Of a stretch of 64,000 nucleotides of DNA, positions 1-64,000 are shown one piece after another; within the stretch, counting starts at the first letter, position 1, and every line of letters starts with the position of its first letter. The notes below the pieces were generated by a model. The model saw only the letters and a list, made by a program, of their open reading frames with translations. It was not told where the DNA came from and did not search any database. The translations under genes and the position numbers were made by a program. Source of the stretch: Pseudomonadota bacterium (GTDB lineage: Bacteria; Pseudomonadota; Gammaproteobacteria; Burkholderiales; Burkholderiaceae_C); the NCBI GenBank assembly GCA_020161145.1, contig JAIUPQ010000001.1, positions 310,001 through 374,000 on the forward strand. Reading direction: 5' to 3'.

Positions 1-401
1 GGCGGTACGGTCACGTAGCCGTGGCGGGCGTAGAAGGCCAGTGCCCTGGTATTGACGCGGCGGGTGGACAGCCACAGCGCCGTGTAGCCCAGGGTGCGGG
101 CCTCGCCCTCCAGGTGCGCCAGCAGCGCCGCGCCCACGCCGCGCGTGCCGGGCTGGGCATACATGCGCTTGAGTTCGGCCACGTGGCCTTGCAGCGGGCG
201 CAGCGCGCCACAGCCCACCGCCTGGCCAGCGGCCGTGCGCGCCAGCGCGAAGGCGGCCCGAGGGCCGCGCACGTCATCGGCCTTGAAAGAGGCTTGGCCA
301 CCGTCGCCGGTCAGTGCCGCCAACGTGGCCGACAGCGCAGCCTGCAAGGCCAGCGCCTCGGGCTCGCCCGGGTCGGCGCGCGCGATGAGCAACGCGGTCA
401 T
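1..401 (-). CDS. GNAT family N-acetyltransferase (3' end outside window)
   Basis: About 133 codons of a small acetyltransferase that runs off the left edge. The translated minus strand shows a GNAT core: a central strand ending ELKRMYAQPGTRG, then GVGAALLAHLE, the acetyl-CoA pyrophosphate-binding Q/RxxGxG/A-type turn, then a late helix with NTRALAFYARHGY, the usual position of the catalytic or stabilising Tyr. The substrate cannot be told from sequence. The ATG at 401 overlaps the stop of the upstream acetyltransferase gene (ATGA), so the two are translationally coupled, and both follow creD. The C-terminal part of the fold is missing only because the window ends. Confidence 0.85.
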   Translation of the reverse strand, partial: MTALLIARADPGEPEALALQAALSATLAALTGDGGQASFKADDVRGPRAAFALARTAAGQAVGCGALRPLQGHVAELKRMYAQPGTRGVGAALLAHLEGEARTLGYTALWLSTRRVNTRALAFYARHGYVTVP

Positions 402-1006
402 GCGGGTGTGACCAAGGGCTTGTAGTCGGCCGCCAGCAGGCCGTAGAAGGCGGTGTCGCTGACCTCGTCGCCCACGATCCAGCGCTGGCGCAGCAGGCCC
501 TCGCGCACAAAGCCCAACTGCTCCAGCGCCCGGCAGGAGGCGAGGTTGCGCGGGTCCGCATCGGCCTCGACGCGGTTGAGCGCCAGCGGCCCGAAGGCGA
601 ACGCCAGCAGCGCGCCCACCGCCTCGCGCATATAGCCGCGCCGCCAGTGCGGGCGGGCGATGCCGTAGCCCAGCTCGGCGCGGCGGCTGGCCCGGTGTAG
701 GTGAAACAGCGAGCAGGTGCCGACGAAGCCCGCCTCGGCCTCGATGGCCAGCCGCAGGTGGATGCCCGCCGCCAGCGCGGGCGCATCGGCCTCGATCTGC
801 GCCTGGGCCTGGCGCAGATCTGTCCACGGTGGGCCGCTCCAGTAGCGCATGAACTGGGCGTCGGCGTGCATGGCAAAGAGTGCGGGCGCATCGTCGGGGT
901 GCATCGGACGCAGCCTCAGGCGGGGGGTGTGCAGGCGCACGTCGGCCAATGACGGCAGGGCGGTGTCGGTGGGCATGGCTTGCATGATGGCGCAGGCGGC
1001 GGCCAT
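398..1006 (-). CDS. RimJ/RimL-like GNAT N-acetyltransferase
   Basis: A 202-residue protein of the Acetyltransf_3 (RimJ/RimL/YdaF) type. It has the N-terminal signature LHTPRLRLRPMHPDDAPALF, a middle block with ELGYGIARPHWRRGYMREAV (acetyl-CoA loop WRRGYMREA) and the conserved NLASCRALEQLGFVREG helix near the C-terminus. Members acetylate protein N-termini, ribosomal proteins or small amines; the specific target is unknown. I chose the ATG at 1006 because it overlaps the creD stop as TGATG. In-frame ATGs at 985 and 976 are alternatives that sit closer to the first conserved block. It lies between creD and a second acetyltransferase in one tight transcription unit. Confidence 0.85.
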   Translation of the reverse strand: MAAACAIMQAMPTDTALPSLADVRLHTPRLRLRPMHPDDAPALFAMHADAQFMRYWSGPPWTDLRQAQAQIEADAPALAAGIHLRLAIEAEAGFVGTCSLFHLHRASRRAELGYGIARPHWRRGYMREAVGALLAFAFGPLALNRVEADADPRNLASCRALEQLGFVREGLLRQRWIVGDEVSDTAFYGLLAADYKPLVTPA

Positions 1007-2349
1007 CAGCCTCGCCCCAGCGCATACCAGTCCACCCGGCGCGTCACCGCCATCACCGCCGCCAGGGCTGCAAACAGCAGCACAGAGCCCAGTGCCAGCG
1101 CGGCCTGCTCCATCTTCAGCAGCGTCCACAGCAGCGCATAGAGCAGCGCGACGCCGCCGCCAAAGGCCAGGCCGGCTCGCCGGCTGCCCAGGGCGTGGCT
1201 GGCGTACCAGGCCAGCAGCAGCGCGCAGGCGCTGGCGGCCAGGGCGTAGGCGGCGTCGAACACCAGGTGCTCCGAGAGGCTGAGCAGCAGCAGAAAGAAG
1301 CTGGCCAGCGCGGCGCCCACCAGCGCGTACTGCACCGGGTGCACGCGGCGCTGGCCCAGCACCTCGACCAGCGCCACGCAGCCCAGCGTCAACACCACGA
1401 ACAGCAGCGCGTACTTGGTGGCGCGGTCCGCCAGCACATAGGGGTTGACCGGGTCGATGAAGGCCACGCCCAGCGTGTCGGCGCAGCCCTCGGGCGCGGC
1501 CTCGCCCTCGGCCAGGATGGGGCAGGCCGCATGGCCGGCGGCCACGCGCTGGGCGGCGTTGCTGGCCAGCGCGCTGACGGTCCAGGTGGCGGCAAAGCCG
1601 CGTGCATCCACCTCGCGCGTGGTGGGCAGAAAGCGGCCACCGAACGAGGGATGCGGCCAGGGCGAGCGCAGCGTCCAGTCGGTCTGCTGGGCGGCGGGCG
1701 CCAGTGCCAGGCGCTCGGTGCCGGCCAGTTGCAGGGTCACCCGGGCCTGCAGCGTCTGGTCAGCGGCCCAGGCGGTGGCGGGCAGCTGGGCATGAAAACC
1801 GCTGTCCGCGCCTGGGTGGCGGCTGCCGGGCTGCACGGCCAGCGGCTGCGCGGCCACGTGCACGGTGGCACTGCGGATGCCGCGTGGGTCGCTGACGGCC
1901 AGCGTCAGCGCAAAGGGCTCGCAGGCCACCTGGCCGTCTTTGTGCAGGGGCACGGGCGGTGGCGGGGGCGCCGCCCACTGGGCGTCCAGCACGGTGTCGG
2001 CCGTGTAGGTGTTGATCCTGAACAGCCCGCGTGTGCGCACCTCGATGGGGGCTTGCGTGGTGGCGCGCAGGGTTTGCGGCGTGTGGGTGCGCACCTGGGT
2101 GGCCTGCGCGGGGGCGGCCGGGGTGTCTTTGGTGGCGGGCACCGTCCAGGTTTCGGTGCAGGCCTGGGTCAGCAACGGACCGGTCAGTGTCTGGGCGCCG
2201 GCCAGCGCCTGGGCCACGCCCTGAGCAGCTTCCTGCTGGCGGGCGCTGCGTTCATCCACCAGCATGCCGATGCGCAGCAGCAGCAACTGCAGCAGCAGCA
2301 ACACCAGCAGCAGCGACAGGACTTTGGTGGTCAGGGGGGCGAGTTTCAT
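1006..2349 (-). CDS. creD: CreD inner membrane protein
   Basis: A 447-residue member of the CreD (CET) family, the classical target of the CreBC two-component system. It has an N-terminal membrane anchor rich in Leu (about residues 8-26), a large extracytoplasmic beta-rich domain (roughly 30-300) and a C-terminal set of about six hydrophobic helices starting at KYALLFVVLTLGCVALVEVLG. In enterobacteria and Aeromonas/Stenotrophomonas relatives CreD is linked to envelope stress and beta-lactam response. Here it lies about 3.7 kb from creBC, on the same strand, separated by a GGDEF/EAL gene and a solute-binding protein gene. Its own upstream region holds a perfect CreB tag at 2415-2430, so separate CreB control is likely. 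No strong Shine-Dalgarno precedes the ATG. Confidence 0.9.
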   Translation of the reverse strand: MKLAPLTTKVLSLLLVLLLLQLLLLRIGMLVDERSARQQEAAQGVAQALAGAQTLTGPLLTQACTETWTVPATKDTPAAPAQATQVRTHTPQTLRATTQAPIEVRTRGLFRINTYTADTVLDAQWAAPPPPPVPLHKDGQVACEPFALTLAVSDPRGIRSATVHVAAQPLAVQPGSRHPGADSGFHAQLPATAWAADQTLQARVTLQLAGTERLALAPAAQQTDWTLRSPWPHPSFGGRFLPTTREVDARGFAATWTVSALASNAAQRVAAGHAACPILAEGEAAPEGCADTLGVAFIDPVNPYVLADRATKYALLFVVLTLGCVALVEVLGQRRVHPVQYALVGAALASFFLLLLSLSEHLVFDAAYALAASACALLLAWYASHALGSRRAGLAFGGGVALLYALLWTLLKMEQAALALGSVLLFAALAAVMAVTRRVDWYALGRG

Positions 2350-2414
2350 GAGGCATGGTGGGTGACAACGATGCCGTCATGGTCGGGCGGGCCGGTGAAG
2401 CGGTGATGGGCTGG

Positions 2415-2430
2415 GTGAAGGCGGCGTGAA
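2415..2430 (-). promoter_or_regulatory. CreB binding site (cre tag) upstream of creD
   Basis: On the minus strand the sequence reads TTCAC-GCCGCC-TTCAC, a perfect match to the E. coli CreB tag TTCAC-N6-TTCAC. It ends 65 bp before the creD ATG. A third TTCAC half-site follows closer to the gene (about 2394-2398). CreB is encoded in the same window, which strengthens the assignment; actual binding is inferred. Confidence 0.75.
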
Positions 2431-2460
2431 GCCGCAAGGCGGCTCGGGGTCGCTGCGGCC

Positions 2461-3744
2461 TTACTTGCGCAGCGCCGCCTTGAGCAGGGGGCGCAGTTCA
2501 TCCACGGTCATGTCGGGACGGCTCCAGAAGTCGAACAGATGGGCTTGCAGGGCGATGCGGATCGACTCCTTCATGGTGGTGCGCGGGCTGGTGAGGCGAT
2601 GGGCGGCATCGGCCAGGCGCGGCAGGCTGGCGCTGGCGCAGGCATCCAGCTCGGTGGCATCGACATCGCGCCGCACCGGCAGCGAGCCTTTGCGGCGTGC
2701 AAATTCGAGCTGCAGGTCGCGTTCAAGCAGCAGCTTGGCCAGCAGGCGCTGGCCGGCCTGCTGGGCGCCCTGGCGCTGGCGTGGAAACCCCACCATGTCG
2801 AGCGCGACCACGAACACACCGTCGGCCTCGGGCGCCGGGGCGCAGACGTAGTCCAGCTGAGCCGACACACCGATCTGCTTGAACTCGCCCTTGGCCCAGT
2901 CGCCCATCACCTGCATGGCGGCCTTGTCGCCCACCACCAGGGCGGTGGCGGCATCCCAGGTCTTGACCGTGGCGGGGGCGGGCCGATAGGCGCGCAGTCG
3001 GCCCAGCAGGTTCAGCACGCGGATGACGCGCGGGTGATCGAACACGGCCGGGTCTTCGTTCTCATACAGGCGCCGATAGAGCTGCGGCCCCGCCGCGCCG
3101 GCCATCATGGTGGAGAACAGCAGACGCACATTCCAGGGCTGATCGCTGATCGCCAGCGGCATCACACCGGCGCGCCGGAACACGGGGGCCTGTGCCAGCA
3201 CCTGGTCCCAGCTGCGCGGCAGCGGCAGTTGCAGCCGCCGGTACAGCTTGGCGTTGTACCAGGCCCAGTTTTCGTTGTGCAGGGTCAGCGGCAGGGCCAG
3301 CACCTCCTCCTTGTGGCGCAGGATGGGCCAGATGAAGTCATACAGATAGCCAGCCCACTGATCCTGCGCCGCCATCGCATCGAGCGGGCGGATCATGCCC
3401 AGACTGCCCATGATGGCGATGTCCTCGGCGCCGGCCCACAGGGCGCCGGGCGGAAAGCCGGCGGCATAGCGCATGACGCTGTCACGCTTCATGAACTCAT
3501 AGTCCAGCGACTGCGATTCGGTCCAGACGCCGCCCCGGTTGCGAAACTGGCGCGCAATCACATCCAGGCCGGCGCGCTCGCTGGCCGAGATCCAGAAATG
3601 GGCGAAGTCCAGGCGCGGGGCCTGTGCCGCAGCGGGCGCCGATGCCGGTGCCGACACCGGCGGTGGCCCCGGCGTCTGGGCCTGGGTCGGCCAGACCCAG
3701 GCCAGACCCAGCAGCAACGCGCCGAGCGGTCGGAGTCGCTTCAT
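2461..3744 (-). CDS. Extracellular solute-binding protein (UgpB/MalE-like)
   Basis: A 427-residue periplasmic protein: signal peptide LRPLGALLLGLAWVWPTQA at the start, then a family-1 type solute-binding fold. Segments typical of sugar or glycerol-phosphate binding proteins are visible: an early FWISASERAGLDVIARQF block, PLTLHNENWAWYNAKLY in the hinge region, and AMQVMGDWAKGEF. No permease or ATPase gene is adjacent, so it is an orphan binding protein. Its ATG (3744) overlaps the stop of the upstream GGDEF/EAL gene as ATGA, so the two are co-translated. I infer it could act as the ligand sensor for that enzyme rather than in uptake. The ligand is not predictable. The gene sits inside the split cre locus. 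Confidence 0.8.
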   Translation of the reverse strand: MKRLRPLGALLLGLAWVWPTQAQTPGPPPVSAPASAPAAAQAPRLDFAHFWISASERAGLDVIARQFRNRGGVWTESQSLDYEFMKRDSVMRYAAGFPPGALWAGAEDIAIMGSLGMIRPLDAMAAQDQWAGYLYDFIWPILRHKEEVLALPLTLHNENWAWYNAKLYRRLQLPLPRSWDQVLAQAPVFRRAGVMPLAISDQPWNVRLLFSTMMAGAAGPQLYRRLYENEDPAVFDHPRVIRVLNLLGRLRAYRPAPATVKTWDAATALVVGDKAAMQVMGDWAKGEFKQIGVSAQLDYVCAPAPEADGVFVVALDMVGFPRQRQGAQQAGQRLLAKLLLERDLQLEFARRKGSLPVRRDVDATELDACASASLPRLADAAHRLTSPRTTMKESIRIALQAHLFDFWSRPDMTVDELRPLLKAALRK

Positions 3745-5837
3745 GACAGGCCTCTTTGCGATGCCGTGTGCAGCTCGGCAGCCTCGGCCAGCAGGCTCAG
3801 CAGGGCCTCGGGGCTGAGCGGCCTGGAGAAGAAGTAGCCCTGGCCGGCAATCTGCGGCCAGGGCTGGAACACCTCGCACTGCGCCGCCGTCTCTATGCCC
3901 TCGGCGATGACCTCGATGCCCAGGCCCACGGCGATGTCGATGATGCCGCGCACGATCAGCAGGGTGCCTGCGTCCTTGAGCATGGCGGACACAAAGCTCT
4001 GGTCGATCTTGATGACGCTGCAGGGAAAGCCGCGCAAATGCGTCAACGAGGCGTAGCCCGTGCCAAAGTCATCGAGCGCCACGCGCACGCCCTGGCGCAT
4101 CAGATGGCGCAAATTGCTTTCGATCAGCCCGCCGCCCTGATTGAGCAGCGCGGTCTCGACCACTTCCACATGCAGCCAATGCAGGTCCCCGGGGCCGAAC
4201 AAGGCTTGCAGGCGCTGCGGCAGGCGCTTGTCGGCCAGGGTCGATTCGGAAAAATTGATGCTCACATAGTCGGGCATCAGCCCCCGCTCGAGCCACTGTT
4301 GACGATCCCTGGCGACACCGCGCAGCATGGCGTCGCTGAGCTGGTCCAGCATGCCGTATTCCTGCAGCGTGGGCAGGAAGTGCGTCGGTGTCAGCACCTC
4401 GCCGTCTTCGGTATGCCAGCGCGCCAAGGCCTCCACGCCCACAATGCGCCGGCTGCGGATGTCATAAATGGGTTGGTAGCAAGGGCGGATGCGCCCCTGG
4501 GCCAGCGCCTCGCCCAGACGATGGCCAAGCAGGTCACGTGCCGCAGCCAGGCCCTGGTCGCATTTGTCGAAGATGCGGATATGGCCCGGCCCTTTCAGCT
4601 TGGCGGTGCGCAGGGCGAAGTCGGCGCGCTTGAGCAGCTCGTCCGCAGTGATCGGGTCGGCGGCCGAGTGCGCTGCCGCGCCAACGCAGGCACGCACCAG
4701 GAATTCCTTGCCCTCGTACTGCATGGGCTTGCTGACTGTCTCGCAGAGCCGGTTGGCCAGCACCACCAGGCCCGATAGATGGAGCTCGCCGTGTATCAGC
4801 ACCGTGAACTCGTCGCTGCCGGTGCGGAACAACGCATCCCCCCGCTTCAGCCGGGCGTGCAGACGATGGGCGATCTGGCCCAGGATGTGGTCACCGGCGG
4901 CATGGCCGAAGATGTCGTTGACGTTCTTGAAATCGTCGATATCAACCAGCAGCACGGCGTGTTCCGGCGCGATCTCGTTGGCCTGCATGGTTAGCAGTTG
5001 CTGGCGCAGCAGCAGTCGGTTGCCGACCCCGGTCAACAGGTCGTGGCTGGCCAGATGGCGCAGCTTGCTGGTGACCCGCGCGAGCTTGTCGTGGCGCAGT
5101 CGCAACTGCTCCAGCATGGGGTGGAAGATCAGCAGGTACTCGGCCAGCAGGGTCAGCAGCGTCACGACGGCCAGCAGCATGTGCACGCGCCGGAAACTCG
5201 CGCTGTTCTCCATCGCCAAGGCATTGAGCTCACCGGCGATGGCTGTGGCCTCGACCATCAGCGCCCCCTCGGCGGCCAGCTCCAGCTCGATGGGCGCCCA
5301 TACCGAAAAGCGCCACTCCACCTGATTGGGATCAAGGGCGGCGAACTTGCGCGTCTGCTCGGCTGCGGCCTCGGTCATGGCCGAGAAGCGCTGCGCCCGC
5401 TGCGTGCTGATCAAGGGCCGGATGAACGGACGCGACAGCGGGTCGTGCATGCGCGCCAGTTCGGCATCGAAGGCCAGTCTGGTGGTGCTGATGTCATCCG
5501 CCAATGCCGCCAGTTCCTGATGCGTGGCCGCCAGCCAGCGTTGGCCGCCCGGGTTCTGGTCCTGGGTGCGCAGGATCAGCTCGACGATCTGCGCCACGCG
5601 GCGCAGATTGCTGCGCTGGCTGGCGGCAATCTCGGTCAGCTTCACCGCATGACTCTGCGCGCGCTGCATGGCGTCGATGATCAGGTAGCTGCCGCAGGCG
5701 ACCAGCGCCAGAATCAGCAGCGCCAGGAAATAGCCGCGCCGCAGCCGCTGCAGCGGCATGTCCAGATCCACGCTTGGCGGCAACTCCGCTGCCGCATCAG
5801 CGCTGGCCCTGTTCCAGCGTCTATATTGGGCTGACAC
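3741..5837 (-). CDS. Membrane GGDEF/EAL cyclic-di-GMP signalling protein
   Basis: About 698 residues. Order: TM helix (about 35-57), periplasmic helical sensor region, second TM (VVTLLTLLAEYLLIF), GGDEF domain, EAL domain. The GGDEF signature reads GSDEF, so the second Gly is replaced by Ser and cyclase activity is doubtful. The EAL domain looks complete: GVEALARW, DDFGTGYAS, IKIDQSFV and AEGIET, consistent with phosphodiesterase activity. I prefer the GTG at 5837, which has GGAG five bases upstream; ATG 5759, just before the first TM, is the alternative. The frame is open to 5990, but that stretch holds a 10-bp tandem repeat and is probably leader. The stop overlaps the start of the solute-binding protein gene. 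Confidence 0.85.
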   Translation of the reverse strand: MSAQYRRWNRASADAAAELPPSVDLDMPLQRLRRGYFLALLILALVACGSYLIIDAMQRAQSHAVKLTEIAASQRSNLRRVAQIVELILRTQDQNPGGQRWLAATHQELAALADDISTTRLAFDAELARMHDPLSRPFIRPLISTQRAQRFSAMTEAAAEQTRKFAALDPNQVEWRFSVWAPIELELAAEGALMVEATAIAGELNALAMENSASFRRVHMLLAVVTLLTLLAEYLLIFHPMLEQLRLRHDKLARVTSKLRHLASHDLLTGVGNRLLLRQQLLTMQANEIAPEHAVLLVDIDDFKNVNDIFGHAAGDHILGQIAHRLHARLKRGDALFRTGSDEFTVLIHGELHLSGLVVLANRLCETVSKPMQYEGKEFLVRACVGAAAHSAADPITADELLKRADFALRTAKLKGPGHIRIFDKCDQGLAAARDLLGHRLGEALAQGRIRPCYQPIYDIRSRRIVGVEALARWHTEDGEVLTPTHFLPTLQEYGMLDQLSDAMLRGVARDRQQWLERGLMPDYVSINFSESTLADKRLPQRLQALFGPGDLHWLHVEVVETALLNQGGGLIESNLRHLMRQGVRVALDDFGTGYASLTHLRGFPCSVIKIDQSFVSAMLKDAGTLLIVRGIIDIAVGLGIEVIAEGIETAAQCEVFQPWPQIAGQGYFFSRPLSPEALLSLLAEAAELHTASQRGLS

Positions 5838-5880
5838 AATGGCTCCATGCGAACTGCCCGCCTGGGTTGGCGGCGCAGAA

Positions 5881-5920
5881 TCAAAGCACATCAAAGCACA
5901 TCGAAGCACATCGAAGCACT
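5881..5920. repeat. Four tandem copies of a 10-bp repeat
   Basis: Plus-strand units tcaaagcaca, tcaaagcaca, tcgaagcaca, tcgaagcact follow each other without spacer. They lie 44-83 bp upstream of the preferred start of the GGDEF/EAL gene and are clearly less GC-rich than the surroundings. They may be a phased protein-binding site or a slippage-prone tract. Confidence 0.8.
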
Positions 5921-6012
5921 TTAGCAAGGCTTCGCGGCACATACCCGACTGACCTAGTGTCGTGAGTTGGACGCCGCCCGTAAATAGCAAGTTACGTATG
6001 ACGCACGGGTGC

Positions 6013-6036
6013 GGAAAAAGGCCGGGTGCTCCGGAT
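6013..6036 (-). terminator. Weak possible terminator after creC
   Basis: Reading the minus strand past the creC stop there is a short stem (CCGG, 5-base loop, CCGG) followed by CCTTTTT. The stem is only 4 bp, so this is a weak call; it would separate creBC from the GGDEF/EAL gene. Confidence 0.3.
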
Positions 6037-6038
6037 CG

Positions 6039-7466
6039 CTAGAACGTCAAGGTGGCCCGCAGCCCCGGCGCAGCAGGCGTCAACGCGAGCCGGCCAACGT
6101 GCAGCGCCATCACCTGCTGCACGATGGCCAGACCCAGGCCGCTGCCGCGATCGGTTCGGCCCGGCGCGGGCAGCGAGAAAAACCGCTGGCCCAGCTGCGG
6201 CCACGCATAGTCGGGCACGCCAGGGCCGTGATCGCGCAGCGACCAGTGCACCTGTGCGCCCTCGCGCCACAGTGCCAGCTCCAGCGGGCTGCCGGGCGGC
6301 GCGAACGCCAGCGCGTTGGCCAGCAGGTTGGACAGCGCCAGCGCCAGCCGCTCGGCGTCGCCCGCGACCGTGAGCGGCTCGCGGCGCAGCCACTGCACCT
6401 GCAGATGGCGCTGGGCCAGCGTGGCGGCATGGGCGTCGAGCACGGCGTCGGTCAGTGCGGCCAGCGCCACCGGCGCCGGGGCATCCAGCGCGCGCAGGGA
6501 TTCCAGCCTGGACAGCTCCAGCAGCCGGTCGGCCAGGCCACGCAGGCGCTCGACCTGGGTCGCCACCTGGGCGGCGAAGCGCTGGCGCTCGGCTGCGGGC
6601 AGCGGGTCTTGCAGCAGCTCGGCGGCGGCGGCGATGGCGGCCAGCGGACTCTTGAGCTCGTGCGTCAGCGCGCGCATGGCCTGCTCGACCTCGGCGCGGC
6701 CCTCCAGCCGCTCGCGCATCTCGCCCACGGCCAGGGCCAGGTCGCCCAGTTCGCCAGGCAGGCGCGGCGGGGGCTCGCGGTGGCCGGCCCGGGCGCGCTC
6801 GGCGTAGTGGCGCAGTCGCCGCGTGGCGTGCACCAGCCAGGCCGTGGCGGCCAGGCCCACGGCCAGAGAGGCGGCCAGCATCCAGGCGCCGGCCTTGAGC
6901 ACCTTGGCCTCGGCGCGGGCGATGAAGGGCGCCGCCGTGGCCTGCGGCTTGGCCAGCGTGAGCACGCCCAGCAGGCGCTCGCCGTCCTGGATGGGCGCGG
7001 CCACGTACATCACGCTGGTGCGGGTGTCGTCGGGCTGGTCGCGGGTGACGCGGGCGCCGTACTCGCCACGCAGCGTGCGGGCCACGTCCAGCCAGCGCGA
7101 GTAGTCCTGCCCCACGGCGGTGGGCGTGCCGCTGTCCAGCACCACGCGGCCACTGGCGTCGGTGACGTAGACGCGGATGTCCAGCCGCTGCTTGCGCAGG
7201 CCCCAGATGGTGGCGTCCACCGGGCGCGTGGTGTAGGCCGCCACGGCCTGGGCCAGTGGCGTGCCGGCCAGCGTGCCGCCGGGCGGCATGGCGCGCAGGT
7301 CGGCGCGGGCCTGCTCGGCCAGCAGGTTGGCGCTGTCGATCAGCACATCTTCCATCACCTCACGCACGCTGGGCTTGATCTCGGTGGCGAACACCCGCAG
7401 CACGAAGTAGGCCGCAATGCCGGCGACGACGAAGAAGGCAAAGAACAGGCGCAGGCCCAGGCGCAT
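6039..7466 (-). CDS. creC: CreC sensor histidine kinase
   Basis: A 475-residue membrane kinase. An N-terminal TM (RLFFAFFVVAGIAAYFVLRVF), a periplasmic sensor region (about 27-190) and a second TM (MLAASLAVGLAATAWLV) precede the HAMP-like linker. The H-box ALTHELKSPLAA places the phospho-accepting His at 269. The N-box (LSNLLANALAFA), DHGPGVP and GSGLGLAIVQQV complete the ATPase domain. The family assignment rests on the sequence, the adjacent creB, and creD with a cre tag in the window. The signal sensed by CreC homologues is not settled. The gene starts 8 bp after the creB stop. Confidence 0.88.
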   Translation of the reverse strand: MRLGLRLFFAFFVVAGIAAYFVLRVFATEIKPSVREVMEDVLIDSANLLAEQARADLRAMPPGGTLAGTPLAQAVAAYTTRPVDATIWGLRKQRLDIRVYVTDASGRVVLDSGTPTAVGQDYSRWLDVARTLRGEYGARVTRDQPDDTRTSVMYVAAPIQDGERLLGVLTLAKPQATAAPFIARAEAKVLKAGAWMLAASLAVGLAATAWLVHATRRLRHYAERARAGHREPPPRLPGELGDLALAVGEMRERLEGRAEVEQAMRALTHELKSPLAAIAAAAELLQDPLPAAERQRFAAQVATQVERLRGLADRLLELSRLESLRALDAPAPVALAALTDAVLDAHAATLAQRHLQVQWLRREPLTVAGDAERLALALSNLLANALAFAPPGSPLELALWREGAQVHWSLRDHGPGVPDYAWPQLGQRFFSLPAPGRTDRGSGLGLAIVQQVMALHVGRLALTPAAPGLRATLTF

Positions 7467-7474
7467 GACGTGGT

Positions 7475-8143
7475 TCAGGCGGTGAGGCTGTAGCCCATGC
7501 CACGGTGGGTGACGATGGGGTCGTGGCCAGGGGTGCAGTGGCGCAGCTTGGCGCGCAAGGTCTTGATGTGGGTGTCCACGGTGCGGTCCACCGACTCGGC
7601 CTGGTGGCCCCAGGCGGCATCGAGCAGCGCATCGCGGCTGTGGATGCGCATGGGTGCGCGCAGCAGCGTGCGCAGCAGGCCGTACTCCAGCCGCGTCAGC
7701 GTCAGCCAGGTGCCCGCATAGCGGATGCGCTGGCCCGCCTCGTCCAGTTCGAAGGCGCTGGGCGCCACCGGGGGCGTGTGGGCGGCGCGGCGCAGCAGCG
7801 CGCGCACGCGGGCCACCAGCTCGCGCGGGCTGAAGGGCTTGGTCAGGTAGTCGTCCGCGCCCAGTTCCAGCCCCAGCACGCGGTCGAACTCCTCGGCCCG
7901 GGCGGTGAGCATCAGCACCGGCAGCCGGCTGCCCTGCTCGCGCAGGCGGCGCAGCAGGTCCAGCCCGCTGCCGTCGGGCAGGCCCACGTCGAAGATGGCC
8001 AGCGCGGGCGGGGTGGCGGCCAGCCGCTGCTCGGCCTCGCGCACCAGCATGGCCTGGGTGACGGCGTAGCCCTCGCGGGCCAGCGCGTAGGCGATGGTGG
8101 CGGCAATCGCGGCGTCGTCTTCGAGCAGCAGGATGGGCGTCAT
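7475..8143 (-). CDS. creB: CreB response regulator (OmpR family)
   Basis: A 222-residue regulator with a receiver domain (acidic pair E8/D9-D10, phospho-accepting D52 in FDVGLPDGSG, Thr in LTARAEEF, Lys in TKPFSPREL) and a C-terminal winged helix (LTRLEYGLLRTLL, VDTHIKTLRAKL, THRGMGYSL). It is expected to be phosphorylated by CreC and to bind TTCAC-N6-TTCAC tags, one of which precedes creD in this window. Its ATG overlaps the stop of the ABC ATPase gene as ATGA, so the ATPase, creB and creC form one operon. Confidence 0.9.
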   Translation of the reverse strand: MTPILLLEDDAAIAATIAYALAREGYAVTQAMLVREAEQRLAATPPALAIFDVGLPDGSGLDLLRRLREQGSRLPVLMLTARAEEFDRVLGLELGADDYLTKPFSPRELVARVRALLRRAAHTPPVAPSAFELDEAGQRIRYAGTWLTLTRLEYGLLRTLLRAPMRIHSRDALLDAAWGHQAESVDRTVDTHIKTLRAKLRHCTPGHDPIVTHRGMGYSLTA

Positions 8144-8871
8144 GCCGGCGTGGGCTTGCCGCGTGTGGCGGCAATGAAGGCGTCCTCCAGCTGCGTGCCG
8201 CCCAGCGCGGCCGTGACCTCGGCCGGCGTGCCCTGGGCCAGCAGCCGGCCCTGGTGCAGCACCAGCACGGCGTCGGCGGCCTCGGCTTCTTCAACCAGGT
8301 GGGTGGCCCACAGCACGGCGGTGGCCCGCGTGGCCACGTCGGCGCGCACGGCGGCCAGCAGGTCGCGGCGCGATTGCGGGTCCAGGCCCACGGTGGGCTC
8401 GTCCATCAGCAGGACGGCAGGCTGGTGCGTGAGCGCGCGCACCAGCTCCACCTTGCGGCGGTTGCCGCCCGAGAGCTCGCGCACGCTGCGATCCAGGTCG
8501 GCCGCGATGCCCAGTTGGGCGCTCAGCGCGGCGATGCGCTCGCGCGCCACGGCGCGCGGCAGGCCATGCAGGTCGGTGTGGAACAACAGGTTGCGCCGCA
8601 CCGAGAGGTCCAGGTCCAGCGACATCTGCTGGAACACCACGCCGATGTGCTGCAGCGCCCGCACCGCGTGGCGGGCCAGGTCTTCGCCGGCGACGCTGAC
8701 CTCGCCGGCATCGGCCACGAAGAGACCGGTGAGGATCTGGAACAGCGTGGACTTGCCCGCGCCGTTGGGCCCCAGCAGCGCGGTGAACTGGCCGGCGGGC
8801 AGGCTGAGCGAGAGGTCATCCAGCGCGGTGCGCGCGCCGTAGCGTTTGGTCAGGTGCGAGACGTTCAGCAT
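8140..8871 (-). CDS. ABC transporter ATP-binding protein (ABC-2/DrrA-like)
   Basis: A 243-residue ATPase. Walker A is GPNGAGKST, the Q-loop follows in VVFQQMSLD, the signature is ELSGGNRRKVELVRAL, Walker B is AVLLMDEPTVGLD and the H-loop is ATHLVEEAE. It belongs to the CcmA/DrrA/NodI-like group that partners ABC-2 permeases, but no permease lies on either side. I use the ATG at 8871 (MLNVSHLTKRYG); the frame stays open to 8925 without conserved sequence. It is translationally coupled to creB, so its export function may belong to the Cre response. That link is inference. Confidence 0.88.
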   Translation of the reverse strand: MLNVSHLTKRYGARTALDDLSLSLPAGQFTALLGPNGAGKSTLFQILTGLFVADAGEVSVAGEDLARHAVRALQHIGVVFQQMSLDLDLSVRRNLLFHTDLHGLPRAVARERIAALSAQLGIAADLDRSVRELSGGNRRKVELVRALTHQPAVLLMDEPTVGLDPQSRRDLLAAVRADVATRATAVLWATHLVEEAEAADAVLVLHQGRLLAQGTPAEVTAALGGTQLEDAFIAATRGKPTPA

Positions 8872-8914
8872 GCGGCAGGGGGCGTGGGGGCTGCCTGAGT
8901 GTACGCAACGCGCA

Positions 8915-9445
8915 TCAGCCGCCATGCCACCCAGTGGCAGATGCGGCCAGCGCGCTGGCTACCAGCACCTTCACCGCATCGTCCTTGAGGGCCACGTAGC
9001 GGTGGGGGTCGCCGCCACACGCGGCGGCGACCCGCTGCTTGGTCGCCGCATAGGTCGCGCGCGCTTCGGGGTCCCGCCGCAGCCAGTCGCGCAGTGCCAG
9101 GTGGCACACGACGTGGGGCGAGCCCGCCGTGAACGCATGAAGGTGGTGGGTGCGCTGCGGCACGCCCTTGACGAAATAGCGGCGGCTCTCGATGCCGTTT
9201 TCGCCGCGGGCCTGGTAGCCCAGTGCGCGCAACGCATCCTGCAAGGCATCCAGCTGCGCCACGTCGGGCACCTCGACCACGATGTCGATGATGGGCTTGG
9301 CACACAGCCCGGGTACGGCGGTGCTGCCGATGTGATGGATCTGCGCCTGCGCGCCCAGCCGCGCGGCAAGCGCCAGCCGCTCAGCCTCGAAATGGCCGGC
9401 CCACGAGGGGTCAAACGGCACGACCGAGACCACTCTGGCGGCCAT
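8915..9445 (-). CDS. GrpB family protein (UPF0157)
   Basis: A 176-residue GrpB/UPF0157 protein, a nucleotidyltransferase-fold family of unknown physiological role. It shows the usual motif order: VPFDPSWAGHFEAER near the start, HHIGSTAVPGLCAKPIIDIVVEV (the GSTAVPG-KPIIDI core) at about 37-60, and HLHAFTAGSPHVVCHLALRDWLR, with AYAATK-like residues later. The start 5 bp after the methyltransferase stop suggests one transcription unit. The family is sometimes linked to dephospho-CoA kinase as a fusion; no such link is visible here. Confidence 0.85.
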   Translation of the reverse strand: MAARVVSVVPFDPSWAGHFEAERLALAARLGAQAQIHHIGSTAVPGLCAKPIIDIVVEVPDVAQLDALQDALRALGYQARGENGIESRRYFVKGVPQRTHHLHAFTAGSPHVVCHLALRDWLRRDPEARATYAATKQRVAAACGGDPHRYVALKDDAVKVLVASALAASATGWHGG

Positions 9446-9450
9446 TGACC

Positions 9451-10266
9451 CTAAGCCAGGCGCAGCGCCGCGCCCACGTAGTGGTCCAGGCTGAGATCGG
9501 GGCGGAAGGCCACGTCGCAGCGCTTTTCAAGGTTGTCCCAGGTGTCGAGCACCTGGTAGCCCAGCGCCTGCAACTCGTCGAAAAACGCGGCGCGGCGCTG
9601 GATGCGGTAAGGGCAACAGGCCGCGCCGATGTGCTGCAGCGTCCAGTAGGCCTCGTGCTCGTGCAGCGGCAGCAGGTTGACGACCAGCCAGCGTGGGCGC
9701 CGGGTCAGGGCGGCCAGGCGCTGGCCCAGCGTCTCTTCCAGGTACTGCAGGCAGCCGGCCGAGAACAGCAGCTCGCGGCCATCGGCCTCGCCCCAGTCGC
9801 TGGTGAAGGCCAGTTGGGTGCCGGCGGGGCGGCGCATGACCTCGGCCAGTTCGGTGCCCGCGCGGGCCACGGCGGGCACGTCGCAGACCAGCCAGTCCAG
9901 CCCCTCGGGGTAGGGCATGGCTTTTTGGTAGCTGTGAAACGCAATGCCCACGTGGCCGCCCAGGTCCAGCACGCGGCGCGCGCCGTCGTCCATGGCCCGA
10001 CGCAGCCACAGCATGGCCGGGTAGTCGCTAGGGTAGAGGCGACCGATGCGGTCGCGGTACATGGCGGCGGCCTCGGGCTGGTCGTAGCCGGTGGCCTGCG
10101 CGGGTGGGGCGCTGGCAGCAGCCTGAGCCGCCGTGGCGAACACGCCGCGAAAACCACCCACATGGTGGCCAGCGTCAAAGGCGGCGTTGTAGCGCTGCTG
10201 GCGCCAGTGGTGGATGCCGGGCAGCGCCGCGAGGGCGTCCACGGCGCGGTGCAAGGTGGCGCTCAT
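9451..10266 (-). CDS. TIGR04325 family methyltransferase
   Basis: A 271-residue putative SAM-dependent methyltransferase. Motif I is VLDLGGHVGIAFHSY (about 96-110) and an acidic strand end LDWLVCDVPAV follows. The C-terminal half has the family features FSAGCLQYLE and LLPLHEHEAYWTLQHIG, then FFDELQALGYQVLDTWDN. In other genomes the family occurs with polysaccharide clusters, but no glycan genes are adjacent here. It is the first gene of a minus-strand run ending in creBC. The substrate is unknown. Confidence 0.75.
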   Translation of the reverse strand: MSATLHRAVDALAALPGIHHWRQQRYNAAFDAGHHVGGFRGVFATAAQAAASAPPAQATGYDQPEAAAMYRDRIGRLYPSDYPAMLWLRRAMDDGARRVLDLGGHVGIAFHSYQKAMPYPEGLDWLVCDVPAVARAGTELAEVMRRPAGTQLAFTSDWGEADGRELLFSAGCLQYLEETLGQRLAALTRRPRWLVVNLLPLHEHEAYWTLQHIGAACCPYRIQRRAAFFDELQALGYQVLDTWDNLEKRCDVAFRPDLSLDHYVGAALRLA

Positions 10267-10323
10267 GAAGGGGATTACAGCATGCGCCCGTGCGCCACAG
10301 GGTGTGCTGCCATTTGCGCCGCT

Positions 10324-10534
10324 GCGGCCTGCAAGGCCATGCCCGGGTCGCGTGGGGTGTGGTCAACAGCCTGCGCACGCCACCACCTAACCAGGCGACT
10401 GCCGTGGATCCGGCTTGGCCGGTCCACTGGCAGTGCCCCCTTGAGGGGGCTGAGCCCGGACATTCCTTGTCCCTGTGGACAAGGAATGTCTGGCGAAGAG
10501 CCGCAGCGTCCCCGCGGCGGCGCGGCCTGCAAGG
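10324..10534. repeat. Multi-hairpin intergenic element with direct-repeat ends
   Basis: The 303-bp gap between the methyltransferase and the PulE-type ATPase gene contains no convincing gene. It holds three hairpins in a row: 10404-10427 (gtgga/tccac plus ccggc/gccgg), 10435-10450 (gccccc/gggggc) and a perfect 14-bp stem with 4-base loop at 10459-10490 (gacattccttgtcc, ctgt, ggacaaggaatgtc). A 13-bp direct repeat gcggcctgcaagg occurs at 10324-10336 and 10522-10534, bracketing the hairpins. The layout resembles a REP- or MITE-like dispersed element; copies elsewhere in the genome cannot be checked here. Confidence 0.6.
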
Positions 10535-10569
10535 TCGATCTGTGATCGCGTAGGGGGTGGGCCTGACCC

Positions 10570-13005
10570 TTAGGTGTTGCTGGTCGCCCGTACCTCTTCG
10601 ATGGAGGTGATGCCGGCCAGCACTTTCTCGATGCCGTCCTGGCGCAGCGTGCGCATGCCTTGAGAGAGGGCCAGGCGCTGGATTTCCTCGGCCCGGGCGC
10701 CGCCCTGGATGGCGGCGCGCAGTTCGCGCGACATGGCCAGCAGCTCGTGCAGGCCGGCGCGGCCTTTGACGCCGCTGCCTTCGCATTTGTCGCAACCCGG
10801 CGCGTGCCAGGCCTGCAACTGGCCGTCTTTGCCGAAGCGCTGGCGCCATTCGGTCCGCAGCGCGCCACGCTCGGGGGCCTGGGTGGGGTCGGCCCAGACC
10901 TTCAGGTAGTCGGTGAGCAGCTCTTCGGTGGCCTCGTCGCTCAGCGGCTGGCTGGTGCGGCAGCCACTGCACAGGCGCCGCACCAGGCGCTGGGCCAGGA
11001 TGGCCAGCAGCGAGTCGGCGAAGTTGAACGGGTCCATCCCCATGTCGAGCAGCCGGGTGACGGTCTCGGGCGCGCTGTTGGTGTGCAGCGTGGAGAGCAC
11101 GAGGTGGCCGGTGAGGCTGGATTCGACGGCAATCTCGGCGGTCTCCTCGTCGCGGATTTCACCCACCATGATGACGTCGGGGTCGGCGCGCAGGAAGGCC
11201 CGCAGCGCCTTGGCGAAGGTCCAGTCGATCTTGGGGTTGACCTGCACCTGACGCAGCCCGACCTGGGTGATTTCGACCGGGTCTTCGGCCGTCCAGATCT
11301 TGCGGTCGGGGGTGTTGATGAAGGACAGTGCCGAGTGCAGCGTGGTGGTCTTGCCCGAGCCGGTGGGGCCCACGCACAGCACCATGCCGTAGGGGCGCTG
11401 GATGGCGTATTTGAGCGCCTCCAGGTTGCGCGGCGACAGGCCCAGGTTGTCCAGCGGGATGGGCTTGGCAGAGGCCAGGATGCGCATCACCACGTCTTCG
11501 AGGTTGTTGCTGGTGGGAATGGTGGCCACGCGCAGCTCGATGTTGCAGCCGGGCACGAAGCGCGCGAAGTTGATCTTGCCGTCCTGCGGCCGGCGACGCT
11601 CGGAGATGTCGAGGTCGCACATGATCTTGATGCGCGCCACCAGCGCGCTGCGGTAGGTGTGGGGCAGCTCCAGATAGGGCTTGAGTACGCCGTCGCGGCG
11701 AAAGCGGATCAACACCCGCTCGCGCCCGGGCTGGGTTTCGATGTGGATGTCCGATACGCCCTGACCATGGGCCTTGACGATCATGGTGTTGATGAGGCGC
11801 ACCAGCGAGTTGTCGGCCTGCTCGATGGAGGCTTCGTCGCTGGTGTTGATCTCCAGATCGGCGTACTGCTCTTCGAGCTGGGCCAGCAAATGCTCGGTGC
11901 CGCCTTCGGCCAGCGCCCGCGCGCCATTGGGATTGGCGGCGCTGGCACTTTCGTCCAGGCCATGCCGGGCGTAGGCCGTCTGCAGGGCGGCCTCCAGGTT
12001 CTCGGTGGCCGGAATCACCGGCAGGACTTTGGTCTGGCAGAGGAACTGCAACTCGTCGAGCGCGGCCCGGCGTGAAGGGTCTTCAATGGCGATGACCGTC
12101 TTGCCGTCCAGTTGGCACAGCGGCAGCACGCTCAGGCGCCTGGCGGTGGCATGCGGTATGGCGCGCAGCGCCTCGACATCGACGGGGAAGGCCTCCAGGT
12201 CGACCACCGGATAGCCCATCTTGCGCGCCAGCGCCACCCGCAAGTCGTTGCGGGTGATGTGGCCCGCGCGCACCAGCAACTCACCCAGCGGCACGCCGCG
12301 TTCGCTCTGTTGCTGGGCAATGGCGGCGTTGAGCTGCTCAGGGGTGATCAGGGACAGGCCGATCAGCGCCTCGCCGATGCGCACCATGGGCATCCTGGAC
12401 TGCGCGGCCAGGGCCGCCGTCAACTGGCTCACGCTGTAGATGGCTCGCGTGACCAGGTTGGGCTCCAGTGCAGCCTCGGCCGGCAGCGCCTCGCGCCAGG
12501 TGTGCAGGGGCTGGCCGTCGACCGTGGCCTGCACGATGCCGCAGCCGGGAAGGAAAACCCGGCGCACGCCGCCGGTGGCATCGATCTTGACGAACAGATA
12601 CAGGCCGGCCTGGTTGGCCACGTGGCCCATGGTCTCGCCGCGCAGGCGGCCGTCGCCCTTGAGCTCGACCTCGAACGGCTGGGCCACCGGGGTGGCGGCC
12701 AGCGGGCGCAGCGGCGCCGACAGCGTCAGGCGGCGGCATTGCGCCAGCCCCAGCGGCATGGTCTCGCGCGCGGGCGGCACCATCACATAGGCCAGACCTT
12801 TGTCCCAATCGACGCCGGCCAGCAGCAACTGGCGGGTCTTGCCGGCCAGGCTTTCCACCACGCAGGCCTCGGGTACGCCGTCGGCCTGGAACGGTGGGTA
12901 GCCGGGCACGGGTGAATCGGGCCAGCTCAGCTTGACGTGAGCCGGCATGGGGGCAGACGCCAGGGCGTCCCTGACGGCGATGGGCAAGGCGGAGAGGTCG
13001 GACAT
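10570..13005 (-). CDS. GspE/PulE-type secretion or pilus ATPase (orphan)
   Basis: An 811-residue ATPase of the GspE/PilB/PulE family. The first 200 residues are lineage-specific. An MshEN-type domain follows (RIGEALIGLSLITPEQLNAAI, RVPLGELL-like repeats, about 208-350). The hexameric ATPase core has Walker A GPTGSGKTTTLHSAL (about 545), an Asp box, Walker B-like DPDVIMVGEIRDEETAE and a His box (STLHTNSAPETVTRLLDMG). A zinc module follows, with CSGC and a later CDKC. No other secretion or pilus-motor genes flank it, so its machine must be encoded elsewhere; PilB is normally next to PilC and PilD. It may serve the minor pilin set at 37-44 kb or a separate T2S-like system. Confidence 0.85.
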   Translation of the reverse strand: MSDLSALPIAVRDALASAPMPAHVKLSWPDSPVPGYPPFQADGVPEACVVESLAGKTRQLLLAGVDWDKGLAYVMVPPARETMPLGLAQCRRLTLSAPLRPLAATPVAQPFEVELKGDGRLRGETMGHVANQAGLYLFVKIDATGGVRRVFLPGCGIVQATVDGQPLHTWREALPAEAALEPNLVTRAIYSVSQLTAALAAQSRMPMVRIGEALIGLSLITPEQLNAAIAQQQSERGVPLGELLVRAGHITRNDLRVALARKMGYPVVDLEAFPVDVEALRAIPHATARRLSVLPLCQLDGKTVIAIEDPSRRAALDELQFLCQTKVLPVIPATENLEAALQTAYARHGLDESASAANPNGARALAEGGTEHLLAQLEEQYADLEINTSDEASIEQADNSLVRLINTMIVKAHGQGVSDIHIETQPGRERVLIRFRRDGVLKPYLELPHTYRSALVARIKIMCDLDISERRRPQDGKINFARFVPGCNIELRVATIPTSNNLEDVVMRILASAKPIPLDNLGLSPRNLEALKYAIQRPYGMVLCVGPTGSGKTTTLHSALSFINTPDRKIWTAEDPVEITQVGLRQVQVNPKIDWTFAKALRAFLRADPDVIMVGEIRDEETAEIAVESSLTGHLVLSTLHTNSAPETVTRLLDMGMDPFNFADSLLAILAQRLVRRLCSGCRTSQPLSDEATEELLTDYLKVWADPTQAPERGALRTEWRQRFGKDGQLQAWHAPGCDKCEGSGVKGRAGLHELLAMSRELRAAIQGGARAEEIQRLALSQGMRTLRQDGIEKVLAGITSIEEVRATSNT

Positions 13006-13113
13006 GGCGGCGGCGCACGCAAACCCCGCGTCGCACGAGCGGACGCGACGGGTGCTGTGGGGAGATGCTAGGGCGCGGGCCGCGCCTTCAGTGCCGCAAA
13101 AAGCGCGTGAAAT

Positions 13114-14154
13114 TCAAACGGTGGCCAGCGCTTGGCCCACCTGGCGCACCAGCGCCGGGCCTTGGTAGATCAGGCCCGTATAGATTTGCACCAGGTCGGC
13201 TCCGGCGGCGATCTTGGTGCGGGCATCGGCGCCGCTGGCGATGCCGCCCACGCCGATGATGGGCACGCCCGCACCCAGCTCGGCGCGCAGCGCCGCAATC
13301 ACGCGGTTGCTGGCCGCCAGCACGGGCGGGCCCGAGAGGCCGCCGGTCTCGTCGGCGTGGGCCAGGCCCGCCACCGCGTCGCGGGCAATGGTGGTGTTGG
13401 TGGCCACCACGCCGTCCACGCCGTGGCGGCGCACGGTGGCGGCAATGGCACGGATCTGCGCCTCATCCAGGTCGGGCGCAATCTTGACGAACAGCGGCAC
13501 TGTGCGGCCATGTTCGCCTTGCAGCGCCGCCTTGCGTTGCACCAAAGCGGCCAGCAGCGCATCCAGCGCCGCCTCGTCCTGCAGCGCCCGCAGGTTCTGC
13601 GTGTTGGGGCTGCTGATGTTGACGGTGACGTAGTCGGCGTGGGGGTAGACGCCCGCCAGGCCGGCCAGGTAGTCGCTGGCGGCGTCTTCCACCGGTGTGG
13701 TGGCGTTCTTGCCGATGTTCAGGCCCAGCACGCCGCCGCCGGCGCGGAAGGTGCGCGAGGTGCGCACGTTGGCGATGAAGGCCTCCAGCCCGGCGTTGTT
13801 GAAGCCCAGCCGGTTGATCAGCGCCCCGCGCTCGGGCAGGCGGAACATGCGCGGCTTGGGGTTGCCCGGCTGCGGGCGCGGCGTGACGGTGCCCACCTCG
13901 ATGAAGCCAAAGCCCATGGCGCCCAGGCCATCGATGCAGCGGCCGTTCTTGTCCAGCCCGGCGGCCAGGCCGACGCGGTTGGGGAACTTCAGGCCGGCCA
14001 CGGTGACGGGGGCATCCACCCGCAGCTGCGCCCACAGGCATTGCAGCGGGGTGTTCTGCAGGCGGGCGAGCTGGGCCAGCGTCACGTCATGGGCGGCCTC
14101 GGCATCCAGGGTGAAGAGGGCGGTGCGGGCAAGGGCGTAGGGCAGCAGGGACAT
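13114..14154 (-). CDS. pyrD: Dihydroorotate dehydrogenase (quinone), class 2
   Basis: A 346-residue membrane-associated flavoprotein that oxidises dihydroorotate to orotate with quinone in pyrimidine synthesis. The N-terminal amphipathic segment ([21 protein letters not shown]) is the class 2 feature for quinone access. FMN and substrate motifs are present: [53 protein letters not shown] with the class 2 catalytic Ser, and the C-terminal [32 protein letters not shown]. Length matches the family. No other pyr gene is adjacent. Confidence 0.97.
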
Positions 14155-14232
14155 GGGGGCATTGTCGGTGCTGCCGTGGGCCGAGCGCGGGTGGGGCAGG
14201 GAGAAGGGCTGCGACCCCGGACGCCATGTGCT

Positions 14233-14265
14233 TACCGGTGCACGCCGCGTGGGCGCGCACCGGTA
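14233..14265 (-). terminator. Strong hairpin 3' of the lipoprotein gene
   Basis: taccggtgc and gcaccggta form a perfect 9-bp stem that extends inward through cgcc/ggcg across one mismatch. It begins 4 bp past the lipoprotein stop on the minus strand. There is no U-run, so it is either a terminator of non-canonical type or an mRNA 3'-end stabiliser. Confidence 0.5.
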
Positions 14266-14268
14266 TCG

Positions 14269-16398
14269 CTAGCGACGCAGATTGGCCCACAGACTGTTGC
14301 GGATGGCGTTATCGGGCAAGTCATCTTGCGCCCAAGCGCACACGGCTTGGCCTGCCTTGTTCATGGCGCAACGCACGCCGCCCTTCACGTCTCCAGCGCC
14401 TGTTTCGATCAGCGCAGCCGTGCTCCATGTGCCCCCCCAGGCCAACTCGCGCGAGAACACGTTTCGTATCAGGCTCGTGGGAGGCCATTGGCCGTTGGTA
14501 CGATAAACAGCCAGTGCACGGCCATCGTCGTCGATGCTCAGGAAGGCATCGCTGCTGAGGCTGTCCAACTCGGCGGGTGGCGAATAGCCGCTACTTGGGT
14601 CGTAAGTCATCGCCTTGAACGCGAAGCCGCCGGAGTACCAGCCGATGGCCGCGCGCCCATCCGCTGCCATTGAAACCTGTATCGGTGCAGCGAACAACTC
14701 ACCTACCTTGCCGGCGTCCACTTCGGACGGCGAGCTCCAGGCGCTCGCCGTCGCATTGAAACGGCTGACGAACACCGAAGTGCCTTGGGACCAGGCGGCA
14801 ATGGCGTTGCCATTCGCGTCGCTGGCCAGGCCGGGCGACGAGTCATGCACGTTGGAGAGCGCTTCTTCGAGGCGAACTGGCGTTTGCCAAGTGCCGCCGA
14901 CGGTGCGGTTGGCCTTCATGCTGTAGTAGGTGTCCCCCGGATTGCGCTCGCTCCAGATGGCAATCAAGCTGCCCGCGCTGCCCAGCGCCAACCGGGGCGA
15001 CTCCGGATTCAAGGTGCTCTGGCTGACGTCGGCCCAGGGCGTCCATTGGGTGGCGCCGGCGTCCAGTCGGCTGTACAGCACGCTGCGGTACCCGCTGAGC
15101 ATATGGATGTTACCGGCGGCATCCATCTTGGCATCCGACACCCCTGCGCCGCCGCTGGGAGGCTCGAAGGTCGTAGCTGACCAGCCGGAAGCCGGGTTGT
15201 AACGGCGCGTCTCCTGGTCGCGGCGGATCCATGTCGCGCCGCCGTTGGCATCCATCAGGAGCCGGCCTGACACGTAGGACTGATCGAACGGGCCGCGGGT
15301 CACACCGGGAACCACCACGGCGGCCGCCCAGCCTTGCCCCGCCACGTACCGGCGTGAATAGACTTTCATGGTGCTGCCGTTGGGTACGCCATCGGATTGC
15401 TCCCACAGAACGAGAGCGTTGCCATCTGCATCGATAGCGGAGACCGCAGTTGAGCTGCTAAGCCTGTCGTTGTCGGCGACATTGAAATCGTTGCTGCTCT
15501 CAAGCAGCGCGGCAGTGCTCCAGGCTGGCGCAGGTGCTGCGTCGATCACGAAGGTGGCCGTGACGCTTTGTGCGGCACTCATCGTGAGCGTGCAACTCGG
15601 CGCCGATCCGGCGCATGCGCCGCCCCAGGCTTGCAGCACCTGCCCCTGAGCTGGCGTGGCGGTCAGCGCCACCGAGGTGGACTGTGCAAAGTTGGCGTTG
15701 CAGGCGGTGCCGCAATCGATGCCTACCGGCGCCGAGCGGATCGTGCCGCTGCCCGTGACGGCGACGGCCAACGCGAAGCTGGTGGGCGGCGTCGGAACAA
15801 AGGTCACGTCAACGGACTGCGCGGCATCCATGGTCACGGTGCAGGTCGTGGCCTGACCCGAACAGGCACCGCTCCAACCCTGAAGGGATTGGCCAGCGGC
15901 AGGCGTTGCGGTCAGGGTGACCGACGTGTGGGTCGGGTAGTTGGCCGTGCAGGTGGTGCCGCAGTCGATGCCAGCCGGCTCCGATTGCACACTGCCGTTG
16001 CCCGTGACGGTCACGCTGAGGGCCAATGTGTTGCCAGCCACCGGTGTGAAGGAAGCACTGACCGTGCGATCCTGATCCATCGTCACCGTGCAGCTGGTGG
16101 TGCCCGTGCAGGCACCGCCCCAGCCCGCAAACTGGTAACCCGTCTCGGGCGTGGCGGTCAGTTGCACCGTCGTGGCGGCGACCAACTCAGCGGTGCAGCT
16201 CGTGCCACAACTGATGATGCCGGCGGGGGTGGAACTGACAGAGCCTCCGCTGGATTTGGTTACCGATAAGGTATGCCCAGATCCTGGTTGAGGTGTATCT
16301 ACGTCGTCGCCACCGCAACCGGCGAGGGCCAAGGCCATCGCCACCGCTGCCATCCATGGCCAACCCGACTGCCAGGACATGCTTGCTTTCATTTTCAT
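14269..16398 (-). CDS. Lipoprotein with three InlB-like repeats and a propeller-like body
   Basis: About 709 residues. Signal peptide with lipobox ALALAGC, then acidic GGDDVD, so an exported lipoprotein. Three tandem repeats of about 75-80 residues follow, each with CGTxC, a GYxFxGWxGAC-type core and SCTVTM ending in V/ATF; they match the divergent InlB B-repeat type and carry four Cys each. The remaining 430 residues contain eight variants of D-x-x-G-x-A-x-x-x-W (for example DADGNALVLW, DANGNAIAAW), suggesting a beta-propeller with one motif per blade. Start chosen at ATG 16398, five bases after AGGGGG; a GTG lies one codon upstream. Function unknown, probably surface binding. It is divergent from the kinase-regulator fusion at 16595. 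Confidence 0.8.
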   Translation of the reverse strand: MKMKASMSWQSGWPWMAAVAMALALAGCGGDDVDTPQPGSGHTLSVTKSSGGSVSSTPAGIISCGTSCTAELVAATTVQLTATPETGYQFAGWGGACTGTTSCTVTMDQDRTVSASFTPVAGNTLALSVTVTGNGSVQSEPAGIDCGTTCTANYPTHTSVTLTATPAAGQSLQGWSGACSGQATTCTVTMDAAQSVDVTFVPTPPTSFALAVAVTGSGTIRSAPVGIDCGTACNANFAQSTSVALTATPAQGQVLQAWGGACAGSAPSCTLTMSAAQSVTATFVIDAAPAPAWSTAALLESSNDFNVADNDRLSSSTAVSAIDADGNALVLWEQSDGVPNGSTMKVYSRRYVAGQGWAAAVVVPGVTRGPFDQSYVSGRLLMDANGGATWIRRDQETRRYNPASGWSATTFEPPSGGAGVSDAKMDAAGNIHMLSGYRSVLYSRLDAGATQWTPWADVSQSTLNPESPRLALGSAGSLIAIWSERNPGDTYYSMKANRTVGGTWQTPVRLEEALSNVHDSSPGLASDANGNAIAAWSQGTSVFVSRFNATASAWSSPSEVDAGKVGELFAAPIQVSMAADGRAAIGWYSGGFAFKAMTYDPSSGYSPPAELDSLSSDAFLSIDDDGRALAVYRTNGQWPPTSLIRNVFSRELAWGGTWSTAALIETGAGDVKGGVRCAMNKAGQAVCAWAQDDLPDNAIRNSLWANLRR

Positions 16399-16509
16399 CA
16401 CAACCCCCTTTGATTCAATTGCGTTTCACTTGGGGCGCCCAACGCGGCCCTGTGACCGCACGATGCTGACCTGAGGGGCGTTCCCTGTCGGCACGCCATG
16501 TCCACGGCG

Positions 16510-16529
16510 CGGTAACGGATCGGTAACGG
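16510..16529. promoter_or_regulatory. Direct repeat operator candidate, 11-bp phase
   Basis: cggtaacgg occurs at 16510-16518 and again at 16521-16529, exactly 11 bp apart (one helical turn), in the 196-bp gap between the divergent lipoprotein and winged-helix kinase genes. Tandem half-sites with this phasing are what OmpR/PhoB-type winged helices bind, and the adjacent gene encodes such a domain. Binding is inferred. Confidence 0.55.
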
Positions 16530-16594
16530 CGCCACTGTGCCCTCACGGGTAGGTGGTGCGCGAACCGGCGTCTCCCTCCATTAAATTCGTGCCG

Positions 16595-19288
16595 ATGGAA
16601 AGCGCGACCTTCAGATACCGATTTGGTACGGCGGAATTCGATGAATCACGCTTCGAGCTTCGTGTGGCCGATCTGCCAGTGGACGTTGAGCGTCGGGCCC
16701 TTGAAGTACTGATTTACTTGCTGCGTCACGCGGGCGAGGTGGTGACCAAGGACGAGCTGTTGCGCGAGGTTTGGGCCGGGCGCATTACGGTGGACAAAGT
16801 GCTGCCCAATGCGATCAACAAATTGCGGCGCGCCCTGGGTGAGACGAATGCCAGTCATATTTCCACCCAGGCCCGGATCGGTTACCGCCTCGATGGCGTC
16901 GTCTCGCGGATCGCGGTGAGCCGGCAGCAGGTCAGCCCGCTCGCCTTGAGCGCGGGCCAGCCGGTGCCGGGTCGGGCCAGTTTCGTGCTGCAGCGCCAGC
17001 TCGGTTTGGGGGGGCAGGCCGAAGTCTGGTTGGCCGAGCATCAAAAGACGCGCGAGCCGCGCGTCTACAAGTTTGCGGTCGATGCCGACCAGTTGCGCGC
17101 GCTCAAGCGCGAGGTGACGCTGCTGCGGGTGCTGCAGGAAGGGCTGGACGACACGGGCCATGTGGTCGAGTTGCTGGACTGGAGCTTCGAGCAGCCGCCG
17201 TTTTTCATGGAATACCGTTACGCCGGACCGACGCTTGCCGATTGGGCGGCCGAGCACCTGGCGACGCTGGACGTGCCGGCGCGCATTGCGTTGTTCCTGC
17301 AGATTGCCGATGCCGTGGCCGCCGCGCACGCGGTGGGCGTGCTGCACAAGGACATCAAGCCGGCGAACGTGCTGGTGACCGGCGACGCCCACCACCCGCA
17401 CGTGCGCTTGACCGACTTTGGCAGCGGCCGCCTGATGGAGCCCGACCGCCTGGCGCAGCTTGGCATCACGCGCATGGGTTTGACCCTTGAGGAGGGCGTG
17501 GGCAGCGACTCCACGTCGGGCACCCCCATCTACCTCGCGCCCGAACTCTTCGTGGGTCATGCACCCACGGTCAAAGGAGACGTCTTTGCGCTCGGCGTGC
17601 TGCTGTACCAGCTGCTTTGCGGGCGCATCGGTCAACCCATGGCCTCTGGATGGGAAAAAGACGTGGACGACGAGCGTCTGCGCGAAGACCTGCGACTGGC
17701 GACCGACGGCCAACCCGAGCACCGATTGGCCACGGCGGCTGAGTTGGCCAATCGGCTGCGCAACCTGGAGCCGCGCCGCGCCGAGGCGACACGCCAACGG
17801 CACGTCCAGGAGGACGTGCGCCGCGATCGCGAGGCCCTGGCGCGCGCGCAGGCACGCAAGCCGATCGCGTATGCGTTGTTTGGCGTGCTGGCAGTGGGCA
17901 TCGCGATCTCGCTGTGGCTGCAGCAGCAGGCGGTCTCGGCACGCAATCAGGCTCGCGCGCAGCTGGACCGCGCCAACGTGCTGGCCCGTTTTCTGAACGA
18001 GGACCTGATTGGCCGCTCCAATCCGCTGGTGCAGGCCAAAGGCCCTGACGTCACGCTGCGTGAGTTGCTGCTGACCGCGCGCGACCGCGTGCCGGCACGC
18101 TTTGCCAGCCAGCCGCAGACCGCAGCCACCCTTCATGGCAGCCTGGCCAGCTTGTTCAACGCCGTCGATCTCTTTCCCGAGGCCGAGGCGCAGGCGCGGC
18201 AAGCGCTTGATCTGCTGGAGCGAGATGGCGTCGGCGATGACGAGACGACATTCCAGGCCCGGGCAGTGCTGGTGCGCGTGCTCTCGCGGATGGGCCGATT
18301 CGATGACGCGGCCCAGCAGCTCGAGGCGCTGAAGCAGCAGAGCGCACACACCCAGAACCCGCGGGCCCAAACGCACCTTGCCGCAGCGCGCAGCATGTTG
18401 CACATGGCACGGGGCGAGTTTGACCAGGCGGCGGTCCAGTTGCGGGCGGCGGTCGACGGGCTTGGCCCCAGCGACCCCGCCAGCACCGCGCTGCGCGACT
18501 CGCTGCGGCTGGACCTCATCGCATCCCTCACGCAGGCCGGGCAGGACCAGCAGGCATTGGACGAAGGCCGCAAGCTCATTGCAGACGCCCAGGCGCGCAA
18601 GGAAGACAGCAGCTTGCTGGTGGCGCTGGCGCGCCTGGCGCAGGTGCGCGCGCTGGGCGAAGACCATGCGGCCGCCGAGAAGCTGCTGCTGGAGGCGCAG
18701 CCGGTGATCATGGCCCGGCTGGGGGACAACCACTCGAGGCACCTGCAACTGCTTGGTGAACTGCTGGGCGTGGCCTTCAGGAGCGGCGACTGGCCCAAGG
18801 CCATTCACTATGCCCAGATGGTGCACGAGCGCGTGCGGGCCAAGCTAGGCGACGCCCACGTGCTGACTTACGTCAGCCTCGTGAACTGGGCGCGCGCCCT
18901 GGATGAAGCGGGAAAGGCCAAAGAGGCTGTGGGCAAGGCGCGCACCGCCTATGAGCATCTTCACCAGCTCGTTGGGCCCGGTTCGCCGCAAACCCAGGAT
19001 GCAGCGTTCGTGCTCGCACAGCTTGAGCTTGAACTCGGTGATGCCCGGCGTGCGCAGCCGCTGATCGATCAGCTCGACGCGGCCGTGCTCGAGTCCGGCC
19101 GCGCCACGGGACAGTGGCCCGCCACCATAGATTTGCTGCGGGGCATGGCGCTTCAACTTCGGGGCGAAACCGCAGCCGCGAAGCAGACCCTGGACGTGGC
19201 GCTTCTCGCACTCAAGGAAGAGGAGGACTTGACGCAGCCAGCGCGCCTGTACGTGGTGGCACAGGAAGCCCGAGCCCGCCTGCGTTGA
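16595..19288 (+). CDS. Winged-helix / Ser-Thr kinase / TM / TPR-like fusion protein
   Basis: About 897 residues from ATG 16595 (a GTG at 16553 is also in frame). Residues 5-105 form an OmpR/CadC-type winged helix (VDVERRALEVLIYLLRHAG, then VDKVLPNAINKLRRAL and RIGYRL). Residues 130-390 are a Hanks-type kinase with all key residues: GLGGQAEV loop, K159 (VYKF), HKDIKPANVL with D253 and N258, DFG 274-276 and TPIYLAPE. One TM (424-441) follows, then about 450 residues of alpha-helical TPR-like repeats predicted outside the membrane. The layout is that of a one-component membrane sensor that could bind DNA and phosphorylate proteins. The divergent lipoprotein is the obvious regulatory target. Substrates and signal are unknown. 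Confidence 0.85.
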   Translation: MESATFRYRFGTAEFDESRFELRVADLPVDVERRALEVLIYLLRHAGEVVTKDELLREVWAGRITVDKVLPNAINKLRRALGETNASHISTQARIGYRLDGVVSRIAVSRQQVSPLALSAGQPVPGRASFVLQRQLGLGGQAEVWLAEHQKTREPRVYKFAVDADQLRALKREVTLLRVLQEGLDDTGHVVELLDWSFEQPPFFMEYRYAGPTLADWAAEHLATLDVPARIALFLQIADAVAAAHAVGVLHKDIKPANVLVTGDAHHPHVRLTDFGSGRLMEPDRLAQLGITRMGLTLEEGVGSDSTSGTPIYLAPELFVGHAPTVKGDVFALGVLLYQLLCGRIGQPMASGWEKDVDDERLREDLRLATDGQPEHRLATAAELANRLRNLEPRRAEATRQRHVQEDVRRDREALARAQARKPIAYALFGVLAVGIAISLWLQQQAVSARNQARAQLDRANVLARFLNEDLIGRSNPLVQAKGPDVTLRELLLTARDRVPARFASQPQTAATLHGSLASLFNAVDLFPEAEAQARQALDLLERDGVGDDETTFQARAVLVRVLSRMGRFDDAAQQLEALKQQSAHTQNPRAQTHLAAARSMLHMARGEFDQAAVQLRAAVDGLGPSDPASTALRDSLRLDLIASLTQAGQDQQALDEGRKLIADAQARKEDSSLLVALARLAQVRALGEDHAAAEKLLLEAQPVIMARLGDNHSRHLQLLGELLGVAFRSGDWPKAIHYAQMVHERVRAKLGDAHVLTYVSLVNWARALDEAGKAKEAVGKARTAYEHLHQLVGPGSPQTQDAAFVLAQLELELGDARRAQPLIDQLDAAVLESGRATGQWPATIDLLRGMALQLRGETAAAKQTLDVALLALKEEEDLTQPARLYVVAQEARARLR

Positions 19289-19289
19289 G

Positions 19290-19352
19290 AGCGCCCCCAA
19301 ACCTGCCGCTGCGCGTCAGGCCCCCCGCGGGGGACAAGATAACTTGGGGCGG
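19290..19352. repeat. Nested hairpin segment between convergent genes
   Basis: In the 100-bp gap between the kinase fusion and the patatin gene, cgcccccaa near 19291 can pair (one bulge) with ttggggcg near 19345. Inside lie cctg/cagg and a ccccc-gc-ggggg hairpin at about 19320-19334. This gives a branched fold that may act as a bidirectional terminator or be an intergenic repeat of the lineage. There is no U-run. Confidence 0.45.
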
Positions 19353-19388
19353 CCCGTCGTTTTCTTGTGAGGCGCTTTGGGTGCCCCT

Positions 19389-20516
19389 TTACCCGCGCCC
19401 GAAATCGAACGTGCGCACGCCGCAGCGGTCAGCGCGGGTCTTGCCGCAATGGACTTGCCAGTCGCCGTGGCGCAGCGCCTTCATCATGTCGGCGTGGCCG
19501 GCGGCCCAGCGCTCCAGCACCGAGGTGCGCGAGAACTCATAGTCCTTGGCCTGGCTTTCGTCGTGCTTGGTGCGGTAGATCAGCTCCACCACGTCCACGG
19601 CATGCGACGGCAACCCACTGATGAGATAGGCCAGATCGGGGTCGGCCTGCATCGCTGCGGGGAGCTTCTCGCGCAGACGCTGCGCGGCCTGGGCCCGCTC
19701 ATACAGGTTCAGCTCCATGGTGGTGTTCAGGCGGGTGCGGCTGGAGTAGCGGATGTCCTTGAGCCGCTCGGCGGCCTCGTCCAGGTTGCGCGGCAGCTTG
19801 CCGCGAGCCGGGAACAAGTCCACCTGGAAGATCAGCCGGTGGCCCTGGGCGGGCTGATCCAGCACGTATTGCAGCGGCGTGTTGGAGACGATGCCGCCAT
19901 CCCAGTAGTAGCGGCCGTCGATCTCCACCGGCGCGAAGGCGGGCGGCAGCGCGCCGCTGGCCATGATGTGGCGCTCGTCGATGCGCTGATGGGCGGTGTC
20001 GAAGTACTTGAAGTTGCCGCTCTCGACATCGACCGCCCCCACGGCCAGGCGCATCGGGCCGTCGTTGAGCAGGTCGAAGTCCACCAGCTCGCGCAGCGTT
20101 TCGGCCAGCGGCGTGGTGTCGTAGTGGCTGATGGCACCGGGCGTGCCCGGCGCCTGGAAGACGGCTGGCGGCACGCGGGGGCGGAAAAACCCAGGGATGC
20201 CAAACCACAGCGCCTGCGCCGCAGCGGCTTCGTTGAACAGGTCGCGGGCCGGCGTCCAGAACGCGGGCGCCGGGGCCGGCAGGGTGGCCGAGACCTTGTC
20301 CCAGAACGCCCGCAGCCGCGCCACGCGCTGGGCCGGCGGGTTGCCGGCGATCAGCGCCGCGTTGATGGCGCCGATGGAGATCCCCGCCACCCCGTGCAGC
20401 GGCATGTCATGGGCGGCCAGCGCATCCATGACACCGCCCTGGTAGGCGCCCAATGCGCCGCCACCCTGGAGCACGAGGACGACTTCGTCATGGGTGGGGG
20501 AGGGGGATGACGGCAT
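19389..20516 (-). CDS. Patatin-like phospholipase with DUF3734-type tail
   Basis: A 375-residue patatin-family serine acyl hydrolase. The oxyanion loop is GGGALGAYQGG (18-28), the nucleophile S47 lies in GISIGA (G-x-S-x-G), and the second dyad residue is in YYWDGGIVSNTPL (Asp of DGG). The C-terminal 100 residues, including the SRTRLNTTMELNLYERAQ region, resemble DUF3734. Patatins of this type hydrolyse phospholipids, and some are linked to polyhydroxyalkanoate granules, which fits the phasin gene directly upstream. ATG 20516 has AGGAG eight bases before it. A terminator-like hairpin lies just ahead of that ribosome-binding site. Confidence 0.88.
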   Translation of the reverse strand: MPSSPSPTHDEVVLVLQGGGALGAYQGGVMDALAAHDMPLHGVAGISIGAINAALIAGNPPAQRVARLRAFWDKVSATLPAPAPAFWTPARDLFNEAAAAQALWFGIPGFFRPRVPPAVFQAPGTPGAISHYDTTPLAETLRELVDFDLLNDGPMRLAVGAVDVESGNFKYFDTAHQRIDERHIMASGALPPAFAPVEIDGRYYWDGGIVSNTPLQYVLDQPAQGHRLIFQVDLFPARGKLPRNLDEAAERLKDIRYSSRTRLNTTMELNLYERAQAAQRLREKLPAAMQADPDLAYLISGLPSHAVDVVELIYRTKHDESQAKDYEFSRTSVLERWAAGHADMMKALRHGDWQVHCGKTRADRCGVRTFDFGRG

Positions 20517-20528
20517 GGGTGGCTCCTG

Positions 20529-20570
20529 AAAAGAAAAGAAGCCCGGTGGTGCTTGCGCACAACCGGGCTC
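20529..20570 (-). terminator. Intrinsic terminator between phasin and patatin genes
   Basis: On the minus strand an 8-bp stem AGCCCGGT/ACCGGGCT, extended inside by GTGC/GCAC, is followed by TTCTTTTCTTTT. It would end phasin transcription or attenuate read-through into the patatin gene, whose ribosome-binding site starts immediately after the T-rich tract. Confidence 0.75.
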
Positions 20571-20724
20571 GGAACGCTCAAGCCCGCTCGCACGGGCCGA
20601 ACCAATCGCAGGAGAGGCTTCCACTCAGCCAGCACAAAAAATGCACTGGCTGAAGGATAGAGCCGCCTGGCAGAGCCAGAGTTCCCCTGAATCGGGCGTT
20701 GTTACAAATTCGCCAGCGCGAGGC

Positions 20725-21273
20725 TTAGGCGGCGGTGCGGCGGGCAGCCTTGGGGGCAACCTTGGCCACGTTGGCCGTCATGGCTTGCATGTTGGCTTCG
20801 GCCACTTCAGCAGCCTGCTTGGCGGCCTTCTGGGCGCTTTCGTAGGCGTTGTTGGCGGCGGTCACGGCCGACTTCATCAGGGCGGCCACGTTCTCGCTAC
20901 CGGCCGGGGCGTTCTTGACGGCGGTTTCCACGTTGGCCATCAGGGCCTTCTGGGCTTCGCCCATCTGCTCTTCGACTTGCTTGGAGATCGAGGCCGTGGT
21001 GGCGGTGGCGATGTCATACAGGTGACGGCTGTAGGCAGCGGCCTTCTCGGCGGCCGGCTGCAGCAGGCTGGCTTGCAGGGACATCAGCTCTTGGGCGTCC
21101 TTGGCCGACAGGGCGGCACGCACGGTGTCGGCGGTCTCGCCCATGGTGGCCTTGGCCACTTGCAGGTTCAGCTCGACCAGCTTTTCCACGCCTTCGAATG
21201 CCTTCTGGGTCAGGTCGAACAGGCTCTCGACGTTGGCTTTGTGGTTGGCCAGCAGTTGGTCGGTGGTCATCAT
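20725..21273 (-). CDS. phaP: Phasin (PHA granule-associated protein)
   Basis: A 182-residue, Ala-rich, largely helical protein of the phasin family that coats polyhydroxyalkanoate granules and controls their size and number. The N-terminal block with [33 protein letters not shown] and the long amphipathic coiled-coil region are typical, and the tail is basic ([10 protein letters not shown]). The first of two ATGs (21273) follows AAGGAAG with seven bases between. The upstream region contains TTGC/GCAA-type palindromes that could bind the PHA repressor PhaR. Strong expression is usual for phasins and fits the good ribosome-binding site. Confidence 0.92.
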
Positions 21274-21328
21274 GGTTGCTTCCTTTCAGTTTCAGTTGGA
21301 GGGTGCGCAGCCACAAGGTACATGCAAT

Positions 21329-21344
21329 TTGTGCACTGCAACAA
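21329..21344. promoter_or_regulatory. Candidate PhaR site 1 upstream of phaP
   Basis: ttgtgcactgcaacaa is a near-palindrome with TGCA cores, 56 bp upstream of the phaP ATG in the divergent phaP/nitroreductase gap. PhaR regulators recognise TGC/GCA-rich palindromes upstream of phasin genes; the match here is by pattern only. Confidence 0.4.
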
Positions 21345-21385
21345 AACTGAATTCTACAGACTTTGTGTCGCTTGGCAAGAAAAAT

Positions 21386-21410
21386 GTTGCGGCGCAGCAA
21401 ATTGTTGCAA
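21386..21410. promoter_or_regulatory. Candidate PhaR site 2 in the divergent gap
   Basis: gttgcggcgcagcaa (TTGC...GCAA inverted) is followed immediately by attgttgcaa, a second TTG/CAA palindrome. Together with the site at 21329 these make an unusual cluster of TTGC/GCAA motifs between the two start codons. Confidence 0.4.
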
Positions 21411-21436
21411 TCCGGCACCTCCTGCACAATGACGCG

Positions 21437-22132
21437 ATGCACAAACCTGACCTCACTGCGGCTGTCGATGCCGCCATTCGTGGCCGCCATTCGGTGCGCG
21501 CGTTCCTGCCCACGCCGGTGCCGCGCACCACCATCGAGCACCTGCTGGACGTGGCGGCGCGTGCGCCGTCGGGCACCAACACCCAGCCCTGGCAGGTGCA
21601 CGTGCTGACGGGCGCCAAGCTGCGTGACTTCACGGCCAAGCTGCATGCGGCCTACCTGGACCCGGCCCAGATGGCCACGCAAAAGCCCGAGTACGCCTAC
21701 TACCCGCTGGAGTGGCGCAGCCCCTTCATCGACCGGCGCCGCAAAGTGGGCTGGGATTTGTACGGCCTGCTCGAAATCGGCAAGACCGACAAGGTGCGGA
21801 TGGCCCAGCAGCACGCCCGCAACTACCTGTTCTTCGACGCGCCGGTAGGCATGATCTTCACCATTGACCGGGTGATGGCTCAGGGCTCGTGGGTGGACTA
21901 CGGCATGTTCCTGCAAAGCATCATGGTGGCCGCACGCGGACGTGGGCTGGACACCTGCCCGCAGGCGGCCTTCATTGAAATGCCGCAGCTCATCGCCCAG
22001 GAGCTGAACCTGCCACCCGAGCAGATGGTGGTCTGCGGCATGGCGCTGGGCCACGCCGACCCGCACGCGCGCGAGAACACGCTGATCACCGAGCGCGAGC
22101 CGGCGGCCGGCTTCACCACCTACTGGGACTGA
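21437..22132 (+). CDS. Nitroreductase family flavoprotein
   Basis: A 231-residue FMN-dependent oxidoreductase of the nitroreductase superfamily. Signature regions: RHSVRAFLPTPVP near residue 18, the FMN-contacting AARAPSGTNTQPWQVHVLTG, a central WVDYGMFLQSIMVAARGRGLDTCPQAAF helix-strand unit and the C-terminal CGMALGHADPHARENTL, the usual MA(L/I)G-x-x-D motif. Physiological substrate is unclear; the family reduces nitroaromatics, quinones or enones with NAD(P)H. It starts at ATG 21437, divergent from phaP, and is followed after 2 bp by the hydroxyacid dehydrogenase, so both are probably co-transcribed. Confidence 0.9.
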   Translation: MHKPDLTAAVDAAIRGRHSVRAFLPTPVPRTTIEHLLDVAARAPSGTNTQPWQVHVLTGAKLRDFTAKLHAAYLDPAQMATQKPEYAYYPLEWRSPFIDRRRKVGWDLYGLLEIGKTDKVRMAQQHARNYLFFDAPVGMIFTIDRVMAQGSWVDYGMFLQSIMVAARGRGLDTCPQAAFIEMPQLIAQELNLPPEQMVVCGMALGHADPHARENTLITEREPAAGFTTYWD

Positions 22133-22134
22133 GC

Positions 22135-23088
22135 ATGGCAGCGCGGCCGCACGTGGTGGTGGCGCCCGCCATCGCCCCCGAGGTGCTGGCGCGCCTGCAA
22201 GCGGCGTTCGACGTGGACGCGGCCGGCCTGCAGCCGCTGGCCGCACGCTGTGCCCATGCCGACGGCCTGCTGGTGGGCCCCACCGAGCGGGTGGACGCGG
22301 CGCTGGTGGCCGCCTGCCCCCGGTTGCGCATCGTGGCCAGCCTGGCCGTGGGCACCAACAACATCGACCTGGCCGCCTGCGCCCAGCGCGGCATCACCGT
22401 CACCAACGCGCCCGACGTGCTGACCGAGACCACCGCCGACCTGGGCCTGGCCTTGCTGCTGGCCGCTGCGCGCAACCTCAGCACGGCCGAGCGCGAGCTG
22501 CGCACCGGCAACTGGCGTGGTTGGGCCGTGGGCCACCATGCGGGTGCGGATGTGCACGGCGCGGTGCTGGGCATCGTGGGCATGGGCCGCATCGGCCAGG
22601 CCATTGCGCGGCGCGCCGTGCACGGCTTTGGCATGCGGCTGCGCTACGCCAACCGCCGCGAACTGCCACCTGCAGTGGCCACGCCGCTGGGTGCCCAGTG
22701 GCGGCCGCTGGACGCGCTGCTGCAAGAGGCCGACCACGTGCTGCTGACCGTGCCCTACAGCGCCACCACCCACCACCTGATTGGCGCGCGCGAGCTGGCG
22801 CTGATGCCGCCGCATGCCACGCTGGTCAACCTGGCACGCGGCGGTGTGGTCGATGACGCAGCGCTGGCCTGTGCGCTGCGCCAGGGGCGGCTGGCCGGTG
22901 CCGCGCTGGACGTCTTCGAAGGTGAGCCGCGCGTCCATCCCGAGTTGCTGACGGCGCCGCGCTGCACGCTGACGCCGCACATCGCCAGCGCCAGCCGCGC
23001 CACGCGCACGGCCATGGCGGCGCTGGCGGCGGACAACCTGCTGGCGGTGCTGGCGGGCCAGGCCGCCCGCACGCCGGTGCAACCATAA
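22135..23088 (+). CDS. D-isomer specific 2-hydroxyacid dehydrogenase (glyoxylate/hydroxypyruvate reductase type)
   Basis: A 317-residue NAD(P)-dependent dehydrogenase. The Rossmann motif is VLGIVGMGRIGQAIA. Catalytic residues are visible as Arg in LVNLARGGVVDD, Glu in DVFEGEPRVHPEL and His in TLTPHIASAS. NRRELPP at the adenosine-binding strand end has Arg residues that favour NADP, typical of GhrB-like enzymes. A likely role is reduction of glyoxylate or hydroxypyruvate. It follows the nitroreductase stop by 2 bp and ends just before a shared terminator. Confidence 0.88.
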   Translation: MAARPHVVVAPAIAPEVLARLQAAFDVDAAGLQPLAARCAHADGLLVGPTERVDAALVAACPRLRIVASLAVGTNNIDLAACAQRGITVTNAPDVLTETTADLGLALLLAAARNLSTAERELRTGNWRGWAVGHHAGADVHGAVLGIVGMGRIGQAIARRAVHGFGMRLRYANRRELPPAVATPLGAQWRPLDALLQEADHVLLTVPYSATTHHLIGARELALMPPHATLVNLARGGVVDDAALACALRQGRLAGAALDVFEGEPRVHPELLTAPRCTLTPHIASASRATRTAMAALAADNLLAVLAGQAARTPVQP

Positions 23089-23112
23089 AAAAAGCGCCCT
23101 GTGCGGGCGCTT
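23089..23112 (-). terminator. Convergent terminator
   Basis: aagcgccc and gggcgctt form an 8-bp stem with a 5-base loop. On the minus strand the stem is followed by a long T run (from the taaaaaaa on the plus strand), so it is a good terminator for the secreted-protein gene at 23145. On the plus strand it lies 3 bp past the dehydrogenase stop and may serve it too. Confidence 0.8.
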
Positions 23113-23144
23113 GGGTTGGGGCTGAGCCCCCAGTGGCGCAACAC

Positions 23145-23540
23145 TCAGGGGTGCAGCGAAGACCGATTGCCGGGCGCCGCACGGGTCAGCGAGGCGTCGC
23201 TCCAGGTGCCGGAGTTGAAATAGTTGCCGTCCTGGTCGTAATACGTCCAGGTGCCGTTGTCGTTGATGCGCACGAGGATGAACAGGGCAAAGTCAGCTAC
23301 GTAGTGGCCGGTCTGGCCCATGCCCGTGCCGGAAACGTTGGCGCGCTGGCCAATGGCGGGCGAACTGCCGCCCGCGCAATCGTTGTTGCTCCAGGTGCCG
23401 GTGACGGTACCGTTGGCATTCATCATGATGTTGCTGACGCCATCGCAATAGCCATCAAAGACGATGGCGCTGGGCATGGCTTGGGCAGCGGTGGCGCCGG
23501 CAAACGCGGCAACGGCGACGAGGGTACGGATGATCTGCAT
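23145..23540 (-). CDS. Small secreted protein of unknown function
   Basis: 131 residues with a clear signal peptide (IIRTLVAVAAFAGATAAQA, cleavage expected before MPSAIV). The mature part is Gly/Asn/Ser/Thr-rich with repeated GTWxxxxx segments (VTGTWSNNDC, DNGTWTYYDQDG, NSGTWSDASL) and two Cys, suggesting a small beta-sandwich. I do not recognise the family. ATG 23540 has GGAGG at good spacing; four codons upstream are also open but lack a ribosome-binding site. It has its own terminator and stands alone between convergent and divergent neighbours. Confidence 0.7.
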   Translation of the reverse strand: MQIIRTLVAVAAFAGATAAQAMPSAIVFDGYCDGVSNIMMNANGTVTGTWSNNDCAGGSSPAIGQRANVSGTGMGQTGHYVADFALFILVRINDNGTWTYYDQDGNYFNSGTWSDASLTRAAPGNRSSLHP

Positions 23541-23698
23541 GGTTTCCTCCAAAAAACCGGTTGAGACATCAAACGAATGCGCCGTGTTGGAAATGCTTGT
23601 GTTACAGACGGCGCCAATCCACTTTAGTCCTGTTACACGTCATTGCCTACCGGGCATACCCTCATGGTGGTGGTACCTAGCCGGATGGGCTTGCGACA

Positions 23699-25039
23699 AT
23701 GCCGGCGATGAATGAAGGATCAGTCTGGCTCTGGATGGCACTGGCTCTGGGCCTGTTGCTGGGCGTGGTGGTGCTGTTGCTGGCAGCATGGCGGCGCGGC
23801 GCGCGCGAGACGGCCACATCCAGCGACCTGCGCGAACTGCGCGATGCCGTGCACGCCAGCGCCCGCGACGGGCGCGGCGAGCAGGCCCAGGCGCTGGCCC
23901 TGTTGCAGCAGACGCTGCTGGCCCAGAGCGGCGACGTGGCCCGCACGCAAAACGAGCAGATCGATTCCTTCCGCGTGCAACTGGCCGCCATGCAGCAGCA
24001 ATTGGCGCAGTCGCTGGCGGCGGCCTCCGACGTGCAGACGCAGGCGCTGGGCCGGCTGGCGATGCAGTTGCAGGAACAGTTGCGTGCCGTGGCCGAAACC
24101 ACCGAACGGCGCCTGGCCACGCTGCAGGAGGGCAACGAGAAAAAGCTCGATCAGATGCGCGCCGTGGTGGACGAGAAGCTGCACGCCACGCTGGAGACGC
24201 GGCTGGCCGAGAGCTTCAAGCAGGTGGCCGAGCGCCTGGAGTGGGTGCACAAAGGCCTGGGCGAGATGCAGGCGCTGGCGCGCGACGTGGGCTCGCTCAA
24301 CCGCACGCTGACGGGTGTCAAGACGCGCGGCCTGTTTGGCGAGACGCAACTGGCCGCGCTGCTGGAGGCCGTGTTCACGCCCGACCAGTACGCGGCCAAC
24401 GTCGCCGTGGTGCCGGGCCGGGCCGAGCGCGTGGACTTCGCCATCCGCCTGCCCGGGCGGGGCGGCGAGGACACCGCGCTGTGGCTGCCCATCGACGCCA
24501 AGTTCCCGCGCGAGGACTATGAGCGCCTGCTGGCTGCGCAAGAGGCCGCCGAGCGCGAGGCCGCAGCCGCCGCCGCGCAGGCGCTGGAGCGGCGGCTGCG
24601 CGATGAGGCCAAGAGCATCCGCGCCAAATACGTGGCGCCGCCCCACACCACCGATTTCGCCATCCTCTTCGTGCCCAGCGAGGGCCTGTATGCCGAGGTG
24701 CTGCGCCGCCCCGGCCTGGTCGAAGACCTGCAGCGCGAGCACCACGTCATGCTCGCCGGCCCCACCACGCTGCACGCCATCCTCAGCAGCGTGCAAATGG
24801 GGTTTCGCACGCTGGCGCTGGAGCAGCGCAGCGCCGAGGTCTGGGAGGTGCTGGGCGCGGTCAAGACCGAGTTCGTCAAGTTTGGCGACGCGCTGGCCCA
24901 TACGCACAAGAAACTCCAGGAGGCCACCGGCTCCATCGAGAAGGCCCAGGTGCGCACGCGGGTCATGACCCGCGCGCTGCGCGGCGTCGAGGCGCTGCCG
25001 GGCGAGCAGGCCCAGGAGCGGCTGGGCGACGAGACCTGA
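23699..25039 (+). CDS. rmuC: RmuC family DNA recombination protein
   Basis: A 446-residue protein: N-terminal TM (about 10-30), a long coiled coil (about 45-190), then the RmuC nuclease-like domain with GVKTRGLFGETQLAALLEAVF, LWLPIDAKFPREDYERLL (the D-x-K of a PD-(D/E)xK fold), TTDFAILFVPSEGLYAEVLR and AGPTTLHAILSSVQMGFRTL. RmuC limits inversions at short inverted repeats; its exact biochemistry is not settled. The ATG at 23699 is used, with a second ATG three codons later. It heads a plus-strand run to waaA. Confidence 0.93.
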   Translation: MPAMNEGSVWLWMALALGLLLGVVVLLLAAWRRGARETATSSDLRELRDAVHASARDGRGEQAQALALLQQTLLAQSGDVARTQNEQIDSFRVQLAAMQQQLAQSLAAASDVQTQALGRLAMQLQEQLRAVAETTERRLATLQEGNEKKLDQMRAVVDEKLHATLETRLAESFKQVAERLEWVHKGLGEMQALARDVGSLNRTLTGVKTRGLFGETQLAALLEAVFTPDQYAANVAVVPGRAERVDFAIRLPGRGGEDTALWLPIDAKFPREDYERLLAAQEAAEREAAAAAAQALERRLRDEAKSIRAKYVAPPHTTDFAILFVPSEGLYAEVLRRPGLVEDLQREHHVMLAGPTTLHAILSSVQMGFRTLALEQRSAEVWEVLGAVKTEFVKFGDALAHTHKKLQEATGSIEKAQVRTRVMTRALRGVEALPGEQAQERLGDET

Positions 25040-25064
25040 AAAACCCGGGGCGGACAATGCCCGC

Positions 25065-25151
25065 ATGACCGATTCCAACCATCTGGCGGCGTCCGCCCGC
25101 CTGCCGCTGGCGGGGGCGCTGCGGCGCAAGATGCGCGAACTGGCGGGCTGA
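25065..25151 (+). CDS. 28-residue ORF coupled to the MFS gene
   Basis: The only reading frame of note between rmuC and the transporter. It encodes a short peptide rich in Ala, Leu and Arg (ends RRKMRELAG) and its TGA overlaps the transporter ATG as TGATG. It may be a leader that couples translation, or a remnant of a lost gene. No family is recognised, so confidence is low. Confidence 0.3.
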   Translation: MTDSNHLAASARLPLAGALRRKMRELAG

Positions 25152-26311
25152 TGGCACCGCCACGCCTGCCACAGTCGCTGGCCGCGCTGGTGGCGGCGCT
25201 GGTGTGCATGCACGCCAACATGGCGGCCACGCGGGTGGCGGCCACGCTGTGGCTGCTGCAAAACGGCTATGCGGAAATCTGGGTCGGTGCGCTGCTGGGC
25301 CTCTTCGGCCTGGGGCCGCTGCTGCTGGCGCTGTGGGCGGGCCGGCAGGCCGACCGCCATGGCCTGCAGCGGCCCCTGCGCGTGGCCATGGGCCTGGGGG
25401 TGCTGGGGGCGGCGGCGGCATGGATCCACCCCAATCTGGCGAGCCTGGCCGTGGCGGCGCTGGCCTGCGGCGGCGGCCTGGCCGTGGCGATCGTTGCCAT
25501 CCAGCGTGAGGCCGGGCACCTGGCCGGCGAGGGGGGCGATCTGCGGCGCGTGTTCAGCTGGGTGGCACTGGGGCCGGGGCTGTCCAATGCGGCGGTGCCG
25601 CCCCTGGTGGGCTTGCTCATCGACCACGCCGGCTATGGCTGGGCGTTTGCGCTGGCGCTGGCCATGCCCGTGTGGGCCTGGCTGCTGACGCGCAACCTGC
25701 CGACCCGGGCGCCGGCGGCGGCCAGTGAACCACCGCCACCGGCCTGGTCGCTGCTGCGCAGTCCGCTGCTGCGCCGGCTGCTGCTGGTGAATCTGGCGCT
25801 GTCCAGTTGCTGGGACGCCCACTCGCTGGTGGCGCCGGTGCTGGGCCATGCGCGCGGCTATTCGGCGGCGGCCATCGGGCTCATTTTGGGCAGCTTTGCG
25901 GTGGCGGCCACGCTGGTGCGGCTGGTCATTGCGCGTTGGGCCGAGCGGCTGTCCGAGCGGGTGGCGCTGCGTGCGGCCATGCTGGTGGCGGCTGCCGGCG
26001 CGCTGGCCTATGCGGCGCTGCCGGGGGTGGCTGGCCTGGCGGCCGGGGCGGCGGTGCTGGGGCTGGCCCTGGGCTCGGTGCAGCCCATGATCCTCTCGCT
26101 GCTGCACCAGGTCACGCCGGCTGCGCGCCACGGCCAGGCGCTGGGGCTGCGCATGCTGATGGTCAATGCCACCACGCTGTTCATGCCGCTGCTGTTTGGC
26201 TGGTTGGCCGCACAGGTGGCGCCGGGCGCACCGCTGTGGTTGATGGCGCTGGTGGTGCTGGCGGGGCGTACGATGGTGCCCCATGAGCACGCCCCATCTG
26301 CAACCCGGTGA
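25151..26311 (+). CDS. Major facilitator superfamily transporter
   Basis: A 386-residue membrane protein with about twelve hydrophobic helices and an MFS loop signature after the second helix (WAGRQADRHGLQRPLRVAMG, the G-x-x-x-D-R-x-G-R-R type). A shorter basic loop (ARWAERLSERVALR) marks the second half. Substrate cannot be assigned; efflux is a reasonable guess for this short single-component type. It starts in a TGATG overlap and its last 29 bp overlap the cupin gene in another frame. Confidence 0.85.
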   Translation: MAPPRLPQSLAALVAALVCMHANMAATRVAATLWLLQNGYAEIWVGALLGLFGLGPLLLALWAGRQADRHGLQRPLRVAMGLGVLGAAAAWIHPNLASLAVAALACGGGLAVAIVAIQREAGHLAGEGGDLRRVFSWVALGPGLSNAAVPPLVGLLIDHAGYGWAFALALAMPVWAWLLTRNLPTRAPAAASEPPPPAWSLLRSPLLRRLLLVNLALSSCWDAHSLVAPVLGHARGYSAAAIGLILGSFAVAATLVRLVIARWAERLSERVALRAAMLVAAAGALAYAALPGVAGLAAGAAVLGLALGSVQPMILSLLHQVTPAARHGQALGLRMLMVNATTLFMPLLFGWLAAQVAPGAPLWLMALVVLAGRTMVPHEHAPSATR

Positions 26312-26615
26312 GGTCGCCCCCGTGCTGGACGCGGCGCAGTCGGCGCGCGCCCAGGCGCTGTTCAAGGGGATTGACCTCGAAGTGATGCGGCTGGTGCTGC
26401 CGGCCGGCAGCAACCTGCCCGAGCATGCAGCACCGACCGAGGCCACGCTGTTGTGCCTGCAAGGGCGGCTGGCGGTGGGTTTGGCCGAGGGCACGCGCGA
26501 ACTGGCGGCCGGCCAGATGCTGTACCTGGGCCGTGCGATGCGTCACAGCGTGGCGGCGCTGGCGGACAGCGTGGTCCTGGTCACCCTGGCGCTGCCCCCG
26601 CAGGGGCCAAAATAG
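26283..26615 (+). CDS. Cupin-fold protein
   Basis: A 110-residue single-domain cupin. The segment MRLVLPAGSNLPEHAAPTEATLLCLQGRLAVGL matches the first cupin motif, with His and Glu present but a partly degenerate metal site, and LAAGQMLYLGRAMRHSVAAL matches the second (P/H of the motif retained as His). Function is unknown; such small cupins often act as binding or regulatory modules. Its start lies inside the 3' end of the transporter gene, so the two are co-transcribed. Confidence 0.8.
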   Translation: MSTPHLQPGEVAPVLDAAQSARAQALFKGIDLEVMRLVLPAGSNLPEHAAPTEATLLCLQGRLAVGLAEGTRELAAGQMLYLGRAMRHSVAALADSVVLVTLALPPQGPK

Positions 26616-26646
26616 GCGGCTTCCCACCACTCGCCTCCGTCACCAC

Positions 26647-28035
26647 ATGCAAGTCAGCGCCTCCATCTTCAAAGCCTATGACATTCGCGGCATCGTCGAT
26701 CAAACCCTCGACGAGGCCGTGGCCGAGCACCTGGGGCGTGCCTTTGGCACCGAGGCCCGGGCGGCCGGCGAGCGCGCCGTGGCCGTGGGCCGCGACGGGC
26801 GGCTTTCGGGCCCCGGCCTCGCGGCGGCGCTGATGCGCGGTCTGGCCTCCACGGGGCTGGACGTGGTGGATCTGGGCGCGGTCACCACCCCCATGGTCTA
26901 TTACGTGGCCGCCACCCGTGCCAAGCATGGCTGCCGCAGTGGCATCCAGGTCACCGGCAGCCACAACCCCAAGAACTACAACGGCTTCAAGATGGTGCTG
27001 GCCGGCCGCGCCATCTATGGCGATGAGATCCAGGGCCTGCGTCGGCGCATCGAGGCCGAGGACTACACCCGGGGCAAGGGTCGCATCGCGGCCATGGACA
27101 TCGTGCCCGAGTACACCGCGCGCATCGTGCGCGACTGCAAGCTGGCGCGGCCCATGAAAGTCGTGGTCGATTCGGGCAACGGCATCCCCGGCGCCAGCGC
27201 GCCGGCGCTGCTGCGTGCGCTGGGCTGCGAGGTGATCGAGCTGTATTCGCGCGTGGACGGCGATTTTCCCAACCACCATCCCGACCCGTCCAAGCTGGAA
27301 AACCTCGAAGACCTGATCAAGGTGGTGCACGCCACCGAGGCCGAGCTGGGCCTGGCCTTTGACGGCGACGGCGACCGCCTGGGCGTGGTCACGCGCGACG
27401 GCCAGGTCATCTTCCCCGACCGCCAGCTGGTGCTGTTTGCACGCGACATCCTCAAGCGCGTCAAGGGCGGCACCATCATCTACGACGTCAAGTGCACGCA
27501 GCAGCTGGCGCCGGCCATCCGCGCCGCAGGCGGCCAGCCGCTGATGTGGAAGACCGGCCACTCGCTGGTCAAGGCCAAGCTCAAGGAGACGGGTGCGCCC
27601 ATTGCCGGTGAGATGAGCGGCCACATCTTTTTTGCCGAGCGCTGGTACGGCTTTGACGACGCCAGCTACACGGCGGCGCGGCTGCTGGAAATCCTCTCGC
27701 GCCACGCCGACCCCAGCGCCGTGCTCAACGCCTTGCCCACCTCGTTCAGCACGCCCGAGCTCAACGTGGGCTGCGCCGAGGGCGAACCGCATCAGGTGGT
27801 CGAACGCCTGCAGGCAGAGGCCGATTTCCCCGGCGCCGAGATCACCACCACCGACGGCCTGCGCGTGGACTGGGCCGACGGCTTTGGCCTGATCCGCGCC
27901 TCCAACACCACGCCGGTGCTGGTGCTGCGCTTCGAGGGCCAGAGCGAGGCGGCGCTGGCGCGCATCGAGGCCACCATGATGGCGGCGCTGCGCCGCGCCA
28001 AGCCCGACGCCACCATTCAGGCCGCCGCCCATTGA
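26647..28035 (+). CDS. algC: Phosphomannomutase/phosphoglucomutase (AlgC/ManB type)
   Basis: A 462-residue alpha-D-phosphohexomutase. It has the phosphoserine loop TGSHNPKNYNG (S105), the metal-binding DGDGDR, the sugar-recognition GEMSGHIFF loop and the C-terminal phosphate-binding RASNTTPVLVLRFEG. The start FKAYDIRGIV is typical. The dual-specificity enzymes supply mannose-1-P and glucose-1-P for LPS and exopolysaccharide, which fits the overlapping waaA gene. The in-frame sequence upstream of ATG 26647 lies inside the cupin gene and is not part of this protein. Confidence 0.93.
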   Translation: MQVSASIFKAYDIRGIVDQTLDEAVAEHLGRAFGTEARAAGERAVAVGRDGRLSGPGLAAALMRGLASTGLDVVDLGAVTTPMVYYVAATRAKHGCRSGIQVTGSHNPKNYNGFKMVLAGRAIYGDEIQGLRRRIEAEDYTRGKGRIAAMDIVPEYTARIVRDCKLARPMKVVVDSGNGIPGASAPALLRALGCEVIELYSRVDGDFPNHHPDPSKLENLEDLIKVVHATEAELGLAFDGDGDRLGVVTRDGQVIFPDRQLVLFARDILKRVKGGTIIYDVKCTQQLAPAIRAAGGQPLMWKTGHSLVKAKLKETGAPIAGEMSGHIFFAERWYGFDDASYTAARLLEILSRHADPSAVLNALPTSFSTPELNVGCAEGEPHQVVERLQAEADFPGAEITTTDGLRVDWADGFGLIRASNTTPVLVLRFEGQSEAALARIEATMMAALRRAKPDATIQAAAH

Positions 28036-29294
28036 GGCGACTCTATGCCGCGCTGCTGTGGCTGCTGACGCCGGCCTATCTGGCGCGGCTGTGGTGGCGC
28101 GGCCGGCGCGAGCCGCTGTACCGCCACGCGATGGCGCAGCGCCTGGGTCTGGGCCTGGCGCCTCAGCCGCCCGGTGCCATCTGGGTGCACGCCGTCTCGC
28201 TGGGTGAGACGCGCGCGGCCGCGCCGTTGGTGGCGGCGCTGCGGCGCACGTTGCCCGGCCGGCCGCTGCTGCTGACCAGCACCACGGCCACCGGCTGGAC
28301 GGCGGCCCAGGCGCTGCTGGCACCGGGTGACCGCCACAGCTGGGTGCCTTACGACACGCCCGGTGCGGTGCGGCGCTTTGTGCGCGCCCAGCGACCGGCG
28401 GTGGGTGTGCTGATGGAGACCGAGGTCTGGCCCGTGCTGTTGCACGAGGCGCAGCGCGCGGGCCTGCCCATGGTGCTGGCCAGCGCCCGCCTGTCGGCGC
28501 GCAGCGCGCGCAAGGGGGCGCGGTTGGGGCGGCTGCTGCGCCCGGCCGCCCGGGCGCTGACCCTGACGCTGGCGCAGACCGAGGCCGATGCCCGGCGCCT
28601 GCGTGCGCTGGGGGCTGACCCCGTCGAGGTGGCGGGCAACCTGAAGTTCGACCTCACGCCCGACCCCGCCAAGCTGGCCCTGGGCCGGCAGTGGCGGGCG
28701 CAACTGGGCCGCCCGGTGGTGCTGGCCGCCAGCACCCGCGAGGGCACGCCCGATGAAGAGGTGGCGTTGCTGGCCGCCTGGCGGGCGGCGCACGGGGGAG
28801 GCCAACGGGCGCCTTTGTTGGTCGTCGTGCCGCGCCATCCACCTCGGTTCGACGCAGTGGCGGCGCAGATCGAGGCGGCGGGTTTTACCCTGGCGCGCCG
28901 CAGCCTGGGCGAAGTGCCTGGGGCGGATACCGACGTCTGGCTGGGCGACACGGTGGGTGAGCTGGTGGCCTGGTATGCGCTGGCCGAGGTGGCCTTGCTG
29001 GGTGGCAGCTTTGCGCTACACGGTGGCCAGAACCTGATCGAGGCGGCGGCCTGCGGCTGCCCGCTGATCATGGGGCCTTCGACCTTCAATTTTGCGCAGG
29101 CCGCCGAGGATGCCGTGGCGGCAGGCGCGGCCTGGCGCGTGGCCGACTGGCCGGCGGCGTTGGCGCTGACCGGCGTCTTGCTGGCCGACGCGCCGCGCCG
29201 TGCCGACGCGGGCGCCCATGCGCTGCGGTTTGCCGCCGCGCACCAGGGGGCGGCTGCGCGCATGGCGGCGCGCATCGCCGGGTTGGTGGGCTAG
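28032..29294 (+). CDS. waaA: 3-deoxy-D-manno-octulosonate transferase (Kdo transferase)
   Basis: A 420-residue GT30 glycosyltransferase that adds Kdo to lipid IVA in lipid A-core assembly at the inner membrane. N-terminal hydrophobic segment LYAALLWLLTPAYLARLWW with the following basic WRGRREP, the family motif VHAVSLGETRAA (catalytic Glu E59), VLMETEVWPVLL, and the late ALLGGSFALHGGQNLIEAAACGCPLIMGP. The start is TTG at 28032, overlapping the mutase stop (TTGA); no in-frame ATG exists before residue 34, and the first residues match the family start. Confidence 0.93.
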   Translation: MRRLYAALLWLLTPAYLARLWWRGRREPLYRHAMAQRLGLGLAPQPPGAIWVHAVSLGETRAAAPLVAALRRTLPGRPLLLTSTTATGWTAAQALLAPGDRHSWVPYDTPGAVRRFVRAQRPAVGVLMETEVWPVLLHEAQRAGLPMVLASARLSARSARKGARLGRLLRPAARALTLTLAQTEADARRLRALGADPVEVAGNLKFDLTPDPAKLALGRQWRAQLGRPVVLAASTREGTPDEEVALLAAWRAAHGGGQRAPLLVVVPRHPPRFDAVAAQIEAAGFTLARRSLGEVPGADTDVWLGDTVGELVAWYALAEVALLGGSFALHGGQNLIEAAACGCPLIMGPSTFNFAQAAEDAVAAGAAWRVADWPAALALTGVLLADAPRRADAGAHALRFAAAHQGAAARMAARIAGLVG

Positions 29295-29295
29295 G

Positions 29296-30639
29296 CTATT
29301 TCAGCAGCGCGTCAACGGCGTTCAGGTCATCCGCCACCAGCGTGCCGGCCGCCTGGCGCAGCCGCAGGTCGCCCACCAGCACGTCGTAGCGCGCCTTGGC
29401 CAGGTTGACCTGGTTGCGCAGGTACTGGGCCTGGGCATCGAGCACGTCGAGGTTGACGCGCACGCCCACCTCGTAGCCCAGCCGGGTGGACTCCAGCGCC
29501 AGCTTGCTGGAGCCTTCGGCGGCCTCCAGGGCCTTGATGGTGGAGCGGCCCGCCTGCACGCCGAGGAAGGCCGCGCGGGTGCCCTGGGCCACGCCGCGGC
29601 GGGCGGCTTCGAGTTGCTGGCGCGCCTGGTCTTCCAGCAGCGTGGTTTCGCGCACGCGGTTCTCGATGGCAAAGCCGGCGAACAGCGGCACGTTGACGGT
29701 GACCCCCACGCTGGCCCGGTTGACGTTGCCGTTGCTGGTGTAGGGCACCTGACCACCGGAAGCCGGCGTCATGTTGCCGCTGGTGTGGGTGCGGCCGTAG
29801 CTGCCCGACAAGGCCACGGTGGGCAGGTGGCCGGCCTTGGCCTTCTCGGTTTCAAGCTGGGCCACTTCCAGCCCCAGCCGCGCCTGGGCGATCTGGGTGT
29901 TGCCGGCCTCGGCCAGGCCCAGCCAGTCGTCCATGTTGCTGGGGCGCAGCTCGGGCAGGGTGGCGGGCGGGGCCAGCGACAGCAACTGCACGCCGGCCTT
30001 GCCCACCAGTTGCTCCAGCGCCAGCTGCTTGACGTGCAAGTCGTTGGCGGCGGCCACTTCCTGGGCGGTGTTGAGGTCGAAGCGGGCCTGGGCCTCGCGG
30101 GTGTCGATGATGGTGGCGGTGCCGACCTCGAAGGCGCGCTGGGCGGCAGCCAGTTGTTCGGCGATGGCCTTGCGGCCCACCTGCACGGCGTTCAGCGCGT
30201 CGCGCGCGGCCAGCACGTCGAAATAGGCGGCCGCCAGCCGCACGATGAGGTCTTGGCGGGCGGCGGTGCGCTGGGCCTCGGCCACCGCCACGCCGCGTTC
30301 GGCCTGGCTGATGGTGGCCCCGTTGGCGGCGTTGAACAGCGACTGCTGGGCCGTGATGCCGGCCTGGGTGACGGTGGTGCGCAGGGCGCTGACCTGGGCC
30401 GCATCGAGGATGCGGGTGTCGGTGGTGGTGACGCCGCCTTGCAGGCCCACGGTGGGCAGGCGCAGCGCGCGGGCCTGGGCGGCGCGGGGCTCGGCCGCGT
30501 CGCTGGCCGCCAGTTGGGCCAGGTAGGTGGCGTCGTAGCCCAGGGCGGCATCGAACAGTTCGCGCAGGTGCTCAGCGTGGGCGGGGGCCAGCGTGGCAGC
30601 CAGCACGGCGGCAAGGGCAAGGTGGCGGGGACGCATCAT
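29296..30639 (-). CDS. tolC: TolC-family outer membrane efflux channel
   Basis: A 447-residue outer membrane factor. Signal peptide HLALAAVLAATLAPAHA, then two internally repeated halves of long helices separated by beta strands: QQSLFNAANGATISQAERGVAVAEAQ in the first half and VNVPLFAGFAIENRVRETTLLEDQARQQL in the second, the conserved F-x-G/N positions of TolC. It forms the trimeric outer membrane tunnel of RND, MFS or type I systems; no partner is adjacent. Two consecutive ATGs (30639 and 30636) are possible. Its stop is separated from the convergent waaA stop by one base. Confidence 0.92.
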   Translation of the reverse strand: MMRPRHLALAAVLAATLAPAHAEHLRELFDAALGYDATYLAQLAASDAAEPRAAQARALRLPTVGLQGGVTTTDTRILDAAQVSALRTTVTQAGITAQQSLFNAANGATISQAERGVAVAEAQRTAARQDLIVRLAAAYFDVLAARDALNAVQVGRKAIAEQLAAAQRAFEVGTATIIDTREAQARFDLNTAQEVAAANDLHVKQLALEQLVGKAGVQLLSLAPPATLPELRPSNMDDWLGLAEAGNTQIAQARLGLEVAQLETEKAKAGHLPTVALSGSYGRTHTSGNMTPASGGQVPYTSNGNVNRASVGVTVNVPLFAGFAIENRVRETTLLEDQARQQLEAARRGVAQGTRAAFLGVQAGRSTIKALEAAEGSSKLALESTRLGYEVGVRVNLDVLDAQAQYLRNQVNLAKARYDVLVGDLRLRQAAGTLVADDLNAVDALLK

Positions 30640-30765
30640 GAGCAGGTCTTTCGCGAAAACAGGCAACGCGGGTTTGTAACAGGCGGCGGCACGGGCGTCA
30701 GGGGGTTTGCGACGAACGGCGCCCGGCGGCGTGCCGATGGCAGCCGCCGCGGACAGACGGAGTGC

Positions 30766-31419
30766 CTAGAAGCGAAAGCGGCTGGCCGGCTCGAAGCCGA
30801 TGAGGCGCGGTGCCACCGTCTCGAACAGCACCTGGCTGTGCAGGCGCTCGGGGGTTTCGCGCTGGTAGAGCGTGGCGCGCATGGCCGGCTCGTCGCCCTC
30901 GATGGCCACCAGCCGACCGCCGACGGCGAGCTGATCGAGCAGAGTGTGCGGCAACTCGGCCACCGAACCCGACAGCACGATGGCGTCGAACGGGCCGGCC
31001 ACGGCACGGCCGTTGCGCCCGTCGGCCGCCACCACGGCCACGTTGTTCAGGCCCGCCTGATGCAGGTTGCGTGCGGCCAGCTCGGCCAGTTCGGGGTGGA
31101 TCTCCAACGTGGTGACCAGGCGGGCGCGGTGGCCCAGCAACGCCGCCATGAAGCCCGAGCCCGTGCCCACTTCGAGCACCTGCTCGCGGCCGCGCAGCGC
31201 CAGGGCCTGCAGGATGCGCGCTTCCACGCGCGGGGCCAGCATGCATTGACCGTGGGGCAGCGGCACCTCCACGTCCATGAAGGCCAGGCCTTTGTAGGCA
31301 GCCGGCACGAAATCCTCGCGGCGCACGTGGGCCAGCAGCTTGAGCACCTCGGGGTCGAGCACGTCCCAGGGGCGGATTTGCTGCTCAATCATGTTGAAAC
31401 GCGCTTGTCGGGTGTTCAT
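30766..31419 (-). CDS. Pcm-like protein-L-isoaspartate O-methyltransferase family protein
   Basis: A 217-residue SAM-dependent methyltransferase. Start ARFNMIEQQIRPWDVLD, then REDFVPAAYKGLAFMDVEVPLPHGQCMLAPRVEARILQAL, motif I VLEVGTGSGFMAALLG, and [30 protein letters not shown]. This is the second Pcm-family protein in the window. It lacks the GFGQTISKP-type segment of the canonical Pcm at 58.8 kb (here PLPHGQCMLAP), so its substrate may differ. It lies upstream of tolC on the same strand with a 126-bp gap. Confidence 0.87.
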   Translation of the reverse strand: MNTRQARFNMIEQQIRPWDVLDPEVLKLLAHVRREDFVPAAYKGLAFMDVEVPLPHGQCMLAPRVEARILQALALRGREQVLEVGTGSGFMAALLGHRARLVTTLEIHPELAELAARNLHQAGLNNVAVVAADGRNGRAVAGPFDAIVLSGSVAELPHTLLDQLAVGGRLVAIEGDEPAMRATLYQRETPERLHSQVLFETVAPRLIGFEPASRFRF

Positions 31420-31510
31420 GGTGCAGGGTAGGGCTGGGTGAAGCGTCAGATTCTAGGGCGGGTGTCTATGATGCCGGGCTTTGGATCGGCCAAAGGTGGA
31501 TGTGGTGGAT

Positions 31511-32335
31511 GTGAACGTGATGGTGCTGCTCAAGGCGGCGGTGATGGGCATCGTCGAGGGGCTGACGGAGTTCCTGCCCATCTCCAGCACCGGCCACCTG
31601 ATTCTGACGGGCACGCTGCTGGGCCTGACGGACGAGAAGGCCAAGGTGTTCGACATCGCCATCCAGACCGGCGCCATCCTGGCGGTGGTCATCGTCTACT
31701 GGCAGCGGCTGGCCCAGGTGGTGGCCGGCCTGGGCAGCGATCCGCGGGCGCGGCGCTTCGTGCTCAACGTGCTGATCGGCTTCCTGCCGGCGGCGCTGGT
31801 GGGGTTGGTGGCGTACAAGGCCATCAAGGCGCATCTGTTCAACGCGCCCACGGTGGCCACGGCCTTCATCGTCGGCGCCTTCATCATCCTGTGGGTGGAG
31901 AAGGTGGCCAAGCCCACGCCGCGCATTGCCGAGGTGGACGACATGACGCCGCTGGATGCGCTCAAGGTGGGGCTGGTGCAGTGCCTGGGCATGATTCCGG
32001 GCACCAGTCGCTCGGGTGCCACCATCATCGGCGGCATGCTGCTGGGCCTGTCACGCAAGGCCGCGACGGACTTCTCGTTCTTTCTGGCCATCCCCACGCT
32101 GGTGGGCGCGGGCGCGTACAGCCTCTACAAGGAGTGGGGCCGCCTGGCGTGGGCCGACGCGCCCATGTTTGCGGTGGGCCTGGTGTTTTCCTTCCTGGCC
32201 GCCTGGGTCTGTGTGCGCTGGCTGCTGCGCTACATCGCCAGCCACAGCTTCGTGCCGTTTGCCTGGTACCGCATCGCGTTCGGGGTCATCGTGCTGGTGA
32301 CGGCTTATTTCGGCATCGTGGACTGGCACGCCTGA
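31511..32335 (+). CDS. uppP: Undecaprenyl-diphosphate phosphatase
   Basis: A 274-residue inner membrane phosphatase (BacA/UppP) that recycles the undecaprenyl carrier for peptidoglycan and O-antigen. Signature motifs: [18 protein letters not shown] with the catalytic Glu pair and the Ser/His motif, and [22 protein letters not shown]. About eight hydrophobic segments. I prefer the GTG at 31511, which gives the usual nine residues before [10 protein letters not shown]; an ATG lies at 31520 and an unlikely TTG at 31481. Confidence 0.95.
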
Positions 32336-32339
32336 CGGG

Positions 32340-33404
32340 TTACTGGTCGCCCAGCACCACGCCCAGCGCCCGCGCCGCGCGGATCAGCTCGTGATCGGGC
32401 GGCACCGTGCGGCAGGCGCCGGCCACGGCCGCCAGCGGCACGCTGGCCATGGCATCGCCCTGCAAGGCCACCATGACGCCGAACTGCCGCGCCCGCACCA
32501 GCTCGGCGGCGTGACAGCCCAGCCGCGTGGCCAGCACGCGGTCGAACGCGGTGGGCGGGCCACCGCGCTGCACATGGCCCAGGACGGTGGCACGCACCTC
32601 GCTGTCCAGGTGCTGCTCCAGCTCGGCGCGCAGCGTCTGCACCACGCCGCCCAGGCGCAGCGGATCGGGGCTGCCGGCGATGCGCCGCTCGACGGTCATC
32701 TGGCCGCCCACCGGCGCAGCCCCCTCGGCCACGCAGATCAGCGTGCTGCCGGCGCTGCGCTGGTGGGCGCGGCAGCGGGCCACCACGGTGGCCACGTCGT
32801 AGGGCACCTCGGGGATGAGGATGACGTCGGCACCGCCAGCCAGGCCCGCCTCCAGCGCAATCCAGCCGGCGTAGCGGCCCATGGTCTCCACCAGCATCAC
32901 GCGGCGGTGGCTTTGCGCCGTGGTTTCCAGCCGCATGATGGCCTCGGCCACCACGGCCACGGCGCTGTCGAAGCCGAAGCTGCGGTCGCTGGCCATCAAG
33001 TCGTTATCGATGGTCTTGGGCACGCCCACGATGGGCAGGCCCAGGGCGCCCAGCTTGTGGGCAATCGTCATAGTGCCGTCGCCGCCGATGACCACCAGCG
33101 CATCCAGTCCCAGTTCGCGCACATAGTCCATCACGGCGGCCGACACGTCGGCGCCGCCTGCATCGAAGTAGGCGAACGGGTTGGCGCGGTTGTGCGTGCC
33201 CAGGATGGTGCCGCCCAGGTTGACGATGTCCATCACCGCCGGCACGTCCAGCGGCCGCGCGCGGCGCTCCACCAGACCCAGAAACCCTTGCTCGATGCCA
33301 GTGACGCGCGCGCCGGCCTCGTGAATCAGCGAGAGGGTGACTGCGCGGATCACCGCATTGAGGCCGGGGCAGTCGCCGCCGCCGGTGAGCACGCCCACAT
33401 GCAT
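32340..33404 (-). CDS. pfkA: 6-phosphofructokinase, group III-like
   Basis: A 354-residue phosphofructokinase: MHVGVLTGGGDCPGLNAVIR start, VVIGGDGTMTIA (107-114), VPKTIDNDL (129-136), ETMGRYAGWIA and GHVQRGGPPTAFDR. The nucleotide-selecting position is Gly (GGDG), as in ATP enzymes, whereas the later position is Lys (PKTIDND), as in PPi enzymes. This mixed set is seen in group III enzymes, so the phosphoryl donor is uncertain. It is 2 bp downstream of trmB and probably co-transcribed. Many relatives in this order lack a classical phosphofructokinase, so its presence is notable. Confidence 0.9.
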   Translation of the reverse strand: MHVGVLTGGGDCPGLNAVIRAVTLSLIHEAGARVTGIEQGFLGLVERRARPLDVPAVMDIVNLGGTILGTHNRANPFAYFDAGGADVSAAVMDYVRELGLDALVVIGGDGTMTIAHKLGALGLPIVGVPKTIDNDLMASDRSFGFDSAVAVVAEAIMRLETTAQSHRRVMLVETMGRYAGWIALEAGLAGGADVILIPEVPYDVATVVARCRAHQRSAGSTLICVAEGAAPVGGQMTVERRIAGSPDPLRLGGVVQTLRAELEQHLDSEVRATVLGHVQRGGPPTAFDRVLATRLGCHAAELVRARQFGVMVALQGDAMASVPLAAVAGACRTVPPDHELIRAARALGVVLGDQ

Positions 33405-33406
33405 GG

Positions 33407-34117
33407 TCAGGTCTCCCTTCGGGTGAACAGCAAGTCCCAGACGCCGTGGCCCAGCTTGAGCCCGCGCGCCTCGAACTTGGTCTCGGGCCGGTGCGCCGGG
33501 CGCGGCGCAAAGCCATCGGCCCGGTTGGCCAGCAACGGCTCGGCCTGGAGCACGGCCAGCATGTGGTCGGCGTAGTCCTGCCAGTCGGTGGCGGCATGCA
33601 GCACCCCGCCAGCCGCCAGCCGCGAGGCCACCAGCGCCACCCAGTCGGGCTGCAGGATGCGCCGCTTGTGGTGGCGCTTCTTGGGCCAGGGGTCGGGGAA
33701 GAACAGGTTCAGCCCCGCCAGTGAGGCAGGCGCCACCATCTGCGTCAGCACCTGCACGGCATCGTGCTGGACGATGCGCAGGTTGCGCAGGCCCATCTCA
33801 TCAATGCGCTGCAGCAGCGCCCCCACGCCGGGCACATGCACCTCCACGCCGATGAAGTCCACACCGGGGTGGGCCGCAGCGATGGCGGCCGTGGCCAGGC
33901 CCATGCCGAAGCCCACCTCCATCACCCGTGGCGCGCGGCGGCCGAAGACGGCATCCCAGTCAGGCGGAGTTTCGGTAAACGGCAACACCCAATGCGGCGC
34001 CAGCTCGGCCAGTGCCCGCTGCTGCCCTGTGCCCATGCGCCCGGCGCGCAGCACATAGCTGCGCACGGGCCGGTGGGGGTGGGGGGCATTTGGGGTTTCG
34101 GGTGAGGGGGCCTGCAT
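33407..34117 (-). CDS. trmB: tRNA (guanine-N7-)-methyltransferase
   Basis: A 236-residue enzyme that makes m7G46 in tRNA. Motifs: [18 protein letters not shown] start, [20 protein letters not shown] (SAM), [35 protein letters not shown] (the FPDPWPK signature) and the C-terminal [21 protein letters not shown]. The ATG at 34117 gives the correct N-terminus. The frame is open further upstream through the antisense of the tRNA-Gly gene, a known annotation artefact. Promoter probably lies in the short gap before the divergent tRNA. Confidence 0.95.
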
Positions 34118-34162
34118 GGCGCCGCATTGTGCGGCATTCGAGCTACACTCAGAGGCTGCACA

Positions 34163-34236
34163 GCGGGTGTAGTTCAATGGTAGAACGGCAGCTTCCCAAG
34201 CTTCATACGAGGGTTCGATTCCCTTCACCCGCTCCA
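34163..34236 (+). tRNA. glyU: tRNA-Gly (anticodon CCC)
   Basis: A 74-nt cloverleaf with encoded CCA. Acceptor gcgggtg/cacccgc, D-arm gttc/gaac, anticodon loop ttcccaa (anticodon ccc at 34195-34197), T-arm gaggg/ccctt with loop ttcgatt. It is closely similar to E. coli tRNA-Gly(CCC). The anticodon stem gcagc/gcttc has one C-U mismatch at 28-42. A run of 124-bp repeats copying its last 19 bases follows directly, and trmB is divergent upstream. Confidence 0.97.
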
Positions 34237-34520
34237 ATCAAAACCAGCCAGGGGCTGGTTTTTTTACGGGTGAAGGGGAGCGAACCCATCGCTCGGTTCG
34301 GTCTGGCCCGCCAGGGCCAGGACGGCGGCGTAGCCGCCGGCATTCCCTTCACCCGCTCCAATCAAAACCAGCCAGGGGCTGGTTTTTTTACGGGTGAAGG
34401 GGAGCGAACCCATCGCTCGGTTCGGTCTGGCCCGCCAGGGCCAGGACGGCGGCGTAGCCGCCGGCATTCCCTTCACCCGCTCCAATCAAAACCAGCCAGG
34501 GGCTGTTTTTTTACGGGTGA
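34218..34520 (+). repeat. 124-bp tandem repeats carrying the tRNA-Gly 3' end
   Basis: Unit 1 (34218-34341) and unit 2 (34342-34465) are identical; unit 3 (34466 to about 34520) is partial and diverging. Each begins with the last 19 bp of tRNA-Gly including CCA (34218, 34342, 34466). A terminator hairpin with seven T follows, then a 20-bp inverted copy (34268-34287 in unit 1) of the tRNA T-arm/acceptor strand with 18 of 20 bases complementary. Two GC hairpins close the unit (ctggccc/gggccag and ggcggc/gccgcc). No protein-coding frame in this 387-bp stretch is credible. The arrangement parallels the E. coli tyrT repeats that yield rtT RNA, though the sequences are unrelated. Confidence 0.95.
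34242..34265 (+). terminator. tRNA-Gly intrinsic terminator (repeat unit 1)
   Basis: aaccagcc, loop agg, ggctggtt, then a seven-T run; begins 5 bp after the tRNA CCA. The same hairpin recurs in unit 2 at 34366-34389. In unit 3 a lost G (34490-34512) shortens the stem, which should weaken it. Confidence 0.9.
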
Positions 34521-34623
34521 AACAAAGCGAAATAAAACGCGACCGGCCTGAGATGCGGCGCGACGCGGTGAGCGGCACCATGAGGGTCATGTTCAACTCC
34601 CTTCCATAACAAGGAGGATCCCC

Positions 34624-35097
34624 ATGAAGATCACCCGCAAACGCATGGTCATTGTCCTGGCCAGTGCCACCCTGTTGATCGGCGGTCTGGTCGCCTGCGG
34701 CGTGCGTGGATCGCACGATTGGAGCGAAGCGCGCATCACCGAGATGCGCGGCAAGATGGTCGAGCGCATCAGCGACAAGCTGGCGCTCAATGCCGAGCAG
34801 AAGCAACGGCTCGAAGTCGTGGCCACCGAGATGGACGCTCAGCGCAAGGCATTGCGCGGTGACGGCGCCAGTCCGCGTGACGACATCAAGGCCTTGATTG
34901 CGGGCGACCGATTCGACCGCAGCAAGGCGCAGGCGCTGCTGGACCAGAAGACCGCCGCCGTGCAGCAGCAGGCGCCCAAGGTGGTGACGGCGCTGGCCGA
35001 CTTCTATGACAGCCTGACACCGACGCAGCAGCAGCAGGTTCGCGAGCGCCTCGACCAGCGCGGTGACGGTGGGCGCTGGCACGGCCCTGGCTTCTGA
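34624..35097 (+). CDS. Spy/CpxP-like periplasmic lipoprotein
   Basis: 157 residues. The N-terminus KRMVIVLASATLLIGGLVAC has a lipobox-like LVAC, so it may be lipidated at C25. The mature part is helical with two LTxxQ-type motifs (LNAEQKQRLE and LTPTQQQQVR), the hallmark of Spy/CpxP proteins that act as periplasmic chaperones or inhibitors of envelope-stress kinases. AAGGAGG precedes the ATG. It is followed after 20 bp by a response regulator and its kinase, the same order as a CpxP-CpxR-CpxA module, so it probably modulates that kinase. Confidence 0.82.
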   Translation: MKITRKRMVIVLASATLLIGGLVACGVRGSHDWSEARITEMRGKMVERISDKLALNAEQKQRLEVVATEMDAQRKALRGDGASPRDDIKALIAGDRFDRSKAQALLDQKTAAVQQQAPKVVTALADFYDSLTPTQQQQVRERLDQRGDGGRWHGPGF

Positions 35098-35117
35098 CCG
35101 TTGGGGCCACCCCGCGT

Positions 35118-35825
35118 ATGCAACACATCCTGCTGATTGACGATGACGCCCAACTCGGCCCGCCGCTGGCCACTTACTTTGAACGCTTCGATCTGCGGCT
35201 GATGCAGGCGGTCACGCCGACCGAGGGCCTGGCGCGCCTGCGTCAAGGGGGCTGGGATGCCGTCATTCTGGATGTGATGCTGCCCGAGATGGATGGCTTC
35301 GAGGTGTGCCGTGCGATCCGCCGCGACAACGAGGTTCCCATCATCATGCTGACCGCCCGCGGTGAGGTGATGGACCGGGTGGTGGGGCTTGAGCTGGGCG
35401 CCGACGACTACCTGCCCAAGCCGTTCGAGCCGCGCGAACTGGTGGCGCGGCTGCAGACCGTCTTGCGGCGCTTCAAGCCCTCGCGTCCGGTGGAGGCGGT
35501 GGTGGCAGGTGGCCTGCCGCCGACGCTGGTGTTCGAGGGGCTGTCCATCGATACGGCCCGCCGCAGCGTGTCCCGGCTCGGGGATGCGGTGGACCTCACC
35601 GGCACCGAGTACGAGTTGCTGCTGCTGCTGGCGCGCGAGCCCGGCCGCGTGTTCAGCCGCGACGACATCCTCAATCGCTTGCGCGGTCAGGAGGCCGAGC
35701 TCTACACCCGGGCGGTGGACATTGTGGTCAGCCGCCTGCGCAAGAAGCTCGAGCCACTGGACTGCATCAAAACCCTGCGCAATGCGGGCTACGCGCTGGC
35801 GCTGCACAGGCAGGCGCCGGCATGA
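35118..35825 (+). CDS. OmpR/CpxR-like response regulator
   Basis: 235 residues. Receiver domain: acidic DDD (8-10), phospho-acceptor D52 in LDVMLPEMDGFEV, Thr in MLTARGEVMD, Lys in PKPFEPRELVARL. Winged helix: DLTGTEYELLLLLAREPGRVFSRDDIL, AVDIVVSRLRKKLEP, KTLRNAGYALAL. The pattern is closest to CpxR/RstA-type regulators. It lies between a Spy/CpxP-like gene and a histidine kinase whose ATG overlaps its stop. Likely control of envelope-stress functions is inferred from context. Confidence 0.9.
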   Translation: MQHILLIDDDAQLGPPLATYFERFDLRLMQAVTPTEGLARLRQGGWDAVILDVMLPEMDGFEVCRAIRRDNEVPIIMLTARGEVMDRVVGLELGADDYLPKPFEPRELVARLQTVLRRFKPSRPVEAVVAGGLPPTLVFEGLSIDTARRSVSRLGDAVDLTGTEYELLLLLAREPGRVFSRDDILNRLRGQEAELYTRAVDIVVSRLRKKLEPLDCIKTLRNAGYALALHRQAPA

Positions 35826-37156
35826 CCACCGGCCTGCCCCTTGCGGCACGCCTCGCGCACATCCGCCGGCGCGTCATGCACTCGATCAAGCTGCGGATGG
35901 TGCTGGTCTTTCTGTTTCTGGCCGCTGCGTTGACCGTGGTGTTCATGGTGGGCGCCCAGCGGGCGTTTTCCGTGGGGTGGCGCGACGCGGCGCGCCCGTT
36001 GCTCACCGACTACGTGGATCGCCTGACGGCCGACATCGCCGGCAACGGCCCGCCCAGCGTGGCACGCGCGCAGGCGCTGGTTGAGCGGCTGCCGCTGACC
36101 GTGCGCATCAGCGGCCCGGCCGTCAATTGGTCTTCGCATTCCGGTCAGGCCTTGCCGAGGCCGGGCCACGAGGGGCCGGATTGGGCGCCGCTCCTCCAGC
36201 GCACCACCGCCGATGGCCACATCCTGGCCTTCGGCATCGACGCAGAGGCCTTCGAGCGCCGCCCACGACAACTCGGCTATGCGCTGGCCGCGCTGCTGCT
36301 GTTGACCTTGCTGGTCTGGCTCTACGTGCGCCGTCTGCTCAAGCCGCTGGACGCCATTGGCGCCGGTGCCCGGCGTTTCGGTGCGGGCGATTTCTCCACA
36401 CCCATCCCTGCCCGCAGCGTGGCGCGCGCCGGCGAGTTGGGCGAGCTGGCGGCCACCCTCAACACCATGGGGCGGGACATCCACCAGATGCTCGAAGCCA
36501 AGCGCGCGCTGTTGCTCGCCATCAGCCACGAACTGCGCAGTCCGCTGACCCGGGCGCGGCTGCATGCCGAGCTGCTGCCCGAAACCGCCGACGTGCGCCC
36601 GCAGCGCGACGCCTTGCTGCGCGATCTGCAGGAGATGGCCGCGCTGATCAGCGACTTGCTGGAAAGCGAGCGCCTGGCGGGGCGCCATGCGGCCCTGCAG
36701 CGCGAGCCCACTGATATGGCAGCCCTGGTTGCGGCGGTGGTGCAGGAGCTGGCCGTGCGGCATGCGGTGGCCCCGCAGATCCGCATTCAGGCCGATGCCG
36801 ATCTGCCGCAGTTGGCGCTGGATCCCGGCCGCATGCGGCTGCTGCTGCGCAACCTGCTGGACAACGCCTTGCGCCATGGTGCCGCGGGGGACCAGCCGCC
36901 CGAGGTGCGCTTGCGGCGGACCAGCGATGGCGGCGTGGCGATCGACGTGCGCGACCACGGCCCCGGCGTTCCCGAGCCGCAACTGGGGCAGCTGGCCCAG
37001 CCGTTCTACCGACCCGACAGCGCCCGCACACGTGCGGCCGGCGGCGTGGGCCTGGGGCTGTACCTGTGCCGCCTGATCGCGCAGGCGCACGGTGGCACGT
37101 TCGAGGTGCGCAACGCCAGGCCCGGCCTGTCGGTCCGGGTCACGGTGCCGGCCTGA
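35822..37156 (+). CDS. CpxA-like sensor histidine kinase
   Basis: 444 residues. Two TM helices (about 25-44 and 152-170) frame a roughly 100-residue periplasmic sensor domain; a HAMP linker (RLLKPLDAIGAGARRFGAGDFSTPI) follows. H-box LLAISHELRSPLTRARLHAELL puts the phospho-His at 236. N-box LLRNLLDNALRHG, G1 VRDHGPGVPE and G2 GGVGLGLYLCRLIAQAHGG are complete. The ATG overlaps the regulator stop. A Spy/CpxP-like protein encoded upstream is a plausible periplasmic partner. Confidence 0.9.
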   Translation: MTTGLPLAARLAHIRRRVMHSIKLRMVLVFLFLAAALTVVFMVGAQRAFSVGWRDAARPLLTDYVDRLTADIAGNGPPSVARAQALVERLPLTVRISGPAVNWSSHSGQALPRPGHEGPDWAPLLQRTTADGHILAFGIDAEAFERRPRQLGYALAALLLLTLLVWLYVRRLLKPLDAIGAGARRFGAGDFSTPIPARSVARAGELGELAATLNTMGRDIHQMLEAKRALLLAISHELRSPLTRARLHAELLPETADVRPQRDALLRDLQEMAALISDLLESERLAGRHAALQREPTDMAALVAAVVQELAVRHAVAPQIRIQADADLPQLALDPGRMRLLLRNLLDNALRHGAAGDQPPEVRLRRTSDGGVAIDVRDHGPGVPEPQLGQLAQPFYRPDSARTRAAGGVGLGLYLCRLIAQAHGGTFEVRNARPGLSVRVTVPA

Positions 37157-37253
37157 TCCGGGTCAACCCTCACACCCGTCAGGGGGAATGACGCGGCGGT
37201 GCATGGCCAAAACAATCACGACATCGACAGTTGAGTTGTAGGGAGTCGTGCCG

Positions 37254-37781
37254 ATGAACCGCCGCAAGTCTTTGGGTTTCACGCTGGCCGAAACGGCCGT
37301 GACGTTGAGCGTTGCCGGGGTGTTGACCGCCACGGCGCTGCCCAACCTGTCGGCGTTGCAGGCGTCGCGGCAGGTGCAGGACGAGGCGGCGCTGCTGGCC
37401 GGCACGCTGCGGCTGGCACGCTCCGAGGCGCTGCGGCGAGATGAACTGGTGACGGTGTGCGCCCTGCAAACCGGCGCCAGCGAGCCCACTTGCGATGCCG
37501 ACTCACCCGGCCGCACCGACTGGAGCGCGGGCTGGATGGTCTTCGTGGACCGGGGTCGGCGCGGCCTGCTGGACGAGGGCGATCTGCGCATCCAGGTGCA
37601 GGCGCTGCCCGCCAACCGGGTTGCGTTGACGGGCTCCTGGCCCAAGCTGTCGTTCCACGGCACAGGGGTGCAGTCGGGCTTCTCGGCGCGGTTCAACCTG
37701 GTGGCGCCAGGCGCCGATCCGCTGGTGGTCTGCGTGGCCAAGCCGGGCCGGGCGCGGGTGGCGCGGGGCGTGGTCTGCTGA
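37254..37781 (+). CDS. GspH/FimT family minor pseudopilin (copy 1)
   Basis: 175 residues with a type IV prepilin leader: KSLG before FTLAETAVTLSVAGVL, Glu at mature position 5, followed by a GspH-like globular domain with one disulphide-capable Cys pair (VCALQTGASEPTC) and a C-terminal Cys. PilD-type peptidase processing is expected. I use ATG 37254, eight bases after AGGGAG, rather than the GTG at 37248. First gene of the minor pilin cluster, 82 bp ahead of a second FimT-like gene. Confidence 0.85.
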   Translation: MNRRKSLGFTLAETAVTLSVAGVLTATALPNLSALQASRQVQDEAALLAGTLRLARSEALRRDELVTVCALQTGASEPTCDADSPGRTDWSAGWMVFVDRGRRGLLDEGDLRIQVQALPANRVALTGSWPKLSFHGTGVQSGFSARFNLVAPGADPLVVCVAKPGRARVARGVVC

Positions 37782-37863
37782 CCCACAGACCGTTCATCGG
37801 CTCAACCGCACCATCCGTCGGCCATCGGCTCAAGTCGGGCCGCAGGCCGTCGATCATGGCCGC

Positions 37864-38379
37864 ATGAGACGAAAACCGTTGGGTCTGACGCTGGTTGAGC
37901 TGCTGGTGGTGATTGCCGTGGTGGGCATTCTGGCCGCCGTGGCCGTGCCGCAGCTGGCCACCACCGTGCAGAGCCAGGCCGTGGAGAACCAGGCCAATAT
38001 GCTGGCCAACGATTTGCGCCAGGGGCGCAGCGAGGCGATGCGGCGCGGTGCGCCGGTGCTGTTGTGCGCCAAGAACGCCACCGCCAATACGTGTGACACC
38101 GGCACCAACTGGAAGAACGGTTGGCTGATGTACGCCGACGTCAATGGCGATGGGGCCTTGGCAGACGCCGAGCTCATTAAGGTGCAGGACGCGCTGCAGT
38201 CGGTGGGTACCGCCAGCGGTTCGGCCACCAACAATGCCACCACGGTGCGGTTCCAGGCCACCGGCATCGTCAATGAATCGTTCAAGTTCTCGCTGTCGCC
38301 GGCGTCTGGCACCGATGTGCGCTATGTGTGCCTGGCCAAATCGGGCCGGGTCAAGACGCAGAAGGAGGCTTGCACATGA
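37864..38379 (+). CDS. fimT: FimT/FimU-like minor pilin (copy 2)
   Basis: 171 residues. Prepilin leader RRKPLG then LTLVELLVVIAVVGILAAVAVP with Glu at +5. The first mature residue is Leu rather than the usual Phe or Met, which may slow N-methylation. The globular part is GspH/FimT-like with Cys pairs near the middle and end (LLCAKNATANTC, YVCLAKSG, KEACT). It corresponds to FimU in the Pseudomonas fimU-pilVWXY1E order and is translationally coupled to pilV (ATGA). Confidence 0.88.
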   Translation: MRRKPLGLTLVELLVVIAVVGILAAVAVPQLATTVQSQAVENQANMLANDLRQGRSEAMRRGAPVLLCAKNATANTCDTGTNWKNGWLMYADVNGDGALADAELIKVQDALQSVGTASGSATNNATTVRFQATGIVNESFKFSLSPASGTDVRYVCLAKSGRVKTQKEACT

Positions 38380-38903
38380 GGCGGCGCCATGACCACGGCT
38401 TCTCGATGATCGAGGTGCTGGTCTCCATCCTCATCGTCTCGCTGGGCATCCTGGCGCTGTCGGGTTTGCTGGTGCGGGCCTCCACGTTGGGCAAGACAGC
38501 CGAGTTCAGGGGCGCTGCCAGCTTGTTGGCGGCGGACATCGCGGACCGCATTCGGGCGAACGTCGAAGGTGCACGCAATGAGAAATACGACCTGACTCCC
38601 ACCGCGCTGGCGACCGGCTTTCCCAAAGCTGTCACGCCGACGTGCGATGCCACAGCTTGCACGCCGGAGCAACTGGCCGCCAAGGACGTGGCCGACTGGC
38701 AGGCCGCGCTCTACGCCAACCTGCCCCAGGGCACGGGCGCCGTCGATTACGACGCCACCAACCACTGGGCCGACGTCTGGGTCATGTGGCGCGACCCGTC
38801 GGCCGAAGACCGCTCCAACGAGAAGATTGGCGTCAACATGTGTTCATCCCAGATGGCTGAGACCGAGAAGGCCTCGTGCATGTACTTCCGGGTGGGGCGG
38901 TGA
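38376..38903 (+). CDS. pilV: Minor pilin PilV
   Basis: 175 residues. Prepilin leader DHG before FSMIEVLVSILIVSLGILALSGL with Glu at +5, and the PilV-type follow-on LLVRASTLGKTAEFRGAASLLAADIADRIRAN. It is thought to join the tip complex that primes type IV pilus assembly together with PilW, PilX and PilY1. The ATG at 38376 overlaps the fimT stop, and the stop overlaps the pilW start (TGATG). Confidence 0.9.
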   Translation: MRRRHDHGFSMIEVLVSILIVSLGILALSGLLVRASTLGKTAEFRGAASLLAADIADRIRANVEGARNEKYDLTPTALATGFPKAVTPTCDATACTPEQLAAKDVADWQAALYANLPQGTGAVDYDATNHWADVWVMWRDPSAEDRSNEKIGVNMCSSQMAETEKASCMYFRVGR

Positions 38904-39805
38904 TGGGCTACCGCGCATTGCAGGCCCCACGCTGCCGCCAGCGGGGGTTCTCGCTGGTGGAGTTGATGATTGCGCTGACCATCGGCATGGTGGTCATGGG
39001 TGCCGTGTTCGTCGCCTACGTGGCCGCCACCCAGAGCACGCGCCACAGCCGCGCCATTGCCCAGATGACCGAAGACGCCACGTCGGCCCTGGCGGTATTG
39101 CGTGCCAATCTGGCCATGGCCGGGTTTTCGCGGCCGGTGGGGTTCTCCGCCAATGGCCAGCGGTTCAAATTGCTGTTGTCTGAACCCTATCTGGCCGGCT
39201 GCCAAGGGAGCGCCTTCGACGACACGGCGGCGGCCATTGGCGCCTTGGCTGCGGCCTGTCCAGCTAATAGCGCCTCCCAGCCCGACAGTGTCGCTGTGGC
39301 CTACGAGGCCAACGCAGGCAACAGTGCGATGTCCGTTGGCACCCCGGCCAGGCCGCTGGATTGCCTGGGCAACGCAGTGCAGAACATACCCGCCGCCGGT
39401 GGTTTGCCCACCTACGACCTGGCCTACAGCCGCTTTTACCTGGACGGCACCAACCTGATGTGCCGGGGCAATGTGAACAACCCCGCCCAGCCCCTGGCCG
39501 AGAACGTCAAAGACCTGCAGATTCAGTACGGCGTGCAGTCCGACGTCAAGAAGTGGGTGGTCTATTACACCGATGCGGCCAAGGTGACCGATGGGGGGCT
39601 GTGGGACCGGGTGGGCTCGGTGCGCATCTGCGTGGTGATGCAAAGCGACAGCGACAACGTGGTGGACGCCACCACGCCCTACACCGGCTGCTTCCCGGCC
39701 AACTACAGCGACACGGTCACGCCCGATGACAAGCGTGCCTACCGCGCCTTCACCACCACCATTGCCCTGAACAACCGTCTGCCGCTGGACGCCCCGTCGC
39801 CATGA
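38903..39805 (+). CDS. pilW: Minor pilin PilW
   Basis: 300 residues. Prepilin signal CRQRG then FSLVELMIALTIGMVVMGAVFVAYVA with Glu at +5, followed by SALAVLRANLAMAGFS (PilW hallmark) and a long C-terminal domain with a C-terminal LNNRLPL segment typical of the family. Paired Cys (CQGSAF...AACP, CLGN...CRGN, RICVVM...TGC) suggest disulphides. It starts in the pilV stop and its stop overlaps pilX. Confidence 0.9.
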   Translation: MGYRALQAPRCRQRGFSLVELMIALTIGMVVMGAVFVAYVAATQSTRHSRAIAQMTEDATSALAVLRANLAMAGFSRPVGFSANGQRFKLLLSEPYLAGCQGSAFDDTAAAIGALAAACPANSASQPDSVAVAYEANAGNSAMSVGTPARPLDCLGNAVQNIPAAGGLPTYDLAYSRFYLDGTNLMCRGNVNNPAQPLAENVKDLQIQYGVQSDVKKWVVYYTDAAKVTDGGLWDRVGSVRICVVMQSDSDNVVDATTPYTGCFPANYSDTVTPDDKRAYRAFTTTIALNNRLPLDAPSP

Positions 39806-40323
39806 AGTCGCTTGCTTCCAACCGCCGCCAGCGCGGCATCACGCTGATCGTGGCCCTGGTGATGCTGGTCATCATCGGCTTCATGTCGGCCGCCGTGATG
39901 CGCGGTGCGCTGACCGGCGAGACCGTGGCCAACAACCTGCGGGTGCAGAACTTCGCCATGCAGCAGGCGCAGCTGGGACTGCGCTACTGCGAGTCCATGA
40001 TCAGCGCCACCCCGGCCGTGCGCGATGCGGCCAAAGTCATCATCTACAGCAAACCGGCCGACGAGGCCAGCTACCAGTGGAAGAAGTTCCCGTCCTGGCA
40101 CGGGGCCGCGCTGGTGGCTGACGATGTGCCTGACACTTGGCAGTCCGCCGATGCCGAGTTCCAGCCGGCCAAGGCGCCGCAGTGCCTGATCGAGGGGAAT
40201 TTGAGTCTGGCCGGTGTCTATGTGGTCACCGCCCGTGGCTTCAGCCCCGACTACAGCGAGGACGAAAAGGGCCACACCGCCAGTGGCTCGGTGGTCTGGC
40301 TGCAATCCATCGTGGCCATGTAA
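39802..40323 (+). CDS. pilX: Pilus assembly protein PilX
   Basis: 173 residues. The start RRQRGITLIVALVMLVIIGFMSAAVMRGALTGETVANNLRVQNFAMQQAQLGLRYCE matches PilX N-terminal domains: a prepilin-like helix without the +5 Glu, then the ET-ANN-R motif. It belongs to the tip subcomplex with PilV, PilW and PilY1. A strong AAGGAGG lies after its stop, serving pilY1. Confidence 0.9.
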   Translation: MKSLASNRRQRGITLIVALVMLVIIGFMSAAVMRGALTGETVANNLRVQNFAMQQAQLGLRYCESMISATPAVRDAAKVIIYSKPADEASYQWKKFPSWHGAALVADDVPDTWQSADAEFQPAKAPQCLIEGNLSLAGVYVVTARGFSPDYSEDEKGHTASGSVVWLQSIVAM

Positions 40324-40335
40324 GGAGGCTATGAC

Positions 40336-43300
40336 ATGACCCGCACCCACCTCTCTGGTTTCGCGCTGCTGGCCCTGGCTGGCGCAGCGCTGGCCCAGCC
40401 CAAGCCGGCCCAGGTGCCACTGCTCAGCCAGAGCGCGCCGCCGCCCAACCCCAACGTGATGATCACGCTGGACGACTCCGGCTCCATGGGTGGGCAATCA
40501 GTGCCGGAAGGCACGTTCACGGTCAATGGGCAGGTGGTGTCGTTCCCTGCGAACAACTGGGTGCTGGTGACGCCGCTGGATCCCTCGATCAACGCCATCA
40601 GCCCGGCCAATCGCCGCTTTTTGCCGCAGCTGAGTTCCAGCAACAACAGCAACGTATTCGACATCAGCCTGTTCGCCGCGCAGACGTTTTCGTCTTCGGT
40701 CAACCGCATTTACTACGACCCCACGGTGCGCTACCTGCCTTGGTTCCGGCCAGACGCCACGCGCATGGCCCCGGCCAGCCCGGCCGCGCCCCTTTGGGAT
40801 CCGATGATCCCGGGCTTTGGCGCCTACAACACCACCCAGGCCAACACCACGATACGCACCCGCTGGTGCGCCACCATCACCAACTGCGGGGATAACCTGG
40901 ACCGGCGCTGGTGGGCCGGCATCTACACGGTGCTCAAGCCGGGCTCGGATCCGAACAACCTGAACAACTATGCGGTCTACAACATCAATGGCAGCACGGT
41001 GCTGTGGGGTGGCAAGAGTGTGACGCTGCCGTATTCGCTGCCGATCAAGCCGCCGGGCCGGTTGGATTGCGTCGGCAGTGCCGCGCGCTGCACGCAGGCG
41101 GAGGAGCGGCAGAACTTTGCCAATTGGTTCCAGTACTACCGCTCACGCATGCTGCTGGCCAAGGGCGCGTTGGTCGAGGTGGTGATCAACAGCCAGAGCA
41201 GCGCGCCGCGCTTTGGTTTTGGCTCCATCAACAGCCCGATGATGACCGTGGATGGCGACTCCACCCGCGTGGTGCGCGTGCCCACGCGTGAATATGCGCT
41301 GGCGCATCGCACCACGCTGATCACCGACATCCAATCCATGAAAGCGGGGGGCGGCACGCCGCTGCGCCCGGCCGTGATGGCCGTGGGTGACTACTTCAGC
41401 CGCAGCGGCAGCACGGGCAACCCCTGGGCCAGCGACCCCGGCCGCTCGGGCTCGCCCGTGCTGGCCTGCCGGCGCTCGTACCACATTCTGATGACGGATG
41501 GCTATTACAACGATGCCACCAACGACGCCGGCAACGTGGACAACACCATCGGGCCCACGCACGCGCTGGGCATCCCCGACCTGACCCCCGTGCCGCCCAA
41601 CCACTACACACCCGCGCGGCCGTTCTCGGACAACTACAGCAGCACGCTGGCCGACGTGGCCATGCAGTACTACGTCAACGACTTGCAGCCCAGCCTCGAC
41701 AACAAGGTGCAGCCGGTGACCGGCGAGTTGTCCGACCCGGCCTATTGGCAGCACCTGAGCCAGTTCTCGGTGGGCCTGGGCGTGTCGGGCACGCTGGCGG
41801 CCAGCACGCCCGCCGAGCGCATTGCCACGCTGGCGGCCATCCGCTCCGGTTCTCTGGCATGGCCCAACCCCGCCATTGGCAACCCGCAAAAGATCGACGA
41901 CATGTTCCATGCCGCCGTCAGCACGCGGGGCGACTACTTCCAGGCCAACAACGCCAGCGAGATGACCACCGCCCTGGTCAGTGCCGTCGGCCGGGCCAGC
42001 GCCGCCGGCCGGGCCGAGGCGGGGGTCAGCCTGAGCAGCAATGCCTTCGTGGCCGACAGCCTGCTGTTCGTGCCCTCCTACCGCTCGGGCCAGTGGTTTG
42101 GCGACGTGCAGGCCTACGAGATCGATGACGCCACGCACGACGTCAGGGTCGATGCCGGTGGCAACAAGGTGGTGCGCTGGACGGCGTCCGCAAAACGCCC
42201 GGACGCCGATGAGCGCAACCTCTACACCTGGGGCGTCAGCCCGGCCGGCGGCGTGGCCTTTACCAACAAGGCCATGGATGCGGCAACCAAGAACCTGATC
42301 AGCACGACGGCCACGGGGCGGGCAGAGCTGATCAACTATTTGCGCGGCGACGCCAGCAAAGAGGGCGACGGCAGCGACCCGGCCAAGCCCTACCGGCTGC
42401 GCGGCGACCTGGGCAAGTTGCCAGACTTTCTCAACTCACCGCCCATTCTGGTTCGCAACCGCTCGGCAGGCGCCTATGACCTGCTGCCGCTCGATGGCCC
42501 GACCTACAACGCCTACTTGACGGCCAAGCAAAACCGCAGCAAGGGCGCGCTGTTCATCGGGGGCAACGGCGGCATGTTGCATGCGTTCGACGCCGGCTCG
42601 GGCGAAGAGGTGTTCGGTTTCCTTCCGCGCACCACGTTGCCGGGCCTGATCGATCTGTCCAAGCAAAACTATGGCACGGCGACCACGCCGCACCGCCTGT
42701 TCGTGGACGGCCCGCTGTCGGAGCACGACGCCTTGATCGCGCGCAGCAGCAGCCCGGCCGCCTGGCGCAACGTGCTGCTGAGCAGCCTGGGTGGGGGTGG
42801 CAAGGCCTTGTTCGCGCTGGAGGCCGGCCGTGGCGACCCCACCGCACTGGACGCCAGTTCGGTGATGTGGGAAGTGGCCGATTCGGCCATGGGCTATATG
42901 CTGGCCGATGCGCGCGTGGGCAAGCTCAAGGGCGCCGGGCTGGGCGAAGGCTGGAAGGTGTTCGTGGGCAATGGCGTCTACAGCAGCGATGGCAGCGCGA
43001 CGCTGCTGGTGGTCAATCTGGCCACCGGGGCGGTGGAAAAGAAGATCACCGTCGACAGCAGTGGCGGCAATGGCCTGATGGGCGTGCGCCTGGTGCTCAA
43101 CGACAAGCAGGAGGTCTATGCCGCCTATGCCGGCGACCTCAAGGGCAACCTCTGGCGCTTTGACTTCGAGAGCGCCACCGACGTCGCCAAATGGCAGGTG
43201 GGCTTCAAAGGCAAGCCGCTGTTCCGGGCCGTCACCGGTGCCGGCCTCACGCCGCAGCCCATCACTGCCCCGCCCATCTATGGCGCCCATCCCGAGGGGG

Positions 43301-44088
43301 GCACCGTCGTCGTGGCCGGAACCGGTCGTCTGATCGATGTCGGCGACACCACCGACACCCAGTTGCAGTCGGTGTTTGGCGTGCGGGATCCGACGCTGAC
43401 CAACGAGTCGTCGGCCAACGCCGACAGCCCCTTCCTGGCCTACCTGAGCAGCGGCAACGGCAAGATCGAGTTGCAGGTGCAGACCATCACGCCCAGCAGC
43501 GTGGCCGGCTACTTCGACATCACCGGCAACGCCGTCGATTGGAAGACCAAGAAGGGCTGGTACATGGACCTGGGCGGCCTGGACAGCGGCCTGGACAACG
43601 GCACGCGGGTCATCGTCTCGCCCAAGCGGGTGCTGTCCTACACCTATATCGACGCCGTGGTGCCTGGCGCCGCACCGCAGGCCTGCGAGAGTAGCAGCGG
43701 CAAAGGCTATGGCTTCATCGTGCAACTGCTCAGCGGCGCCCGGCCGGCCACGCCCATCTTCGACACCAATGGCGACAACAAGGTCGACAGCAGCGACACG
43801 GCTGCGGCAGCCGGTTTTGTCTCGGGCGGCGACGGTCGGGATGGCGTGCAGGCCGCTACAGGCGACATCCTGGGCAGCGGCAGCGACGACGGCGGCGAAG
43901 TGCGCCAGCAGTCCTGCCTGCCCGATGAGAGCAAACCGCCGTTCTGCCCAGTACCCAACACCTGCCTGGTGGTGATCCACACCGCTGGCGAGGCCATCAA
44001 GCAATGCCTGCCGTTCACGCCGACTGCGCGTGACCGCGTCTGGCAGCAGCTGATGACACCACCCACCCCCGAAAAGAACGTGGACTGA
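40336..44088 (+). CDS. pilY1: Type IV pilus tip adhesin PilY1
   Basis: 1250 residues, secreted (signal FALLALAGAALA, then QPKP). The N-terminal half has a von Willebrand A-like region with a MIDAS motif DDSGSM (D46, S48, S50) and KAGGGTPLRPAVMAVGDYF. The C-terminal half (from about residue 700) is the PilY1 beta-propeller, including LFIGGNGGMLHAFDAGSGEEVFGFLP and YAGDLKGNLWRFDF. An EF-hand-like calcium loop DTNGDNKVDSSD lies near residue 1142. Roles in other species are pilus retraction control, adhesion and surface sensing. Good ribosome-binding site; pilE follows after 1 bp. Confidence 0.93.
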   Translation: MTRTHLSGFALLALAGAALAQPKPAQVPLLSQSAPPPNPNVMITLDDSGSMGGQSVPEGTFTVNGQVVSFPANNWVLVTPLDPSINAISPANRRFLPQLSSSNNSNVFDISLFAAQTFSSSVNRIYYDPTVRYLPWFRPDATRMAPASPAAPLWDPMIPGFGAYNTTQANTTIRTRWCATITNCGDNLDRRWWAGIYTVLKPGSDPNNLNNYAVYNINGSTVLWGGKSVTLPYSLPIKPPGRLDCVGSAARCTQAEERQNFANWFQYYRSRMLLAKGALVEVVINSQSSAPRFGFGSINSPMMTVDGDSTRVVRVPTREYALAHRTTLITDIQSMKAGGGTPLRPAVMAVGDYFSRSGSTGNPWASDPGRSGSPVLACRRSYHILMTDGYYNDATNDAGNVDNTIGPTHALGIPDLTPVPPNHYTPARPFSDNYSSTLADVAMQYYVNDLQPSLDNKVQPVTGELSDPAYWQHLSQFSVGLGVSGTLAASTPAERIATLAAIRSGSLAWPNPAIGNPQKIDDMFHAAVSTRGDYFQANNASEMTTALVSAVGRASAAGRAEAGVSLSSNAFVADSLLFVPSYRSGQWFGDVQAYEIDDATHDVRVDAGGNKVVRWTASAKRPDADERNLYTWGVSPAGGVAFTNKAMDAATKNLISTTATGRAELINYLRGDASKEGDGSDPAKPYRLRGDLGKLPDFLNSPPILVRNRSAGAYDLLPLDGPTYNAYLTAKQNRSKGALFIGGNGGMLHAFDAGSGEEVFGFLPRTTLPGLIDLSKQNYGTATTPHRLFVDGPLSEHDALIARSSSPAAWRNVLLSSLGGGGKALFALEAGRGDPTALDASSVMWEVADSAMGYMLADARVGKLKGAGLGEGWKVFVGNGVYSSDGSATLLVVNLATGAVEKKITVDSSGGNGLMGVRLVLNDKQEVYAAYAGDLKGNLWRFDFESATDVAKWQVGFKGKPLFRAVTGAGLTPQPITAPPIYGAHPEGGTVVVAGTGRLIDVGDTTDTQLQSVFGVRDPTLTNESSANADSPFLAYLSSGNGKIELQVQTITPSSVAGYFDITGNAVDWKTKKGWYMDLGGLDSGLDNGTRVIVSPKRVLSYTYIDAVVPGAAPQACESSSGKGYGFIVQLLSGARPATPIFDTNGDNKVDSSDTAAAAGFVSGGDGRDGVQAATGDILGSGSDDGGEVRQQSCLPDESKPPFCPVPNTCLVVIHTAGEAIKQCLPFTPTARDRVWQQLMTPPTPEKNVD

Positions 44089-44089
44089 C

Positions 44090-44512
44090 ATGCCTATCCC
44101 GACCTCCTCATCGCGCCGGGCGCGCGGCTTTACCCTGATCGAGCTGATGATCGCGGTGGCCATCGTCGCCATCCTGGCCTCGGTGGCTTACCCCAGCTAC
44201 ACCGCCCACGTGCTGCGCGGCAAGCGTGCCGATGCCGAGGTGGTGCTGCTGCAGGCGGCGCAGTACATGCAGCGCTACTACGCCGCCAAGAACACCTACA
44301 AGGACGCTGAGTTGCCCAATGGGCTGAAGGTGGCGCCGGCGCAAGGCACCAAGAGCTACGGCATCAGCGTGTCCTCGCAAGAGCAAACCTACACACTGAC
44401 CGCCACCCCGGAGCAAACCGATGCGCTCTGCGGCAACCTGACCTACAACGACAAAGGCCAGAAAGGCATCAGCGCGACCGCCACCGGTACCGTGGCCGAA
44501 TGCTGGCGTTGA
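44090..44512 (+). CDS. pilE: Type IV pilin PilE-like minor pilin
   Basis: 140 residues. Leader SRRARG then FTLIELMIAVAIVAILASVAYPSYTAHVLRGKRADA, a canonical type IVa prepilin site with Glu at +5. The short globular domain ends with a disulphide pair (DALCGNLTYNDKGQKGI...AECW). In this position it matches the PilE minor pilin of the Pseudomonas cluster, not the major pilin PilA, which must lie elsewhere. Last gene of the operon, convergent with nrdR. Confidence 0.92.
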   Translation: MPIPTSSSRRARGFTLIELMIAVAIVAILASVAYPSYTAHVLRGKRADAEVVLLQAAQYMQRYYAAKNTYKDAELPNGLKVAPAQGTKSYGISVSSQEQTYTLTATPEQTDALCGNLTYNDKGQKGISATATGTVAECWR

Positions 44513-44519
44513 CGGCGGG

Positions 44520-44963
44520 CTAGATTTCCTGGATCAGGCGGCTGAACTCGTCCACGTCCTCGAAGCTGCGGTAGACCGAGGCAAAGCGCACGTAGGCCAC
44601 CTTGTCGAGTTTTTTCAGCTCGCGCATCACCAGCTCGCCAATGCGGGTCGAGGGCACCTCACGCAGCCCGCTGGCCCGCAGTTGGTCCTCGATGCGCTCC
44701 AGGGCCCCGTCCACCTGCTCGATGCTGACCTGGCGCTTGCGCAGCGCCAGCGTCATCGAGGCGCGCAGCTTGGCCGCGTCGAACTCCACCCGCGCGCCGC
44801 TGCGCTTGACGATGGCCGGCATGGCGATTTCGGCGCGCTCATAGGTGGTGAAGCGCTTGTCGCAGGCCGTGCAGCGGCGGCGGCGGCGCATGGTGTCGCC
44901 CTCGTCCGAGGCGCGCGTCTCCACCACCAGGGTGTCGTCGTGGCCGCAGAAGGGGCAGCGCAT
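44520..44963 (-). CDS. nrdR: Transcriptional repressor NrdR
   Basis: 147 residues. N-terminal zinc ribbon C3-x2-C6 (CPFC) and C31-x2-C34 (CTAC) with the basic [19 protein letters not shown] stretch, then an ATP-cone domain ([28 protein letters not shown]). NrdR represses ribonucleotide reductase genes in response to nucleotide levels. Full length for the family. It lies 8 bp after glyA on the same strand, an arrangement common in betaproteobacteria. Confidence 0.97.
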
Positions 44964-44971
44964 GGGTCGGC

Positions 44972-46222
44972 TCAGCCGTAGACCGGCAGGCGCGCGGTCA
45001 GGGTCGCCACCTTCTCGCGCACGGCGGCCAGATTGGCCTCATCGTGCGGCTTGTCCAGCACGTCGGCAATCAGGTTGGCCGTCAGACGGGTCTCGTCCTC
45101 TTTGAAGCCGCGTGTGGTCAGCGCGGGCGTGCCCAGCCGGATGCCGCTGGTGACCATGGGCTTTTGCGGGTCGTTGGGGATGCCGTTCTTGTTGCACGTC
45201 ATGTGCGCGGCGCCCAGGACGGCCTCGGCCTCTTTGCCGGTCAGGTTCTTGGGTCGCAGATCGACCAGCATCAGGTGGCTTTCAGTGCGACCCGAAACGA
45301 TGCGCAGGCCGCGCGCCATCAAGGTGTCGGCCATGACGACCGCGTTCTTGGCCACCTGCTGCTGGTAGGCCTTGAACTCGGGCGTCAGCGCCTCCTTGAA
45401 CGCCACCGCCTTGCCGGCGATCACGTGCATCAGCGGCCCGCCCTGCAGGCCCGGGAACACGGCCGAGTTCATTTTCTTGGCGATCTCTTCGTGGTTGGTC
45501 ACGATGATGCCGCCGCGCGGGCCGCGCAGGCTCTTGTGCGTGGTGCTGGTCACCACATCGGCATGCGGCACGGGGTTGGGGTAGACGCCAGCGGCAATCA
45601 GGCCGGCGTAGTGCGCCATGTCCACCATGAAGTAGGCGCCCACGGCCTTGGCCACCTGGGCGAAGCGCGCAAAGTCGATGCGCAGGCTGTAGGCCGAGGC
45701 GCCGGCAATGATGAGCTTGGGCCGGGTCTCGTGGGCCAGACGCTCCATGGCGTCGTAGTCGATCTCTTCCTGGGCGTTGAGACCGTAGCTGACCACCTTG
45801 AACCACTTGCCGCTCATGTTCAGCGCCATGCCATGGGTCAGGTGGCCGCCTTCGGCCAGGCTCATGCCCATGATGGTGTCACCGGGCGTCAGCAGGCCCA
45901 GCAGCACGGCCTGATTGGCCTGCGAGCCGGAGTTGGCCTGCACGTTGGCAAAGCCGGCGCCAAACAATTGCTTGAGGCGGTCGATGGCCAGTTGCTCGAC
46001 CACGTCCACGTACTCGCAGCCACCGTAATAGCGCCGACCGGGGTAGCCCTCGGCGTATTTGTTGGTCAGCTGCGAGCCCTGCGCCGCCATCACGGCCGGC
46101 GAGGTGTAGTTCTCGGAGGCGATCAGCTCGATGTGCGTTTCCTGGCGCTGGTTTTCGGCCAGGATGGCGGCGTTCAGATCGGGATCGACGAGGGCGAGGG
46201 TGGAAGTCTGGCGGTTGAACAT
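44972..46222 (-). CDS. glyA: Serine hydroxymethyltransferase
   Basis: 416 residues. Interconverts serine and glycine with tetrahydrofolate in the cytoplasm; main source of one-carbon units. Motifs: [36 protein letters not shown] near the start, HAD-like PLP contact [12 protein letters not shown], the PLP-lysine motif [15 protein letters not shown] and the C-terminal [12 protein letters not shown]. Length is standard. It follows the lytic transglycosylase gene by 36 bp and precedes nrdR by 8 bp. Confidence 0.98.
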
Positions 46223-46258
46223 GGGCGGGCGGTGGGTTGGTGTGGCAAGCCGCGCAGC

Positions 46259-47161
46259 TTACCGCACCACCGCCAGCGCCAGTTGCTGCCCCACCTCGGC
46301 CGTGGGCGCGGAGGCGGCCGGCGCCGCCGCCGATGCCGGCACGGGCGCCGGGCGGGGGGCGCTCACGGCATTGACCGGCACTTTTTGACCCGCTGCCACC
46401 CGGCGCAGATGGGCTTGCTCGGCCAGCACCTTGCCGGCGTAGCCGTTGTCGTTTTCCAGATTGGCCGCGCCCACGTAGTAGCGCAGGCCCGCTTCCAGGC
46501 TGCCGGCGCGGGTGATGCACTCCTTGAGCACCTGCACGCCCACGCGCAGATTGGTCACCGGGTCGAACGCCGTCAGCACCCCACCAAACGGCTGGTACTT
46601 GTCGTTGTGCACGCGGGTCATCACCTGCATCAGGCCTTGCGCGCCCACCGCGCTCTGGGCAAACGGGTTGAAGCTCGATTCGATGGCCATGATGGATAGG
46701 ATCAGCGTGGGATCCAGCCCCGCCGCCTTGCCCACGGCCCAGGCCTCGTGCACCAGCCGCGCGATGGGCTCTTGCGCCACCTTGTAGCGGCGCGACAGCC
46801 AGGAGGCCACGGCGGCCTGCTGGCGGTTCAGCGTGGCCGGATCGGCCGCCAGTGGGTTGGCCAGCGGGTCACCCGGATCCGCACCGGCGTCGGCCACCAG
46901 CGCGTCGTCCTCGGCGGCGGCCTCGGCCAGCAACTGGTCACCGTGGCGGTCTTGCAGCCAGCCCAATGCGGTGCGCTCGGCCTGATGGCGAAGCTCCTTG
47001 TGGTCCACCAGATACAGACCCAGCACCACCACCAGCAAGCCCAGCAAGGCCAGTGCGTTGTGGCTCACGGCCACCAGGCCCTGGCCCACATCGGCGACAA
47101 CGACGCGCGCCATGCGTTCAAGTGGCGCCATCGGGCGCGCACTCGCAGATGCGTCAGACAT
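46259..47161 (-). CDS. Membrane-anchored lytic transglycosylase (SLT domain)
   Basis: 300 residues. One N-terminal TM (about 35-52, ALALLGLLVVVLGLYLV) anchors a periplasmic SLT domain with the catalytic Glu in ILSIMAIESSFNPFAQSAVGAQGLMQVM, the ES...GLMQ signature, and later RVGVQVLKECI and LRYYVGAAN. A Pro/Ala-rich tail (about 265-290) follows. It cleaves peptidoglycan with 1,6-anhydro product formation. ATG 47161 is preceded by AGGAG. Upstream lies a perfect 10-bp palindrome at 47280-47303 in the gap shared with ubiD. Confidence 0.88.
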   Translation of the reverse strand: MSDASASARPMAPLERMARVVVADVGQGLVAVSHNALALLGLLVVVLGLYLVDHKELRHQAERTALGWLQDRHGDQLLAEAAAEDDALVADAGADPGDPLANPLAADPATLNRQQAAVASWLSRRYKVAQEPIARLVHEAWAVGKAAGLDPTLILSIMAIESSFNPFAQSAVGAQGLMQVMTRVHNDKYQPFGGVLTAFDPVTNLRVGVQVLKECITRAGSLEAGLRYYVGAANLENDNGYAGKVLAEQAHLRRVAAGQKVPVNAVSAPRPAPVPASAAAPAASAPTAEVGQQLALAVVR

Positions 47162-47279
47162 GATTTCTACTCCTAACAGGTCGTTCTTCGGGGCCCACCT
47201 GCGGGGCGCCCGGCGCAGCTCAAGGTGGCTGCAGCGAGATAGGGAACGCTTGTATGCTGCGCGCCAAGCGTGAAGCGCA

Positions 47280-47303
47280 TGACCAAGGGTTATCCCTTGG
47301 TCA
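47280..47303. promoter_or_regulatory. Perfect 10-bp inverted repeat in the divergent gap
   Basis: tgaccaaggg, 4-base spacer ttat, cccttggtca. It sits between the divergent lytic transglycosylase and ubiD genes, about 79 bp upstream of the ubiD ATG. No U-run follows on either strand, so an operator is more likely than a terminator. The binding protein is unknown. Confidence 0.6.
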
Positions 47304-47366
47304 CTGAGGAATGGCGCGATTCTGAGGGGCTTTTTATAACCAGTCAACCATAAAGAACTTCGTTTA

Positions 47367-47372
47367 TATAAT
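47367..47372 (+). promoter_or_regulatory. Consensus -10 box immediately upstream of ubiD
   Basis: tataat, a perfect -10, lies 9 bp before the ubiD ATG in an AT-rich tract. A start site 6-9 bp downstream would fall on or next to the ATG at 47382. No convincing -35 at 17 bp and no Shine-Dalgarno are visible, which suggests a leaderless mRNA. Confidence 0.5.
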
Positions 47373-47381
47373 TTGCAACAC

Positions 47382-48947
47382 ATGAAGTACCGCGATTTGC
47401 GCGAATTCCTGGCCGCGCTGGAAGCCCAGGGCGAGTTGCGCCGCATCAGCCAGCCGGTGTCGCCCCGGCTGGAGATGACGGCGGTGGCCGACCGCGTGCT
47501 GCGCGCGGGCGGGCCGGCGCTGCTGTTCACCCAGCCCAGCGGCCATACCGTGCCGGTGCTGGCCAACTTGTTTGGCACCCCGCGCCGCGTGGCCTGGGCC
47601 ATGGGGGGCGAGACGCTGGCCGATCTGCGCCAGATTGGCCACGTGCTGGCTGGTTTGAAAGAGCCTGAGCCTCCTGCGGGCCTGAAAGATGCCGGTCGGT
47701 TGTTGGAGCTGGGGCGGGCGCTGTGGGCCATGAAGCCCGCCACGGTGCGCCAGCCGCCCTGCCAGCAGGTGGTGCTGACCGGTGAGGCCATTGACCTGGC
47801 GCGCTGGCCCATTCAGTGGTGCTGGCCGGATGACGTGGCGCCGCTGGTGACCTGGGGCCTGGTCATCACGCGAGGGCCGCAATCGGTGCCCCGGCCACGG
47901 CGGCGGCAGAACCTGGGCATCTACCGCCAGCAGGTCATCGGGCCGCGTGAGGTCATCATGCGCTGGCTGGCGCACCGGGGCGGCGCGCTGGACTTTCGGG
48001 CGTTTGCGCAGGCCAACCCCGGCCAGCCCTTTCCCATTGCGGTGGCGCTGGGCGCCGACCCCGCCACCACGCTGGGCGCGGTCACGCCGGTGCCCGACAG
48101 CCTGGGCGAGTACCAGTTTGCCGGCCTGCTGCGCGGCAGCCGCACCGAATTGGCCGATGCCAGTGTGGGCGAGGGGGATCTCAAGCTGCAGGTGCCGGCC
48201 CACGCCGAGATGGTGCTGGAGGGGCACATTCCCACCGCACCCGCCGGCTTCGTGGGCGAAAGCGCTCACGGCGTGCCGCTGCGGGAGCAGGGCGGCTACC
48301 TGCATGCGCTGGAGGGGCCTTACGGCGACCACACCGGTTACTACAACGAGCAGGAGTGGTTCCCGGTGCTGCGCATCGAGCGGTTGACCCACCGCCGCGA
48401 GCCCATTTACCACTCCACCTACACCGGCAAGCCGCCCGACGAGCCGGCCGTGCTGGGCGTGGCGCTGAACGAGGTCTTCGTGCCGCTGATCCAGAAGCAG
48501 TTTCCGGAGATTACCGACTTTTACCTGCCGCCCGAGGGCTGCAGCTACCGCATGGCGGTGGTGGCCATGAAGAAAAGCTACGCCGGTCATGCCAAGCGGG
48601 TGCTGATGGGCGTGTGGAGCTACCTGCGTCAGTTCATGTACACCAAGTTCATCATCGTGGTCGATGACGACATCGATGTGCGCGACTGGAAGGAGGTCGT
48701 CTGGGCCATCACCACGCGCATGGATCCGGTGCGCGACACCGTGCTGGTGGACCACACCCCCATCGACTACCTGGATTTCGCCTCGCCCGTCAGCGGCCTG
48801 GGCGGCAAGATGGGGCTGGATGCCACCCACAAATGGCCGGGCGAGACCAGCCGCGAGTGGGGCCGGCCCATCGTCATGACGCCCGACGTGCAGGCACGGG
48901 CCGATGCGCTGGTGGCCGAACTCTCTATCATTCCGCCCCATGCGTGA
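47382..48947 (+). CDS. ubiD: 4-hydroxy-3-polyprenylbenzoate decarboxylase
   Basis: 521 residues. UbiD-family decarboxylase using prenylated FMN, in ubiquinone synthesis. Start [22 protein letters not shown] is typical; family blocks include [26 protein letters not shown], the ENP/E-R-E-type catalytic region around [11 protein letters not shown] and [28 protein letters not shown], and [23 protein letters not shown]. UbiX is not in the window. ATG 47382 is preferred over the in-frame TTG at 47373. msrA overlaps its 3' end by 8 bp. Confidence 0.95.
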
Positions 48948-49467
48948 AGAAACCATCACCCTGGCCGGCGGCTGCTTCTGGTGCCTGGAGGCCGTGTTCA
49001 CCCGTGTCGATGGCGTGCTGGCCGTGCAGTCCGGCTATGCCAACGGCCATACCGCCAACCCCAGTTACCGCGAGGTCTGTTCGGGCACCACCGGCCATGC
49101 CGAGGTGGTGCAGTTGCGCTTCGATGCCGAGCGCATCGCGCTGGCCGACGTGCTGCGCATCTACTTCGGCATCCACGACCCCACCACGCTCAACCGCCAG
49201 GGTGCCGACAAGGGCACCCAGTACCGCTCGGGCATCTACTGGCAGACGCCGGCCCAGGAGGTGGTGGCACGTGAGGTGATCGGTGAGGTGGAGGCCGCGG
49301 GTGTGCGGCCTGTGGTCACCGAGGTGGAGCCGCTGCGCAGCTTCACGCCGGCCGAGCCCGAGCATGCACGCTACTACGACCGCAATCCCGACGCGGGCTA
49401 CTGCGCTTACGTGGTCCGGCCCAAAGTCGCCAAGCTCGAACAGGCTTTCGCCAAGCACCTGAAATGA
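48940..49467 (+). CDS. msrA: Peptide-methionine (S)-S-oxide reductase
   Basis: 175 residues. Active-site motif [12 protein letters not shown] with catalytic C12, then [27 protein letters not shown] and [25 protein letters not shown], all standard for MsrA. The conserved [13 protein letters not shown] places a resolving Cys late in the chain. It repairs oxidised methionine. The ATG lies inside the end of ubiD (8-bp overlap) and the stop overlaps the next small gene, so it is part of this operon. Confidence 0.97.
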
Positions 49468-49790
49468 TGTGCCGCCGCGGGCTTGGTGCGCTGCTGCTGG
49501 CGCTGGCCTTGCTGGCCAGCCAGGTGGTGGGCCTGCGCCATGCCGTGTTGCACGGCACGCCCGCGGCCAGTGCCGTGGCAGCCGACGATGGCAGCGGCCA
49601 CCTGCCGGGCTCGGTGCTGTGCCATCTGCTGGATCATCTGGCGCTGGCGAGCGGGCTGCCGTCCACGCCGCCCCAACTGGCCACCGCCCCGGTGGCCAGC
49701 GAGGCCGCGCCGATCTGGCGCGCGGCCTCGACACCGCAATTGCGGGCCGCTCGGCCCTATGCGGCGCGTGCGCCTCCGGCGCAAGCCTGA
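49464..49790 (+). CDS. Small exported His-containing protein (DUF2946-like)
   Basis: 108 residues. Hydrophobic N-terminus LGALLLALALLASQVVG reads as a signal peptide or anchor. The next stretch has several His and a Cys (LRHAVLHG, then GHLPGSVLCHLLDHLALASGLP), followed by an Ala/Pro-rich tail. Resembles the DUF2946 type of small periplasmic proteins found near metal-responsive TonB receptors. Context with a ZnuD-like receptor suggests metal binding, an inference. Two adjacent ATGs (49464, 49467) overlap the msrA stop. Confidence 0.6.
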   Translation: MMCRRGLGALLLALALLASQVVGLRHAVLHGTPAASAVAADDGSGHLPGSVLCHLLDHLALASGLPSTPPQLATAPVASEAAPIWRAASTPQLRAARPYAARAPPAQA

Positions 49791-49826
49791 CGTCCGCAAT
49801 CCTCCCCCTATTCGTTTTCGTTTGAT

Positions 49827-49854
49827 GCGGCCACGGCGGCCTCGCCGTGGCCGC
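49827..49854 (+). promoter_or_regulatory. 12-bp stem-loop in the leader of the TonB receptor gene
   Basis: gcggccacggcg, loop gcct, cgccgtggccgc: a perfect 12-bp stem ending 16 bp before the receptor ATG. No U-run follows. It could pause translation or act as a cis-regulatory element, or end transcription of the upstream operon with Rho. Confidence 0.5.
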
Positions 49855-49870
49855 TGCATGGTGCACGTTC

Positions 49871-51823
49871 ATGACCGCATTTCGATTCACTCCCCTGGTG
49901 GCTGCGCTGTTGGCCGCCACATCCGCTGGCGCCCAGAGTGGCGCGCCCACCCAGACCGTCCTCATCACCGGCAACCCCTTGGCACAGGACACCCTGGCCC
50001 AGCCGGCCAGTGTGTTGACGGGCGACGCGCTGCTGACCCGCCGCGCCGCCACGCTGGGCGAGACCCTGGATGGCCTGCCTGGCGTGGCCGCCACCTGGTT
50101 CGGCCCCAACGCCAACCGCCCGGTCATCCGTGGCCTGGACGGCGACCGCGTGCGCGTGCTGGACAACGCCGGCGCCAGCGTCGATGCGTCCAGCCTCAGC
50201 TTTGACCACGCCGTGGCGCAAGACCCGCTGGTGGCCGAGCGCATCGAGGTGCTGCGCGGCCCGGCCGCATTGCTCTACGGCGGCAGCGCGCTGGGCGGTG
50301 TGGTCAATACCATCGACAACCGCATTCCGCGTGCGGCGCTGTCCGAACTGGCTGGCCGGGCCGAGGCTCGCCTGGGCGGCGCCGCGCGTGCACGCAGCCT
50401 CTCGGGTCTGCTCGAGGGCGGTGAGGGCGGCCTGTCCTGGCATATCGATGGCTTTACCCGCCGCACCGACGACCTGACGGTGCCGCGCTTCACGCCGCCT
50501 GGCGAAGACAGCGTGCCCACCACCCGGGTGGCCAACTCGGCGGCCCAGGCGCATGGCGGTGCGGTAGGCGCCTCCTGGGCCGACGCGCGCGGCTACGTGG
50601 GGGCGTCGGTGGATGCCTATCGCAGCGACTACGGCATCGTGGTCGAGCCCGAGGTGACCATTCAGATGCGTCGCGATCGGTTGACGTTGGCCGGCGAGCG
50701 CGAGCTCGATGGCTTCTTCAGCAAAGTCACCGCCCGTGCCGCCGCCACCCGCTACCAGCATCAGGAACTGGAGGGCACGGAGGTAGGCACCACGTTCAAG
50801 AGCGATGGCCGCGACGCCAGGCTGGAGTTGCATCACCGCCCGCTGGGCGCGTTCAAAGGGCTGGTCGGCGTGCAGGCCGAGGCGCTGGACTTCTCGGCCC
50901 TGGGCGAAGAGGCCTTTGTGCCCGATACGCGCACGCGGGCCGCCGCGCTGTTCGCGCTGGAGGAGGTGCAACTGGGCGCGCTGACACTGTCGGGCGGCCT
51001 GCGGCTGGAGCGCGCGCGGGTGGCGGCGGCGGGCGACGTCCCCACCGAGCGCCGTTTTACGCCCCACAGCGCCTCATTGGGCGCGGTCTGGGCGTTGGGT
51101 CATGGCGTGAGCCTGAGTGGCGCCCTGGCCCATACCGAGCGCGCACCGGCCTACTACGAGCTGTACGCCGACGGGCTGCATGTGGCCACCGGTTCGTATG
51201 AGCAAGGCGATCCCAGCCTGGCGGTGGAGCGCAGCCACAGCCTGGACGCGGGCGTGCAATGGCAGGGTGAGGGCCGCAGCCTGCGTGCCAACGTCTATGC
51301 CATGCGGTTCGGTCAGTACATCGCCCTGGACGCCACCGGCGCCATCCAGGACGAGGCGCCGGTCTACCGGTTCGCGGGCGTGCCGGCGCGGCTGTGGGGC
51401 GTCGAGCTGGAAGGCCGTCAGCGCTTCACTGTGGCGGGCTGGGCGCTGGACGCCACGGCGGGCATGGACGCCACGCGCGGCGAAAACAGGGCCACGGGTG
51501 AGCCGCTGCCGCGTCTGGCGCCGCTGCGGTGGCGCCTGGGGCTGGAGGCCGAGACCGACGACTGGCGCCTGGGCGCCAGCTTGACGCGTGCCATGGCGCA
51601 AACGCGCGTGCCCACAACCGACGTGGCCACGCCGGGCTACACCCTGGTCAACCTCTGGGTCAACCGCACGCTGCGCTGGTCGGGCGGCGAGGCCACGCTG
51701 TTTGCCCGGCTGGACAACGCCTTCGATGCGCTGGCCTACAGCGCCAGCAGCCTGCGCACGGCGCGTGAGCTCGCGCCGTTGCCGGCGCGCAGCCTGTCGG
51801 CGGGGGCGCAGTTGCGTTGGTGA
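49871..51823 (+). CDS. znuD: TonB-dependent receptor, ZnuD-like (zinc uptake)
   Basis: 650 residues. Signal peptide LVAALLAATSAGAQ, then a plug domain with ATLGETLDGLPGVAATWFGPNANRPVIRGLDGDRVRVLDNAGASVDASSLSFDHAVAQDPLVAERIEVLRGPAALLYGG. The GPNANRPVIRGLDGDR and SSLSFDHAV segments are hallmarks of ZnuD-type zinc receptors. The rest is a 22-strand barrel ending in aromatic Trp (QLRW). A few His-rich loop residues (RYQHQE, LELHHRP) could bind metal. ATG 49871 chosen; an upstream in-frame start lies inside the hairpin. The small His protein upstream supports a metal role. Confidence 0.82.
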   Translation: MTAFRFTPLVAALLAATSAGAQSGAPTQTVLITGNPLAQDTLAQPASVLTGDALLTRRAATLGETLDGLPGVAATWFGPNANRPVIRGLDGDRVRVLDNAGASVDASSLSFDHAVAQDPLVAERIEVLRGPAALLYGGSALGGVVNTIDNRIPRAALSELAGRAEARLGGAARARSLSGLLEGGEGGLSWHIDGFTRRTDDLTVPRFTPPGEDSVPTTRVANSAAQAHGGAVGASWADARGYVGASVDAYRSDYGIVVEPEVTIQMRRDRLTLAGERELDGFFSKVTARAAATRYQHQELEGTEVGTTFKSDGRDARLELHHRPLGAFKGLVGVQAEALDFSALGEEAFVPDTRTRAAALFALEEVQLGALTLSGGLRLERARVAAAGDVPTERRFTPHSASLGAVWALGHGVSLSGALAHTERAPAYYELYADGLHVATGSYEQGDPSLAVERSHSLDAGVQWQGEGRSLRANVYAMRFGQYIALDATGAIQDEAPVYRFAGVPARLWGVELEGRQRFTVAGWALDATAGMDATRGENRATGEPLPRLAPLRWRLGLEAETDDWRLGASLTRAMAQTRVPTTDVATPGYTLVNLWVNRTLRWSGGEATLFARLDNAFDALAYSASSLRTARELAPLPARSLSAGAQLRW

Positions 51824-51832
51824 TGCCCTGGC

Positions 51833-52474
51833 TTATGGCGCCAGGCGCTCGCGCACCCAGGCGCCGGCCTCGTCCAGCCGGTAGCGCAGCCGGTCGTGCA
51901 GCCGCGAGGGCCGGCCCTGCCAGAACTCCCAGCGGTCGGGCGCCAGCCGGTAGCCTCCCCAGTGGGGCGGCCTTGGCGGTGCCAGCAGGTGGCGTGCGGC
52001 GGCCTCGGCTGCGGCCGCCACCAGCACCGCCCGCGAGGCGATGACCTGGCTTTGCGGCGAGGCCCAGGCCCCCAGCCGGGAGTCCAGTGGGCGCGAGGCA
52101 TAGTAGGCGTCCGACTCGGCGTCAGACACCTTCTCCACCTTGCCCTCGATGCGCACCACGCGCTCCAGTTCCACCCAGTGAAATTGCAACGCGGCGTAAG
52201 GCAGGTGGGCCAGATCCTGCCCCTTGCGGCTGCCGTAGTTGGTGTACCAGACCAGGCCGCGCGCGTCGCAGCCTTTGATGAGCACGATGCGCGTCGAAGG
52301 CCGTCCGTTGGCGCCCACGGTGGCCAGCGTCATGGCGTTGGGCTCGGGCAAGCGTGCGGCCAGGGCCTCTTGCAGCCAGCGCTCGAACTGCACCATGGGG
52401 TCGGCAGCCGAGGCGGTTTCGTCCAGCGCGGCGCGTTCGTAACTTTTGCGCAAGGCGGCAAGGTCAGTATTCAT
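51833..52474 (-). CDS. pdxH: Pyridoxamine 5'-phosphate oxidase
   Basis: 213 residues. FMN oxidase making pyridoxal 5'-phosphate in vitamin B6 synthesis and salvage. Motifs: [95 protein letters not shown] and a C-terminal RLAP. All expected segments are present. Convergent with the zinc receptor gene (9-bp gap). Single-gene unit on the minus strand. Confidence 0.97.
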
Positions 52475-52560
52475 GCGGTCTCAGTGTAGAGCCCTATGGC
52501 GCGGTGCAGCACGGGCCGCCATCATGCGGCGATCTGAGGCGTGCAAGGGAGAAAACAGGC

Positions 52561-53190
52561 ATGTCGTCGTCGTCCCCGGCCTTGGCCGAGGCTCAGGTTG
52601 CCGTGATTGTGCTGGCGGTCGCGCGCGAGCGCGCCGCCGACGGCAAGGCGTTGCTGGCCGAGCCCATGGCCCAGGGCACCGTGCTGACCACCACGCTGCG
52701 CCACGTGCGCGCCAGCGGCCTGCCGCTGACCATGGTGGCGGACGCCGTCTGGCGGGCCGAATTGCTGCGCGAGGGGGTGGCGCTGAACGAACTCGTCACG
52801 TTGGCGCCAGAACAGGCGGCGCTGGGGTTGGCCATTGCGGCCGGTGTCACCAACCGGCCCAATGTGGCGGGCTGGCTGGTGTTGCCGGCCGACATGCCCG
52901 CCGTCGCGCCGGATACGCTGCGCAGGCTGGCGCAGGCGGTGCAAGAGGCGCATGAGGCGCCCATGGTCTACCCCGAGCACCGGGGCCAACGCGGCCAGCC
53001 CATGGGGTTTGCGGGCGAGTTGTGCGCCGACCTGCTGCGCCTGACCGACGACGACAGCGTGCGCCGGCTGCTGGCGCGCTTCCCGACCCAGCCTGTGCCT
53101 GTGCCCGATGCCGGCGTGCTGGTGCGCGTGCGCCAGCGCGCCGCACTGGCCACCGCGCAGCGTTTGCAAGAGATCGAAACATCCCCCTAG
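52561..53190 (+). CDS. MobA/MocA-like nucleotidyltransferase fold with lost nucleotide motif
   Basis: 209 residues. The overall pattern fits NTP_transf_3: an N-terminal strand VIVLAVARERAADGKALL, a central ADMPAVAPDTLRRL (the L-x-D-MP metal site) and the C-terminal PEHRGQRGQPMGFAGELCADLLRL with GQPMGF. The usual LAAGxSxRMG nucleotide loop is replaced by LAVARERAADG, with only the later Lys kept, so catalysis is doubtful. Related proteins act in molybdenum cofactor maturation; no Mo genes are adjacent. ATG 52561 chosen as the first in-frame start before the conserved block. Confidence 0.7.
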   Translation: MSSSSPALAEAQVAVIVLAVARERAADGKALLAEPMAQGTVLTTTLRHVRASGLPLTMVADAVWRAELLREGVALNELVTLAPEQAALGLAIAAGVTNRPNVAGWLVLPADMPAVAPDTLRRLAQAVQEAHEAPMVYPEHRGQRGQPMGFAGELCADLLRLTDDDSVRRLLARFPTQPVPVPDAGVLVRVRQRAALATAQRLQEIETSP

Positions 53191-53261
53191 CTCGACCGGG
53201 GCGGCGCGGCAGCCAATGTGCGGTAATCTGCGCGCCGGTTTGTTTCGATGGAGCGAGAGGC

Positions 53262-53960
53262 ATGAACAAAATCTATCCCAGCGCGGCAGCGGCGCTGGAA
53301 GGCATCGTGCGCGACGGGCAGTTGATCGCGGTGGGCGGCTTCGGCCTGTGCGGCATTCCCGAGGCGCTGATCGACGCGCTGCAGGCCAGCGGCAAGAAGG
53401 ATCTGACGGTCATCTCCAACAACGCCGGCGTCGATGGGTTCGGTCTGGGCAAGCTGCTCAACACCCGTCAAGTCAAGAAGATGATTTCCAGCTACGTGGG
53501 CGAGAACAAGGAGTTCGAGCGCCAGTACCTGGCGGGCGAGCTGGAGCTGGAGTTCACGCCGCAGGGCACGCTGGCCGAGAAGCTGCGCGCTGGTGGTGCC
53601 GGCATTCCGGCCTTTTTCACCCGCACCGGCGTGGGCACCATCGTGGCCGAGGGCAAGGAGGTGCGCGAGTTCAACGGCCACCCCCACGTGCTGGAGGCTG
53701 CCCTCAACCCCGAGGTGTCGCTGATCAAGGCCGACGTGGCCGACACCAGCGGCAATCTGCGTTTTCGTCGCACCGCGCGCAACTTCAACCCCAACGTGGC
53801 CATGGCCGGCCGGGTGACGGTGGTGGAGGTCGAGCGCGTGGTGGCGCTGGGCGAGATCGACCCCGATGACGTGCACCTGCCGGGCATCTTCGTGCACCGC
53901 ATCGTCGTCAACGCCAACCCCGAAAAACGCATTGAGCAGCGCACTGTGCGCAAGGCCTGA
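53262..53960 (+). CDS. scoA: 3-oxoacid CoA-transferase subunit A
   Basis: 232 residues. Subunit A of a heterodimeric family I CoA-transferase (succinyl-CoA:3-ketoacid type). Motifs: [19 protein letters not shown] (glycine loop), [67 protein letters not shown] and [27 protein letters not shown]. Activates acetoacetate with succinyl-CoA in ketone body use, possibly linked to PHB turnover given the phasin in the window. The B subunit starts 14 bp later with its own ribosome-binding site. Confidence 0.95.
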
Positions 53961-53974
53961 AGGAGCACACCACC

Positions 53975-54613
53975 ATGGCATGGACCCGCGATGAAATGGC
54001 GCAGCGCGCCGCCAAGGAGTTGGCCGACGGCTTTTACGTCAACCTGGGCATTGGCCTGCCCACGCTGGTGGCCAACCACGTGCCCGACGGCATGGAGGTC
54101 TGGCTGCAAAGCGAAAACGGCCTGCTGGGCATAGGCCCGTTCCCCACCGAGGATCAGGTCGATGCCGACATGATCAACGCCGGCAAGCAGACCATCACCA
54201 CGCTGCCGGGCTCTTCCATCTTCAGCAGCGCCGACAGCTTCGGCATGATCCGTGGCGGCAAGATCAACCTGGCCATCCTGGGCGCCATGCAGGTCAGCGC
54301 CAGTGGCGATCTGGCCAACTGGATGATTCCCGGCAAGATGGTCAAAGGCATGGGCGGCGCCATGGATCTGGTGGCCGGCGTCAAGAGCGTGGTGGTGCTG
54401 ATGGAACACGTGGCCACCAAGAAAGACGGCTCCACCGACATCAAGATCCTGCCTGCCTGCACGCTGCCGCTGACGGGGGTGGGCGTGGTCGATCGCATCA
54501 TCACCGACCTGTGCGTGCTGGACGTGACGCCGCATGGCTTGCGCCTGGTTGAGCTGGCGCCGGGCGTCACCCGCGACGAGGTGCAGGCCAAGACCGGGGT
54601 GCCGCTGCAATGA
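53975..54613 (+). CDS. scoB: 3-oxoacid CoA-transferase subunit B
   Basis: 212 residues. Catalytic subunit: [15 protein letters not shown], then [15 protein letters not shown] with the glutamate that forms the covalent CoA thioester (SENG). [43 protein letters not shown] and [19 protein letters not shown] follow. AAGGAGC lies before the ATG. Paired with subunit A, it forms the functional acetoacetate:succinyl-CoA transferase. Confidence 0.95.
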
Positions 54614-54665
54614 ACGGCTGACGGCGGACGGCCTTTGATATCCGCCATCGCAGGAGAGTGTGAGA

Positions 54666-54995
54666 GTGAATACCGCAGAAATCGTTGCCGCATTGCGCGC
54701 CAAGGCGCCCGAAGTGGTGGAAGGTCTGACCGATACGGCCGTCAAGAAGCTGGTGGTGGCCACGCTGGGCGTGGTGCGCGACAGCATCGCCGAGGCGGCT
54801 CCGGGCCGCGTGGTGGTGTCCAGCCTGGGCCGCTTCACCATCCGTGAGAACGCCAAAGAGGCGGACGCTGAAGGCAAGCGCAAGGTGCTGTTCATGGCCG
54901 CCAAGGCAGCGGACGAGAAGGTCGCCAAGGTTGACCCCGAGGCCCGCGCCGCCAAAAAGGCCGCGCGCAAGGCGGCCAAGAAGAAGGCCGACTGA
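54666..54995 (+). CDS. HU-like DNA-binding protein with Lys/Ala-rich tail
   Basis: 109 residues. The first 85 resemble HU/IHF: helical N-terminus VNTAEIVAALRAKAPEVVEGL, then VVVSSLGRFTIREN (HU: VxLVGFGTF) and KRKVLFMAAKAADEKV. The arm lacks the RNPQTG motif and its intercalating Pro. The last 20 residues are PEARAAKKAARKAAKKKAD, a histone-H1-like basic tail. I use GTG 54666, nine bases after AGGAG; a GTG at 54660 is too close to that site. A classical terminator follows. Confidence 0.65.
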   Translation: MNTAEIVAALRAKAPEVVEGLTDTAVKKLVVATLGVVRDSIAEAAPGRVVVSSLGRFTIRENAKEADAEGKRKVLFMAAKAADEKVAKVDPEARAAKKAARKAAKKKAD

Positions 54996-55018
54996 GCGCC
55001 TGATCGGCATCGACCCGA

Positions 55019-55044
55019 TAGCGTGCTCAGGCACGCTTTTTTTT
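55019..55044 (+). terminator. Intrinsic terminator after the HU-like gene
   Basis: agcgtgc, loop tcag, gcacgct, then eight T. It begins 24 bp after the stop and closes the CoA-transferase/HU-like transcription unit before the convergent histidine kinase gene. Confidence 0.92.
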
Positions 55045-55067
55045 GGGCTGCAAGGGGTTCAGCCGGG

Positions 55068-57233
55068 TCAAGGGGGCGGGGCTATGCATCCGGCCAAGCG
55101 GGGGATGTAGACGTCGCAGACGATGCCTTGCGGCGTGTGCTCGCGCCACTGTACTTCGCCGCCCAGCAGCCGCACGCGCTTGCGGATGCCGCCCACGCCC
55201 AGGCCGCGTGACCAGGTGGACGGATCCTTGCCCTGGCCGTCGTCGGTGCAGCTGATGAAGAGCTGACCCTCTTCCAGCCGCAGGTAGATGTGGGCCTGGC
55301 TGGCCTTGGCGTGGGCGATGACGTTGCTGACCAGTTCGCGCACGATGCGCGTCAGCGACGACCACTCCACCGTGGTCAGCGTGACCTCGCGGTCGAAGGT
55401 GCTGGTCCAGTTCAGGGCGCAGCCTGCCAGCGAGGCCCGGTCGGTCAGGTCGCGCTTCCATTCGGCCGCCGCCAGTTCCAGCGGCTGGCTTTGCGCCGCC
55501 AGGCCTCGCGTCAAGGTCTTCAGGTCTTGCAACGTGTGGCGCACGTAGTTTTCCATCTCACGCGACGGGGCCTTGTACAGCAGCGTCAGCAGGCGTGCGC
55601 CGATGTCGTCGTGCAGGTCCTGGGCGATGCGCATGCGCTCCTCGCTGCGGCCGCGCTCGACGGCGCGGTCCTGCGCCACCGCGCGCATCAACTGCTCGAC
55701 GATGCGGTCGGCCAGCCGGGTGTCGCCGGGGGAGAACAGGCGGCGGCCGCGGTCGGCGCCCCGCAGCGCCAGCATGGCGCCCTCGTCGCCACCGGCCAAC
55801 AGGCCGGGCATGGGCACCAGCAACACCGCGCCGTTGCTGCTCAACTGGCTGCGCTTGCCATGGGCGGTGGTGGCCCGCGCCTCCAGGGGCTCGAACACGT
55901 GCTCCAGCAATTCGGTCATGCGCAGGCCCGCGCGCTCGGGCCGGGTTTCAACCTCGCGCGCCACGCTGTAGAGCTGCGCAAACATGCGTTCGGTGGCGGC
56001 AGCCCGGCTGGCGGCGGCATGGTGCAGCAGCCATTGCGCGATGGCGGCATAGGTGGTCACTGCCAGCAGCAGCGCGGCCACCATGGCCGTCAGCGGCCCC
56101 AGCCCGAACACGGCGACGAAGGCCAGGTTGGCCAGCACGGCCAGCGCCGTGGTGCCGACGACGATGGGCACCTCGCGCATCAGCCGCCCCGAGTGGGCCA
56201 GGAAGGGCACCAGCAGGATGACGGATGCGGTGAAGACGTTCCACACCAGATCGGTGGCCTGGATCAGCGGCAGCGGGTCGCCCTGGGTGTTCTGCCGCAG
56301 CGCCACCGTCAGCACCAGCAACACCATAGTGGCCCACAGCAGCAGGCCGATGCGCCGCATGACGAACACGAACGGGTGCGGCTCCTGGTGCAGGGTGCGT
56401 GTCAGCAAGGCCAGCGCCGCGGCGCCCATGACCAGCACCAGGCCCTGGGTCCACCACCAGGCATGGGGCAGCACGCCGGCCAGGGTGAGCATCAGCCAGG
56501 CCAGGGTCGCCAGCCAGCCAGTCGCGACAAACAGCCGATGCCCAGGCAACGCTCGCGGGTACACGGCGGCGGCGTGCAGCAGCGCCGCGCAGGTGATCAA
56601 CTCCATGCTCGTGCTCAGCGTCACGCCCCAGTCCGCCATCGGGCCAGGCGGGGCCAGCGCCGGCACGGCCGCCACGGCGGCCGCCGCGAGTTGCGCAGAC
56701 TGCGCCAGCGCCATGACCAGGTAGACGCCATTGCGCCACTGCGGCCGCAGCAGCACCACCAGCCCACCCACCAGCCACAGCACGAGGGCATAGCTGGCCA
56801 GCAGCCAGAAACCCAGGCCCAGATGGGCATAACCGCGCGGGACGGCCCTTGCCGTCACCTGCTGGCCGCCCTCCAGATCGAACACCACCTCGCCGTGTGC
56901 CAGTGCGGCGTTGGCTGCGGCCCAGGCGGCTGCAGTCTGGCGGCGCGTGTCGTCGCTGGTGACCCAGCGCAACGAGTCGGCGGCGGCGTCCACGGGCCAG
57001 GGCACGGGGCGTCCATCAGTGCCCAGCAAGGCCACCACATGGGCGTTCAGCGTGGCCTCCAGCTCAGCCGCCGACGGAGGGGCGATGGCACCGTGGCCAT
57101 CGGCCGCATGGTCCCAGCTCAATTCCACGTGCGGCTGGGCGGCCATCCAACGGGCCAGCGCAAACACCGCCAGGCAGCCCATCACGACCAGCACCAGCAG
57201 CACCAGCCGCTTGTGGCCGGCGGTGTGGGTCAC
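55068..57233 (-). CDS. NarL-type sensor histidine kinase with many membrane helices
   Basis: 721 residues. After TM1 (LVLLVLVVMGCLAVFALARW) and a 110-residue extracytoplasmic segment, at least seven further TM helices follow (about 145-400). The cytoplasmic part has a GAF-like stretch, then the HisKA_3 dimerisation motif RIAQDLHDDIGARLLTLLY (His of DLHDD phosphorylated) and an ATPase domain (RELVSNVIAHAKAS, CTDDGQGKDPSTWSRGLGVGGIRKRV). The start is GTG 57233, overlapping the regulator stop (GTGA). It pairs with the LuxR-type regulator upstream. Signal unknown; the multi-TM sensor suggests a membrane or small-molecule cue. Confidence 0.85.
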   Translation of the reverse strand: MTHTAGHKRLVLLVLVVMGCLAVFALARWMAAQPHVELSWDHAADGHGAIAPPSAAELEATLNAHVVALLGTDGRPVPWPVDAAADSLRWVTSDDTRRQTAAAWAAANAALAHGEVVFDLEGGQQVTARAVPRGYAHLGLGFWLLASYALVLWLVGGLVVLLRPQWRNGVYLVMALAQSAQLAAAAVAAVPALAPPGPMADWGVTLSTSMELITCAALLHAAAVYPRALPGHRLFVATGWLATLAWLMLTLAGVLPHAWWWTQGLVLVMGAAALALLTRTLHQEPHPFVFVMRRIGLLLWATMVLLVLTVALRQNTQGDPLPLIQATDLVWNVFTASVILLVPFLAHSGRLMREVPIVVGTTALAVLANLAFVAVFGLGPLTAMVAALLLAVTTYAAIAQWLLHHAAASRAAATERMFAQLYSVAREVETRPERAGLRMTELLEHVFEPLEARATTAHGKRSQLSSNGAVLLVPMPGLLAGGDEGAMLALRGADRGRRLFSPGDTRLADRIVEQLMRAVAQDRAVERGRSEERMRIAQDLHDDIGARLLTLLYKAPSREMENYVRHTLQDLKTLTRGLAAQSQPLELAAAEWKRDLTDRASLAGCALNWTSTFDREVTLTTVEWSSLTRIVRELVSNVIAHAKASQAHIYLRLEEGQLFISCTDDGQGKDPSTWSRGLGVGGIRKRVRLLGGEVQWREHTPQGIVCDVYIPRLAGCIAPPP

Positions 57234-57967
57234 ACCAGGCCTTGCTTGGTGGCCAGGACGGCCGCCTCGGCACGACTGGAGACGTTGAGCTTGCGGTAGA
57301 TGGCTTTGATGTAGTCGTTGACCGTGAACCACTTGATGCCCATCAGCTCACCAATCTCCTTGATGGTGAAGCCCTTGCTCAGGTACTGCAGCACCTCGAC
57401 CTCGCGCGGCGTCAGGTGAGGCAGGTCGGACCTGGCGGGCGCGATCTGCACGGCGCCGCCGCCCTCTTTGGCAGGGGCAGCGGCCAGGCCGGTGGCGGGT
57501 CTTTCGGCCGCCGGCGCGACGCCTTGCCGGAAATGGCCCAGCAGCCGCCGCGCGATGGCCGGCGACAACGGGGGCTGGCCGTCAGCGATCTTGCGCAACT
57601 CATCCACCAGCACCTCGGCGCGGTCCTCCTTGAGCAGGTAGCCGTCGGCACCATGCTGCAGCGCCGGAAACAGGTGCTCGTCGTCGGAGTACAGGGTGGT
57701 GATGATCTTGGTCGCCGGGTAGCCGGCCAGTTCCTTGAGCAGGTCCAGCCCGTCGCCATCGGGCAACTCCAGATCGAGCAGCATCAGCTTGAACGGGTCG
57801 GCTCCGTGCAGGCCGCCAGGACCGGTCAGGGCGATGTGGCGGCGGGCCGTCTCCAGATCGCCCGCTTCGGTGATGGCAATATCACCGGTGAAGCTCTCAC
57901 GCACCACGCCGGCGAGAAACTCACGAGCCACGGGGTTGTCTTCCAGGATCAGCACCTTGACGGCCAT
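57230..57967 (-). CDS. NarL/LuxR-type response regulator
   Basis: 245 residues. Receiver: acidic ED (9-10), phospho-acceptor D65 in LMLLDLELPDGDG, Lys in YLLKEDRAEVL. A Pro/Ala/Gly-rich linker leads to a LuxR HTH: LTPREVEVLQYLSKGFTIKEIGELMGIKWFTVNDYIKAIYRKLNV. The WFTVNDYIK segment departs from the usual SxxTVxxHxxxIxxKL (Asp-Tyr in place of His). ATG 57967 is used; the frame extends upstream to 58009. Cognate of the kinase whose GTG overlaps its stop. Confidence 0.9.
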   Translation of the reverse strand: MAVKVLILEDNPVAREFLAGVVRESFTGDIAITEAGDLETARRHIALTGPGGLHGADPFKLMLLDLELPDGDGLDLLKELAGYPATKIITTLYSDDEHLFPALQHGADGYLLKEDRAEVLVDELRKIADGQPPLSPAIARRLLGHFRQGVAPAAERPATGLAAAPAKEGGGAVQIAPARSDLPHLTPREVEVLQYLSKGFTIKEIGELMGIKWFTVNDYIKAIYRKLNVSSRAEAAVLATKQGLV

Positions 57968-58014
57968 CTGCGCGCTCCACGTGAGGTCAAAGGCAAATTC
58001 TAGAATCACCGCCC

Positions 58015-58776
58015 ATGCGCATCCTCATCGCCAACGACGACGGCTATCTGGCCCCCGGCATTGCCGCCTTGATGGAGGCCTGCAAGGGCCTGGGTGACAT
58101 CGACGTGATGGCGCCCGAACAGAACGCCAGCGGCACGTCCAATGCCCTCACCTTGAACCGGCCGCTGCAGGTGTTCGACGCGGCGCGGCCGGGCGTGCGC
58201 TACGTCAACGGCACGCCGTCGGATGCGGTGCACGTGGCGCTCACCGGGGTGCTGACGCACCGGCCCGATCTGGTGCTTTCGGGCATCAACCAGGGCGCCA
58301 ACATGGGCGACGACACACTGTATTCGGGCACGGTGGCGGCGGCCATGGAGGGTTACCTCTTCGGCGTGCCAGCCATTGCGTTCTCGCAGGTGGACAAGGG
58401 CTGGACGCATCTGGATGCTGCCGCGCGCACGGCGCGGCGCGTGGTCGAGCGCGTGCTGGCGCAGTGGCCGCCTGCGGGCGCGCCGGTGGCGCCTTGGCTG
58501 CTCAACGTCAACATCCCCAACCGCGCCGATGCCGACACGCTGCCTTGGCAGGTCACGCGGCTGGGCCGCCGCCACGCCAGCGAGCCGGTGATTCGCCAGC
58601 AAAGCCCGCGTGGCGACACCATCTACTGGATAGGGCCGGCCGGCGACGCGCGCGAGGCGGGGGCGGGCACCGACTTCCACGCCGTGGCGCAGGGGGCCGT
58701 CTCCATCACGCCGCTGCAGGTGGACCTGACCGACCATGCTGGCCTGTCCGGCTGGCGCCAGTCCTTCGCTGGGTGA
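58015..58776 (+). CDS. surE: 5'/3'-nucleotidase SurE
   Basis: 253 residues. Metal-dependent phosphatase of the SurE family: [16 protein letters not shown] (Asp pair), [49 protein letters not shown] and SVTPLQ-type [11 protein letters not shown] near the end. Hydrolyses nucleoside monophosphates in stationary-phase survival. First gene of the surE-pcm-nlpD-rlmD run; its start is 47 bp from the divergent response regulator start. Confidence 0.96.
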
Positions 58777-59528
58777 GCGCACCGCCTCGCCCCAAGGAGC
58801 CGCTGCGCCCGCAGGCGCTGCTGGCCCAGGCCGCTCGCGACGCGGCGCGCCGCCACACACCTACGGGGCTGGGCCTGGACTCGGCTGCCATGCGCCAGCG
58901 CATGGTGGCGCGGCTGCGCGCCGAAGGCGCTGGTTGCGAACCGGTCTGGCAGGCCATGGCCGAGGTGCCACGCCATCGCTTTGTCGATTCGGCACTGGCC
59001 GCCCAGGCCTACGAAGACACCAGCCTGCCCATCGGTTTTGGCCAGACCATCTCCAAGCCTTCGGTGGTGGCGCGCATGCTGGAGTGGCTGTTTCTGGGCA
59101 CCACGGCCCGCGCCAGCGGCCATCTGGGCCGGGTGCTTGAGATTGGCACGGGCTGCGGCTATCAGACGGCGCTGCTGGCCGCGCTGGCGCGTCAGGTGGT
59201 GTCCATTGAGCGAGTGCAAGGTCTGCATGACGCCGCGCGGCGCCATCTGACCGCGCAGGCCGTGCTGCACAGCCGCCTGCTGTATGCCGACGGCATGGCG
59301 GGCCATGCGCCTTCGGCGCCCTACGACAGCATCATTGCCGCCGCTGGGGGTGACGACGTCCCCGAGGCCTGGTTGACGCAACTGGCCGTGGGCGGCCGGC
59401 TGGTGGCCCCGGCGCGCGCACCGGGTGGTGGCCAGGTGCTGGTGGTCGTCGATCGCACGGCCGAGGGATTGCGCCGCAGCCTGGGCGAGGCCGTGCAGTT
59501 CGTCCCTTTAAAATCTGGCCGCATATGA
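58773..59528 (+). CDS. pcm: Protein-L-isoaspartate O-methyltransferase
   Basis: 251 residues. Repairs isoaspartyl residues. Motifs: [38 protein letters not shown] (signature GQTISKP), [16 protein letters not shown] (SAM motif I), [31 protein letters not shown]-terminal 60 residues are an extension relative to E. coli Pcm. The start is GTG at 58773, overlapping the surE stop (GTGA). nlpD overlaps its stop. Confidence 0.95.
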
Positions 59529-60397
59529 CGATTTCCGCCTTTGTATCCGTTGGGCGCCGGATGGCTGCGCCGCTGGCCGCCGCCGCCATGCTGACCCTGG
59601 CCGGCTGTGCCGCCACCCACGGCCCCGCCCCGGTTGAAGAGCGCGCCGCCGCAGGTGTTGCCGCTGCCGCCTCAGCGCCTGCGCCCAAGCCGCCTGAGGT
59701 GCAATACGGCCCCGATGGCCGGGCCCTGACCTATGTGGTCAAGCCCGGCGACACCTTGATGCGCATCGCGCTGGACGCCGGCCAGAGCTGGCGCGACCTG
59801 GCGCGCTGGAACAAGTTGGACAACCCCAACCTCATCGAAGTCAATCAGGTGCTGCGCATCCTCCCGCCCGAGGGCGAGGCGGTGACCACGCCGGTGGCGG
59901 CACGGCCACCCGTGGCCGTCAAACCGGCCGAGCCCAAAGCGGCCGCATCGGCGCCGCTGCCGGCCGCTTCGGCGTCACCGGTGCCAGCGCCAGCGCCGGC
60001 GCCGCAACCGGCCGCTGCCGTGGCTGGTGAGGACGTCCAATGGGCCTGGCCGGCCGCTGGGGCCGTGACCACGCCGTTCGACGAGTCGCGCAACAAGGGG
60101 CTGGCCATTGCCGGCAAGGTGGGCGAGCCGGTGTATGCGGCGGCCGATGGCCGCGTCATCTACGCCAACTCCGGCCTGCGCGGCTACGGCAACCTCATCA
60201 TCGTCAAGCACAACAGCAACCTGCTGTCGGTGTACGCCCACAACCAGACGCTGCTGGTCAAGGAAGACCAGACGGTCAAACGCGGCCAGAAGATTGCCGA
60301 GATGGGCTCATCGGACGCCGATCGGGTGCAGCTGCATTTCGAGGTGCGCCGCCAGGGCAAGCCCATCAACCCCGCGAGCGTGTTGCCACCGCGATGA
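59525..60397 (+). CDS. nlpD: NlpD-like lipoprotein (LysM + degenerate M23 domain)
   Basis: 290 residues. Signal peptide with lipobox TLAGC, a LysM domain ([29 protein letters not shown], about 70-112), an Ala/Pro linker, then an M23/LytM-like domain from [17 protein letters not shown]. The first zinc-ligand positions are changed (NKGLAIAG where active enzymes have H/D), so it is expected to act as an amidase activator in cell separation, as E. coli NlpD. Its ATG overlaps the pcm stop, and its stop overlaps rlmD, leaving no room for rpoS. Confidence 0.92.
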
Positions 60398-61743
60398 CGG
60401 CGCCGGCTGAATGGCTGGACGTCGAATCGCTGGATCTCGACGCCCAGGGGGTGGCGCACCGCGCCGATGGCAAGGTGGTGTTCATCGAGGGTGCCCTGCC
60501 GGGCGAGCGCGTGCAGGTGCAGATTGCGCGGCGCAAGAACCAATGGGAACAAGGCCAGATGACGGCGCTGGCGCGCGAAAGCAGCCTGCGCGTGAAACCG
60601 GCCTGTCCGCACTTTGGCCTGCACGCGGGCGCCTGTGGTGGCTGCAAGATGCAGCATCTGCACCCGGCGGCGCAGGTGGCGGTCAAGCAGCGGGCGCTCG
60701 AAGACCAGCTCTGGCACCTGGGCAAGGTGCGGCCCGAGCAGGTGCTGCGCCCGATTGAAGGCCCGGCCTGGGGCTACCGCTGGCGGGCCCGGTTGTCGGT
60801 GCGCCACGTGACCAAGAAGGGCGTGGTGCTGGTGGGCTTCCACGAGCGCAAGAGCCGCTACGTGGCCGACATGCGCGAGTGCCACGTGCTGCCGCCGCAG
60901 ATGAGCGCCTTGCTGCTGCCGCTGCGTGAGCTGATTGGCGCCATGGCGCAGCGCGACCGCCTGCCGCAGATCGAGGTGGCGCTGGGCGAAGGGGTCACGG
61001 CGCTGGTGCTGCGCCACCTGGAGCCGCTGATCGAGGCTGACCTGGCCAGGCTGCGCGCATTTGCGGCCCAGCATGGCGTGCAGTGGTGGCTGCAGCCCAA
61101 AGGCCCCGACACGGTGCACCTGCTGGACGCCGACGGGCCGCCGCTGCACTACCGGCTGGCCGAGTTTGGCCTCACCATGCCGTTCAAGCCCACCGACTTC
61201 ACCCAGGTCAACCCGCACATCAACCAGGTGCTGGTGCGCACGGCGCTGGATAGGCTGGCCGTGCAGCCCGCCGAGCGCGTCATCGACTGGTTCTGCGGCC
61301 TGGGCAACTTCACGCTGCCGCTGGCGACGCGGGCGCGTGAGGTGCTGGGTGTGGAGGGCAGCGAGGCGCTGGTGGCCCGCTCACGTGAGAACGCGGCGCA
61401 CAACGGGCTGGCCAGCCGCACGCGGTTCGAGGCTCGCAACCTGTTCGAGATCGGCCCCGATGATGTGGCCGGCTATGGCGCGGCAGACAAATGGCTGGTC
61501 GACCCGCCGCGCGAGGGTGCATTCGCCCTGGCCAAGGCGCTGGGCGACTTGCACGCCGCGCCGCGCGCCGACTGGCAGCCGCCGGCGCGCATCGTCTATG
61601 TCAGTTGCAACCCCGCCACGCTGGCGCGCGACGCCGGCCTGCTGGTGCATGTGGCCGGCTACCGCTGCACGCACGCTGGTGTGGTCAACATGTTCCCGCA
61701 CACGGCGCACGTGGAGAGCATGGCGGTCTTCGATCGCGCCTGA
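60394..61743 (+). CDS. rlmD: 23S rRNA (uracil-1939-C5)-methyltransferase RlmD
   Basis: 449 residues. TRAM-like N-terminal domain ([33 protein letters not shown]), the 4Fe-4S cluster segment [22 protein letters not shown] domain with [18 protein letters not shown] and [16 protein letters not shown], and catalytic Cys region [14 protein letters not shown]. Members methylate U1939 of 23S rRNA. ATG 60394 overlaps the nlpD stop; the longer upstream in-frame sequence lies in nlpD. Confidence 0.95.
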
Positions 61744-61752
61744 GCGAGCGCT

Positions 61753-62544
61753 TCAGGGCAGGGCGATCTGGTCTTTGACCCACTGCCCGGTCACGCCCAG
61801 GCGGTCATAGACCCCAGGCTTGTTGGCCACGGCGCAGCCGAAGCCCCAACTGACGATGCCCACCTGCACATCGTCCTGGGCCGTCTTGCCGCGGCGGAAG
61901 ATGGGGCCGCCCGAATCGCCCTGGCAGGAGTCTTTGCCGCCCTCGACATAGCCGGCGCAGAACTCGGTGTTGCCAATCTGGTTGGCGTACATCGGCGCCT
62001 GGTTGCAGGTGTCGCGATTGACCACCGGCACCTTGACCTGGCGCAGGATGCTGGAGGGATTGCCACCCGAGCGGGTGTTGCCATAGCCCACCACCACGAG
62101 CCTGCGGTCATCGGGCATGTACTGCGCCTCTTCCTCAATGGTGCTGATGAAGCGCACCGGCGTCACGTCGTAGACCGGCTCGGTCAGCGTCAGGACGGCC
62201 AGATCGTAGCTGTCGTCACGGCTGCGGTATTGCGGGTGCTTGGTGGCAGAGGCAACGCGGACGCGGCGGCCCTCGCCGCTCTTGAGATCCTGCGAGCCGA
62301 TCAGGATGTCGAATTGCTGCCCGATGCAATGGGCGGCCGTCAGCACCTTGGTGGGGCTGACCAGCGAGCCACCGCACCACTGGGCCTTGAAGTTGTCGGC
62401 CACGTTCGAAATCAGCAGCGGCACCATCCAGGGGTAGCGGCCGTCTGGGGCGGGTTTGCCGCCGACGATTTCCGGTGCGCCTGCCATGGCGCAGGTGGCG
62501 CTCAGGGTCAGCAGGCCAAGCAGGCAGGTTGGTGCCAGTTTCAT
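61753..62544 (-). CDS. Trypsin-like serine protease (S1 family), secreted
   Basis: 263 residues. Signal peptide LLGLLTLSATCAMA, then a short GAPE before IVGGK, the classical zymogen-to-active N-terminus. Catalytic triad: H72 (TAAHC), D114 (SYDLAVLTL), S211 (SCQGDSGGP). D205 in GGKDSCQGDSGG occupies the S1 pocket and predicts cleavage after Arg or Lys. Cys pairs match trypsin (C58/C73 among them). ATG 62544 has GAGGAG upstream. Chymotrypsin-fold proteases of this clear eukaryote-like type are uncommon in this order. Own terminator separates it from the gene behind. Confidence 0.92.
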   Translation of the reverse strand: MKLAPTCLLGLLTLSATCAMAGAPEIVGGKPAPDGRYPWMVPLLISNVADNFKAQWCGGSLVSPTKVLTAAHCIGQQFDILIGSQDLKSGEGRRVRVASATKHPQYRSRDDSYDLAVLTLTEPVYDVTPVRFISTIEEEAQYMPDDRRLVVVGYGNTRSGGNPSSILRQVKVPVVNRDTCNQAPMYANQIGNTEFCAGYVEGGKDSCQGDSGGPIFRRGKTAQDDVQVGIVSWGFGCAVANKPGVYDRLGVTGQWVKDQIALP

Positions 62545-62644
62545 CGGTATCTCCTCGTTGTAGATGGATGCAGCGAATTGCTGCCCTCGCATCAGACGCG
62601 GAGGTTCGATAAATTGCCACCCCTAGGTTGATATGGAAAGCAAA

Positions 62645-62668
62645 AAAGCCGCCTGAACAGGCGGCTTT
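62645..62668 (-). terminator. Intrinsic terminator after the BI-1 family gene
   Basis: Minus strand: AAAGCCGCCT, loop, AGGCGGCTTT with a run of T continuing (TTTTTT). A 10-bp stem, 24 bp past the stop of the membrane protein gene at 62692. Confidence 0.88.
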
Positions 62669-62691
62669 CGTGGTGGAGGGCGGCCTAGTCG

Positions 62692-63396
62692 TCAGTCGCG
62701 CTCGCCGCCGAAGATGCCCAGCAGGGCCAGCAGGCTCTGGAACACGTTGTAGATGTCCAGGTAGATGGCCAGCGTGGCGCTGATGTAGTTGGTCTCGCCG
62801 CCGTCGATCACGCGCTTGATGTCGTAGAGCATGAAGGCCGAGAACAGGCCCACGCAGATCACCGACAGCGCCACCATCATCGCGCTGGACTGCACGAAGA
62901 AGTTCACGATGAAGGCCACGAACAGCATGATGGCGCCGACCATCAGGAACTTGCCCATGCCCGACAGGTCGCGCTTGATGACGCCGGCCAGCGCCGCCAT
63001 GGAGAAGAACACCAGGGCGGTGCCGCCGAAGGCCATCATGATGAGGCTGGCGCCGTTGGAAAAGCCCAGGACGGCCGCCAGCATGCGCGACAGCATCAGG
63101 CCCATGAAGAAGGTGAAGGCCAGCAACACCGCCACGCCGGTGGCCGAGTGCTTGGTCTTTTCGACGGCAAACATCAGGCCGAAGGCGCCGACGAGGAACA
63201 CCACCATGCTGACGCCGGGGCTCATGGCTGCCATCACGCCGGTGGCCACCCCGATCCAGGCGCCCAGCACGGTAGGCACCATGGACAGGGCCAGCAGCAT
63301 GTAGGTGTTGCGCAAGACGCGCTGCTGCTCGGTTTGCGAGATGGGGCCGCTCTGGCCTGCGGCCAGGCCGCCGTAGGTCTGCGCGCGATCGTTCAT
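62692..63396 (-). CDS. Bax inhibitor-1/YccA family membrane protein
   Basis: 234 residues with about seven TM helices. The N-terminal cytoplasmic stretch (RAQTYGGLAAGQSGPISQTEQQRVLRNTYMLLALSM) and the C-terminal motif YDIKRVIDGGETNYISATLAIYLDIYNVFQSLLALLG, including the Asp residues of the pH-sensing di-aspartyl type, are characteristic of the BI-1/YbhL/YccA family. YccA-like members modulate FtsH; others act as calcium leak channels. ATG 63396 is chosen; the open frame to 63444 is poorly conserved sequence. Divergent from carA. Confidence 0.9.
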   Translation of the reverse strand: MNDRAQTYGGLAAGQSGPISQTEQQRVLRNTYMLLALSMVPTVLGAWIGVATGVMAAMSPGVSMVVFLVGAFGLMFAVEKTKHSATGVAVLLAFTFFMGLMLSRMLAAVLGFSNGASLIMMAFGGTALVFFSMAALAGVIKRDLSGMGKFLMVGAIMLFVAFIVNFFVQSSAMMVALSVICVGLFSAFMLYDIKRVIDGGETNYISATLAIYLDIYNVFQSLLALLGIFGGERD

Positions 63397-63456
63397 AAGG
63401 CTTGGTTTCTCCTGAGTGTGAGGCCGGTTGGAATACGTCGTCACATTTTAGTTCCC

Positions 63457-63462
63457 TATAAT
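63457..63462 (+). promoter_or_regulatory. -10 box upstream of carA
   Basis: tataat at 63457-63462, in the gap between the divergent BI-1 family gene and carA. No convincing -35 at 16-18 bp. It would give a leader of about 90 nt that contains the 63481-63521 hairpin. Confidence 0.45.
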
Positions 63463-63480
63463 CCCGGTCTGACCTCATCA

Positions 63481-63521
63481 CCTTGCGCTGCCCAGGTGGT
63501 TGCCTCTTCGCACGCGCAAGG
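63481..63521 (+). promoter_or_regulatory. Leader hairpin upstream of carA
   Basis: ccttgcgc pairs with gcgcaagg (perfect 8 bp), extended by tgc/gca across a one-base bulge, with an inner agg/cct. This 41-nt structure lies in the putative 5' leader, 35 nt before the preferred carA start. No U-run. It may be a cis-regulatory leader of pyrimidine or arginine synthesis genes. Confidence 0.5.
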
Positions 63522-63556
63522 GGCGGGGCTGGGCACGTCTTTCTACGGAGTTGCCC

Positions 63557-64000
63557 TTGCTACCCCAATTGCCCCCCGCCGTGCTTGCGCTTGCAGACGG
63601 CACGGTGTTTCACGGCATCTCGATTGGCGCCGCCGGCCAGACCACGGGCGAAGTGGTGTTCAACACCGCACTGACCGGCTACCAGGAAATCCTGACCGAC
63701 CCCAGCTATGCCCGCCAGATCGTCACACTGACCTATCCGCACATAGGCAACGTGGGCGTCAACCCCGCAGACGCCGAATCGGATCGCGTGCAGGCCGCCG
63801 GCCTGGTGGTGCGCGATGTGCCCCGGCGCCTCTCCAACTTCCGCGCCACGCAGGATCTGCCCGGCTACCTGGCCGAGCAGGGCACGGTGGCCATCGCCGG
63901 CCTGGACACGCGCCAACTCACCCGCCATCTGCGCCTGCATGGGGCGGAAAACGGCTGCATCGCCACCTTTGCCGCCGGCCATACGGTCAGCGAGGCCGAC
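63557..64000 (+). CDS. carA: Carbamoyl-phosphate synthase small subunit (3' end outside window)
   Basis: First 148 codons of CarA, the glutamine amidotransferase subunit that feeds ammonia to CarB for arginine and pyrimidine synthesis. Recognisable N-terminal domain: [61 protein letters not shown] and [18 protein letters not shown]. The catalytic Cys domain lies beyond the window. No ATG is available; TTG 63557, six bases after GGAG, is preferred over TTG 63551 and GTG 63581. Confidence 0.92.

Follow-up and report, generated by a model that had tools for sequence, protein, structure and literature searches.

A tRNA-Gly(CCC) tail-repeat array of an Ideonella-type betaproteobacterium as a probable member of the TLR family

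Introduction

Directly behind a tRNA-Gly(CCC) gene of an Ideonella-type betaproteobacterium lies a tandem array whose units each begin with the end of that gene. Is this array an independent case of the architecture seen in the rtT repeats of E. coli tyrT, as the original prediction from the letters of the DNA held, or a member of the same family, and what could an RNA made from it do? Here, the window denotes the whole stretch of 64,000 nucleotides that was analysed.

The tRNA-linked repeats (TLRs) of E. coli K-12 go back to Egan and Landy (1978) and Rudd (1999), as given in PMC8144298, which states that no function is known for them and records the retraction of the rtT starvation phenotype. 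RtT is reported from Pasteurellaceae (excerpt of PMC4986893) and contains a tandem GA motif (excerpt of PMC7657543). The literature excerpts searched contain no TLRs outside the Gammaproteobacteria and no mention of an inverted tRNA copy in TLRs, though earlier notice of it is possible; the word "inverted" is absent from PMC8144298.

The repeat array in the window

The array has the top score (601) among the 12 tandem-repeat rows of the window, the runner-up reaching 71. As predicted, the tRNA gene is directly followed in the assembled sequence by two 124-bp units of identical sequence and part of a third, each beginning with the last 19 nt of tRNA-Gly, an exact 19-mer found at 34218, 34342 and 34466 (Table 1). 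ARAGORN reports a single tRNA gene at the locus, so the tail copies are not part of full tandem tRNA genes. Elsewhere in the window it reports a tRNA-Pro(GGG) of 99 bases (20240-20338, minus strand), which lies in GC-rich sequence and is probably spurious.

Table 1. Features of the tRNA-Gly(CCC) locus, in window positions
Feature	Position	Strand	Basis
tRNA-Gly(CCC), CCA encoded, donor of the repeated tail	34163..34236	+	ARAGORN; Rfam RF00005, 67 bits
Repeat unit 1 in tRNA-tail register, 124 bp	34218..34341	+	sequence comparison
Repeat unit 2, same sequence as unit 1	34342..34465	+	sequence comparison
Partial unit 3: tail copy, terminator, start of eroded anti-tRNA arm	34466..34521, arm to ~34531	+	
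Terminator-like hairpin T1	34240..34265; again 34364-34389, 34488-34512	+	hairpin scan, predicted fold
TLR-like RNA core 1: anti-tRNA arm, T-arm-like hairpin, module, tail copy	34266..34360	+	R1
TLR-like RNA core 2	34390..34484	+	R1, scores equal to core 1
Anti-tRNA arm (inverted copy of tRNA-Gly 34211-34231)	34267..34287; again 34391-34411	+	19/21 identical
Putative T-arm-like hairpin H1, GAACC ... GGTTCG	34282..34300	+	predicted fold
Reduced module: two predicted GC-rich hairpins	34303..34339 (34303-34320, 34323-34339)	+	predicted fold
Tail copy: final 19 nt of the tRNA, making up the 3' side of helix P1	34342..34360	+	exact 19-mer

One 124-bp unit has a predicted fold of -76.9 kcal/mol, against -49 +/- 4.05 in 200 shuffles (z -6.9). 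The terminator that had been proposed for each unit appears as a terminator-like hairpin behind each tail; a scan around the array finds four such hairpin sites over 2 kb, where shuffled sequence gives 1.5 +/- 1.5, which is weak support if taken alone. The inverted tRNA copy is likewise present, its identity counting as 19 of 21 positions rather than the 18 of 20 first given, and the two further hairpins expected per unit are found in the predicted fold. With nt 49-72 of the tRNA, the anti-tRNA arm of units 1 and 2 is predicted to form a duplex of -40.8 kcal/mol, in keeping with the earlier suggestion that it could pair with the 3' half of the tRNA; the eroded arm behind the last tail copy, in partial unit 3, reaches only -17.0 kcal/mol.

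Relatives in the genus and family

Searches for relatives covered 60 genomes and then 16 genomes of the genus. The unit lies behind tRNA-Gly(CCC) in three of the latter: its own genome and two relatives, G014 and G002. The G014 and G002 units are 163 bp each, and in G002 an intron interrupts the tRNA. The terminator found behind the second tail copy in G014 directly adjoins the tRNA in G010. A 183-bp unit (L066) occurs in one further genus of the family (G060), with no full tRNA in the 6-kb stretch examined; the other six of seven family BLAST matches outside the genus (L060-L065) were rejected as GC-rich sequence lacking the tail repeat. A blastn search of plasmids with the unit gave no match.

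Two loci deserve separate mention. The G015 contig (L050, G015:C186) breaks off at nt 51 of tRNA-Gly(CCC), which is what a tail repeat disrupting the assembly would produce, and this break leaves that genome undecided. The intron of G002 (L049, about 823-3700 of a 14824-base contig, minus strand) is of group II and splits tRNA-Gly(CCC) after the anticodon; it matches Rfam RF02012 and RF00029 and carries an ORF with reverse transcriptase, maturase and HNH domains. It also holds a complete second tRNA-Gly(CCC), by eye the same sequence as in genomes of the same genus (L051, L054), as if the intron had brought a replacement tRNA.

Relationship to the E. coli TLRs

In common with E. coli TLRs, the window array lies immediately behind a tRNA gene, repeats its tail over 19 bp (18-19 nt in E. 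coli), has a unit number within the range of one to five per locus (two full units and a partial one), and places a terminator between RNA gene and unit, as in the order T1-TLR-T2 at rrnB. It shares with the E. coli tyrT rtT of Rfam RF00391 the arm, a GAACC..GGTTCGA hairpin and the tail copy, and likewise has a predicted hairpin module. It differs from the E. coli TLRs in its betaproteobacterial host, its tRNA-Gly(CCC), its 124-bp unit and a module of only two hairpins.

The training set of a covariance model, R1, comprised two E. coli RtT units and four Gly units from alphaproteobacteria, with no Ideonella sequence. In 329 kb from 58 chosen sources, R1 finds both window units at 30.8 bits (E=6e-5), a score that the alignment shows to be carried by arm and tail, where the training set contains Gly tails resembling those of the window. 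This marks an arm/tail helix like that of known members; H1, which is counted in the family alignment, is yet unaligned in the match. The window units are the best match outside the training loci, followed by L070, L069 (Paenibacillus), L090 (G014) and others. Within their own genome they are found at E=6.5e-4, and around tRNA-Gly itself the best score is 14.2 bits.

For the hairpin module, a mean local-alignment test against other TLR modules gave 23 of 300 shuffles as good as the window module, whose likeness is not significant by itself, and none of 300 as good as that of G014, whose unit aligns to the window through the module (BLAST E 1.9e-8 and 3.5e-5). Membership is thus direct for arm and tail, through R1, and bridged by G014 for the module. 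This test replaced a profile of 59 modules that was too gappy, scoring G014 above its 500 shuffles and leaving the window unscored. The Rfam RtT model RF00391 has no match at E<=5 in window positions 33900-34900, where its gathering score of 45 bits is not reached, and none at E<=0.01 in the window's own genome (G000), G014 or G060.

Judged from sequence, the window array is most likely a TLR array, shortened and diverged, of an Ideonella-type betaproteobacterium, and its repeat looks like a member of the same family as the E. coli TLRs, rtT included. The likeness to tyrT and rtT drawn in the original prediction therefore stands, while its reading as an independent case looks less likely given the R1 match and the full TLR module of G014, against which stands the failure of RF00391 itself to reach the window.

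Spread across tRNAs and taxa

Scanning genome contigs for pairs of Gly tails spaced 107-167 bp apart yielded 22 pattern loci, 20 of which contain one tRNA-Gly by ARAGORN in the stretch examined; in the others, the gene is cut by a contig end (L074) or split by an intron (L083). Many of the units share their fold with the E. coli rtT repeats. R1 matches a unit at E<=0.1 in 13 of the 22 loci, among them the training loci L072, L073, L086 and L087 and two matched over a short stretch only (L081, L082); L074 and L078 follow at 0.52, and seven loci have none. RF00391 reaches two of the eight loci given to it, below its cut-off.

Across Pseudomonadota, R1 matches occur in at least 22 of 398 genomes, the window's own included. 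A second model, R2, was made from 72 matches that include the window and several pattern loci; it finds units in at least 10 of the 19 genomes that contain the pattern loci, a result that is in part by construction, and, in the covariance search of the order Burkholderiales that had been proposed, in at least 16 of 399 genomes, the window's own included. Relatives of a Paenibacillus unit occur in at least 13 of 104 genomes of its family, that of the unit included. These counts are lower bounds because few candidates per genome were scored where genomes were many. Five weak R2 matches in G000, G014 and G060 (L134-L138) had no tRNA within about 1.5 kb and were set aside as chance.

The tRNAs upstream of the units are Tyr, Lys, Pro, Ser, Asp, Arg, Gly and His, together with Gln and Phe, behind which the tail copies are truncated or odd. 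Units also occur in alphaproteobacteria, Alloalcanivorax and Paenibacillaceae. The tRNA-Gly(TCC) of Paenibacillaceae encodes no CCA. Of 13 loci examined there, 8 have a tail copy that agrees with the end of the tRNA over 16 nt, and four yielded no resolved unit. Overall, a short flank or the lack of a near tail match kept units from being delimited at L151, L153, L158-L161, L163, L164, L168, L156 and L147, of which L147, L156, L158, L160 and L161 were read by eye; a further list comprises L174, L175, L179, L180, L189, L192 and L193 with six of the preceding set. The longest array seen, at L129 (G794:C5:241300-244000), has six tandem TLR matches behind two tRNA-Tyr genes.

Among 28 TLR-bearing genomes tested, RF00391 exceeds its cut-off in 9, with several loci in each; six of these belong to the same class and three to a different one within the phylum. 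Association with multiple tRNAs in enterobacteria-like genomes is therefore not new. It stays below the cut-off in four alphaproteobacterial genomes and is absent at E<=0.01 from all 11 Burkholderiales tested (own, G014 and G060 included) and from one alphaproteobacterium, Paenibacillus, Tritonobacter and Alloalcanivorax; among 14 control genomes, E. coli was the sole match. The units of Burkholderiales, Paenibacillaceae and most alphaproteobacteria are outside the curated RF00391 family. The presence of TLRs in Burkholderiales, alphaproteobacteria and Paenibacillaceae, mostly beyond the Rfam model, suggests that they occur more widely than described.

Copies of tRNA-gene tails are typical att remnants, and the array could in principle be the scar of an integrative element, its tail copies being att sites of a prophage or island at the tRNA. 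Six loci look like such tail duplications lacking a TLR unit (L071, L075, L076, L077, L080, L089). At the window, however, Pfam finds no integrase or transposase in eight flanking proteins (about 30.8-37.8 kb), and the same folded unit recurs with the tails of many different tRNAs; we regard the scar as highly improbable. Among the six, L080 of Polymorphobacter glacialis has three 77-bp units behind tRNA-Gly(CCC), each ending in the tRNA tail, and no TLR unit.

Arm and tail follow the upstream tRNA

Unit statistics were drawn from 72 of 79 records. The six loci of tail repeats without a TLR unit were dropped by eye, as was L165, TLR-like but with an odd tail and lying behind tRNA-Gln; L081, L082 and L085 stayed in despite doubtful membership. 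For 61 of these 72 units, the copied tail agrees with the upstream tRNA over a length of 18-19 nt, from the T-loop, at what we take from tRNA numbering to be about nt 58/59, to CCA. An inverted copy of roughly nt 49-72 of the unit's own tRNA precedes the tail copy.

In an alignment of 63 distinct sequences fitted to the structure, 86.8% of pairs in P1 and H1 are standard; double-change cells number 170 against 60.2 +/- 9.6 when shuffled, and the covariation score is 0.370 against 0.165 +/- 0.010 (slid controls, at most 0.130). The pairs changed on both sides number 10, no higher than in shuffles (332/500). Arm and tail agree, and this agreement could stem from copying and not from selection.

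Copying is central to a reading in which TLRs are selfish or mutational hairpin elements of no use to the host. They would arise or spread at the T-loop of tRNA genes when a stretch is copied in inverted orientation across the palindrome of the terminator and then duplicated in tandem. The start of the copy near nt 58/59 in 61 of 72 units fits such an origin, as do the patchy distribution (3 of 16 genomes in the genus search), the G010 tRNA that runs directly into the terminator known from G014, the tandem copies with their six matches in G794, and the tRNA-Phe of Alloalcanivorax (L147), where the terminator hairpin continues into the inverted copy and CCA is missing from the tail copy. Elements resembling rtT also lie inside enterobacterial BIME repeats (excerpt of PMC2965389). 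Against this, the hairpin module is retained in distant taxa, arm-tail covariation exceeds its controls, and in E. coli some TLR RNAs are produced and interact with CsrA and Hfq by binding (excerpt of PMC8144298). On balance, an element of no use to its host appears rather unlikely.

The pairing of unit and tRNA was compared between own and foreign tRNAs. Joint folding gains -9.39 kcal/mol with the own tRNA against -2.76 for the mean of four random foreign tRNAs, and is stronger with the own tRNA than with that mean in all 72 units, which are not phylogenetically independent. The antisense duplex averages -29.7 against -22.2 kcal/mol and is stronger in 68 of 72, and by anticodon kind the own tRNA is preferred in 13 of 13. 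A test of the arm against foreign tails, weaker than that of the whole unit, gives a mean of -17.8 for the own tail against -12.1 kcal/mol; the own tail beats every other-kind tail in only 14 of 46 units, and in L072 and L110 pairs worse than the average foreign tail. The copy of the T-stem 5' strand in H1 has a slight edge for the own tRNA (3.60 against 3.00 of 5 for other kinds). Arm and tail thus track the upstream tRNA across many tRNA kinds.

A possible masked anti-tRNA strand

Such pairing could make the array a switch, in which the anti-tRNA strand holds the upstream tRNA unprocessed, tail-copy decoys free it, and read-through tunes tRNA output. In joint folds, the 3' half of the tRNA forms at least eight pairs with the unit in 66 of 72 cases, the own tRNA is preferred throughout, and the arm behind the window's last tail copy is eroded (-17.0 against -40.8 kcal/mol), all as a switch would have it. 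The tRNA, however, folds before the arm is made, the predicted folds ignore modifications and tertiary contacts, and in the rrnB 5S TLR a 16-mer search allowing up to three mismatches finds no inverted copy of the 5S end; the joint folding gain of that TLR with 5S is 12.1 kcal/mol, a value without a control. We consider a switch of this kind quite improbable.

The reading that we prefer, with a probability of roughly 0.6, is a TLR array with a self-masked anti-tRNA strand, whose read-through RNA is freed by tRNA 3'-end processing. Each unit runs from terminator to anti-tRNA strand, then through the predicted T-arm-like hairpin and module to a fresh tail copy. Polymerase passing the first terminator would yield a structured read-through RNA, its anti-tRNA strand probably masked through helix P1, by the split tail copy within the same unit and not by the tRNA, which could then still mature. 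The tail copy would present a tRNA-like 3' end for trimming by tRNA 3'-processing enzymes, and this trimming would set free a small RNA at least about 95 nt long. In 66 of 72 units, minimum-energy folding favours pairing of the anti-tRNA strand with the tRNA over pairing with the unit's tail copy, so masking would need co-transcriptional folding; since the tRNA is made and folded first, we take masking by the tail copy to be more likely in the cell.

Transcripts of E. coli offer parallels, described here from excerpts of PMC8144298. The 5S-linked TLR RNAs RrA, RrB and RrF arise by read-through between two terminators (about 173 and 115 nt), the long form having its 3' end, ascribed to RNase E, 3 nt past the tail copy; their deletion and overexpression have modest effects. 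They share with the window array a unit between two terminators and a tail copy of the upstream RNA gene; they differ in an exact 3' identity that we count as 13 nt (18 bp in PMC8144298), in having no inverted copy of the 5S end, and in having no R2 match. As described there, 3'ETS-leuZ also comes from behind tRNAs by RNase E-dependent release, but it sponges two sRNAs.

Their wide spread, and an inverted copy that follows the local tRNA, give TLRs the look of a general class and not of something peculiar to enterobacteria. That they are widespread self-masking cis-antisense elements, each with an antisense to the 3' half of its own upstream tRNA and a split decoy copy of that half, with read-through feeding back on tRNA maturation and a released RNA that mimics the acceptor/T-stem end, is a speculative extension that we think unlikely as a whole. 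An anti-tRNA strand held by a split tail copy is nevertheless a concrete structural hypothesis, testable in E. coli K-12.

Two observations concern individual alphaproteobacterial and tRNA-Gly loci. Just behind the alphaproteobacterial TLR unit of L086, an Rfam STnc490 match (4528-4636) scores 49.8 bits, the cut-off being 56. At L072, L073 and L087, tRNA-Gly(GCC) has an apparent C6-A67 acceptor mismatch that is common to the tRNA and the TLR tail copies and reads as a concerted change of tail and copies.
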